From: Nitrospirota bacterium
Lineage (GTDB): Bacteria > Nitrospirota > Nitrospiria > Nitrospirales > Nitrospiraceae
Reading direction: 5' to 3'
Length of the DNA: 37,318 nucleotides
Assembly (NCBI GenBank): GCA_013388555.1
Contig: JACAFD010000125.1
Span: 1 to 37,318, forward strand
Positions within the stretch are counted from its first letter, which is position 1, and every line of letters starts with the position of its first letter. This document shows, piece by piece, positions 1-37,318 of this stretch. A program made the translations under genes and the position numbers. The notes under the pieces are model-generated. The model was not told the origin of the DNA and did not search any database. It saw nothing but the letters and a program-made list of their open reading frames with translations.

Positions 1-194
1 CAGCAAGGCCGCAGCAAGCGAAGAGGCGAAGGAGGTACCAACCGCACTTTGTGTGGCCGTTCGCCCGTAGCATGGATCTTGGCGAACGGAAGATACCCTC
101 CAGTAGTTTCGAGCCTCTGAGCGAAGCGACCTGCATGCGCGAAGCGCTTCGGCGGAGGCAGGGAACGCCGCTGGCGGACTTTTTCAGCATCCTG
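1..194. repeat. Dispersed intergenic repeat, family A, left-truncated by the window edge
   Basis: This begins inside the repeat, at the CAGCAAGGCCGCAG motif also found at 5500 and 7597. It ends with GGCGGACTTTTTCAGCATCCTG, the same right end as the copies ending at 5630 and 7699. The first ~20 bp of the left terminal inverted repeat would lie outside the window. The interior is more diverged than the other copies. No coding function is apparent; the open frames here look accidental. Confidence 0.7.
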
Positions 195-197
195 CTA

Positions 198-239
198 AAA
201 AACCATCGCTCTCTCTGCGCTAGCGCAAAGAGAGCGATG
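198..239 (-). terminator. Rho-independent terminator of the cupredoxin gene
   Basis: The arms CATCGCTCTCT (204-214) and AGAGAGCGATG (229-239) are perfectly complementary and enclose a second perfect palindrome, TGCGCTAGCGCA (216-227). Read on the minus strand, the hairpin is followed at once by a run of T (the A run at 197-202). It sits 25 bp past the stop codon of the cupredoxin gene. Confidence 0.9.
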
Positions 240-263
240 ATCACTCACATCCACTCAAATTGA

Positions 264-743
264 TTACTTGAGCATAAGAAGCTTGCCACCGACATGTCCC
301 GGATGCAAATGGCAGCGATAGGTCAACGTATTCCCCTGCGTGGCATAAAACATATCGCTAGTGGGAACCCCGATATACTTAGTCTCGCCAGGCTTCAACA
401 CTACTTCGGCTTTCATGACAAACGGTGAACCAGAGTTCGCAGCATCGGTCATCTGGAAGCCATGGTCAGCAGTGGATTTGTTCGTGACCTTGAGCAGGAC
501 GGGACGACCAGGGCGAACTTTGAAGTCGATGACCGTGACCGGTGGATACCATACTTTGAGATCCCCGATCTCAATCGCGAACAGCGAAGCATCGACATCC
601 AGCTCCTTGAACGACTGACCTACGACGGAGCCAGTCTCCAAATCCCCGACTTCCACGCCACCTGCCTGGAGCGCAAACGCCGCAGATGCCCCAGCTACGA
701 CCATCACGAGGCCGAAGAAGACCCCCAACATCACCTTGCCCAT
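264..743 (-). CDS. Exported cupredoxin-domain copper protein
   Basis: A 159-residue protein with an N-terminal signal peptide (hydrophobic core about residues 4-24) and one cupredoxin beta-sandwich. Likely copper ligands are His94 (ADHGFQM) and the C-terminal cluster C144-H-L-H147-P-G-H150. No Met follows the Cys-His pair at the position usual in plastocyanin-like blue copper proteins, so the site may be a His-rich, non-blue type. It probably acts in the periplasm in electron transfer or copper handling. The ATG has a strong Shine-Dalgarno (AAGGAGGT, minus strand, 749-756). It appears monocistronic, with its own terminator. The family is clear; the electron partner is unknown. Confidence 0.85.
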   Translation of the reverse strand: MGKVMLGVFFGLVMVVAGASAAFALQAGGVEVGDLETGSVVGQSFKELDVDASLFAIEIGDLKVWYPPVTVIDFKVRPGRPVLLKVTNKSTADHGFQMTDAANSGSPFVMKAEVVLKPGETKYIGVPTSDMFYATQGNTLTYRCHLHPGHVGGKLLMLK

Positions 744-993
744 GACCTACCTCCTTAAAAAAAGAAGAGATGAAATTAGAATTTGGTGAACCCCCTATCA
801 CCAAGCCCCGTGGACGAAACTATTTGCCTCCATCGCCCCTTCGTGTCAAACCACACTTCTCACCTGGAGAAGCGGCCCTATAAATAACACCACAAGGAAA
901 ACGGAAGCAAGGATCTTGATCGAGTGCTTTCCCAGACTCCCCCTTCGACAAAAATGCTCGCATCAACAAGCTAGTCGCAAGTATGCCAATAAT

Positions 994-2565
994 TTACTGC
1001 GCGCTTGTCGCTTCCGGCTGGCTTTCTTGAGCCGTAGATCCGATCAAGAGATCATACGGCGCATAGTTGTCAGTCAACATCACACCTGTCTTCCAGGGCT
1101 GCAGGCGATGGGAACCCAGCAAGGCGATGGTCTCGAATGGAAGGCGCTGTTGCTCGACCAATTTGCTTACCTTGGTCACGATGGTTGAGCGCGTCTGTTG
1201 TTCGAGCGGCGAACCGGCAAAAAAAATTAGGTTCTCCGATCTCGCCTGAGAAGACTGCCATGGCCCCTTGACTGCAAAAGATTCGACGTGTGGGAACGAT
1301 TGCCTCATCGTTTGCACGACCGCATTGGCCCGCAACAGATCTCCACCCTCACCAGACGAGGCCAAATTTACTGCCAGGATACCGTCCGGCACAAGACGGG
1401 TGCGCAACTCGGCAAAGAACTCCACCGTAGTCAGGTGAAACGGAATCATGTGTCGAGTAAATGCATCGACCCAAATGAGGTCGTACGTCCGCTCTGTGGA
1501 ATTCAGAAAGACTCGGGCATCCCGAACGTGCACATGGTGCTGGGGAGGGGGATGGTAAGAAAAATATTCTTCGGCCATGCGGACAACCGCGGGATCAATC
1601 TCGACCACGTCCAGTTCAAGTTCAGGCCATCGAGCCGCTAGCCATTTCGCTAGCGATCCACCTCCGTGACCGAGGATCAGACCTCGTTTCGGTTCGGGGA
1701 CCAATGCCAGCGACGCGACCATCAGTTGGCTATAGGGGAGAAACAGTGCGATAGGATCTGCCTTCCACATGACCGCATGGAAGGTCCGGTCCAGAACAAG
1801 GTAGCGAAAAAGATCGTCATCGCGAATTCGTACTTGCTGATACGGGCTGTCTTCCTGATAGACCGGCGCCTTCAACATTTGGATCGGAAACCAGGCTGCG
1901 GCCCCCAAAGCTCCAATGCAGAGGAAGAGCATTCCGATGACCAGCGGCCGCGCGGCCGTTCCCCTGATTAACCACCAGAAACCAAGCCCCGCTTGAATGG
2001 CGCCGAGCCACGCAACTAGCGCCTGGCTACCGATCCAGGACAGAAAAAAAAACGCCGTCCCCCATGTTCCTGCCAAACTTCCCATGGTCGAAAGCGCGAT
2101 CATCCGACCTGTCTGTCGACCGAGATACTCAAAGTCCAACACGGCCAATCGCAACATGGCTGGCAGCACGCCGCTCAGACCAAACGCAGGCGGGCCCAGG
2201 AGCAGCGCCGCAGCAACACAGGGGCCCCATCGAGGATCCTCAATCGCTGCCGCCATCTTAAAAAGCACTGGCTGGCCAAGCCAGGCGATCAAAAAAGTCC
2301 ATGCTCCTGAGCACAGCAGCAGACCGGCCAGCACCTGCGCACCAGGAAAGCGGTCGGAGACCCAGCCGCCGAAGGCATACCCGCCACTCATGGCGGCAAG
2401 AATCACTCCGATCAATGCACCCCAGACAAACAGTGAGTTTCCGAAAACTGGAGCCAAGAGCCGGCTTCCCACAATTTCGAGCGCCATGACCACCGCACCG
2501 GTCGCCAGCGCCGTCATGAGAAGAAACCATCGGGGGGTATGGGGCGAGCGGTTTATAACACTCAT
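994..2565 (-). CDS. Membrane protein fused to a spermidine-synthase-like methyltransferase domain
   Basis: A 523-residue protein. The N-terminal ~220 residues form about seven hydrophobic segments in an MFS-like or SpeE-associated membrane arrangement, starting with a conserved ALEIVGSRLLAPVFG stretch. The C-terminal half is a Rossmann-fold aminopropyltransferase-like domain with a SAM-type glycine motif (LILGHGGGSLAKWLA), an acidic ribose-binding strand (VVEIDPAVV) and DLIWVDAF. This architecture is widespread as 'fused MFS/spermidine synthase'; true spermidine synthesis is unproven for most members. It lies 58 bp downstream of the CBS-domain gene on the same strand and may share its transcript. 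The ATG has only a weak Shine-Dalgarno. Confidence 0.85.
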   Translation of the reverse strand: MSVINRSPHTPRWFLLMTALATGAVVMALEIVGSRLLAPVFGNSLFVWGALIGVILAAMSGGYAFGGWVSDRFPGAQVLAGLLLCSGAWTFLIAWLGQPVLFKMAAAIEDPRWGPCVAAALLLGPPAFGLSGVLPAMLRLAVLDFEYLGRQTGRMIALSTMGSLAGTWGTAFFFLSWIGSQALVAWLGAIQAGLGFWWLIRGTAARPLVIGMLFLCIGALGAAAWFPIQMLKAPVYQEDSPYQQVRIRDDDLFRYLVLDRTFHAVMWKADPIALFLPYSQLMVASLALVPEPKRGLILGHGGGSLAKWLAARWPELELDVVEIDPAVVRMAEEYFSYHPPPQHHVHVRDARVFLNSTERTYDLIWVDAFTRHMIPFHLTTVEFFAELRTRLVPDGILAVNLASSGEGGDLLRANAVVQTMRQSFPHVESFAVKGPWQSSQARSENLIFFAGSPLEQQTRSTIVTKVSKLVEQQRLPFETIALLGSHRLQPWKTGVMLTDNYAPYDLLIGSTAQESQPEATSAQ

Positions 2566-2623
2566 GTGGAGACATCATACAGGGTGGGAAGACACGACAA
2601 CCCTGCCCCGCGAGCCCACATGA

Positions 2624-3034
2624 TCACACGTCGCCCCAGTTTTTGAAGTAACGTAAGAGGTCGCGGACAGAGATGATCCCGACGATCTGTCCTTCATCGG
2701 AGACCGCCAGATGCCGGATCCCATGCTCCGCCATTTTCTCACTCGCTTCATGGGCCGAGCCCGCACTATCAATTGACAGCAGTGGGCGGCTCATCACGGC
2801 ACGGACCAAGGTCTCGTGCGGCGGGCGCGATTCGGCCATTCCCTTGCGAACCAAGTCTGATTCGCTGATTAAACCACTATAGTGGCCTGCTTCTTGTACT
2901 AGCAAGGCGCCGACTTTTGCATCACGCATCAGCCAAGCCGCCTCCAATAGCGTCGCGTCCGGACTGATCGTGCGCAGGGTCCGGCACATCATCATCACGA
3001 GCGGTCGCTGAAGCGGTCTGCTCTGAATCGGCAT
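2624..3034 (-). CDS. CBS-domain-pair protein
   Basis: About 136 residues forming two CBS motifs back to back: TLRTISPDATLLEAAWLMRD...GLISESDLVRKG and MSRPLLSIDSAGSAHEASEKM...VGIISVRDLLRYF. Such Bateman modules bind adenosine nucleotides and usually act as energy sensors; the partner here is unknown. The frame stays open to 3202, but that extension would run into the leader of the divergent ugd gene and looks non-conserved. I therefore prefer the ATG at 3034, although no start in this frame has a good Shine-Dalgarno. It is divergent from UDP-glucose dehydrogenase. Confidence 0.75.
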   Translation of the reverse strand: MPIQSRPLQRPLVMMMCRTLRTISPDATLLEAAWLMRDAKVGALLVQEAGHYSGLISESDLVRKGMAESRPPHETLVRAVMSRPLLSIDSAGSAHEASEKMAEHGIRHLAVSDEGQIVGIISVRDLLRYFKNWGDV

Positions 3035-3200
3035 ACGACAGAATCCGTCCAATGTAGGGAGCAAATAGTACTCAGCCCTCCTGCACCTGTCAACGAGCGG
3101 TTCCTCACGGTCAACACGCCTTTCCATCACTTCGTTGATCGACCCGGCTACCGTTGGTATACTCGCCCAAACCCGTTCTTGCTTATAGAGGAGAAGACCC

Positions 3201-4517
3201 ATGCATATCAGCGTGATTGGAACCGGCTATGTCGGATTGGTCACAGGAGCTTGTTTTTCGGAGTTCGGTGTCCACGTCACCTGCATGGACACAGACGCCA
3301 AACGGATCGCCAGACTTGAGAAGGGCGATGTCCCCTTCTATGAACCAGGGATCACGGAGCTCGTCGCCAAAGGTATTCGAGAGAACCGGATCAGCTTTAC
3401 CACCGACGTCGCCAGAGCCGTCGACAAAGCTCTCGTCATTTTCATAGCAGTCGGAACTCCACCGAAACCCGATGGATCAGCCGATCTCTCCTACGTAGAA
3501 GAAGTCGGCCGAGGCATCGCCAGAACCATGACCGGGTACAAGGTCATCGTCACGAAGTCGACTGTTCCGGTCGGAACCGGGGAAAAGTTGCGTGAAGTGA
3601 TCAACGCCAATCAATCAGGCAAATTTCGGTTTGACATCGTCTCCAACCCTGAATTTCTTCGTGAAGGGTCCGCCATCGAAGACTTCATGAGGCCAAACCG
3701 GGTTGTCATCGGCGCCGATAGCGAGCAGGCGATTGCCATCATGAAAGACCTCTATCGTCCGCTCTACCTCATCGAAACCCCGTTCGTCGTGACCGACATC
3801 CCGACTGCTGAAATGATCAAGTACGCCTCCAACGCCTTCCTCGCCACCAAGATCTCGTTCATCAACGAAATTGCGACAGTCTGTGAACGGGTTGGCGCCA
3901 ACGTGCAGATGGTCGCGAAAGGAATGGGACTCGACAATCGGATTGGGTCGAAGTTTCTCCATGCAGGACCTGGGTTCGGCGGCTCCTGCTTCCCAAAGGA
4001 TCTCGCGGCCCTCGTCCAGACTGGGGAGCGAGTCGGCTACCCCATGCAGATCGCAAGCGCTGCGGCTCACGTCAATGAACAGCAACGGGGCCGGATGGTT
4101 GAAAAGATTACGAATGCGGTTGGAGAAGTTAAGGGAAAGACATTCGCCATGTTGGGCCTGTCCTTCAAGCCCAATACCAACGACCTGCGGGATGCGCCGG
4201 CCCTCGCTATCGCGCAAGAACTCATCAAACAGGGCGGCACACTTCGAGTCTACGATCCGGCTGCACTTGAGGAGGCCTGTCAGACCGTGTCGGGCCTCGT
4301 CCCCTGCAAAGATGCCTATGAAGCGGCAGAGGGAGCAGACGCGTTAATTCTCATGACCGAATGGAACCAGTTCCGGACACTTGATTTCGAAAGGCTGAAA
4401 ACCGCATTGCGTCATCCCATCTTCTTCGATTTACGTAATGTCTATGAGCCTGACCGAGTCGCAGCCTTCGGCTTCCGTCACATTTCGGTCGGAAGGCCGA
4501 GCAAGGTTCCTTCCTAG
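3201..4517 (+). CDS. ugd: UDP-glucose 6-dehydrogenase
   Basis: A 438-residue protein that oxidises UDP-glucose to UDP-glucuronate with two NAD+, feeding cell-envelope and exopolysaccharide synthesis. It has an N-terminal NAD-binding Rossmann motif (VIGTGYVGLVTGACFSEFG), the central helical dimerisation domain and the catalytic GFGGSCFPKD loop with Cys263. A C-terminal UDP-binding domain (MLGLSFKPNTNDLRDAPAL) follows. Length is normal for the family. A GAGGAG Shine-Dalgarno lies 8-13 bp before the ATG. No sugar-pathway genes are adjacent. A diverged family-A repeat lies just downstream, and no convincing terminator is seen. Confidence 0.97.
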   Translation: MHISVIGTGYVGLVTGACFSEFGVHVTCMDTDAKRIARLEKGDVPFYEPGITELVAKGIRENRISFTTDVARAVDKALVIFIAVGTPPKPDGSADLSYVEEVGRGIARTMTGYKVIVTKSTVPVGTGEKLREVINANQSGKFRFDIVSNPEFLREGSAIEDFMRPNRVVIGADSEQAIAIMKDLYRPLYLIETPFVVTDIPTAEMIKYASNAFLATKISFINEIATVCERVGANVQMVAKGMGLDNRIGSKFLHAGPGFGGSCFPKDLAALVQTGERVGYPMQIASAAAHVNEQQRGRMVEKITNAVGEVKGKTFAMLGLSFKPNTNDLRDAPALAIAQELIKQGGTLRVYDPAALEEACQTVSGLVPCKDAYEAAEGADALILMTEWNQFRTLDFERLKTALRHPIFFDLRNVYEPDRVAAFGFRHISVGRPSKVPS

Positions 4518-4560
4518 GAATCTGTCCTAGTCACCCTTCGCTCCAAGGCGAGGGAGACGC

Positions 4561-4655
4561 TAGAAGCGGCGAGGCCGCAGGCTCGAAAATCCTGACGTGT
4601 ATTCGCTTGAATACGTAAATGATTTCTGACCGAGAACAACGCAGGTGCCTGCGGG
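4561..4655. repeat. Family-A repeat, diverged copy
   Basis: This shares with the copies at 7575 and 20105 the block GAGGCCGCAG, the small hairpin GTATTC-GCTT-GAATAC (4599-4614) and the CCGAGAACAACGCAGGTG block. The terminal inverted repeats are not recognisable. It lies between the convergent ends of ugd and the last HEAT gene. Confidence 0.65.
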
Positions 4656-4656
4656 A

Positions 4657-5367
4657 TCACGTGAGTCGCGGAACTTCAACAACCTTGGCCTCATCGTTCA
4701 CTTTCGGCTTGTAGCCCATCCGGTCCAACACCTTCATCACCCTGGTCTTCAGACGGTCGTCGGCCTCGGCGAGCACCGCGGCCAATGGCTCGACAGCAGG
4801 CTTTCCGATTTTACGGATGATTTCCGTTACGGATTGTCTGATCTCGTCTTCTTCCGAAACCAGTAAGGGTACGAGCGACGGCACAGCAGGCCCGCCGATC
4901 TTGATCAACGAATCATAGGCACGCTGCCGGACATCGCCAACTTCATCCGCTAAGGCATCGACCAACGGCCGCACGGCGCGAACTTCTTTGAGCTCACCCA
5001 ACACTTCAGCCGCATATTTTCGATTGAGCCAGTGGGTATCCTTCAGGTCCAAGAGCATCGCATCGGCGCGCGCCGCATTGGGATCCTTCGCACGAATCCG
5101 AAAGCTCTTGGCGATCCGTCGCCCGCCTTCTTCGACGACGCGAATCGTGGCACCGTCCCCTACCTTGATCTGTTTGAGCTCTTCCAGCACCTCGTCGTCA
5201 ACATCCAGAACAACCGTCTTCCCGTCGTAGGCCAACAGTTCAACTTCGAGCTGTTTGGCCTCAGGGTTCACTGCGACAACTCGTTCCGTCACGAGATTGA
5301 ATCCGTCCTTCTTGACGCCGCCCTTCGGACCGATCTGAATAAGTCTTGGAGGAGTTTCATCCGCCAT
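4657..5367 (-). CDS. HEAT-repeat protein with an N-terminal beta domain
   Basis: A 236-residue protein, last of five HEAT genes on this strand. Residues 1-90 look like a small beta-rich domain (VVAVNPEAKQLEVELLAYDG, then VDDEVLEELKQIKVGDGATI). Residues 100-225 hold about four HEAT/PBS-lyase-type helical repeats, with repeating AVRPLVDALAD, AVPSLVPLLVS and AVEPLAAVLAE cores. HEAT arrays are protein-binding scaffolds; no enzymatic motif is visible. AAAGGA lies about 8 bp before the ATG. No signal peptide is seen, so it is probably cytoplasmic. The function is unknown, and the combination with the beta domain sets it apart from the neighbouring paralogs. Confidence 0.8.
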   Translation of the reverse strand: MADETPPRLIQIGPKGGVKKDGFNLVTERVVAVNPEAKQLEVELLAYDGKTVVLDVDDEVLEELKQIKVGDGATIRVVEEGGRRIAKSFRIRAKDPNAARADAMLLDLKDTHWLNRKYAAEVLGELKEVRAVRPLVDALADEVGDVRQRAYDSLIKIGGPAVPSLVPLLVSEEDEIRQSVTEIIRKIGKPAVEPLAAVLAEADDRLKTRVMKVLDRMGYKPKVNDEAKVVEVPRLT

Positions 5368-5477
5368 GATGTGTATCCTTTACGCCGAATTAAAAATTAG
5401 CCAACCGCAGAAAATCTATTTCAACACATGAGAACGTCTCTGGTCCGTACATGAGGCACAATGGGAAAACCCTCCCA

Positions 5478-5630
5478 CAGGAGGCTCAAAAAGACTGCCC
5501 AGCAAGGCCGCAGCTTCTGAAGAAGGCTGAGGTCGAGGTTAAGGTTAAGCGTCGATCAGGCTCTTGCTTACTCCACCTTAGCCTCAGCCTTGACCTTCCC
5601 ATAACGCTGGCAGACTTTTTCAGCATCCTG
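5478..5630. repeat. Family-A repeat, complete copy with terminal inverted repeats
   Basis: The left end CAGGAGGCTCAAAAAGACTG is inverted at the right end as CAGACTTTTTCAGCATCCTG. The CAGCAAGGCCGCAG motif follows the left end, as in the copy at 7575. The middle holds an imperfect inverted repeat (GGTCGAGGTTAAGG against CCTTAGCCTCAGCC) also seen in the copy at 8801. The right end stops 2 bp before the stop codon of the HEAT gene at 5633. No transposase frame is present. Confidence 0.8.
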
Positions 5631-5632
5631 TG

Positions 5633-6397
5633 TTACGGTTTTGCCTTCCATCCGAGACTTGACAACACCCCTTCTACCGTTTCCTGCACCATCGTATTTT
5701 CATCTTCGAGCAGCGGAAGCAGGGGGTCAATGGCCTGCTTCGCCCCAAGCCGTGCGAGCGATTCGGCAGCATTCCGCCGCACGAGCCAGTCTTCATCCTT
5801 GAGCGATTCGATTAACGGGATGACTCCACGGGGATCGCCGATCTTACCCAAGGCTTCGGCCGCATGACGCCGCACCATCCAACTATTGCCCAGCAATCCT
5901 TCAATCAAGGCGTCAACGGCCCGCGTGTCGCCGATTTTTTTCAGCACACGCGCCACATCCTCACGCACGGTATGATCGGTCAGCGCCTCGACCAACCCGG
6001 GCACCGCCCGCGCATCGCCGATACGCTCAAGCGCCCATACGGCGGCGGTTCGCACTGCACCGTCTTTATCCTTGAGCGCCTTCACGAGGGGATCGACGCC
6101 CCGAGGGTCTTTGAGCTTCCCCAATCCTGATGCTGCCTGCTCACGAATCGCCCATTCATCGTCCTCTAATGCCTCGATCAACGGATCGACAACGGAGAGA
6201 CCGATCCGCACAATGGCACTGGTCGCCGCTTCGCGAACCAGAACATCTTCATCAGCCATGAGCCCGATCAGCCGCCCGACCGCACCCTCGCCCACTTGAC
6301 TCAAACTGGCAATCGCATGGTCGCGGAGCGCATCATTGTCGTCCCGAAGGGCTCCAATCAATTGTTCGATCCGTTCAGCCTGCCCATCGTCACCCAT
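5633..6397 (-). CDS. HEAT-repeat protein (PBS-lyase type)
   Basis: A 254-residue protein made almost wholly of about eight HEAT/E-Z repeats of ~31 residues, each like DDEWAIREQAASGLGKLKDP followed by RGVDPLVKALKD. There is no signal peptide, membrane segment or catalytic motif. I chose the ATG at 6397 because it has an AGGAAG Shine-Dalgarno and overlaps the upstream HEAT gene by 8 bp, implying translational coupling. A longer start at 6436 would run deep into that gene. The role is presumably as a protein-interaction scaffold. PBS-lyase-like HEAT repeats are named after phycobilin lyases, but nothing here points to bilin chemistry. Confidence 0.8.
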   Translation of the reverse strand: MGDDGQAERIEQLIGALRDDNDALRDHAIASLSQVGEGAVGRLIGLMADEDVLVREAATSAIVRIGLSVVDPLIEALEDDEWAIREQAASGLGKLKDPRGVDPLVKALKDKDGAVRTAAVWALERIGDARAVPGLVEALTDHTVREDVARVLKKIGDTRAVDALIEGLLGNSWMVRRHAAEALGKIGDPRGVIPLIESLKDEDWLVRRNAAESLARLGAKQAIDPLLPLLEDENTMVQETVEGVLSSLGWKAKP

Positions 6398-7490
6398 CGT
6401 CTTCCTGCCCCCCCTGATTCCCGACAGGCGTCCCATCGAGCGCTTCCAGCTTGTCGGCGATCAACCCTGAATTGTAGGCAACCAGACCGTCTCGGTCTGT
6501 CCTCAACCGATTGAACAGTTCTCTATACGGCCGCAACACCTCCACATCTTTCACTTTGGCCAGGGCTTCCATGGCGTAGACTCGCAGCGGTCGAATGGGG
6601 ATAGCCTCGATATAGAGTTGGGCGGGCCTCGCATCGCCGATCAAGCCCAATGATTTCATCGCCAATTCCTTGACACCCGTATCCTTGTCGACCTGCAACC
6701 GGCGCATCAAGGGCTCGACCGCGCGCACATCGCCGATCTTCCCCAGCAAATCGGCGGCAGCTTCACGAACCAGCCAATCGTCATCTTCCAGATACTCGAT
6801 TAAAATCTCCACGCTGGGACGCCCGATGGCCAAAAGATTGATCACGGTGCTCATGCGAGCCTCTTCCCGTTCGCTCAACTCTTCAATCGCGCGAAGCGCA
6901 TCGAACATCTCGTCGATACGTTCACGAATGGCGCTCAACTTCTTGAGCGTTCGCACAGCAATATCGCAAACGGCCGGCTGCCCCATTGCATTGATGATCG
7001 CATCTGCCGAACGGGGATCGAGCAGATGTTCCAACATCTTCGCAGCCATGATCTGCGCTTCTGGATCCTGATGGGTCAACATCTTGCAGAGTGGCGCGAT
7101 CGCATTCGGGATGACCCCCAACAACTCCGAGGCAGCCACACGAACCCCTTCGTCCCTCGAGGCATAGAGCAACGAAGCCAGCGCTGAGGCGGTTGTTTCA
7201 TCGAGCACGCCCGCCATGTGTTCCAAGGCCGACGCGCCTGCCTTACGAACCGCCTCATTTTCATCGCAAAGTAACTCCACCAAGGGCACCCCGGCCTGAG
7301 GATCACTCACACGCGCCAGCATGGCCGCAGCCTCGGCTTTCAACGGTGGTGAACCGGTCTGCAGTGCATGAACGAGCGCCTGCACGGCGCGGGGCCCGCC
7401 GGAGAGGCAGGCTGCAGTGGCCCGCATCCGTCGCCAGTCCTCTTCGTGCACGAGCTCAGAAACCAGCGTCTCGATTGTTTCTTTCGGCAT
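6390..7490 (-). CDS. HEAT-repeat protein
   Basis: A 366-residue helical-repeat protein. Repeats are clear at residues ~35-150 (AVQALVHALQTGSPPLKAEA, PLVELLCDENEAVRKAGASA) and ~225-300 (EILIEYLEDDDWLVREAAAD, GKIGDVRAVEPLMRRLQVD), with a less regular middle. The end is polar (GNQGGQEDDG). No signal peptide or enzyme motif is seen. Its stop codon lies inside the start region of the next HEAT gene, so the two are probably co-translated. A complete family-A repeat lies just upstream of its start. Function unknown. Confidence 0.8.
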   Translation of the reverse strand: MPKETIETLVSELVHEEDWRRMRATAACLSGGPRAVQALVHALQTGSPPLKAEAAAMLARVSDPQAGVPLVELLCDENEAVRKAGASALEHMAGVLDETTASALASLLYASRDEGVRVAASELLGVIPNAIAPLCKMLTHQDPEAQIMAAKMLEHLLDPRSADAIINAMGQPAVCDIAVRTLKKLSAIRERIDEMFDALRAIEELSEREEARMSTVINLLAIGRPSVEILIEYLEDDDWLVREAAADLLGKIGDVRAVEPLMRRLQVDKDTGVKELAMKSLGLIGDARPAQLYIEAIPIRPLRVYAMEALAKVKDVEVLRPYRELFNRLRTDRDGLVAYNSGLIADKLEALDGTPVGNQGGQEDDG

Positions 7491-7574
7491 AGGCTACAAC
7501 TCGGTGCGCAATCAATGCTAAGTGCTGTGATATCAATTCAAAATTTAACATTTACCATTACATTGGCCAACGAG

Positions 7575-7699
7575 CAGGATGCTCAAAAAGGCCGTTCAGC
7601 AAGGCCGCAGGCGAATCGAAACCGGAGGCATACCCTCTGGGGTACGTTGAGGATTTCGATGAACCGAGAACGACGCTGGCGGCCTTTTTCAGCATCCTG
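7575..7699. repeat. Family-A repeat, best-preserved copy with 20-bp terminal inverted repeats
   Basis: The left end CAGGATGCTCAAAAAGGCCG and right end CGGCCTTTTTCAGCATCCTG are inverted repeats matching at 19 of 20 positions. The interior has CAGCAAGGCCGCAG, an inner hairpin TACCC-TCTG-GGGTA (7631-7644) and CCGAGAACGACGCTGG. The element ends exactly one base before the stop codon of the HEAT gene at 7700. At 125 bp with no frame of its own, it looks like a MITE- or REP-like non-autonomous element. Confidence 0.88.
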
Positions 7700-8782
7700 T
7701 TAGATGCGGCCTGCCCGCCAGCCTACCTTTGCCAGCGTCTCTTTGACGTGGTAACGGATGTTATCGTCCGATTCCTGTGCCAATAGGGCCAACAACGGCG
7801 CAATCGCTTGGTCCCCGAATCGAGCCAATGCGTCGGCAGCATCCGTCCGTGTCATCGTATGGCGGAGCGCCCTAATGAGTGCCGGGATGGCCGTCTCGTC
7901 TCGAATCACCCCTAAGCCCTTGGCAGCGACACCTAACGTGATGATCTCCTCATTCCAATGATCATCCCAGCTGTCGATCGGCCGCGAGAGCCCCGCTCGA
8001 TCCACTCCCTCAAGAACATTGATCAACACCGGTACTGCGCGACGATCACCGATCCGGCCGAGTGCCTCAACGGCCAACGGCCGCAGCCCCGGTTCTTTCG
8101 TCACCGTTATGAGGAACTCCACGGCGCGCGCATCTCCGATCTGACCGAGCGCCCGGATTGCATCCTCGCGAACCGCCCTGTCCTGATCGTTAAAGAGTAC
8201 CGACAACAGAGGAGCCACCGCCTCGGGCGACCCTGTCTTCCCCAAGGCCTCAACCGCATGCAACCGCACCAGCCATTCAGCATGGGTCAGAGCAGAAAGC
8301 AAAGACGAGAGCGCTGCTTCTCCGATAGCCGCGAGGGCACTCGACGCCTCCTCGCGCACAGCCTTCACCGAGTCTTGGAGGCGCGGAACCAACACTCCAA
8401 CCGCCTCAGGATCTCGAATCCGACCCAATGCCTTGGCCGCATGCATCCGCACAATCCAGTCGGGGCTTGTGAGCGCCACCATCAGCTGGGTAAGGACTCG
8501 TGCATCGGCAATAGTGGCCAATACCGATGAGGCCAACTCCTGAACCGTAAGCACAGGATCAGAAAGACAAGCGCCCAGCGGCAACACAGCCGGCTCTCCG
8601 ATGGCCAAGAGAGCGCCGATCGCCGCATCACGAACCGCGCGATCGCGATCACGAAGCATAGAGACCAATGGCACCACGGCCCTCGGGTCCCGGAACGTGC
8701 CAAGCATCGTGGCAGCTTCTTCGCGAATCGCCCAGTCCTCGTCCTTAAGAGCCGCGATCTGCTCGGCTATCGCGTCAGCCAT
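7700..8782 (-). CDS. HEAT-repeat protein
   Basis: A 360-residue protein built of about ten to eleven HEAT/PBS-lyase-type repeats, starting MADAIAEQIAALKDEDWAIR. Repeat cores such as RAVVPLVSMLRDRDRAVRDA and EAVAPLLSVLFNDQDRAVRE recur through the chain. One longer insertion sits near residues 270-300 (SRPIDSWDDHWNEE). The frame continues upstream to 9007, but that stretch is translated family-A repeat and is not credible. The ATG at 8782 starts the first repeat directly. Likely cytoplasmic scaffold; partner unknown. Confidence 0.8.
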   Translation of the reverse strand: MADAIAEQIAALKDEDWAIREEAATMLGTFRDPRAVVPLVSMLRDRDRAVRDAAIGALLAIGEPAVLPLGACLSDPVLTVQELASSVLATIADARVLTQLMVALTSPDWIVRMHAAKALGRIRDPEAVGVLVPRLQDSVKAVREEASSALAAIGEAALSSLLSALTHAEWLVRLHAVEALGKTGSPEAVAPLLSVLFNDQDRAVREDAIRALGQIGDARAVEFLITVTKEPGLRPLAVEALGRIGDRRAVPVLINVLEGVDRAGLSRPIDSWDDHWNEEIITLGVAAKGLGVIRDETAIPALIRALRHTMTRTDAADALARFGDQAIAPLLALLAQESDDNIRYHVKETLAKVGWRAGRI

Positions 8783-8800
8783 GCCTGATCTCGATCCTAG

Positions 8801-8912
8801 CAGGGTGCTGAAAAAGCCCCCTGGCAATATTCGAAGATTACGGTTGAGGCTAAGGTTCAGATGAAGAATGTCAGATCGTCGCTCAACCTTGACCTCAGCC
8901 TTCCTCGCTTCT
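8801..8912. repeat. Family-A repeat, right end missing
   Basis: The left end CAGGGTGCTGAAAAAGCCCC matches the family terminal repeat. The interior inverted repeat (GGTTGAGGCTAAGGTT against AACCTTGACCTCAGCC) matches the copy at 5478. No matching right terminal repeat is found before the next HEAT gene ends at 8922. It separates two HEAT genes. Confidence 0.7.
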
Positions 8913-8921
8913 CCGCAACCG

Positions 8922-10286
8922 CTAGCCCCGTTGGGCAAAATCACCCGACGGACCGAACCGGCCGGAGTCGCCCAACGGCATGTCCACCCTGGCGTTGTCG
9001 ACCACACTTGAATTGACGACGACGTCTTCCGGCGCCGGCATCCACCCTAGCTTTTCAAGTGTTTCGAGTGTCAATTGCCGCAAGGCATCTTTTGCCGTCA
9101 GTCGGACCGATGCATAGGAGAGCACCCGCTCCACTTCTGAAACGACTTCGGATGCTTTTGGGTCATACAGAAAAGCAATCAATGGCTCGATCGCCGTATC
9201 GCCGATCGTTGCCAACGCGTCGCTCGCCTTCTCACGCAACACTCCATCCTTCATCAACATGATCAGGTCGGGAATGACGCGGGGATCACGGAACTGGCCG
9301 AGCGCCGTCGCCGCCGCTTCCTTGATAAATGCGTCCTCGCTGACGATACAGCCGGGAGTCGGGGCTCCATCCTGTCGAATACCCTTCCCCTTCAACGCAT
9401 CCAGCACGGGAGCCAAAGCGCGGGGATCGCCTATCATACCAAGCGATGCAATGGCATGCCGTTTAACCGCCCCATCTTTCATCGCCTCGATCAAGGCATC
9501 GATGGCCCGCGGATCGCCGATCTGGCCCAGGGCAATCGTGGCATCTTCACGGACAGCCCTATCCGGATCTTTCAGCGCAGCAATCAGGACATCGACAACT
9601 TTAGAATCCCGTACCCAGGTTCGGCCGATTTGATAGTCAGTGGTCATCCCACCGAGTGCGCGGGCGGCGTGACACCGGACTACAAAGTCCTTGTCCATGA
9701 GACAGTCGATCAATGGATCGACGGAAGGCTGGCCGATGGAGATGAGCGCAGTCCCGGCTGTTTCCCGCACCGTTTTCGAAGGATCGCGGAAAAGCTTGAT
9801 GAGGACCGGGATCGCCCTCGGATCGCCAATCTTACCCAACGCCTCTGCCACCGCACTCTTTACGGCTCCATCGCGATCTCGGCAGACAAGTATGAGAGCC
9901 TCGACGGCATTCCGATCCTTTATTTCCCCACAGGTCTTCACGGCATGTTCGCGAACACGCCACCGCTCATCCTTTAATGCGGTGATCAGACGACCAACGA
10001 CCGTGGCCCCCATCGAGGCCATAGCTGCCACGGCAGCGTTCCGCACCTCCATAATGGAGTCGTTGAACAGGACGATGAGGGCTTCCACCGCCTTAGGCCC
10101 GCCGATCCTGGCGACACCCCAACCAGCCTGGGCTCGCACAGTCCAATATTCATCCCCGCAAGCGCTGATTAGCGCATCCAACGTGGTGGGATCAGCGAGT
10201 TCTGCGAGAGCCTTGGACGCCTCCTCGCGGGTCGCATCGTCGACATCCTCAAGTGCTTCTAACAGATCTTCACGCGTCTGGGCCAT
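8922..10286 (-). CDS. HEAT-repeat protein, largest of the cluster
   Basis: A 454-residue protein with roughly twelve HEAT/PBS-lyase-type repeats (for example EALILVCRDRDGAVKSAVAE, VLIAALKDPDRAVREDATIA, GQIGDPRAIDALIEAM). Two insertions break the register: about residues 215-230 (TTDYQIGRTWVRDS) and 305-320 (KGKGIRQDGAPTPGC). The C-terminal ~35 residues are non-repetitive. The ATG at 10286 has a GAGGAG Shine-Dalgarno that touches the stop codon of the upstream exported-protein gene, so the two are probably coupled. It is first of the five HEAT genes in transcription order. Function unknown. Confidence 0.82.
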   Translation of the reverse strand: MAQTREDLLEALEDVDDATREEASKALAELADPTTLDALISACGDEYWTVRAQAGWGVARIGGPKAVEALIVLFNDSIMEVRNAAVAAMASMGATVVGRLITALKDERWRVREHAVKTCGEIKDRNAVEALILVCRDRDGAVKSAVAEALGKIGDPRAIPVLIKLFRDPSKTVRETAGTALISIGQPSVDPLIDCLMDKDFVVRCHAARALGGMTTDYQIGRTWVRDSKVVDVLIAALKDPDRAVREDATIALGQIGDPRAIDALIEAMKDGAVKRHAIASLGMIGDPRALAPVLDALKGKGIRQDGAPTPGCIVSEDAFIKEAAATALGQFRDPRVIPDLIMLMKDGVLREKASDALATIGDTAIEPLIAFLYDPKASEVVSEVERVLSYASVRLTAKDALRQLTLETLEKLGWMPAPEDVVVNSSVVDNARVDMPLGDSGRFGPSGDFAQRG

Positions 10287-10299
10287 TGGTACCGCTCCT

Positions 10300-10734
10300 C
10301 TACTGATACTGGTAATCACGTTGGCCGCCGTACGGAAAGGTCCGGCTGCAGCGGACGATCAGAGTTTGGGTCCCTCGTCCCTCCACACATTGGTCGAGCG
10401 ATTGGGCAATTTCCAATTTCCCTTCTATGTTGACCGCGAACGGGAAATCAAATGTGAAGCTCAGAAACTTATATTTCCCCGGCTTCAGTTTGAGGACCCG
10501 CGACTCGGTCGTTCTGTAAGCATCCATGGACTCTGGGTCCGAACCATAGATGGATGGAGTGACACCGGGCACTTGCCACCACGTCTGAGGATTTATCGAA
10601 GTGGCATCGATGGTAATCGTATGCTCCTGGGTGTAGGCAGCCGGCTGACCAGCCACGGCCGGCGAAATAAGCGCCGCAGAGCCCAACAACCCTCCGACCA
10701 GGCAAAGGATCATGTACCTTGTCACCTTCTGCAT
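10300..10734 (-). CDS. Small exported protein of unknown function
   Basis: A 144-residue protein starting MQKVTRYMILCLVGGLLGSA, with a signal peptide probably cleaved after AVA near residue 28. The mature part is a beta-rich domain of ~115 residues. It contains a central LKLKPGKYKFLSFTFDFPFA stretch that resembles lipocalin- or carbohydrate-binding-like strands, and two Cys (QCVEG, VRCSR) that could form a disulfide in the periplasm. I do not recognise the family. It starts 8 bp after the phosphatase-fold gene ends and abuts the first HEAT gene, so the three genes are likely one transcript. A longer upstream start is possible but would overlap the preceding gene. Confidence 0.65.
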   Translation of the reverse strand: MQKVTRYMILCLVGGLLGSAALISPAVAGQPAAYTQEHTITIDATSINPQTWWQVPGVTPSIYGSDPESMDAYRTTESRVLKLKPGKYKFLSFTFDFPFAVNIEGKLEIAQSLDQCVEGRGTQTLIVRCSRTFPYGGQRDYQYQ

Positions 10735-10742
10735 TACGCAAC

Positions 10743-11771
10743 CTACTGCAGGCTGGATCCCTGTGAAGCTGCGGCAAAGGCGGCCTGAAAGATTTCTTCC
10801 ACGGCATGACTCTCCCACTCGGTATGGGTCTGTAATCCCAACGTCCGCATCACCGTTGCGCCGGTATCCAATATGGAGACTGGCTGGTGAATGGCGTGGC
10901 CAGGCTTAATCCCCACTCCCGAGGCAATCCAAGGAACCATCGGAACGCTCCCATCAGCCGGTTCTTGATTCGCATCCCTGCCTTCGGCACTGAGCGATGT
11001 TACAAAGAGGGTGGTCCGCTTGGTCAGCCCCTGCTCGTGATAGATATCCAACACAGAGTGGATAGCCTTATCCACCGAGCGAAGCGAGTCACGGTACTCC
11101 TTCGAGGTCCAGCCTTTCGACGCACCTACTCGACCAGCCTCAGGAAGGTGCACCACTAGGAAATGCGGCAGCGAGAGGATCGCATGTCCGTAGCCATGGC
11201 CACTGGTCGCTTTCATGAAGTATTGGCGAATGTAGGACACGATTCGGTCTGTGCTGCACTCAGGCTTCAGAGGCCCACACATCTGGTAATCCGTGTAGGG
11301 TTCGGGTCTCGCCAGTTGATAGAGCGACTCGTCCATAAAGAAAATTGCGCTGTCACGCCCTCCGCTTAAATCGAGATAGTCGAACAGGCTTGGAGTACGC
11401 GGGTAACCGCGGCTGAATTCGAAGGTGTTCCAGGTAATACCATGTTTCTCGACCGGCATCCCCGTAATCAGTGATGCCATCGTCGGGAGCCGCAAAGCAG
11501 GCCTTACCGCCGTGGCAGACCAGGTGACAGCCCCTTCCTTGATCAACCGGCTGAGGGTCGGCATCGTGCCGCCTTTCAGAGAGTTCTGTCCGAAGCCTTC
11601 AAGGACGAAGAGAACCACATGTTCGGTCGGAGGCATTGCGGCAGGAACCTGAGCCGTCGCCGATGCAGCAACCACGATTGTCCCACTCTGGGAAAGCACA
11701 CAGAGGGAGAACAATGATACGGCAAGCACCCGAATCGACCATCCTCTATCAAGACAGATTGACCTGTGCAA
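10743..11771 (-). CDS. Exported alkaline-phosphatase-fold protein, probably catalytically inactive
   Basis: A 342-residue protein with an N-terminal signal segment (residues ~12-36) and the layout of type I phosphodiesterase/nucleotide pyrophosphatases: VVLFVLEGFG, MPTLSRLIKEGAVTW, MASLITGMPVEKHGITW. The residues that bind metal or attack substrate look replaced: first Asp to Glu58, the Thr nucleophile to Arg94, the DxxGH motif to E211-A-G-R, and SDHG to S-A-E-G (261-264). It starts with TTG, supported by a strong GGAGG Shine-Dalgarno 7 bp away. First gene of a set leading into the HEAT cluster. It may bind rather than hydrolyse phosphorylated ligands; this is inference. Confidence 0.75.
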   Translation of the reverse strand: MHRSICLDRGWSIRVLAVSLFSLCVLSQSGTIVVAASATAQVPAAMPPTEHVVLFVLEGFGQNSLKGGTMPTLSRLIKEGAVTWSATAVRPALRLPTMASLITGMPVEKHGITWNTFEFSRGYPRTPSLFDYLDLSGGRDSAIFFMDESLYQLARPEPYTDYQMCGPLKPECSTDRIVSYIRQYFMKATSGHGYGHAILSLPHFLVVHLPEAGRVGASKGWTSKEYRDSLRSVDKAIHSVLDIYHEQGLTKRTTLFVTSLSAEGRDANQEPADGSVPMVPWIASGVGIKPGHAIHQPVSILDTGATVMRTLGLQTHTEWESHAVEEIFQAAFAAASQGSSLQ

Positions 11772-11992
11772 GATTAGCCCTCCCCATCCTACTTCCGAGG
11801 AATTTTCTACGCTACCATGGCGTTTTCCGCCAAGGCAAGCGAGGCTACGTCCACCTGCACAATCCTTCAGGATTCATACGTGTCGATAGCTCCTGGCAGG
11901 ACCGTCAATGTCGGTGTATGCTTATCAGTAGCTCCAGGGGCTACCGACAACTGGGCGTCGGGCACGGCGGTTCTATATAGTTCTATCTATAG
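11772..11992. promoter_or_regulatory. Divergent intergenic region
   Basis: A 221-bp gap between the divergent phosphatase-fold gene and the LPP20-like gene, so it should hold promoters in both directions. I could not pick a consensus -35/-10 pair with confidence. TATATAG-like A/T runs lie at 11974-11991, near the plus-strand start. A 60-codon plus-strand frame here was not accepted as a gene. Confidence 0.4.
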
Positions 11993-13171
11993 ATGGTAAG
12001 GGCGATGCGCCTGTTCTCTCCCCATACTGCCACCCAATCGGAATTCCCTCACATCCGATCACTCACCCTGCGCCTCGTTGTCCTGCTCTTAAGCCTATCT
12101 GTCTGGCCGGCCATTACTCTGGCAGAAATCCGAGTGGTAGCCGCCCAGGGTGAACACAGGATGGGAGACCGTGACACCAGAGAGGACGCCATCCGACTGG
12201 CCACCGAAGCAGCTAAGCGAAACGCCCTGGAACAGGTCGCTGTCTACCTCGAGAGCATCACTATCGTGAACGGTCTTGATATGACGAAAGACGAAATTCG
12301 AACCTATACCGCTGGCTTGGTTTTTGTCCTGGAACAGGCGACCAACACGACGCTTGACGGAAACACCATCGTGGTCAGAACGGATCTGGTCGCCCAGATC
12401 GATACGGAAGAAGTGCGGCAGGCCATCGCCACGTTGCGGGAGAACAAGGACGCCTGGCATCAGCTCGTCGCACTGCAACAGGAAAATGACCAACTGCAGC
12501 AAGAGCTCGCCGCGGCGAATAAGGCCTTGGCACAAGCCTCGACCACGGAGCAGACACAGCAGGCGGCCCAGCAACGCCAAAACATCTTGAATCGGGTACA
12601 ATCGAACGCCATGGTCTCGCAAGCCTGGACGGATTGGTTGCTCATCTCACCGGCTGTCTACTCCTCTTCTCAGGTGGGGTTGACCCACATCCAGACTCTT
12701 CTGGCCGCCGCACAAGGCTTGTATTCCACAAGCCCGCATGTCCATGTGGCGCAGCAACTGACTACGACAAGACCGCCGCCGGCGCCGCCACAACCACCCG
12801 TTCCTTCTGAACCGGGAGCGAGACCAGCGACGATGCCACGTCATCAGATCACGCCTGCGCCGGGATCCCAGACCATTCGACGAACGTTGAACGAAATCAC
12901 GTATCACACACCAATAGGGCAACCCTACAGCGGCCATCAACCTGGCATCACGAATCAGATGCCGCCCTCAACAGGCATATCACCTATGACAAGACAGATT
13001 GCTCCGGCGACGAATCAGATCCATCCGCAAACCTTCCGGCACATACCACAAATGCCCTCTCAGATTGCGCCCCGTGGGTTCGGTAATGGCGGACACCCTG
13101 GGAGTAGCGGTCGAGGAGGCGGAGGATCGGGGGGCGGGCATGGTGGTGGCGCAGGACGAGGGAGGCAGTGA
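11993..13171 (+). CDS. Exported LPP20-like protein with a Pro/Gly-rich tail
   Basis: A 392-residue protein. A signal peptide (hydrophobic 26-43, cleavage near TLAEI) is followed by a module of ~95 residues. That module (AIRLATEAAKRNALEQVAVYLES ... TAGLVFVLEQATN ... VVRTDLVAQID) resembles the LPP20/FlgT-N type domain of cell-surface proteins. A coiled coil (~150-195, LQQENDQLQQELAAANKALA) comes next, then a long low-complexity tail rich in Pro, Gln and finally Gly (GGGGSGGGHGGGAGRG). It shares the first module and coiled coil with the TPR protein at 21072. The start is uncertain: ATG at 11993 or 12005. It is translationally coupled to the next gene. Probably periplasmic or surface-located; function unknown. 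Confidence 0.72.
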   Translation: MVRAMRLFSPHTATQSEFPHIRSLTLRLVVLLLSLSVWPAITLAEIRVVAAQGEHRMGDRDTREDAIRLATEAAKRNALEQVAVYLESITIVNGLDMTKDEIRTYTAGLVFVLEQATNTTLDGNTIVVRTDLVAQIDTEEVRQAIATLRENKDAWHQLVALQQENDQLQQELAAANKALAQASTTEQTQQAAQQRQNILNRVQSNAMVSQAWTDWLLISPAVYSSSQVGLTHIQTLLAAAQGLYSTSPHVHVAQQLTTTRPPPAPPQPPVPSEPGARPATMPRHQITPAPGSQTIRRTLNEITYHTPIGQPYSGHQPGITNQMPPSTGISPMTRQIAPATNQIHPQTFRHIPQMPSQIAPRGFGNGGHPGSSGRGGGGSGGGHGGGAGRGRQ

Positions 13172-13738
13172 GTGAGGAGTAGGAGTAGTCAGTTGATCGT
13201 CGCCTTGATCACCGTTGGTTGTGCGATCTTGCTGCCGCTGAATTCGTGTGCTGCGGATTCAGGCGATGTTCGAAGCCGTGCGGAACACTCATTTGATCAA
13301 CTGAATCAGCATAGCGGGCAACAAGACTCCTCAAGCGCACCTTCGGGGCCACGTACCAAGAATGACGATCACAACAGCTATTCATCGGACCAATACCTTA
13401 TCGGCAAAGGCCAGGGTGATATGGCCAAGGGTCCGATTGTCTGCCAGCGCGTATCGGAACTCTCTGCCCGTACCGACCTCGCCAAACAAATTCGCATTCT
13501 GGTGAAGGAACATATGGTCGACCGCATACGCGAGCGAACCGGCCGAGAGACAGAGCAGGATATCGAGGTCACGCGGGAGGAAATCGTTCAAGAATATCTA
13601 CAAGGCGTGAAGATCGTCGATCGCCTGATCGACGACGAAAAGAAAGTTTGTTCAGCCACCGCCGTCATGCTGAAGAGTCAGATCCAGCCGAAACCGGCAC
13701 CAGGCCGCCTCGAGCCTACCCCGACAGTCATTCGGTAA
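13172..13738 (+). CDS. Exported LPP20-like protein
   Basis: A 188-residue protein beginning with GTG directly after the TGA of the previous gene. Its GGAGG Shine-Dalgarno lies inside the end of that gene, a clear coupling arrangement. A signal peptide (residues 6-27) ends LNSCAADS, which could be a weak lipobox or a signal peptidase I site. The conserved part (IGKGQGDMAKGPIVCQRVSE then SARTDLAKQIRILVKEHM) has the LPP20-like pattern of a repeated Ala/Leu helix followed by regulator-like Glu/Arg helices. The role is likely in the envelope; the actual function is unknown. Confidence 0.7.
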   Translation: MRSRSSQLIVALITVGCAILLPLNSCAADSGDVRSRAEHSFDQLNQHSGQQDSSSAPSGPRTKNDDHNSYSSDQYLIGKGQGDMAKGPIVCQRVSELSARTDLAKQIRILVKEHMVDRIRERTGRETEQDIEVTREEIVQEYLQGVKIVDRLIDDEKKVCSATAVMLKSQIQPKPAPGRLEPTPTVIR

Positions 13739-13744
13739 ACAATC

Positions 13745-13842
13745 TGGTTTGTTTAGTTCATCTTGTCGGTCTTGTATAACCAAACAAACGAAACAAACCA
13801 ACTAACGGTCTTCTTCGGATGGCGCACTCTTTTAGCATCCTG
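13745..13842. repeat. Inverted repeat and remnant of a family-A right end
   Basis: TGGTTTGTTT (13745-13754) is exactly inverted as AAACAAACCA (13791-13800), which could fold as a long-loop hairpin just after the LPP20-like gene. It is followed by GGCGCACTCTTTTAGCATCCTG (13821-13842), close to the right end GGCGGACTTTTTCAGCATCCTG of the copy at 1-194. The rest of the repeat is absent, so this is a remnant. Confidence 0.5.
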
Positions 13843-13890
13843 CTGACCTTCCGTTGCAGTCCGTCACCAACTTCGGGTATGTAACCCCCC

Positions 13891-15162
13891 ATGCCGGCCG
13901 AAAACAGTTTCCAGCACGATGTAATGTCTCGAAAGAATCCTGGCGGGCGGATCACCGTTCGCGAGGTCACCCCGCTTGCCCTATCAAACTCGTCCTCCGG
14001 GCAAGACGCCATGGCCACGCTCGGCATACGCCTCTCGCAAACCGGTGTTCGCGTGATCGTCTTGCTGCACGGTTCCATCATGGGAACCGACGTCTTTGGG
14101 GTGCAAAGGTTGGATGAGCTGGGCGGGCTCAAACGCGGCTACTCACGAGGCGTGGCAGGACTCGATGCCTTACTGGCCCTCATGCGCGAAAATGATGATG
14201 GCTTTTCACCGCTGCCCAACGGGATGAAGCCTCCCCTCCCAAATGATGACTCCACCAAGAGGCTGCTTGATGAACAGATCGGGGATGCAGGCAATTTCAC
14301 GAATGCCTATGTGGAACTCATGAGACAATCGCTCAACCGAAACCTGGATCGTCCGATCCATTGCATTCGTGAGCTCTGGTCCTCTGAACACCATCACCTG
14401 GGCCGTGCCTTGGCGGCGGTCTCTATGCTGGGACGCCTTCGCGACTGGTGCGAGGTCCACGGGCTGGGCCAAGGAGATCGGATTCTCATACAGGCTCACG
14501 GGCAGGCCGGGTTAGTCCTCGCCCTCGTTTCGAACCTCTTATGCGTGGCATCGACCAGCAGCCGGACAAGGTTGCTCGATCTCTTGTCTGCTTTTGCCTC
14601 GCAGGTCAATCGGCCGGACATCACTTCAACGATTCGCCGCGTCACTCCATTCCTCTCAAATGGAACCCTCCTCAATGGAGCGGTGCTGGACGTCATTACG
14701 TTGGGAACACCGGTACGCTACGGGTGGGATCCGTCTGGGTTAGGCATGCTGCTGCACATCGTCAACCATCGAAATCTTCGGACCGATGGAAAAGTATGGC
14801 TCTCGAAAATGGAATTGCCCCAGATCACAATGGAGATGCCGATTGCCTGGGGCGGTGACTACATTCAACAATTGGCCGTGGCCGGCAGCGATGCCTTGCC
14901 GACGACCGATGCAGCCAAGGCAACGAATAAAGACCTATGGGAGATCGTGGAGCCATTTGATGGGTTTGAACGATGGCTTGAATGTGCCCGCCGCGCCGTC
15001 CGAATCCCCAGCGAGGGGCTGGGGATTCTTGCCGACTACAAGGATTCCACCGGGTCCACGAATGTGCGCGACCATTACTTCGGGCACGCGGTCTATACTC
15101 GCCTCAGCTCCTTGCTCTTCAACACCACAGAAATCGTGCAGGCTCTCTGCCACGTCCCGTAA
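13891..15162 (+). CDS. Alpha/beta-hydrolase-fold (lipase-like) protein lacking the Ser nucleophile
   Basis: A 423-residue protein with the outline of a lipase/esterase: an early strand and oxyanion-type loop (VIVLLHGSIMG, ~55-65), the nucleophile-elbow strand (ILIQAHGQAG, ~198-207), a later LGTPVRYG element (~275) and a C-terminal His in RDHYFGHAV. At the elbow the usual G-H-S-x-G-G reads A-H-G204-Q-A-G, so the catalytic Ser is replaced by Gly. It has no signal peptide. It is either an inactive relative or uses other chemistry. The start is uncertain: ATG at 13891 or 13924, neither with a good Shine-Dalgarno. Convergent with the next gene. Confidence 0.65.
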   Translation: MPAENSFQHDVMSRKNPGGRITVREVTPLALSNSSSGQDAMATLGIRLSQTGVRVIVLLHGSIMGTDVFGVQRLDELGGLKRGYSRGVAGLDALLALMRENDDGFSPLPNGMKPPLPNDDSTKRLLDEQIGDAGNFTNAYVELMRQSLNRNLDRPIHCIRELWSSEHHHLGRALAAVSMLGRLRDWCEVHGLGQGDRILIQAHGQAGLVLALVSNLLCVASTSSRTRLLDLLSAFASQVNRPDITSTIRRVTPFLSNGTLLNGAVLDVITLGTPVRYGWDPSGLGMLLHIVNHRNLRTDGKVWLSKMELPQITMEMPIAWGGDYIQQLAVAGSDALPTTDAAKATNKDLWEIVEPFDGFERWLECARRAVRIPSEGLGILADYKDSTGSTNVRDHYFGHAVYTRLSSLLFNTTEIVQALCHVP

Positions 15163-15186
15163 TACTGTGCTTTCCACCTTGCACCT

Positions 15187-16053
15187 TCACTCTTCTCGCA
15201 ATTGCACCGCCAGGGGTTCCCACGAAAAGATGCCGTCAAGATAGGCGTGGCCGTTCGGCGTGGTGGCGGCGAGTTCAACAGATTCGTAGACGCTGATTGT
15301 CGTACCACTGCCGGCTGAGACTGAGACTTGCATCGTGAGAGCCGCGCTCGGCGCATGCGATGCAATATCCTGATGGGTCCGCAATTGTCTTGGCGAGGCA
15401 GGAAGATTCACGAGCTGGGCTGGCGGCGCCTGGCGAAACTCGCCATCATAGGTTACCCACAGTCGCACGGCGGCCGACACATGGGCATACCACTCGTCTC
15501 CGACCGCATTAGCTTCAGCCCAATTAAACAGGGTGTTCACCCGTGACATAATGGACACCGTCGTCGGCCCCAGCGAGGCTGGAATCTGCAGCAGGGTCGT
15601 GTAGCCGGCGTGGACATACCCGAGCGTATCCCAGAGTGAAGGATTGGCCCCGACGCGCGCCTGGAGTGATTTGCTTGGCAGCACATGCTCTACGTAATGG
15701 GGATTCGCGGCAAGACGGAGATAGTGCGTGTCTTCAAGGTATTTGATCTGATCGAGCTTGCACAATGTTTCATCCCGATCGCCGAATCCGATGGTGTTCG
15801 GCGCCGAAACACTATCCGCTCCGGTAAAGATCAGCTTGCTCCAGCCGATCGGCGCAATGCAACTGGCACTCGCCAACCCGTTCAGCTTTTCCAGCACCGC
15901 CACACGGCTCTTGATATCACTGAAGACCGACTCCAGCCCTTCTTTCGTTCCACGAACCCGTTCAACCAGAAGAGTCTTTTCGAGTTTCCGTTGTTCTTCG
16001 AGTTGGCGCACAAACGAGTCTGTCTGCCGATCGAGTTCCGACACTGGTGCCAT
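15187..16053 (-). CDS. Conserved-looking protein of unknown function with N-terminal coiled coil
   Basis: A 288-residue protein I do not recognise. Residues 1-60 form a charged coiled coil (DRQTDSFVRQLEEQRKLEKT and onward). The remainder has mixed alpha/beta character with short aromatic motifs (GYVHAGYTTLLQIP, FNWAEANAVGDEWYAH, LWVTYDGEF). There is no signal peptide or membrane segment. A strong Shine-Dalgarno (AAGGGGG) lies about 4-10 bp before the ATG. It is convergent with the lipase-fold gene and lies downstream of the DNA polymerase gene on the same strand with a 160-bp gap. Whether it belongs to the polymerase cassette cannot be judged from sequence alone. Confidence 0.65.
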   Translation of the reverse strand: MAPVSELDRQTDSFVRQLEEQRKLEKTLLVERVRGTKEGLESVFSDIKSRVAVLEKLNGLASASCIAPIGWSKLIFTGADSVSAPNTIGFGDRDETLCKLDQIKYLEDTHYLRLAANPHYVEHVLPSKSLQARVGANPSLWDTLGYVHAGYTTLLQIPASLGPTTVSIMSRVNTLFNWAEANAVGDEWYAHVSAAVRLWVTYDGEFRQAPPAQLVNLPASPRQLRTHQDIASHAPSAALTMQVSVSAGSGTTISVYESVELAATTPNGHAYLDGIFSWEPLAVQLREE

Positions 16054-16213
16054 TTGATCCCCCTTTTTAGGTTATGTGATGCCCCCCTACAGCACACCGG
16101 AACCCAGGGGATTTCGCAAGATGGGTGCCATAGCTAACCCCGCATAAACAGGCTCTAGTGACCCTATGGCCGCAGGCAAGGGCCGACGACCGGGACAAGT
16201 TTGAACGCACCTG

Positions 16214-18514
16214 CTAGACATCCCATGACAGGCTAGCTTGCTTGCTATCGATCGAGTCATACACAGCCCGGTTGGTAGGATCGGTGGATTCGTTCAGTGA
16301 GGTCGCCGTCACGCCCAAGGGCATCAACAACACGAGAGCCGCCTTCAGAAGCAGGTTGTCATAAGCCGAAACATCGTAGCTCCAGGTTCCATCGATCCCC
16401 GCCACGGCCCGCACACGGTCGGAGGGACAGGCCGCATCGGCATCCGTCATGATGTAGTGAACCGTGTCCCCGGCTTGCAGTCGAACGCCCCGAGCCAGCA
16501 GTTCCTGTGCAGCAATCATGGACAAAGTCTGATGGCGATAGGCCTGAGGCTCCTTCGAGAGCGATTTCGTGATAGCCAGTTCCTCAACGGTGGCAAGACC
16601 CTCTAGGAGATGGCGCCGATAGGTACGGATGATCTCCAACGCCTGCGGAATCTGTTCACGTAACTCGGCCAGCGTTCGCCCCTCACTCAGACGATGCAAT
16701 ACCTCCGCCTGAGCCCGCTTGACGAGCAGCGGCGCATCGCTGCGGCGGATTTCGATGCCGCGGATTTTCATAGCGCCATGGTCAAACAGGCCCACAAACT
16801 GATTGGGCACCGGCATGAGCGGATTGACCCGTGACGGAAGAAACCCAATCCACTGGTAGAGTCCTTCCACACCGATCGAAAGCCCCGTCCGCTCGGTGAT
16901 CGTCTGTGCCAGGCTGTCGTAGTCTGTCCTGACCGCGCCTGGTTTGACGAGCCACAGCGAATCCACAATCGCGTGCAACAGACGATAGCCCTGCCGCTCA
17001 GCAACCTCTTTGGCCTGCAATAACAGATCACGGCTGTAGGCGGTCACGGACTCGTGTGCTTCGATCCGGCCGAACCGGGCATTCTTGTAACCCAAATAAC
17101 CGAACGAGACGACGAGTAGCCACTTGAGCGCTGTTTGCCGTTGATTGAACACTACCCTCGCCGCCGGCTGCGTTGCAGCAGCCATGAGCCGTTTGTACCG
17201 CGCGCGCTTGTCGAGCAACGGGGCCAGCGTGCGAGGCACCAATCCCTCGTGATGGCGGCAGGTGTGATGGCCAATCTCCGGGACCCGTGCAGTCGGATCA
17301 TGGCGGCAGCACCGGCAATTGACCGTCTCGGGCGAGATGTTGAAGCGCACCATAATGGAGGGATACATCGACGAGAAATCCAGTTCGCCGACCTGTTCGT
17401 GATAGCCGACGATCGGCGCGAACACCAATCCGCCCTGATCGGTGTGCAGCAACTCGAGCGTGGATTTGAAGGCTTCCGGCTCCTGTTTCCGGTAGGGAAT
17501 CAGCAGGCCGTCGCGACAAGCCGTTTCGAGCTGCATTGAGGTGATCCCCGTCCCTGTCGTCGTGCGGGCCATCTGCTGCAAATCGACCTTCGTAACACGG
17601 GCCTGCTCGATGAGTCCGGCCAGGCCCATTTCCGCCAGCGCAAAGGAATTGTGCCGATCGAGGTGTAACCGTCCCGACAGGGTGCGGGCTCCGGCATGGG
17701 ACAGGATGCGGCCATACGAAAAGTACGAATGGGGTTTCCTCGCGCCGATGGATCGATGGCGATCGCGATTGAGCGCGAGCGGCAGACGCAACTGATTCGC
17801 CATGGTCATGAGACGAGGTAGAAGATAGGAGTCGCCCCAGTCCGTCAAGAGGATGTCCGGGTCCTCTCGCACGAGCAACTGGTTGAGGCGCTGGATCACA
17901 TCAGCATCATCGCCTTCCAACAGACGCTCTTCCCCGTCCATCCGCACCACAAGCGAGCTGCACCCGCCATGATTCGGGTTGGGCGATGGATTGTCCGGCG
18001 ACAGCTCCAAAATCGTGAGCGGAGGGAACCCATAGTCCGTGTCCCAGGGCGACTCCAGCGCCTGAATCGACTGAAGCCGGCCTTCGGCGGTGATGTCAAC
18101 CTCGCAATGGGCGAGAGGAAAGAGCTCCCGGTCGTAAAAGTAGCGCTGCGGCAGCGACACATCGACGTGAAAGAACTGCGCATCGGGGCAGGAACGGATA
18201 AGTTGTTGCGTAAGGGACGAGAACTGCGCGGGAGCATGAACCGAGACTTCCAGCACCGGGATCGGGCGGAGCGCACCGAGTTCGTATCGTTCTACCTCTC
18301 TGGTACCGATACGACAGGAGGCACGGCGGAGTAGCCGGAACACCTGCTCGCGGATGGACGGTGGAGCTGCCAGATAACAGGTCGGGACAAAGGGATCGAC
18401 GGCCCGGATGCGGCGTCCATCCTCGCCGAGGAGCCAGACGACCATGCCCTCTTGCGCCGGGTATACATCAAGAAGCCATCCCTTGAGTCGAGTCGTGGGG
18501 CATGCGGGTTTCAA
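16214..18514 (-). CDS. Divergent family-B DNA polymerase
   Basis: A 766-residue protein with the order of a B-family polymerase. The N-terminal domain (LKGWLLDVYP, 10-19) is followed by a degenerate exonuclease-like region (~165-300) without the usual DxE. Motif A is DFSSMYPSI (379-387). A Cys/His-rich insertion lies at 400-422, motif B is K464-WLLVVSFGYLGYKNARFG, and motif C reads HAIVDS (514-519) in place of YGDTDS. The motif A Asp and the second motif C Asp (D518) remain; the first motif C Asp is replaced by Ile. It starts at TTG right after an in-frame stop and overlaps the preceding small gene by 47 bp. Likely a damage-response or translesion polymerase; activity is uncertain. Confidence 0.88.
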   Translation of the reverse strand: MKPACPTTRLKGWLLDVYPAQEGMVVWLLGEDGRRIRAVDPFVPTCYLAAPPSIREQVFRLLRRASCRIGTREVERYELGALRPIPVLEVSVHAPAQFSSLTQQLIRSCPDAQFFHVDVSLPQRYFYDRELFPLAHCEVDITAEGRLQSIQALESPWDTDYGFPPLTILELSPDNPSPNPNHGGCSSLVVRMDGEERLLEGDDADVIQRLNQLLVREDPDILLTDWGDSYLLPRLMTMANQLRLPLALNRDRHRSIGARKPHSYFSYGRILSHAGARTLSGRLHLDRHNSFALAEMGLAGLIEQARVTKVDLQQMARTTTGTGITSMQLETACRDGLLIPYRKQEPEAFKSTLELLHTDQGGLVFAPIVGYHEQVGELDFSSMYPSIMVRFNISPETVNCRCCRHDPTARVPEIGHHTCRHHEGLVPRTLAPLLDKRARYKRLMAAATQPAARVVFNQRQTALKWLLVVSFGYLGYKNARFGRIEAHESVTAYSRDLLLQAKEVAERQGYRLLHAIVDSLWLVKPGAVRTDYDSLAQTITERTGLSIGVEGLYQWIGFLPSRVNPLMPVPNQFVGLFDHGAMKIRGIEIRRSDAPLLVKRAQAEVLHRLSEGRTLAELREQIPQALEIIRTYRRHLLEGLATVEELAITKSLSKEPQAYRHQTLSMIAAQELLARGVRLQAGDTVHYIMTDADAACPSDRVRAVAGIDGTWSYDVSAYDNLLLKAALVLLMPLGVTATSLNESTDPTNRAVYDSIDSKQASLSWDV

Positions 18515-18758
18515 GAGTCATCACTTTCTGTTGCAATATGACGACGTGTTTCTGTTGTTCAATCAACATTGACAACAACATCACCTCGAACGGGGTCTCA
18601 CGCGCGAGATAGGCGCCGGCCGACGCATGGTGGCGGGCGGCGGCGAACAACACATCGAGCACCTGCTGATCCTCACGCCTCAACGCACGCCGGTAGCGGC
18701 TCCACGAGTCGATTTCCTGCTGGACCAATTGCGTGAATGTGGCAAGCGTGCGCCCCAT
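18468..18758 (-). CDS. Small helical protein of the LexA-RecA-like-PolB cassette
   Basis: A 96-residue protein, almost all alpha-helical (TFTQLVQQEIDSWSRYRRAL, then TPFEVMLLSMLIEQQKHVVI), with no recognised family. It lies between the RecA-like gene and the polymerase gene. It starts 2 bp after the stop of the former and overlaps the start of the latter by 47 bp, so it is surely co-translated with them. An earlier ATG at 18833 has a fair Shine-Dalgarno (GAGG) but would overlap the RecA-like gene by 73 bp, so I prefer 18758. It could be a bridging subunit between the RecA-like protein and the polymerase; this is inference from position. Confidence 0.72.
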   Translation of the reverse strand: MGRTLATFTQLVQQEIDSWSRYRRALRREDQQVLDVLFAAARHHASAGAYLARETPFEVMLLSMLIEQQKHVVILQQKVMTLETRMPHDSTQGMAS

Positions 18759-18760
18759 AT

Positions 18761-19471
18761 TTACAGCCGATTCCAGAGCAGACGCGGAATTATCCAGCGT
18801 CTGGGCTTGGGCCCTCCCTCTTCCTGTAGCCATAACTCATCCTCGGCCTCGCGCAGGTCGATCACCCGGCGCGCCTGCGCACGGAGTGCCGCCATGAATC
18901 GACTACGTCCGCCGGATTCAAGCGGCGCGAGCTGGCTCACGCAGAGCATCTGCACATTCTGCTCAACCAGATGCCGCAGAGCGTCCATCATGGCACGAAA
19001 GAGGCGCATCGCTTCAGGCTCCGGCACCAACTGGTCGTACAACGTGTCGAGCGGCCCAGCGAGAATGACGAATCGCGCATCATAGCTGCGCAACGCCGAC
19101 GGGAGGCAATCCGTAACCAACCGGACCATCTGATGACAGGTGAAGGCCCGCGAGACATGGATCTGTTGCAGCACCTGAGCCGGCGCTACCCGACTTGCCC
19201 GGGCCAGCCGCCCCACCAAAAACGGGTCGAAGACATTGGCGCCGGCCAGATACAACACCGGTTCGCCGGCCAACGCGCGATCGACCGCGGCACAGAGGCC
19301 CAGCCGATAGACGGACGACGGTCCGGACAACAACACTAATCCCTTTGGCCAATCAGTCGACACCGCGCTCCGCCGTAACGCGGCCAACAGATGGCAAGGC
19401 GCATCGATGACCACACCACTATCCTCTGTGCGAAACGGAAACTCCATCGTTTGTTGCTGTACTAGAACCAT
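18761..19471 (-). CDS. RecA-fold (ImuA-like) protein with degenerate ATP-binding motifs
   Basis: A 236-residue protein with the layout of the RecA/RadA core. A Walker-A-like strand and loop reads GLVLLSGPSSVYRLGL (44-59), where GPESSGKT is expected. Then come VLYLAGANVFDPFLVGRLAR (72-91), IHVSRAFTCHQMVRLV (104-119, like the RadA/Rad51 signature) and a Walker-B position FVILAGPLDTLYD with no Asp after the hydrophobic strand. The missing Lys-Thr and Asp suggest it no longer hydrolyses ATP. ImuA of the SOS mutasome is likewise a divergent RecA relative. The ATG at 19471 has a GAGGTG Shine-Dalgarno overlapping the repressor stop codon; a GTG at 19483 overlaps that stop as GTGA. Confidence 0.75.
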   Translation of the reverse strand: MVLVQQQTMEFPFRTEDSGVVIDAPCHLLAALRRSAVSTDWPKGLVLLSGPSSVYRLGLCAAVDRALAGEPVLYLAGANVFDPFLVGRLARASRVAPAQVLQQIHVSRAFTCHQMVRLVTDCLPSALRSYDARFVILAGPLDTLYDQLVPEPEAMRLFRAMMDALRHLVEQNVQMLCVSQLAPLESGGRSRFMAALRAQARRVIDLREAEDELWLQEEGGPKPRRWIIPRLLWNRL

Positions 19472-19479
19472 GGAACACC

Positions 19480-20025
19480 TCACGATTCGTTGAAGTGGCG
19501 TATCACACCCGCAACAATTCCCTGAATGGAAAAGTCGTCGGCTGACGACACGACGATGGGCTTCATCGCTACATTCGCCGGATGCAGTTCGATTCGGCCG
19601 TCCTTGCGGTAATACTTCTTGATCGTCGCTTCATTGTTGATTAAGGCCACCACCGTCTGCCCGTTTCGCGCGACATCCTGCTTTCGGACGACCACGAGAT
19701 CGCCGGGGAAAATGCCGTCGTCCTTCATTGATTCGCCCTTCACCCGCAACGCGAAGGTCTCTCCCCCGCCCAACAGCGGTGGCAGCACCGTGACCAGTTC
19801 GGCCTGCGTGATCGGTTCGATCGGCGCACCGGCCGCCACCATCCCGAGCATCGGAATCTGCGCCAACCCTAACTGGTCCAACGCCATCTCGACCGACAAA
19901 GGCACCTCCCATGTGCCTGCCTCATAGCGACTGATCGTCATCCGGCTCAGTTGCAGCACCTCCGCCAGCTTTGCCTGCGTGTAGCCCAACCGAACCCGTG
20001 CCTGTCTGAACTGTTTAGCCGTCAT
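19480..20025 (-). CDS. LexA/CI-like self-cleaving repressor (XRE HTH plus S24 peptidase)
   Basis: A 181-residue protein. Residues 5-38 form a Cro/CI-type helix-turn-helix (TQAKLAEVLQLSRMTISRYE), unlike the winged helix of E. coli LexA. Residues 58-175 form an S24 peptidase domain with an Ala65-Gly66 cleavage site (GMVAAGAP), a Ser99 nucleophile (VKGESMKDDG) and a general-base Lys136 (ATIKK). All elements for RecA-stimulated autocleavage are present. It heads a tightly overlapping set with the RecA-like, small and polymerase genes, which it presumably represses until DNA damage. No Shine-Dalgarno is seen, and a palindrome covers the initiation region. Confidence 0.88.
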   Translation of the reverse strand: MTAKQFRQARVRLGYTQAKLAEVLQLSRMTISRYEAGTWEVPLSVEMALDQLGLAQIPMLGMVAAGAPIEPITQAELVTVLPPLLGGGETFALRVKGESMKDDGIFPGDLVVVRKQDVARNGQTVVALINNEATIKKYYRKDGRIELHPANVAMKPIVVSSADDFSIQGIVAGVIRHFNES

Positions 20026-20042
20026 GTCACAAAATGTTACAT
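20024..20042 (-). promoter_or_regulatory. Candidate operator palindrome over the repressor start codon
   Basis: ATGTCACAAAATGTTACAT is a near-perfect 19-bp palindrome: half-sites ATGTCAC and GTTACAT match at 6 of 7 positions around a 5-bp centre. It covers the first base pairs of the repressor start codon and the place where a ribosome site would be. It is the natural candidate for autoregulation of the cassette. Binding is inferred, not shown. Confidence 0.6.
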
Positions 20043-20104
20043 GCCGAAGTAAGGACTGTCAAGTGGGGGCAACGAGTTTATAAGGAGGCGCGGCTAGATG
20101 AGCG

Positions 20105-20194
20105 GCGCAAGGCCTGGAAAAACCGGAGGCGTATTCGCTGGAATACGTTAAGGATTTTTTCTGGCCGAGAACGACGCAGGTGGTTGCGCATCCT
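20105..20194. repeat. Family-A repeat, diverged copy
   Basis: This contains the inner hairpin GTATTC-GCTG-GAATAC (20131-20146) followed by GTTAAGGATTT and CCGAGAACGACGCAGG, as in the copies at 4561 and 7575. The terminal repeats are degraded to GCGCATCCT on the right. It lies between the repressor promoter and the DUF2203 gene. Confidence 0.65.
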
Positions 20195-20286
20195 TTGCCG
20201 CAGTAGAGCGGTCAATGTCGGACAAGCTCCTAAGTTGCAGCGCAAAAGTGGGGTGTGTTAAATGAGGAGCTTCGCGGAGGCACAGC

Positions 20287-20706
20287 ATGGCGCACGACGA
20301 TGAACAGGGACAGCACGAGCGAATATTTACATTAGCTGAGGCCAATCGCCTCATTCCCGAACTCAATTCCAAACTGCTATCGATTCAACGTGCCAAAACC
20401 ATCCTGTCACGCACGAAAGAAGATACAGAGAAAGCCAGCGCCCAGGCTGAATATGGCGGAGGCAGTACCGTTGGACACCTTTATATCTCGGCCCTTCAAC
20501 AAGTCAGTGCGAATCTTCAGGCGATTCAAGAACTTGGCATCCTGGTCAAGGACCTGGATCTCGGCCTCTGTGATTTTCCCCATCTGCTCGACGGACGAGT
20601 GGTCTATCTCTGCTGGAAGTTCGGAGAACAAGAGGTTCTCTGGTGGCATGAAACGACCGCTGGCTATAAAGACCGCTGCCCAATAGACAGCTTGGGACGT
20701 CCATGA
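20287..20706 (+). CDS. DUF2203-family protein
   Basis: A 139-residue protein. It matches the DUF2203 pattern: an N-terminal FTLAEANRLIPEL helix, a central helical hairpin, and the conserved C-terminal LGLCDFPHLLDGRVVYLCWK followed by GEQEVLWWHETTAGY. The function of this family is not established. It is cytoplasmic with no signal peptide. A GGAGG Shine-Dalgarno lies 6 bp before the ATG. It overlaps the next gene by 4 bp (ATGA), so the two form a small operon. DUF2203 genes are found in many unrelated bacteria, so context does not reveal the role. Confidence 0.85.
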   Translation: MAHDDEQGQHERIFTLAEANRLIPELNSKLLSIQRAKTILSRTKEDTEKASAQAEYGGGSTVGHLYISALQQVSANLQAIQELGILVKDLDLGLCDFPHLLDGRVVYLCWKFGEQEVLWWHETTAGYKDRCPIDSLGRP

Positions 20707-20981
20707 AGTTTGTCATCCTCGGATTTGATGGCCCCGATGGAGAGGCCAAGAGAAAACTCTATCGCCCGGCGCATCTCGCCAAAATGGAACCTCTCGATGC
20801 GCAAGGCCTGGTTGTGCTCGCCGGTCCGCTCACGGATAAGACGGGAAGTCTGATCGTCATCGAAGCAGACTCGCTGGAAGATGCGCAACGGTTTGCTCGC
20901 GAAGACCCCTATACAATCCATGGTGTATTTGAACGGGTCGAGGTCCATCCGTTTACTCAGGTCTTCCCGAAAGAACGGTAA
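20703..20981 (+). CDS. YciI-family protein
   Basis: A 92-residue protein of the YciI/dimeric alpha-beta-barrel type: it opens with a beta strand (MKFVILGFDG), has RPAHLAKMEPLDAQG with the conserved His, then VLAGPLTDKTGSLIVIEADS and a C-terminal DPYTIHGVFERVEVHPF. YciI-like proteins are small putative enzymes or stress proteins; the substrate is unknown. Its start overlaps the DUF2203 stop as ATGA, giving translational coupling. No terminator is evident afterwards. Confidence 0.85.
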   Translation: MKFVILGFDGPDGEAKRKLYRPAHLAKMEPLDAQGLVVLAGPLTDKTGSLIVIEADSLEDAQRFAREDPYTIHGVFERVEVHPFTQVFPKER

Positions 20982-21071
20982 CCGAAGCCCTCCTACCCCC
21001 GTCAGCCTTTATTCCTTTCGCCTGTTTTAGTTGCATTGCCCCTCCAGCTATCGAGCGGTATAGTTATCTGA

Positions 21072-22337
21072 ATGAAACTGTACCGAACATTGATCTATCT
21101 CTCCCTTATCGTGCTCCTTCTAGGAGGAGCCCCGGCGTTCGGCGCTTCTACGAAAACTGTCATCGCCGACGCCGAATATGTGATGGCCGATGGCGACACC
21201 TTAGCCATCGCAGAAGAAAAAGTCCTCCAACGAGCCCAACGCAGAGCAGTGGAAGAAGCCGGCATGTATCTGGAATCTATATTCCATGATGTAGAGAAAG
21301 AGTCCGGTGGGAGAAGCACACAAACCAGTTCTCTGGAAATCAGAACCATTGCCGCTGCTGTCACGGAAACAGAAATTCTCGAAACCAGGCGCTCCTTCAA
21401 CCTGGACCGTCCCGTCTTCTTCATGCGCATTCGTGCCACCGTCAATATGACCAGTCTGGCGGAGGCAATACGCCGGCTTCAGTCCGACCAGAAACTTGCG
21501 CAGCACTTTCGCCAACTCCAGCAGGAAAACCACCAATTGCGCTCACAGCTGCAAGAGCTTCAACGACAGCCGAGCGGCGTCCGGATGCTGGCAATTGATC
21601 CGACCGGGAAATCCACCTCGCACCAACGGGCACGCGCAATGCTCGAAACTGCGCTTCATACCTCGAATCTATGGGACAAGATCCAGCTCAGCACCGATGC
21701 CGCCACTCTCGACGATCGCTACGTCGATCCACTGATTGTGCGAGGCCAAACCTATCTTCGGCTGGCTTCACTTGCCTTTTCCCAACAAACTCAACCGGCG
21801 CAATACACGAACTATCTGGACAAAGCCGGGATAGACTTCGATCTCGCCCTCAGACTCGACGACAAGAATATATGGGCATGGGTGGGAAAAGGAGATGTAC
21901 TCAGGTGGCTAAAACAATGGGACGAAGCTGCCGCAGCTTACGAGCAAGTTCTTGAGCTTGATCCGTTTGCTGATATCGCTCGCTTACGCCTCATCGACCT
22001 ATACACGACACAAGCTCGCCGCCAGGCCGGCGCCAAATCTTGGCATCAAGCGTTGGCAACACTGAAGAAACTCCTCAAGGCTGAAACACCGGAAAGCTGG
22101 ATCCCCTATCAAAAAGCAGCCTATGCACTGCGGAGTGAAATCTATCTCAAGCTGAATCAGCCGGAAGAGGCGATTGAAGATCTGTCCACTGTTATTCGCG
22201 CCGACCCCACCAATCTTGCCGCTCTCGTGACTAGAGCAAAGCTGTATCAAGAACGTTCACAGGGTCGGCTTGCCAAGGATGATCTTGAGCGAGCCTGTGT
22301 CCTCGGATCCAATTCAGCCTGTGAGCAATTGCCATAA
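21072..22337 (+). CDS. Exported TPR protein with an LPP20-like N-terminal module
   Basis: A 421-residue protein. A signal peptide (MKLYRTLIYLSLIVLLLGGA, cleavage near FGA) is followed by the same LPP20-like module as the protein at 11993 (VIADAEYVMADGDTLAIAEE, RRAVEEAGMYLES). A short coiled coil (QQENHQLRSQLQELQRQ) follows. The C-terminal half holds about four tetratricopeptide repeats (AWVGKGDVLRWLKQWDEAAA, LRSEIYLKLNQPEEAIEDLS, ALVTRAKLYQERSQGRLAKD). It is probably periplasmic and a protein-interaction factor. The start has no good Shine-Dalgarno. It lies upstream of the oxidoreductase promoter region but seems unrelated in function. Confidence 0.78.
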   Translation: MKLYRTLIYLSLIVLLLGGAPAFGASTKTVIADAEYVMADGDTLAIAEEKVLQRAQRRAVEEAGMYLESIFHDVEKESGGRSTQTSSLEIRTIAAAVTETEILETRRSFNLDRPVFFMRIRATVNMTSLAEAIRRLQSDQKLAQHFRQLQQENHQLRSQLQELQRQPSGVRMLAIDPTGKSTSHQRARAMLETALHTSNLWDKIQLSTDAATLDDRYVDPLIVRGQTYLRLASLAFSQQTQPAQYTNYLDKAGIDFDLALRLDDKNIWAWVGKGDVLRWLKQWDEAAAAYEQVLELDPFADIARLRLIDLYTTQARRQAGAKSWHQALATLKKLLKAETPESWIPYQKAAYALRSEIYLKLNQPEEAIEDLSTVIRADPTNLAALVTRAKLYQERSQGRLAKDDLERACVLGSNSACEQLP

Positions 22338-22693
22338 CTTCGCGTAATGTATCCATATTACTACAACGCTTCAAATACGAATCACCCATCCTCCAGCCAG
22401 CCTTATAGTGATCTGACGCCCTCCCGACTAGGTTTGACAGACTGGACAGGCCGACCCTATAATGCTCACTCTTAAAATGGGAACACAAGACGGGCGCTAA
22501 TAGCTGCCTATGGACAAGGCCCTCATCTTAGGACAAAGGGCCTAACCCTCCTTCGCTCTATAGCCCCAAATTTCCTAGGAGTGGGCCTTCTGCCAAGTTG
22601 CAGGGGACACAGAAAAAGCTTAGAGTGAACATAGTTGAGTACATTGAAACATTTGCATTTCTCGTTCGTTAACCCCTTGCCGGAGAATAATCT
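22338..22693 (+). other. Intergenic region and long leader of the oxidoreductase operon
   Basis: A 356-bp gap with one strong promoter (22434-22463) and then ~220 bp of leader to the first subunit gene. I found no good hairpin-plus-T-run attenuator, no repeat copy and no credible small gene here. The leader could hold a regulatory element that cannot be named from sequence alone. Confidence 0.5.
22434..22463 (+). promoter_or_regulatory. Consensus sigma-70 promoter of the 2-oxoacid:ferredoxin oxidoreductase operon
   Basis: TTGACA at 22434-22439 and TATAAT at 22458-22463 are both perfect consensus hexamers, separated by 18 bp. Transcription would start near 22470. It is the only promoter this good that I saw in the window, fitting high expression of a central carbon-fixation enzyme. 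Confidence 0.85.
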
Positions 22694-23332
22694 GTGATGA
22701 GTCAGTATCGTGTGCTTCCAGGCCCAGAACATTTTCTTCCTCCATCGGCAGCAAGTATGGGCATTTATTTGCCAAATCCTGGGGAAGCTCACATCAACGG
22801 TGTCATCGTCCCAGAAGAAAAGGCCTATGAGGAAGCGGCGAAGCAATTTCTCATGGCCAAGGTGCCAACCCTCTTCCCAGGTCCCTTAGTTCTATGGGAC
22901 TGGAACGAGAAAGCGGCTAAGAAAGCCACCGCCATCCGCCACCTGTACAACACGCTCAAGGAATGTGTACAACCAGGGCAAACGCCCATGCTGATCCCGA
23001 TGCCGGACTACCGTCCCAAATATCCCAAGATCAATCCTGAAGTCGAGATCAATCCCAACCACCCGAATCTGACCATCTGGCACAATAAAATCGATTGCTG
23101 CATGTTCATCGGGGTCCACTGCCACCAAGCGAATTTGTCGCTCAAAATTATTCGGGGCGGCACGTCTTGCTACACGATTGCCATGTGCGCTCAAGCAGGC
23201 CATGAAGATGCCATGCTATCGTTCCGCGACGCATCGGTCGAAAAGATTATGAAACTGGCCGAGTGGGTGAGAAAATTGAAAGGGACAGTCCAACCACGGC
23301 TGACGTCAGCCAAGAGCGGAGCCTCAAATTAA
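22694..23332 (+). CDS. Accessory subunit of five-subunit 2-oxoacid:ferredoxin oxidoreductase (ForE-like)
   Basis: A 212-residue protein, first gene of the oxidoreductase set. It has no classical enzyme motif, but has Cys/His-rich conserved-looking stretches (KIDCCMFIGVHCHQANLSLK, GGTSCYTIAMCAQAGHED). Length and position match the fifth, poorly understood subunit found with For-type enzymes in Hydrogenobacter and Nitrospira-like bacteria. In that system the five-subunit enzyme has 2-oxoglutarate or pyruvate as substrate. It starts at GTG 22694 or ATG 22697, with CGGAGA upstream. Its assignment rests on context; the biochemical role is not established. Confidence 0.7.
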   Translation: MMSQYRVLPGPEHFLPPSAASMGIYLPNPGEAHINGVIVPEEKAYEEAAKQFLMAKVPTLFPGPLVLWDWNEKAAKKATAIRHLYNTLKECVQPGQTPMLIPMPDYRPKYPKINPEVEINPNHPNLTIWHNKIDCCMFIGVHCHQANLSLKIIRGGTSCYTIAMCAQAGHEDAMLSFRDASVEKIMKLAEWVRKLKGTVQPRLTSAKSGASN

Positions 23333-23378
23333 AGCCAAGTCGTTTGAGGCTTTGAAGACAGTGAAAGGAGCGTGACCC

Positions 23379-24590
23379 ATGGCAGACACACACTCAGTCA
23401 TCGGCACTAAAAATAAAAAAGGACAGACCTTTACCGATACCTGGGAGATGCTGAACGAAGCGCCGCGCACGCCATCATTCTTCACGGGCAGCGAAGTCAT
23501 CAAGGAAGCGCTCCGGCGGGCCAGCTGCGATGTGATGATCGCATACCCGATTACCCCGCAGAGCGAAGCGGCCGCCTTGATTGGCGAACTCTTTGCCGAG
23601 GGTTACATCGGCGACTACTTCCGCGGCGAAAGTGAATTCGCCGTCATGTCGCAATGCGCAGGAGCGGCCTTCGGTGGAGCTCGCGTGTTTACGACAACCG
23701 CGGGGCCCGGCACGATGCGGGCGATGGAGAATTTCCCGATGTGGGCCGGGGCACGGTTGCCGATTCAAATGATCGTCACCTGCCGCGGCATCAACTCACC
23801 TCTGTCGATTCAGCCTGACACGCTCGAAATCGCGTATCTTCTCAATACCGGCATGCTGGTCTGGCATGCGGAAACCGCACAGGACTTCTTCGATTGGATC
23901 CTCAAAGGTTACATGGTGTCGGAAGAGCCCGACGTGCATCTTCCCCTGGCACTCTGTTGCGACGGATTTTTCGTGACGCACACGAAGGATGTCGTCAACC
24001 TCACCCCGGCTGATATGTGTCTTCCACCCTATGACCCCTACCGCTCCCCCGTGCCCTGTATGGACATGGAATGCCCGCCGGTCCGAATGATGCGCGACCC
24101 GTTTGTCATGAAGAGCAACTACATCAGCTATGCCACCCACGCATCCTGGCAGCAAGAAGTCTGGGCGGCAGTGGAACGGTCCCGCAAGCACACGATCAGG
24201 TGGATCAACGGGTTGATCGAGACAGAAAATATCGATGCCGAGGTTCTCATTGTCTCTTCTGGTACGGCGGTATCGCAGGGTCGTGAAGCCATCCGGCTCC
24301 TCGAGGATGAAGGTATCAGTTGCGGTCTGGTAAAAATCAAGTCCTTGCGGCCCTGGCCAGGCGAGGAAATCCGCGAAGCCACCAAAAACGCCAAACACAT
24401 CATTGTCCCGGAATTTAACGTGACCGGGTGGTTGGCAAAGGAGATTAAAGCCAGCATCCCGAACAGCGACCGTGTAAACGCAGGCCCGCATGTCTGCGGA
24501 GGCATGACAATGCCGCCGGAAATTATTGTGTCCGAAATCAAGACCCTGCTCGGCATGCGCACCATGTCGTTGGCCGGTCGTGGTAGTTGA
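23379..24590 (+). CDS. 2-oxoacid:ferredoxin oxidoreductase alpha subunit
   Basis: A 403-residue protein carrying the pyrimidine-binding (POR-N) domain of the enzyme that couples 2-oxoacid and CoA to acyl-CoA, CO2 and reduced ferredoxin. In the reductive TCA cycle it runs in the carboxylating direction. Diagnostic stretches are MIAYPITPQSEAAALIGELF (residues ~46-65), GESEFAVMSQCAGAAFGGAR and TTAGPGTMRAMENFPMWAG. A C-terminal transketolase-like domain (VLIVSSGTAVSQGREAIRLL) follows. Motifs do not tell pyruvate from 2-oxoglutarate as substrate. The gene is in the same set as beta, gamma and delta subunits, with short gaps. A GGAGCG-like Shine-Dalgarno precedes the ATG. Confidence 0.9.
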   Translation: MADTHSVIGTKNKKGQTFTDTWEMLNEAPRTPSFFTGSEVIKEALRRASCDVMIAYPITPQSEAAALIGELFAEGYIGDYFRGESEFAVMSQCAGAAFGGARVFTTTAGPGTMRAMENFPMWAGARLPIQMIVTCRGINSPLSIQPDTLEIAYLLNTGMLVWHAETAQDFFDWILKGYMVSEEPDVHLPLALCCDGFFVTHTKDVVNLTPADMCLPPYDPYRSPVPCMDMECPPVRMMRDPFVMKSNYISYATHASWQQEVWAAVERSRKHTIRWINGLIETENIDAEVLIVSSGTAVSQGREAIRLLEDEGISCGLVKIKSLRPWPGEEIREATKNAKHIIVPEFNVTGWLAKEIKASIPNSDRVNAGPHVCGGMTMPPEIIVSEIKTLLGMRTMSLAGRGS

Positions 24591-24649
24591 TCGCCACTAG
24601 CAGCAAGAATAGAACGACCTGAACACGCACACGCACCGAGGAGGCCAAC

Positions 24650-25555
24650 ATGAGCAAGGAACGTATCAAGATTTCGGAAGACCTATACGACATTATGCCG
24701 TCCGACTATCAAGACCTGGTCAAGAGTGCGACCTATGGTAAGGAGGACCGGGGCTGGAAGGATATCGGGAACAGCAAGGAACTGATCGAGCAGCACTCTC
24801 TCTGCGCCGGCTGCCCGGAATCCATGGCCTTCCGTTACATCCTGGCCTCATTGCCGAACCCCGAAGACACGGTCATGGTCGGCTCCACCGGTTGCACCAG
24901 CCTGGTGTTCCCCATGGTCGCCGTGCACAACATTCATTCCCTCTTCGGTAATCAAAACGCCATTGCTTCCGGCTTGAAGCGCGCCTTAAGCGTCCGCTTC
25001 CCGGGCCGGACCAAAGACGTAGTCGTGCTCGCCGGCGACGGCGCTACCGTTGATATCGGCCTCGACATGACACTGCAAGCCTGGTTCCGCCAGGAGAAGT
25101 TCACCACGATTTGCTTCGATAACGAACTGTACGCCAATACCGGCGGCCAGGAGAGCGGCCTGATGCAGAAGGGCTTCGTGGCTAAGATGGCACCGGTCGG
25201 GAAACTCTTCGACAAGGTCCGTCTGCCGGAAATCGCTCGCGAATCAGGCTGTCATTACGTCGTTCAATGCACCGTCAGTAAACCGTCCCTCATTGAGAAG
25301 GTGGTCCGGAACGCGGTCATGATCTCGCGCGAAATCGGCCCGACCTACCTCCAGCTCTACACGCCTTGCATTCTCGAAATCGGGAAGAACAGCATGGAAG
25401 GGCTCCAGGAAATGCGGGACTCTGAAAAGCCGACCGAGCGGTTCGCCTACAAAGAATTCATCAGCGAACCGGCCAAGGAACTCCTGGCAGAGTTGGCCGC
25501 CAAAGACAAGGAAAAGAAGGCCGCTGCGAAGCAGCTCGCCGCTCAAGGGGCCTAA
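24650..25555 (+). CDS. 2-oxoacid:ferredoxin oxidoreductase beta subunit (TPP-binding)
   Basis: A 301-residue protein that holds the diphosphate end of thiamine diphosphate and one 4Fe-4S cluster. The TPP motif is GDGATVDIGLD (129-139) with the downstream Asn/Thr stretch NELYANTGGQ. Cluster Cys candidates are C52 and C55 (LCAGCPE), C82 (TGCTS) and C240 (YTPCILEIG), the usual four of this family. The tail is Lys/Ala-rich. A GGAGG Shine-Dalgarno lies before the ATG. It acts with the alpha subunit in the cytoplasm as the catalytic core. Confidence 0.95.
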   Translation: MSKERIKISEDLYDIMPSDYQDLVKSATYGKEDRGWKDIGNSKELIEQHSLCAGCPESMAFRYILASLPNPEDTVMVGSTGCTSLVFPMVAVHNIHSLFGNQNAIASGLKRALSVRFPGRTKDVVVLAGDGATVDIGLDMTLQAWFRQEKFTTICFDNELYANTGGQESGLMQKGFVAKMAPVGKLFDKVRLPEIARESGCHYVVQCTVSKPSLIEKVVRNAVMISREIGPTYLQLYTPCILEIGKNSMEGLQEMRDSEKPTERFAYKEFISEPAKELLAELAAKDKEKKAAAKQLAAQGA

Positions 25556-25578
25556 ACCGATTTTCGGGAGAGACGACC

Positions 25579-26286
25579 ATGATCAAGAAAAGACTGAATG
25601 TCCGAATGTCGGGATTAGGCGGACAGGGCGCCGTCACCGCCGCACATGTCCTGGCCATGGCTGCCAATCGCGACGGCAAGTTTTCGATCTCCAATCCCTT
25701 CTTCGGCGCCGAAAAACGCATGGCGCCCGCAGAAAGCTATTGCCGGATCGGCATCGAACGGATCTACGACCGTGGCGAGTTGGTATTTCCCGACGTCATC
25801 CAGGTTTTTCACCCCCAAGTCATCACCATGGGAAAGAGCTATACCATGCCCTTCTACTCCGGCGTGAAGGAAGGTGGTCTCGTCATCATCAACTCCGACC
25901 AGCCTCTTCTGTCTGAAGAAGATATCCAGCGGCTGAAGGATCTTAACGTCGCGTTATTTTATATCGCAGGGACTGAGCTCGCCATCGAGGTGGCCGGCAC
26001 CGAGTTATCGACAAACATGTCGATGCTCGGGTCGGTCGCAGGCATTACCAAGTGTGTCTCAATGGAATCCCTGGACGGCGCCTTACAGGAGCGGTTCGGA
26101 AAGAAGTTCGTCGCCTCCGGTGGAACAGCCTCCCTGGACGAAGCCATCAAGAAGAAATTTGCCAAGAAAGAAATGTTGCTGGCCAAGAACCTGGCAACTG
26201 TGAAAGCGGCTTACGACATCGCCAGTGAGTGGGCCGAAAAGAATAAGTACGAGCTACGGGTCGGCAATCCTGCCGTGGCGGCTTAA
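25579..26286 (+). CDS. 2-oxoacid:ferredoxin oxidoreductase gamma subunit
   Basis: A 235-residue protein with the POR-gamma domain: MSGLGGQGAVTAAHVLAMAA (11-30), FFGAEKRMAPAESYCRIG (55-73), and VIINSDQPLLSEEDIQRL. It binds the CoA substrate in four-domain relatives. It follows the beta gene by 23 bp. A longer tail (~190-235) than the bare domain ends in Lys-rich helices. Part of the same transcript from the consensus promoter. Confidence 0.92.
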   Translation: MIKKRLNVRMSGLGGQGAVTAAHVLAMAANRDGKFSISNPFFGAEKRMAPAESYCRIGIERIYDRGELVFPDVIQVFHPQVITMGKSYTMPFYSGVKEGGLVIINSDQPLLSEEDIQRLKDLNVALFYIAGTELAIEVAGTELSTNMSMLGSVAGITKCVSMESLDGALQERFGKKFVASGGTASLDEAIKKKFAKKEMLLAKNLATVKAAYDIASEWAEKNKYELRVGNPAVAA

Positions 26287-26307
26287 CGAGAGAAGGAACC
26301 AGCTCGC

Positions 26308-26586
26308 ATGTATAACGTCGCGCAAGTCATCGATGAGAAATGTGTGGCCAAGAAGGGATGCCGACTGTGCATCATGTATTGTCCGGAGGCCAACTGCCTT
26401 GACCTCAATCCGACCAAGATGGTGGCGGAGGTCATCATTGATCGCTGTAAAGGCTGTGAACTCTGTGTGATCGTCTGCGACGCAGCCAAGCATTATGCCA
26501 TCACTATGCAGGCCGTCAGCGCCACCGGAAAGCTGATGACCCAAAAAGGCGAGTCCGCCGCACTGGGTCAGGCCTACCAAGGCTAA
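26308..26586 (+). CDS. 2-oxoacid:ferredoxin oxidoreductase delta subunit (2x[4Fe-4S] ferredoxin)
   Basis: A 92-residue ferredoxin-like protein with two cysteine sets: C-x5-C-x2-C-x3-CP (CVAKKGCRLCIMYCP) and C-x2-C-x2-C-x3-C (CKGCELCVIVC). It would pass electrons between the TPP core and ferredoxin. The first cluster motif has a longer first spacing than classical C-x2-C-x2-C-x3-C. It is the last gene of the operon, directly followed by a strong terminator. Confidence 0.92.
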   Translation: MYNVAQVIDEKCVAKKGCRLCIMYCPEANCLDLNPTKMVAEVIIDRCKGCELCVIVCDAAKHYAITMQAVSATGKLMTQKGESAALGQAYQG

Positions 26587-26617
26587 CTGTTTCGTGTAGC
26601 GGGTCTCCCGCGCAAGA

Positions 26618-26647
26618 CCCCATGGCGCCTGCGCTATGGGGTTTTTT
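26618..26647 (+). terminator. Rho-independent terminator of the oxidoreductase operon
   Basis: The stem is CCCCATGGCG against CGCTATGGGG (one G-T pair) with loop CCTG, then six T. It lies 32 bp after the ferredoxin-like subunit stop codon. Confidence 0.92.
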
Positions 26648-26679
26648 GTTGGTCAGTCAACTTAGAATAAGGGATTCAG

Positions 26680-26949
26680 ATGAAAACTGAAGACAATGCC
26701 ATCGATGAGCTCCTCCGGGAGATTGCCGGTCTGATTCACGAGTACCCGAAAGCGCTCGAACGGCGCGCAGCCGATATTCATGCCAGCGGGAAAGACCCGG
26801 AATTGGCACAGACACTCGTCAAGGCGGCCGATACCATGCGTGACAGCGGAAATCTCTATCTGACCTGGGCGAAGCACTACGCCTCCGTTGCATCAGGCAA
26901 CACGGATGCATCCTCGGATGAGGACGAGACCGATGATTTCGATGTGTAA
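26680..26949 (+). CDS. Small acidic-tailed protein of unknown function
   Basis: An 89-residue protein, mostly helical (AIDELLREIAGLIHEYPKAL, AQTLVKAADTMRDSGNLYLT), with an acidic tail (SSDEDETDDFDV). An AAGGGA Shine-Dalgarno lies before the ATG. It sits alone between a terminator and a tRNA gene, on the plus strand. I recognise no family. Confidence 0.65.
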   Translation: MKTEDNAIDELLREIAGLIHEYPKALERRAADIHASGKDPELAQTLVKAADTMRDSGNLYLTWAKHYASVASGNTDASSDEDETDDFDV

Positions 26950-27015
26950 TAGAAACGTGCTGCTGCTTATGCCTGTCTCTGCGTAAAAAAGGCTCGCGCC
27001 CGCCCCACCAGTTCG

Positions 27016-27024
27016 TGTTAGAAT
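27016..27024 (+). promoter_or_regulatory. Extended -10 promoter of the tRNA gene
   Basis: TGTTAGAAT (27016-27024) fits an extended -10 element (TGn followed by TAGAAT), placing the start near 27031, about 18 bp before the tRNA. No matching -35 hexamer is seen, as is common with extended -10 sites. Confidence 0.55.
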
Positions 27025-27048
27025 GCCCTCGTTTCGGCTGGACCAGAT

Positions 27049-27384
27049 TCCCCGGTAGCTCAGTTGGTAGAGCAGCCGGCTGTATTAGCATGCAGCCTCC
27101 ACGGGAAACCGTGGTTGAAACTTCGGGTGAATTCAGGGAAGCCTGCCCCGATTCCACAACGAATCGGAATGGGAATCCTGAGCGAAGCCTGCCGAAGGGT
27201 CAGCGTGTAGGCAGGACCGTGCAGAGACTAGAGGCTGCGGAACCCATCCAATAACGCCTCACTAGCGCCCGACACCCTCCCCTGCTTTTCTTGCAGGCGG
27301 GTGAAGAGATAGTCCAAGCCCGGTTGAAAAATCGGGGCACTTGTAACCGGCTGGTCGCAGGTTCGAGTCCTGCCCGGGGAGCCA
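27049..27384 (+). tRNA. tRNA-Asn(GTT), interrupted by a group I intron, CCA encoded
   Basis: The exons are 27049-27083 and 27344-27384. Joined, they make a standard cloverleaf: acceptor TCCCCGG/CCGGGGA, D stem GCTC/GAGC, anticodon stem GCCGG/CCGGC, T stem GCAGG/CCTGC with TTCGAGT loop, discriminator G and encoded CCA. The anticodon loop becomes CTGTTAA, giving anticodon GTT and thus Asn. The splice point lies between the second and third anticodon bases (35/36). The choice of junction follows the group I rules: U before the 5' site and G at the 3' end of the intron. Other junctions would give tRNA-Thr but break these rules. Confidence 0.93.
27084..27343 (+). ncRNA. Self-splicing group I intron (IC3-like) in tRNA-Asn
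   Basis: A 260-nt intron without an open reading frame of its own. Visible parts: P1, exon GGCUGU (27078-27083) paired to guide GCAGCC (27092-27097) with the required U-G at the splice site; P2, CCACGG-GAAA-CCGUGG (27099-27114); P5, CCGAUUC/GAAUCGG (27148-27167). The core boxes P (AATTCAGGGAA), Q (AATCCTGAGCGAAGCC), R (GTGCAGAGACTAGA) and S (AAGAGATAGTCC) are present. P7 is GACUA/UAGUC. P9 is CCCGGUU-GAAA-AAUCGGG, and the terminal G is at 27343. The boxes closely resemble the cyanobacterial tRNA-Leu intron class. Confidence 0.95.
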
Positions 27385-27390
27385 CAATAC

Positions 27391-27429
27391 AAAAAGGGCC
27401 ATTGGCACATGCGCCAATAGCCCTTTTTT
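27391..27429. terminator. Bidirectional terminator between the tRNA and the aldolase-family gene
   Basis: The stem AAAAAGGGC...GCCCTTTTTT encloses an inner stem ATTGGC/GCCAAT. There is a T run on both strands. It serves the tRNA on the plus strand and the convergent gene ending at 27437. Confidence 0.9.
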
Positions 27430-27436
27430 GTGCCTC

Positions 27437-28084
27437 TTAGCCCGCCCTTGAAGCTACTAGTTGAGTGGATGCGAGCGCCGCCACACCGCTCTTGAGAACA
27501 ATCTCGCAGACATGGTCGAGCCGTTCAATGTGCTCATAGGCGGCCCATGGATCCTGCGCGACGGCACAGACCCCGTGGTTGGATTGCCCAACAATATCGA
27601 AAGCCAGCATCCCATCATGCCTCAACCCGAGACATTCTGCCGTTACGTCGGCCAATTCACGAGAGAGCGCCGGCAGGGTCGGCACAGTCGGTCCCACACG
27701 CGTATAGCGGGCAATTTCGGGAAACTCTGCGCTAATTTTCTGCAGATCGACGCCCGCATACATCGCAGCCACGATGTGGGTCGCATGCACATGCACGACC
27801 GTCCTAGTGCGTTTCGAATCACGCTGCAAATTCCAATGCATCCACAGTTCGCCCGAAGGACTTTGTCCATCACGGACATTCGGAATCAGCTTGTGTGTCA
27901 GCGGGTCCTCCACAATCTCCAGTCGCACGACATGTTCCGGGTGGACAATCGTCTTCCGCCAACCTGATGGTGTGATATAGAGATACTTCCCCTCTCGCTT
28001 TCGCATGCTGATGTTGCCGTCTCTGGTCGTAATCCATCCCCGTTCATAGGCCCGCCGCATCACGTCGCCAATTGCCGTCAGCAT
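27437..28084 (-). CDS. Class II aldolase/adducin-family protein
   Basis: A 215-residue protein of the fuculose-1-phosphate-aldolase/adducin family. It carries RDGNISMR (21-28, phosphate-binding loop), SGELWMHW with catalytic Glu79, Zn ligands His98 and His100 (VVHVHATH), and a third His170 in SNHGVCAV. Family members cleave or epimerise sugar phosphates using Zn2+; the substrate cannot be read from sequence. A strong GGAGG Shine-Dalgarno is present and length is typical. It lies alone, convergent with the tRNA-Asn gene and downstream of the proteasome operon on the same strand, across a 204-bp gap. Confidence 0.9.
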   Translation of the reverse strand: MLTAIGDVMRRAYERGWITTRDGNISMRKREGKYLYITPSGWRKTIVHPEHVVRLEIVEDPLTHKLIPNVRDGQSPSGELWMHWNLQRDSKRTRTVVHVHATHIVAAMYAGVDLQKISAEFPEIARYTRVGPTVPTLPALSRELADVTAECLGLRHDGMLAFDIVGQSNHGVCAVAQDPWAAYEHIERLDHVCEIVLKSGVAALASTQLVASRAG

Positions 28085-28288
28085 ACTCCCTCCCCCTGTG
28101 TACTTCTGAACCTCGCGATCAGCATCCTGCTTAGAAGCTTTGAAACGACACTCAGCCCACCTTCCTTGCTACAAGGAGTATTGCGGGAAAGGATGCCTCA
28201 CAGGCAAGAAAAAACCGGTTCAGCACAGCAGCCCAACGAAGGCTCAGGTATCTCGGGCGAGATGCGACAGGTCTGAACAGCAACCAGA

Positions 28289-29773
28289 TCAGGTTGTCTG
28301 AAGATGGGCCCGCACTTCCTGCACGTAGGTTTTGAACGGATCAGGCATGGGAAATGGCGTGTGACCACGCAGCTGAAAGATGGACCAGTTGATCACATAC
28401 GAGGGAGAAAACCGTGCTTCCGGTTCGGGATCAACTGGCTCGCCAGGAGGTTCACAGGCTAGCAAATGTCGGATAACTTCACCCCGCCCAAATGCTCTTG
28501 TGTTACGTGGCGGATGATCCATGGACAACGCGATCGCCTTGTCCGTAGTGAGCCGTGGAACCCGTCCTTCTTCCATGAGACCATAATATAGCCCCTTGCC
28601 TTGATGAAGATTGTGATACTCCAGATCCAGACTCTTCAAGGCCGGATCTGCCCATGTCGTCTGTTCCGCCTCACGAAAGGTTTCGAGCAGCCACAACTTC
28701 GAAGCCCAATCGACCCGTCCGACTAGTGCCTGATAGTCTCCGCGGAGATCTTGCAAAACCGCTTCCCATTGATCGAGCACCCAATCAGTCTCTTCGTCTT
28801 GCCCCCGATAATGCGCCCGCGCCGCAGCAAGAAACGTCTCTTGAATGTCGATTGCAGAAATCGACTTCCCTGAGTGCAACCGAACGATCCATTGTCGATC
28901 CTGATCCTGCGACAATTCCTGCATCGTTTCCACCGGTTCATGGATCTCCAGGTCGAGCGGCGCATGGCCCTCTTCGATCAGTTGAAGAACCAGTCCTGTC
29001 GTGCCTAACTTCAAGGCCGTTGCCACCTCAGCCATATTGGAATCGCCCAGCAAAAGATGAATTCTGCGGTATTGATTCGGGTCGGCCAGCGGCTCATCTC
29101 TGGTATTCACGATGGCACGATTCTGCTGCACCCATTCGAAGAAGTCATTGACGATGTAATCTGCGCGCTGGGAAATCTGAAACGGGAGGAGGGGCTGCTG
29201 CGCGTGACGATAGTTCGCTCCTCTCGGCACAATGAGCCGATCCCTCTGAATCCAGGCGTCCTGGGGACCAGCCGTGCCGACACGTCCGGCCCCCGTAAAA
29301 ATCTGTCTGGTAACCAGGAAGGTCACAAGGGGTCCGAGGCCGCGTCTGGTGAAGGGGAAACGGCGTGAAACGAGGTAGTTTTCATGCGATCCAAAGGTCG
29401 CGTCGGTTTCATGATCCACATTGTTCTTGATCAACGAAACCGTATCGGCCAGACCAAGGTCCTGGATTACATCCTGCAGCAACTGATCACCGGCACGGTC
29501 GGCAGCGACCACATCCGTGAGCGATTCACATTCCGGCGAAGCCCACTCCAGATGTCCCATGTCGAGGTACATGCGCCCGGCATTGGTGAGAAATCCTCCG
29601 TTGCCGGGCGGTTCATCATGGCCCCGGTGGTGCAGATCAAGTACGCCTCGCCGTTGGACGTGAAAGAGATGGTCTCGAATCTTGTGGGCAAACCAGGTGG
29701 GGGAATGGTCAGGCCGGTCGTGATTCACCAAGAGTCCGTATTCGGTTTCAAGTCCGAAAATACGGTTCAACAT
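28289..29773 (-). CDS. pafA: Pup/UBact-protein ligase
   Basis: A 494-residue ligase of the glutamine-synthetase-like Dop/PafA family that joins the C-terminal Glu of the modifier to lysines of target proteins, using ATP. It has the N-terminal GLETEYG metal-binding motif (E9, E11), the catalytic Asp71 in AGRMYLDMGHLEWASPE, and later NTRDEP, LLLGDSNMAE and SLDLEYHN. It lacks the long loop seen after the first strands in Dop, which identifies it as PafA. The ATG follows the prcA stop by 1 bp. A longer frame to 29920 overlaps prcA and was dropped. Last gene of the proteasome operon. Confidence 0.93.
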   Translation of the reverse strand: MLNRIFGLETEYGLLVNHDRPDHSPTWFAHKIRDHLFHVQRRGVLDLHHRGHDEPPGNGGFLTNAGRMYLDMGHLEWASPECESLTDVVAADRAGDQLLQDVIQDLGLADTVSLIKNNVDHETDATFGSHENYLVSRRFPFTRRGLGPLVTFLVTRQIFTGAGRVGTAGPQDAWIQRDRLIVPRGANYRHAQQPLLPFQISQRADYIVNDFFEWVQQNRAIVNTRDEPLADPNQYRRIHLLLGDSNMAEVATALKLGTTGLVLQLIEEGHAPLDLEIHEPVETMQELSQDQDRQWIVRLHSGKSISAIDIQETFLAAARAHYRGQDEETDWVLDQWEAVLQDLRGDYQALVGRVDWASKLWLLETFREAEQTTWADPALKSLDLEYHNLHQGKGLYYGLMEEGRVPRLTTDKAIALSMDHPPRNTRAFGRGEVIRHLLACEPPGEPVDPEPEARFSPSYVINWSIFQLRGHTPFPMPDPFKTYVQEVRAHLQTT

Positions 29774-29774
29774 C

Positions 29775-30605
29775 TCAATCAGCCACGACGGATTGAAGCG
29801 CCTTCGGCAGGAGCTGTGAAAGTTCTGCCTGCTTGAGCGAGCGATACTTGGAGGTACCGGGAGCCTGCCGATCGAGGACCGCACATTCGATCGTTCGTTC
29901 ACCACCAAGACTCCGCACATGTGCGATCAAAGTGTCATTGCTTGGAATGGCGGGAGCCAATGAGCCAGCTCCGGTCGCGGCCGGCTTGGCTTCAGCCTCT
30001 TGATCTGCCTCAGCCTGTTGCTGGGCCATCGAACCGATCGCCCAGGCGCGCAATCCCAAATTCAACGCCTGTTCCAATGATAGTGTGACTGGCTGTTGCT
30101 CCTTAAGATAGGTCAGCATCTTCGCTTGGATAGCAGTGGTGGCAGCCAGAACCGCAAGACCTGTGACTTCCTCAAATGTTCCGTCGTAGTTGATCGTCAA
30201 CAGCGCGTCCTTCTCCGGCTTCTGCCCCAACTCTGCCACCAGAATACGCACGATGAACGGCGCCTTGTACACCTCTTCGAAGGCCTGCTTGATCACCGGA
30301 GCAATACCGTATTTCACCAGTCTCGATCCCGTCACATCGGACGGCGAGCGGTTAAAGCCTTCGACATGCGCCATCTCGAGCAGACTGAAGCGCAGCTTTT
30401 CCAAATCCGTGGGGTGCCCCATCCCTCCCAACGCCAGCCGGTCGTAAATTTCATAGAGCTTCGGTGTCCCCTTGCTGACCGTCGTCAGAAGAATGCCTCC
30501 TTCATAGGTCAGCACGACAACCGGACTCCCCTGCTTGAATTGATCGTCGAGATACTGCCGGCGATTGCCAACTGCTTCCACCCAGCGATAGGGCTCTTCA
30601 TACAT
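29775..30605 (-). CDS. prcA: 20S proteasome alpha subunit
   Basis: A 276-residue protein of the Ntn-hydrolase fold without an N-terminal catalytic Thr. It has the bacterial alpha pattern (MYEEPYRWVEAVGNRRQYLD), then VVVLTYEGGILLTTVSKGTP and a Gln/Glu-rich C-terminal extension (~200-276). Alpha rings form the gates of the core particle and dock the ATPase. The ATG at 30605 overlaps the prcB end by 8 bp (ATGTATGA), as in other bacterial prcB-prcA pairs. Seven extra upstream codons are possible. Confidence 0.92.
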   Translation of the reverse strand: MYEEPYRWVEAVGNRRQYLDDQFKQGSPVVVLTYEGGILLTTVSKGTPKLYEIYDRLALGGMGHPTDLEKLRFSLLEMAHVEGFNRSPSDVTGSRLVKYGIAPVIKQAFEEVYKAPFIVRILVAELGQKPEKDALLTINYDGTFEEVTGLAVLAATTAIQAKMLTYLKEQQPVTLSLEQALNLGLRAWAIGSMAQQQAEADQEAEAKPAATGAGSLAPAIPSNDTLIAHVRSLGGERTIECAVLDRQAPGTSKYRSLKQAELSQLLPKALQSVVAD

Positions 30606-31371
30606 AGCGCACCACCTGCGATTCATAGAGGGGTTTCAATGTCGCGTCCGGTACGGTCTGCACACCGGCCCCCGTGATCAACTTGACGACAGGGTAGAGA
30701 CCCGCTTCCCGATTGACCCCGCCGGTCGCCGAATCAAACTCCGCCGCGCTCGCGAGCAATCGTAGTGCTTGCACCATAGCCTGCTCTTGAGGTAGCGCGT
30801 TGAGAGGCTGCTCACCCCATGTATTCAGATAGTGCAGGATCCCCCGGATCGTGGGAGAACCGGACCCGGATACGGCATATTCCACACCTTCAAACTCCGC
30901 TCCGAGAATATCGTAGAAATAAATCTTGGCTGAGCCCTGTTCCAAATCGTAGCCGGCAAACACCGGGACCACCGCGCCAGTCCCGGCCAATGCCGCCGGT
31001 ACATTCTCCTTCAAGAGCTTGGAGACTGCGCGAAGTTTACCGTCGAAACTCAATTCCTGCAGCTGCGTCCTCCGGTAGTATTTGAAAGAATGTTCCAGGA
31101 CACGCACCATTTCATAGGCGGTCGCCGGAACCCCGGCAATCGCCATCACACTGTGCCGGTCGATCTCCAACACCTTATCCGTGCGATCGTACATCACCAT
31201 ATTGCCGGCGGTCGCACGACGGTCTCCGGCCACCAGCACACCATCACGGTATTTGAAGGCCAGAATCGTCGTGGCATTCGTGAGCGCATGGCCGGTCCCC
31301 GCTGCCGTCGGTGCACCGAGCGTGTAACCCTGTTCCTTCAACAGCTGAAGAAAATCCCCCTGCATCCCCAT
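30598..31371 (-). CDS. prcB: 20S proteasome beta subunit (peptidase)
   Basis: A 257-residue threonine protease. A ~33-residue propeptide precedes the catalytic Thr34 in ALTNATTILAFKYRDG. GDRRATAGNMV and the Lys in DRTDKVLEID supply the rest of the active site, and YAVSGSGSP with DSATGG is typical. The self-processing junction reads Ala-Thr instead of the usual Gly-Thr. It assembles into the inner rings of the 20S core. A GAGGGG Shine-Dalgarno lies about 9 bp from the ATG; Met3 is an alternative start. Confidence 0.94.
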   Translation of the reverse strand: MGMQGDFLQLLKEQGYTLGAPTAAGTGHALTNATTILAFKYRDGVLVAGDRRATAGNMVMYDRTDKVLEIDRHSVMAIAGVPATAYEMVRVLEHSFKYYRRTQLQELSFDGKLRAVSKLLKENVPAALAGTGAVVPVFAGYDLEQGSAKIYFYDILGAEFEGVEYAVSGSGSPTIRGILHYLNTWGEQPLNALPQEQAMVQALRLLASAAEFDSATGGVNREAGLYPVVKLITGAGVQTVPDATLKPLYESQVVRYV

Positions 31372-31382
31372 CTTGAGAACCC

Positions 31383-31465
31383 CTCGTGAAGCGTGAAACG
31401 TGAAGCGTCAGGCGATCGGACTCAGAACCTACCCACTCACGCCTAACCCCTTACCCCTAACGTCT
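31383..31465. repeat. Family-B intergenic repeat between UBact and prcB
   Basis: The plus strand carries GTGAAGCGTGAAACGTGAAG near 31386 and, facing it, CTCACGCCTAACCCCTTACC (from 31436) running into the UBact stop codon. The block CTAACCCCTTACCCCT and the ACGTCTTTA end, of which TTA is the stop codon, recur in the copy at 33184. The two halves could fold as an imperfect hairpin. Confidence 0.7.
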
Positions 31466-31660
31466 TTACTGTCCCGTTCGTTGCCGATATCTCTCAGCCT
31501 GTTTCGGATCAACCTTGCGCATACGCTTGAGTAAATTATCTTTATCGGGAGACCCCGTCTCAGGCCGTTTTGGCCCGCCGCCTTCATCGGAGGGACTCGG
31601 CGCCTTCGGCATGGGAGTGCCGGGCCCTTCACGCCGCTCTGGTGCTGAGATGTAGTTCAT
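31466..31660 (-). CDS. ubact: UBact/Pup-type protein modifier ending in Gly-Gln
   Basis: A 64-residue, highly polar, largely disordered protein like prokaryotic ubiquitin-like protein (Pup). It has a Pro/Gly-rich start (MNYISAPERREGPGTPMPKA), a C-terminal helix region (NLLKRMRKVDPKQAERYRQR) and final T-G-Q. It is linked by its C-terminus to target proteins for proteasomal degradation; the terminal Gln must first be deamidated to Glu by Dop. This form is known as UBact in Nitrospirota and related phyla. It starts as ATGA over the dop stop, with an AAGGAG Shine-Dalgarno. Confidence 0.93.
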   Translation of the reverse strand: MNYISAPERREGPGTPMPKAPSPSDEGGGPKRPETGSPDKDNLLKRMRKVDPKQAERYRQRTGQ

Positions 31661-33183
31661 GATCGGGACTCCTTTTCTTTGTTCCATGTCGTCAGCGCCT
31701 CCATCGGGGATGTCGCGCTCTCGAATATCTTCGCGCAAGCTTGCACCGCCTGTGGCTCGAAAAGATCGCCCATCTCTAATGTCCGCGGAAGCAGCCCGCC
31801 ACTGAATTGGATGCGTTCCCACTGCATCATTTTGATCTGATCTGGAAACCGTCTGATGCAGAGTCCGCGAATCTTGGCTCTCGTATCGGACGGACCGACC
31901 ACCAGCGCCGATTCGACGTCATGCTCCGATGTCATCCGCCAGGCCTTCCCTTCTGCCTCGAACCCCAGGAAGAGCCCGCGATCCGGATTCACATTATGAT
32001 ATTCCAAGTCCAGACTCGCCAGCCAGGGATCATCCCACCCAATCCGTTCTTCCTGCATAAAGGTTTCCAACAGCCAGAGTTTAGTGACCCAATCAATCCG
32101 GCCGACCAGCTGTCGTCGATCACCGGTCAGGAGCCGCAGTGTGTCGGCCCATTCCTGCAGAATCCAATCGGTCTCCCGGTCAACACCAGCCAGGTGCTTC
32201 TCAGCCGCGAGATAGTACTGTTCTTGAATGTCGAGGCCCGTGATGCTGCTGCCGTTTTTCTGGCGGACCGCCGCCTTCAAGTTCTGATCGCGTGATAGTT
32301 GTTTCACCGCCGTGACGGGCTGTTCCAATTCAAGAACCGGGGCAGCCCCACGCCCGATCAACTCCAACACTAATTGTGTTGTCCCGATTTTCAACGCGGT
32401 GCTGTACTCACACATATTGGCATCGCCGATAATGAGATGGAGCCGTCGATATTTCTCCCGAACCGCGTGTGGTTCGTCCCTCGTATTCAGAATCGGCCGG
32501 TTGTGCATGGTGTCGACGCTCAGATCAGTCTCCATAAAGTCAGCTCGCTGGGACAGTTGATAGTGGCCCGGCACGAACCCGCTTTCCTGACCCTCCACAC
32601 CGACTTTGCCTGCTCCGGCAATCACCTGCCGGCTGACAAGGAACGGCAACAGCCCTGCAGTCAGCGAAGGGAAGGGGATCAAGCGTGACACGAGATAGTT
32701 ATCGTGACAACCATAACTGTGTCCGTGAAAGTCCGTATTGTTCTTGTAAAGCTGCACATGGGGCCCGCCGAGCGCATGGTTGCGATGTTCTGCCGCTCGC
32801 TGGACGATACGCTCCCCGGCACGATCATGAGCAAGGATATCTAATAGCGTTCGACATTCAGGCGTAGAATATTCAGGGTGCGTATGGTCGTTATAGAAAC
32901 GTGCGCCGTTCGTAAGGACCAGATCGCTCTTCATCTCATGAAACGAAAACGGGCGATGGGCATCGACCTTGGCGAACTCGTCTTCTTCCTTGTCCTGTTG
33001 CAGGCCGGAGACTCGAAACCCTCGCGCATCCTCGTGGGGGTCTTCACCGCCATAGTCCCAGCGCCGCTCGAACGAGGCAGTCAGATGGGCCCGCACCAGT
33101 TCCATCGACTCCACAACCGGGTCGAGCTGGTCCTGGTCTTCCCTGGTAATTCCGTATTCTGTTTCGATCCCAAAAAGGCGCAT
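31657..33183 (-). CDS. dop: Deamidase/depupylase of UBact/Pup
   Basis: A 508-residue Dop. It has the GIETEYG motif (E7, E9) and the long Dop-specific loop region (~52-88, EDARGFRVSG to FHEMKSDLVL). Asp99 in LTNGARFYNDHTHPEYSTPE is the catalytic position, and NTRDEPH and IGDANMCE follow. It activates the modifier by deamidating its C-terminal Gln and can remove it from targets. The adjoining UBact ends in Gln, so this step is needed. The ATG has no clear Shine-Dalgarno and sits directly after a family-B repeat. It overlaps UBact by 4 bp. Confidence 0.94.
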   Translation of the reverse strand: MRLFGIETEYGITREDQDQLDPVVESMELVRAHLTASFERRWDYGGEDPHEDARGFRVSGLQQDKEEDEFAKVDAHRPFSFHEMKSDLVLTNGARFYNDHTHPEYSTPECRTLLDILAHDRAGERIVQRAAEHRNHALGGPHVQLYKNNTDFHGHSYGCHDNYLVSRLIPFPSLTAGLLPFLVSRQVIAGAGKVGVEGQESGFVPGHYQLSQRADFMETDLSVDTMHNRPILNTRDEPHAVREKYRRLHLIIGDANMCEYSTALKIGTTQLVLELIGRGAAPVLELEQPVTAVKQLSRDQNLKAAVRQKNGSSITGLDIQEQYYLAAEKHLAGVDRETDWILQEWADTLRLLTGDRRQLVGRIDWVTKLWLLETFMQEERIGWDDPWLASLDLEYHNVNPDRGLFLGFEAEGKAWRMTSEHDVESALVVGPSDTRAKIRGLCIRRFPDQIKMMQWERIQFSGGLLPRTLEMGDLFEPQAVQACAKIFESATSPMEALTTWNKEKESRS

Positions 33184-33300
33184 AACACCGTTAGGCGTGA
33201 AGCGTTAGGCGTAAGGCGAATGGGCCGGATCGGACGGAACGATGGTTTATTCCTGAACTCCTCACGTCTAACCCCTTACCCCTCACCCCTTACGTCTTTA
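33184..33300. repeat. Family-B intergenic repeat between mpa and dop
   Basis: GTTAGGCGTGAAGCGTTAGG (from 33190) faces TCTAACCCCTTACCCCT and a second CACCCCTTACGTCTTTA end. The last TTA is the mpa stop codon on the minus strand, exactly as at the UBact stop codon in the copy at 31383. It fills the whole gap up to the dop start. Confidence 0.72.
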
Positions 33301-35055
33301 GATAATTTGATTGATCAATTTCTCTTCGGATTGCCGCCCCCTCCGGAACGACGAGACCCCCACCACCTGTTCCGGATGGTGATCGAGGAGTTTGAGCCAT
33401 TCTTCCGCCGCATCGTCTGGCGGCAGCATCTCACCCTCTCGAAATTCTGCGTGCACGGAGTTCACCAGATCGTCCAACGTCATGCCGGTTTGCTCAACCC
33501 CGCCTGCCACAATCACGCGATCGATCGCCTGTTCCTTTGCCCGTTGTACGATCGACGCCAGGATCGCACCGCTGATCAGATCGCCTCGATAGAGAATCTT
33601 GCTCTGTCCGCTTCGAAGCCTGATCGAGAGGAGCCGATTCTCATCAATGCGCGAGAAGATCGCGGAGAGCGCATGTTCGATGAGGTCGGCACAGGCCTTC
33701 TTTCGATCGCCTCCGTGCTGGTCGATCCATTGCCGGTCCAGCGGGAGATCTTCTGTCAGGTACACATTGAGAATCGCCGCCGCCGAGTCCCGATTCGGCC
33801 GGCTCACTTTGATCTTGCGGTCGATACGCCCCGGCCGCAACACGGCAGGATCGATCAGGTCAGGCCGGTTCGAAGCCAGGATGATCACCACATCGTGCAA
33901 CGATTCGATTCCATCCATCTCGGAACAGAACATCGGCACCAAGGTGCTGGAGATGTTGAATGAACGGGAGGCCCGCCTCGTACCGAGAATCGACTCCGCC
34001 TCATCGATAAAGATAAAGGGCAATGCCCCCTCGCTCCGGCGAGCACGGGCCTGGGCAAAGAGATCCCGAACCATCCGCTCGGATTCCCCCAGCCACATGT
34101 TCAGAATTTCCGGCCCCTTGATGTGGAGGAAGGCCCCCCTGGTCACCGGAGGCCTCTCCCCCTTCACACCGGATACATCCTGGCTTGACTCCCTCACCAA
34201 CTGTGAAAGACTGGCGGCGGCAGCCTGCCCGATCAGGGTCTTCCCGCAGCCTGGAGGGCCGTGGAGGAGAAAACCCTTCGGTTGAGTGAATTTGAAACGC
34301 TGAAACGTCTCCGCATGGAGCAGAGGGTACTCGATCGCCTTCCGAATGGCTGCAATCGCCTCCGCTTGCCCTCCGATCTGCTCCCATGTGACAGTGGGCA
34401 CTTCGTCGAGCAAGTGGGACTTGGCTTTCCGGTCATCCAATTTCTCGATCGCCACATGGAGGCTGGGATCGATACGCACCTCATCGCCGGCCTTCAGGTC
34501 CACGCCGATAAGATCGCTCGATCGTTGGAGGATCAAGACCTGCCGGCCCATCTCCTGCTCGAAGCGCAGCCGTCCGTCTGCCAGCGGTTCCGCCAGCTTG
34601 AACACTGGCCCATTCCGGTCATAGCCCAGGATCTTAATCACCGCATAGGCTTCGTTGACCAGAATCTGCGCGCCGATCTTCAACTCGGCTGCCTGCACCC
34701 GTGGATCGACCGAAGCATAATACTCAGCACCTCCCACCAGAATCCGTGCGAGGCCTTCACCAGGCACCTCGAGCAGGGTGCCTACCCGATTGGCCGGAGC
34801 CGTGAGCTTCGCAATCACGTCGGCGACCTTCTTGAATTCGACCTCACGCTGCTGCTGCGCTGCTTGTCCCAGAATCACGGCATGGCGCAGCTTATAGAGA
34901 ATTTTCTGCCGGGGGTCGCTGTCGGAAAATGAGGCGAGACATTGTTCAATGAGCTCAAGCGGATCAGCTCCCATGCGCGTCGACTGCTTCGCGGCGTCCT
35001 CAGTCGTCCCGTTGGGGTCCAAGTCCTGTGGTTCAGTGGGTCGGCGATCACTCAT
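33298..35055 (-). CDS. mpa: Proteasome-associated AAA ATPase (Mpa/ARC)
   Basis: A 585-residue hexameric unfoldase that recognises UBact/Pup-tagged proteins and feeds them to the 20S core. An N-terminal helical stretch (~30-80) is followed by two OB-type beta domains (~90-205). The AAA domain has Walker A GPPGCGKT (266-273), Walker B FIFIDE (347-352), and RPGRIDRKI with the arginine finger. It lacks the C-terminal Gln-Tyr-Leu tail of actinobacterial Mpa and ends LINQII. Its stop codon lies in a family-B repeat. First gene of the operon. Confidence 0.93.
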   Translation of the reverse strand: MSDRRPTEPQDLDPNGTTEDAAKQSTRMGADPLELIEQCLASFSDSDPRQKILYKLRHAVILGQAAQQQREVEFKKVADVIAKLTAPANRVGTLLEVPGEGLARILVGGAEYYASVDPRVQAAELKIGAQILVNEAYAVIKILGYDRNGPVFKLAEPLADGRLRFEQEMGRQVLILQRSSDLIGVDLKAGDEVRIDPSLHVAIEKLDDRKAKSHLLDEVPTVTWEQIGGQAEAIAAIRKAIEYPLLHAETFQRFKFTQPKGFLLHGPPGCGKTLIGQAAAASLSQLVRESSQDVSGVKGERPPVTRGAFLHIKGPEILNMWLGESERMVRDLFAQARARRSEGALPFIFIDEAESILGTRRASRSFNISSTLVPMFCSEMDGIESLHDVVIILASNRPDLIDPAVLRPGRIDRKIKVSRPNRDSAAAILNVYLTEDLPLDRQWIDQHGGDRKKACADLIEHALSAIFSRIDENRLLSIRLRSGQSKILYRGDLISGAILASIVQRAKEQAIDRVIVAGGVEQTGMTLDDLVNSVHAEFREGEMLPPDDAAEEWLKLLDHHPEQVVGVSSFRRGRQSEEKLINQII

Positions 35056-35129
35056 CGGTGGTCCTCCATGCGGAACAGATGGATGATCCTACCATAGCGG
35101 CCTCACGGATTGTCGTCTATCACAACCAT

Positions 35130-36251
35130 TCAATTAATGGCTTGGAGCGTCACAGATACACGTTCGCGGCGGTTCTCTCGCAGGATCTCCACCATAACCT
35201 GATCGTTCACTTTGTGACGATCCAGAATATCCATCAGATTGTCCTGGGTCTCGATCTGCTTGCCGTCAACGGCCACTATGATATCGCCCAATTCCACACG
35301 CCCGGCGAAGGTCTCGCGCGCACCCTTCAACCCCGCCCGCTCAGCCCCGCTGCCACGGGACACTTTGCCGATAATCAGCCCCTTGATCCCCCACCGCTTG
35401 GCCATCGCATCGGGGACGAGCGAGACCCCGAGCCCTGGCCGGATCAGCTTGCCGTGCTTGATCAACTCCGGGACGATGCGATTGACGGTGTCAACCGGTA
35501 CGGCAAAACCGATTCCGGCAAAAGCCCCGCTCGGGCTCACAATTTGAGTATTCACGCCGATCAGGCGGCCGGCGCTGTCAAGGAGGGGCCCGCCGGAGTT
35601 TCCGGGATTGATAGCGGCATCGGTCTGAATAACCCCCTCAATCGTCCGATTTGATAATGATTTGATCGTCCGTCCCAAGGCACTCACGACACCGGTCGTG
35701 AGCGTGTGATCGAGGCCGAACGGATTCCCGATTGCCAAGACCTTTTGCCCGACCCGAAGATCATTCGAGAGACCCACCACCACTGGCGAAAGCGCCTCGT
35801 CCGGCACTTGGATTTGCAGCACTGCAAGATCGTGATCCGGATCGGCCCCGATCACGACGGCCTTATGTTCAGAGCGGTCGGCGAGAGTCACCTTGATCGA
35901 ATTGGCGCCATAGACAACGTGGAAATTGGTGACGATATGTCCCTGCTTATTCCACACAAAGCCGGAACCGGACCCCTGCGGAGCCTCGAACAGATCGAAC
36001 GACCAGGGATCACGCCGGACGGCAGTATTGGAAATGAAGACCACAGATCTCGTCGCCTGCTCGAACACGGCCATCGTGGCCCGCTCATCGGCGCCCAATT
36101 CAGCAGGCGAGGGCGTCACAATACGCGGTTTCCCTTCAGGCCCGCCATAGGTCGCGCCCAACGGCTTTCCCCACTCCGCCATCGCCAAGGCAGGACAGAG
36201 GCTGATGAGCAAAAGCCCCACTGAAACAATAGGCCTCTTTATCTCCATCAT
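35130..36251 (-). CDS. HtrA/DegP-type periplasmic serine protease
   Basis: A 373-residue S1C protease with one PDZ domain. The signal peptide ends LAMA-E near residue 25. The triad is His111 (TNFHVV), Asp141 (PDHDLAVL) and Ser219 (NPGNSGGPL). The PDZ domain occupies ~270-365 (RPGLGVSLVPDAMAKRWGIK, GDIIVAVDGKQIETQDNLMD). Its task is envelope protein quality control. It starts by ATGA over the YjbQ-family stop codon, so the two are coupled. The gene is just upstream of mpa in the same direction, with a gap of 74 bp; read-through is possible. Confidence 0.93.
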   Translation of the reverse strand: MMEIKRPIVSVGLLLISLCPALAMAEWGKPLGATYGGPEGKPRIVTPSPAELGADERATMAVFEQATRSVVFISNTAVRRDPWSFDLFEAPQGSGSGFVWNKQGHIVTNFHVVYGANSIKVTLADRSEHKAVVIGADPDHDLAVLQIQVPDEALSPVVVGLSNDLRVGQKVLAIGNPFGLDHTLTTGVVSALGRTIKSLSNRTIEGVIQTDAAINPGNSGGPLLDSAGRLIGVNTQIVSPSGAFAGIGFAVPVDTVNRIVPELIKHGKLIRPGLGVSLVPDAMAKRWGIKGLIIGKVSRGSGAERAGLKGARETFAGRVELGDIIVAVDGKQIETQDNLMDILDRHKVNDQVMVEILRENRRERVSVTLQAIN

Positions 36252-36670
36252 TCCCCCATGACTTGTATCACCAATTCCCTGGTTCGGGACCTGGTATCAA
36301 AATCGACGACGACGACCTGCTGCCACGTCCCCAGGAGCATCGCTCCCTCCGCGAAGGGAATGGTGACCGACGGTCCTTGCAGCTGACCTCGCAAGTGGCT
36401 GTGGCCGTTGTCTTCACCGGCATTTCTCGTATTATGCTGCCAGCCGGGATCGGCCGGCACAGCCCGGTCCCAAAATGTTACGGTATCGGCCCTGATACCA
36501 GGTTCATCCTCGATGATCATCACCGACGCGGTCGTATGCTTCACGAACACCGTGACAACCCCGGCGGACAGCCGGCTGCCTGCCAGGGCATCGGCCACGG
36601 ACTTCGTCACATTTTCGATCTGGGTGTTCCCCTGCATGGTGAGACGTAACGACACCGTCTTGACCGCCAT
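36248..36670 (-). CDS. YjbQ-family protein (UPF0047, secondary thiamine-phosphate synthase)
   Basis: A 140-residue protein of the YjbQ/UPF0047 family. Conserved elements are VFVKHTTASVMIIEDEPG, DNGHSHLRGQLQG with two His, and AMLLGTWQQVVVVDFD. Family members show weak thiamine-phosphate-synthase activity in E. coli; the physiological role is unclear. The ATG at 36670 has a GGAG Shine-Dalgarno 8 bp away and follows the previous stop codon by 1 bp. It overlaps the HtrA gene by 4 bp. Confidence 0.9.
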   Translation of the reverse strand: MAVKTVSLRLTMQGNTQIENVTKSVADALAGSRLSAGVVTVFVKHTTASVMIIEDEPGIRADTVTFWDRAVPADPGWQHNTRNAGEDNGHSHLRGQLQGPSVTIPFAEGAMLLGTWQQVVVVDFDTRSRTRELVIQVMGE

Positions 36671-36671
36671 C

Positions 36672-37318
36672 TTATGACTCCATCGCTCGAAGAACTCGCC
36701 GTTCACCAGGCGTAAAGGCACGGCCTCGAGCCTCTTCCAAAATGGCATCAAACTCGCCCTGCGCTGTCAACCGGCGCAAAGCTTCCACCACCGTGCCACT
36801 GACAATACCCTCCCGCTGCAAGGTCTCCAAGTAGGCAAAGGCCTCAACCAACGTTTCCTTCTCTCGCACATAGTAATCCCTTCCGCGTCGCTGATTACTG
36901 TAAGCTTCAAACTGCTCGCAGGCGACAAGAATCTCTGCCAACTGCCTGACCCAGGGTTTGACAGTGGCCAGCTTCTCTGGATAGTAGTAGTAGAGCATCA
37001 CCTGCTGCATCCAAGGGAGCCACGTGACGCCCATCTTTCTGATGGCCGGACGAACAGTCTGCAGCCGCCTGGTAAGCCTGCGCGAATACCCCAGCCGCAT
37101 CTCAACCTGTTCCTTCGCCCAGGCAGTCATCGGGATACCGTCGGCCGCAAGGTCATTTTTGTAGCACCGGAGGAAGGCTTCAGTTTCACGTCCGTAGGGA
37201 GTGGCTGTGTGTCGGGCTCTCCACTCTCGTGGCCTCGTAGGAATCCCCCGTTCCTTCGCCCAGGACCATATCTTCCCGAAGAGTTTCCGATCAAGCCCCG
37301 CCCGGCCCAAGTCATGCA
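36672..37318 (-). CDS. Unrecognised protein, 5' end beyond the window
   Basis: The visible part is about 215 residues, strongly helical and basic (SWAKERGIPTRPREWRARHT, MRLGYSRRLTRRLQTVRPAI), with a Tyr-rich LYYYYPEK stretch and a C-terminal AFTPGERRVLRAME. The first in-frame start seen is TTG at 37310 without a visible Shine-Dalgarno, and the frame stays open to the edge, so the true start probably lies outside. It begins the run that continues into YjbQ and HtrA. No family assigned. Confidence 0.55.
   Translation of the reverse strand, partial: HDLGRAGLDRKLFGKIWSWAKERGIPTRPREWRARHTATPYGRETEAFLRCYKNDLAADGIPMTAWAKEQVEMRLGYSRRLTRRLQTVRPAIRKMGVTWLPWMQQVMLYYYYPEKLATVKPWVRQLAEILVACEQFEAYSNQRRGRDYYVREKETLVEAFAYLETLQREGIVSGTVVEALRRLTAQGEFDAILEEARGRAFTPGERRVLRAMES

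Follow-up and report, generated by a model that had tools for sequence, protein, structure and literature searches.

A Putative PolB2 Mutasome Operon under Its Own LexA-Like Repressor in a Nitrospirota Bacterium

Organization of the Cassette

The window, i.e., the whole stretch of 37,318 nucleotides that was analyzed, contains at positions 16214–20025 of the minus strand four genes in the order LexA-like repressor, iRadA (of RadA fold), PPB2 (small and helical), and PolB2 (a family-B polymerase) (Table 1). An earlier note on this DNA had described a repressor, a RecA-fold protein, a small protein, and PolB, and all four open reading frames are indeed present in that order, on the minus strand; its end point, 20042, is the outer edge of the palindrome ATGTAACATTTTGTGACAT. 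The overlaps of 4 to 47 bp that it claimed stand for lexA/iRadA (4 bp, 19480–19483) and for PPB2/PolB2 (47 bp, 18468–18514), and fail for iRadA/PPB2, which are separated by a 2-bp gap once the start of PPB2 is set at 18758. The longest open reading frame of the small gene spans 18468–18833, and the start at 18833 was rejected because intact relatives begin at the internal ATG at 18758 (MGRTLATFTQ...), most likely the true start. The start codon of PolB2 is TTG and is kept in close relatives. Values of dN/dS against three relatives range from 0.08 to 0.22 for the four genes. With purifying selection on all four and an arrangement that related genomes and other phyla share, the cassette is more than a chance association.

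Table 1. Features of the cassette and of its upstream region
Feature	Coordinates	Strand	Basis
LexA-like repressor	19480..20025	-	181 aa; HTH_3 + Peptidase_S24 (Pfam)
iRadA, RadA/Rad51-fold protein	18761..19483	-	Profile match, AF2/Foldseek, and alignment
PPB2, small helical protein	18468..18758	-	96 aa, MGRT start
PolB2, family-B polymerase	16214..18514	-	766 aa, Pfam DNA_pol_B
Probable operator	20024..20042	-	Palindrome ATGTAACATTTTGTGACAT; conserved in relatives, flanks not
Sigma-70-like promoter TTGACA-17-TAACAT	20034..20062	-	Promoter scan, 10/12 matches

The Polymerase and Its Partners

The group iRadA-PPB2-PolB2 has been described as a translesion mutasome (Timinskas et al. 2025, PMC11791011). 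In that work, bacterial PolB2 operons have the order iRadA-PPB2-PolB2 only, with lexA enriched nearby; PPB2 begins with MGRT, PolB2 mostly lacks the first Asp of the DxD motif, iRadA lacks ATPase residues, and a clamp-binding motif is optional. PolB2 also corresponds to group G2 of the bacterial B-family polymerases (PMC12926913). The earlier note had presented the system as under-described, which cannot be maintained, as the mutasome, its operon, and its LexA neighborhood are already published (PMC11791011) and the polymerase is listed as G2 (PMC12926913).

PolB2 of the window matches the Pfam family DNA_pol_B (2.7e-40), and its closest solved structures are archaeal family-B polymerases; the AF2 model of the protein alone is poor (pLDDT 61). 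Motif A (ELDFSSMYPS) is intact, with D379 invariant, and the DxD of motif C is replaced by an invariant IVD (I516-V517-D518, LHAIVDSLW); motif A and the IVD motif are both invariant across 18 relatives. At the likely Exo I position one reads, by eye, TILELS instead of a DIE motif, and the 3′–5′ exonuclease is predicted to be inactivated. An invariant DR (residues 286–287, LDRHNSF) is a candidate for the D(K/R) loop motif. No QLxLF-type β-clamp motif was found at the C-terminus of either PolB2 or iRadA. A Padloc match of PolB2 to a “homing endonuclease” was set aside, the model probably containing polymerase sequence. In a tree of 73 PolB2 proteins, built by a quick method and with long branches outside the Nitrospiraceae clade, archaea are apart from bacteria and the window protein falls within a Nitrospiraceae clade (support 100).

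iRadA matches RadA by profile (2e-5), and its AF2 model (pLDDT 81) retrieves RadA, Dmc1, and Rad51 with Foldseek, the best hit being RadA (5e-11). By alignment, it has neither the Walker A lysine (GPSSVYRLG) nor the Walker B aspartate (FVILAG). The window protein has what characterizes the iRadA of PolB2 mutasomes, a RadA fold devoid of the ATPase residues and of the N-terminal domain. The MGRT start of PPB2 is identical in all 15 rows of its alignment and recurs at most of the loci from other phyla.

The Repressor

The repressor combines an N-terminal HTH_3 domain of XRE type (Pfam, 1.2e-8) with a C-terminal Peptidase_S24 domain (Pfam, 1.2e-29). It passes the cut-off of the NCBIfam lexA family (4.8e-37), with a match restricted to residues 56–178. 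Among the hallmarks of canonical LexA, the S24 domain with its Ala-Gly, Ser, and Lys is present (A65-G66, S99, and K136, conserved in relatives), and the winged-helix domain is absent, HTH_3 being found instead. The winged-helix family LexA_DNA_bind (PF01726) has no match in the repressor and, provisionally, none in the 327 contigs of the draft genome.

Among 43 loci with an S24-type regulator, a motif search assigned 13 to HTH_3 and 17 to winged-helix LexA and left 13 unclassified, which by eye resemble winged-helix variants or fragments. The HTH_3 cases are all within the Nitrospiraceae clade, of which two members (L085 and L141) retain a winged-helix LexA. In most Nitrospiraceae copies, as far as domains and motifs tell, an HTH_3-S24 repressor stands in place of the usual winged-helix LexA. 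At the level of the family, full-length canonical LexA is confined to a few genomes and HTH_3-S24 relatives are found in most, with a match in 104 of the 114 good genomes.

Promoter and Operator

ATGTAACATTTTGTGACAT is an imperfect palindrome that overlaps both the −10 hexamer and the beginning of the start codon, and the transcript of the cassette is probably leaderless or nearly so. The TTGACAG of the promoter is near-invariant in relatives. The palindrome itself is almost letter-identical in close relatives; at greater distance, the same position reads TGTAACCATTGGTTACA or TGTGACAATTTGTCACA. The pattern TGTAACATTTTGTGRC is found in 13 of the 175 family genomes, with a single copy in each, always directly upstream of the lexA gene of the cassette (the reversed pattern, used as control, gave 0 matches).

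In its own draft genome (327 contigs) the operator of the window has a single occurrence, and a search with two mismatches added only chance-level sites beyond the cassette (5 versus 3 in the control). Two sites in this genome match the relaxed pattern TGTNACN5GTNACA exactly, one at the cassette promoter and one at the promoter of a second HTH_3-S24 gene, and with up to one mismatch the pattern shows no excess over the control (44 versus 64). Provisionally for this draft, the region upstream of recA has no operator site, so the usual SOS feedback by the cassette repressor is absent. The earlier note had spoken of a possible SOS mutasome; if SOS is taken to mean a common LexA regulon, these counts do not support it. 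The repressor looks instead like a private, autorepressed switch of its own operon and not like the head of an SOS regulon.

A Paralogous Repressor

The second HTH_3-S24 gene of the genome lies in two halves at the ends of contigs C22 (L064) and C156 (L070), whose joining is inferred. Behind it come two small genes, for a 101-aa open reading frame and a CxxC protein, with no polymerase after them; repressor and small genes together occupy L064 2542–3586 and L070 1–220. Elsewhere, two small genes are usually found downstream of the paralogous repressor, and TGTAACCATTGGTTACA lies just upstream of it in 14 of the 16 readable loci. In one genome (G012, L290 1489–3523) the gene directly after the paralog, which has TGTAACCATTGGTTACA, encodes an ImuB-like protein, followed in turn by the beginning of a PHP-domain (DnaE-type) polymerase. 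The ImuB-like protein is of the Y family, matches IMS (1e-30), and by eye apparently has no first catalytic Asp. In other genomes, G007 among them, the paralogous repressor is followed by iRadA-PPB2-PolB2. With ImuB-DnaE behind one paralog and iRadA-PPB2-PolB2 behind others, similar switches precede different mutasomes, the ImuB-DnaE-type arrangement being represented by one example.

Distribution, Gain, and Loss

PolB2 has a match in 29 of the 175 family genomes. Within Nitrospiraceae, the order lexA-iRadA-PPB2-PolB2 is kept wherever the contig reaches far enough, with one or two small genes between lexA and iRadA in some relatives; the 101-aa open reading frame and the CxxC protein occur in this position in some of them. 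In 79 loci of other genomes, a set that partly repeats the same genomes, iRadA and PPB2 usually precede PolB2, often with an S24 protein ahead of them. The trio is found in other Nitrospirota, Acidobacteria, Armatimonadetes, Rokubacteria, Deltaproteobacteria, and some Bathyarchaeota; at many bacterial loci an S24 LexA lies upstream. The earlier note had named the scattering of the four genes in relatives as the observation that would speak against it; the set proved to be widely conserved as a unit.

Two genomes (G148 and G135) have an empty site, in which the two genes that follow the cassette in the window directly adjoin DUF2203, the gene upstream of it. Their alignment to the window ends at 16067 and restarts at 20234, with ∼178 bp between, and loss would explain this equally well as gain. 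The two genes in question (window 13891–16053; 423 aa on the plus strand and 288 aa on the minus strand) have no family matches and also follow the cassette in a number of other genomes. Several genomes have a broken or fragmentary PolB2, for which assembly error is possible. In a further genome (G047, L292), the repressor, the CxxC gene, and iRadA are left, PPB2 is apparently degenerate, and PolB2 has no match genome-wide; this is probably a decaying copy of the cassette. Because of its patchy presence and its breakage in several genomes, the cassette is, on comparative grounds, dispensable.

Copies of iRadA-PPB2-PolB2 also occur in two Leptospira phages, KF114878 (L232, 3695–6771) and KF114880 (L233, 3677–6945). 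Their iRadA is detected by profile at 5e-15 and 3.5e-13 and their PPB2, with MGRT, at 8e-20 and 4e-17, respectively, and their PolB has an altered motif C. A search of phages by tblastn with iRadA and PPB2 alone returned nothing; profiles detected both. A viral contig (L152) carries PPB2 and PolB2.

Discussion

The cassette is very probably a PolB2 mutasome operon of bacterial type, controlled by a dedicated LexA-like protein that cleaves itself and represses its own expression. The earlier note had proposed a translesion complex built around PolB with a self-cleaving repressor, in parallel with lexA-imuA-imuB-dnaE2, and this is well supported by the hallmarks of PolB2 mutasomes and by the paralog found in front of an ImuB-like gene and the first part of a PHP-domain polymerase. 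From the sequence, one would expect the resting HTH_3-S24 repressor to occupy the one palindrome that overlaps the −10 box, thereby preventing transcription of its own operon. By the chemistry of the LexA family, DNA damage would lead RecA filaments on single-stranded DNA to stimulate self-cleavage, in which the S99/K136 dyad cuts at A65-G66; the operon would then be expressed, and fresh repressor would reset the switch. According to published models (PMC11791011), PolB2 without proofreading would form a heteropentamer with one ATPase-dead iRadA and a trimer of PPB2, the MGRT arm of the latter pointing towards the active site. These models, together with Sulfolobus genetics (PMC11791011), suggest that the complex may extend primers past lesions, with a mutagenic outcome.

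Among known systems, the PolB2 mutasome (archaeal Dpo2 and its bacterial homologs) agrees with the cassette in the three genes, their bacterial order, the MGRT arm, the altered DxD, the inactivated exonuclease, the inactive RadA, and the LexA-type neighbor. The cassette differs from it in having an HTH_3-S24 repressor instead of a winged-helix LexA, no evident clamp motif, and a single-site operator. Like lexA-imuA-imuB-dnaE2, it unites in a single operon a repressor gene and, behind it, genes for a RecA-fold protein and an error-prone polymerase, but the polymerase is of family B, the RecA-fold protein is of RadA type and not ImuA, the small subunit is unrelated, and there is no Y-family partner. 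No Y-family ImuB was found in the cassette, and the draft genome (327 contigs) has one DinB-like Y-family gene; counts of Y-family genes as a test of replacement were set aside, since genome size, completeness, and kinship confound them. Pol V (UmuD′2C-RecA) resembles the PolB2 mutasome in a polymerase bound to a RecA/Rad51-family protein, with an arm of the small subunit near the active site (models of PMC11791011). However, the polymerase family and the small subunit differ, and the self-cleaving protein is a subunit in Pol V and only the repressor in the window. Phage CI-like HTH_3-S24 repressors share domain architecture and single-operon control with the window repressor, but the latter controls a chromosomal mutasome and its S24 domain passes the lexA cut-off of NCBIfam.

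The S24 domain scoring as lexA, in a genome without winged-helix LexA, could indicate that the repressor is the general LexA of the organism and the cassette part of a broad SOS regulon. This seems improbable, given, in the draft genome, the second HTH_3-S24 paralog (C22/C156), the presence of such repressors in most family genomes, an operator found once, relaxed exact matches only here and at the paralog promoter with 44 matches of up to one mismatch against 64 in the control, and the bare region upstream of recA. Still harder to accept is a catalytically dead PolB2 in a structural or regulatory operon, as was first thought for PolB2. The missing first aspartate of motif C and the loss of the ATPase residues of iRadA would fit it, but the Sulfolobus PolB2, with a comparable IID, is stated in PMC11791011 to be an active polymerase needed for targeted mutagenesis, and the window protein and its relatives show no variation in motif A or in the catalytic regions around it.

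One may also ask whether the cassette forms part of a mobile element or phage, is only lodged in this genome, and works for that element, as its patchy distribution, the precise empty site between close relatives, and the Leptospira phage copies might suggest. This is unlikely, since no integrase or phage gene was recognized among the cassette neighbors that were checked, the Nitrospiraceae PolB2 proteins form one clade, and loss accounts for the empty site equally well.

Measured against PMC11791011, PMC12926913, and the library searched, the HTH_3 form of the repressor, the operator with a single site, and the copies in phages may be new. A bacterial polymerase complex that is published but experimentally barely studied is now placed in Nitrospira-type bacteria, and its clean predicted operator makes induction directly testable. 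The phage copies suggest that the PolB2 mutasome also spreads on viruses. A broader view, tentative and somewhat short of an even chance, is that XRE-type self-cleaving repressors have taken the place of the canonical LexA circuit in Nitrospiraceae, each with its own operon and operator, and with PolB2 or ImuB-DnaE2 mutasomes behind the same type of switch. Damage tolerance would then consist of private circuits and not of one SOS regulon, the PolB2 mutasome traveling on phages as well. If the single-site reading is true, mutagenic repair would be separated from the rest of the damage response in these bacteria, an unusual control of mutation.
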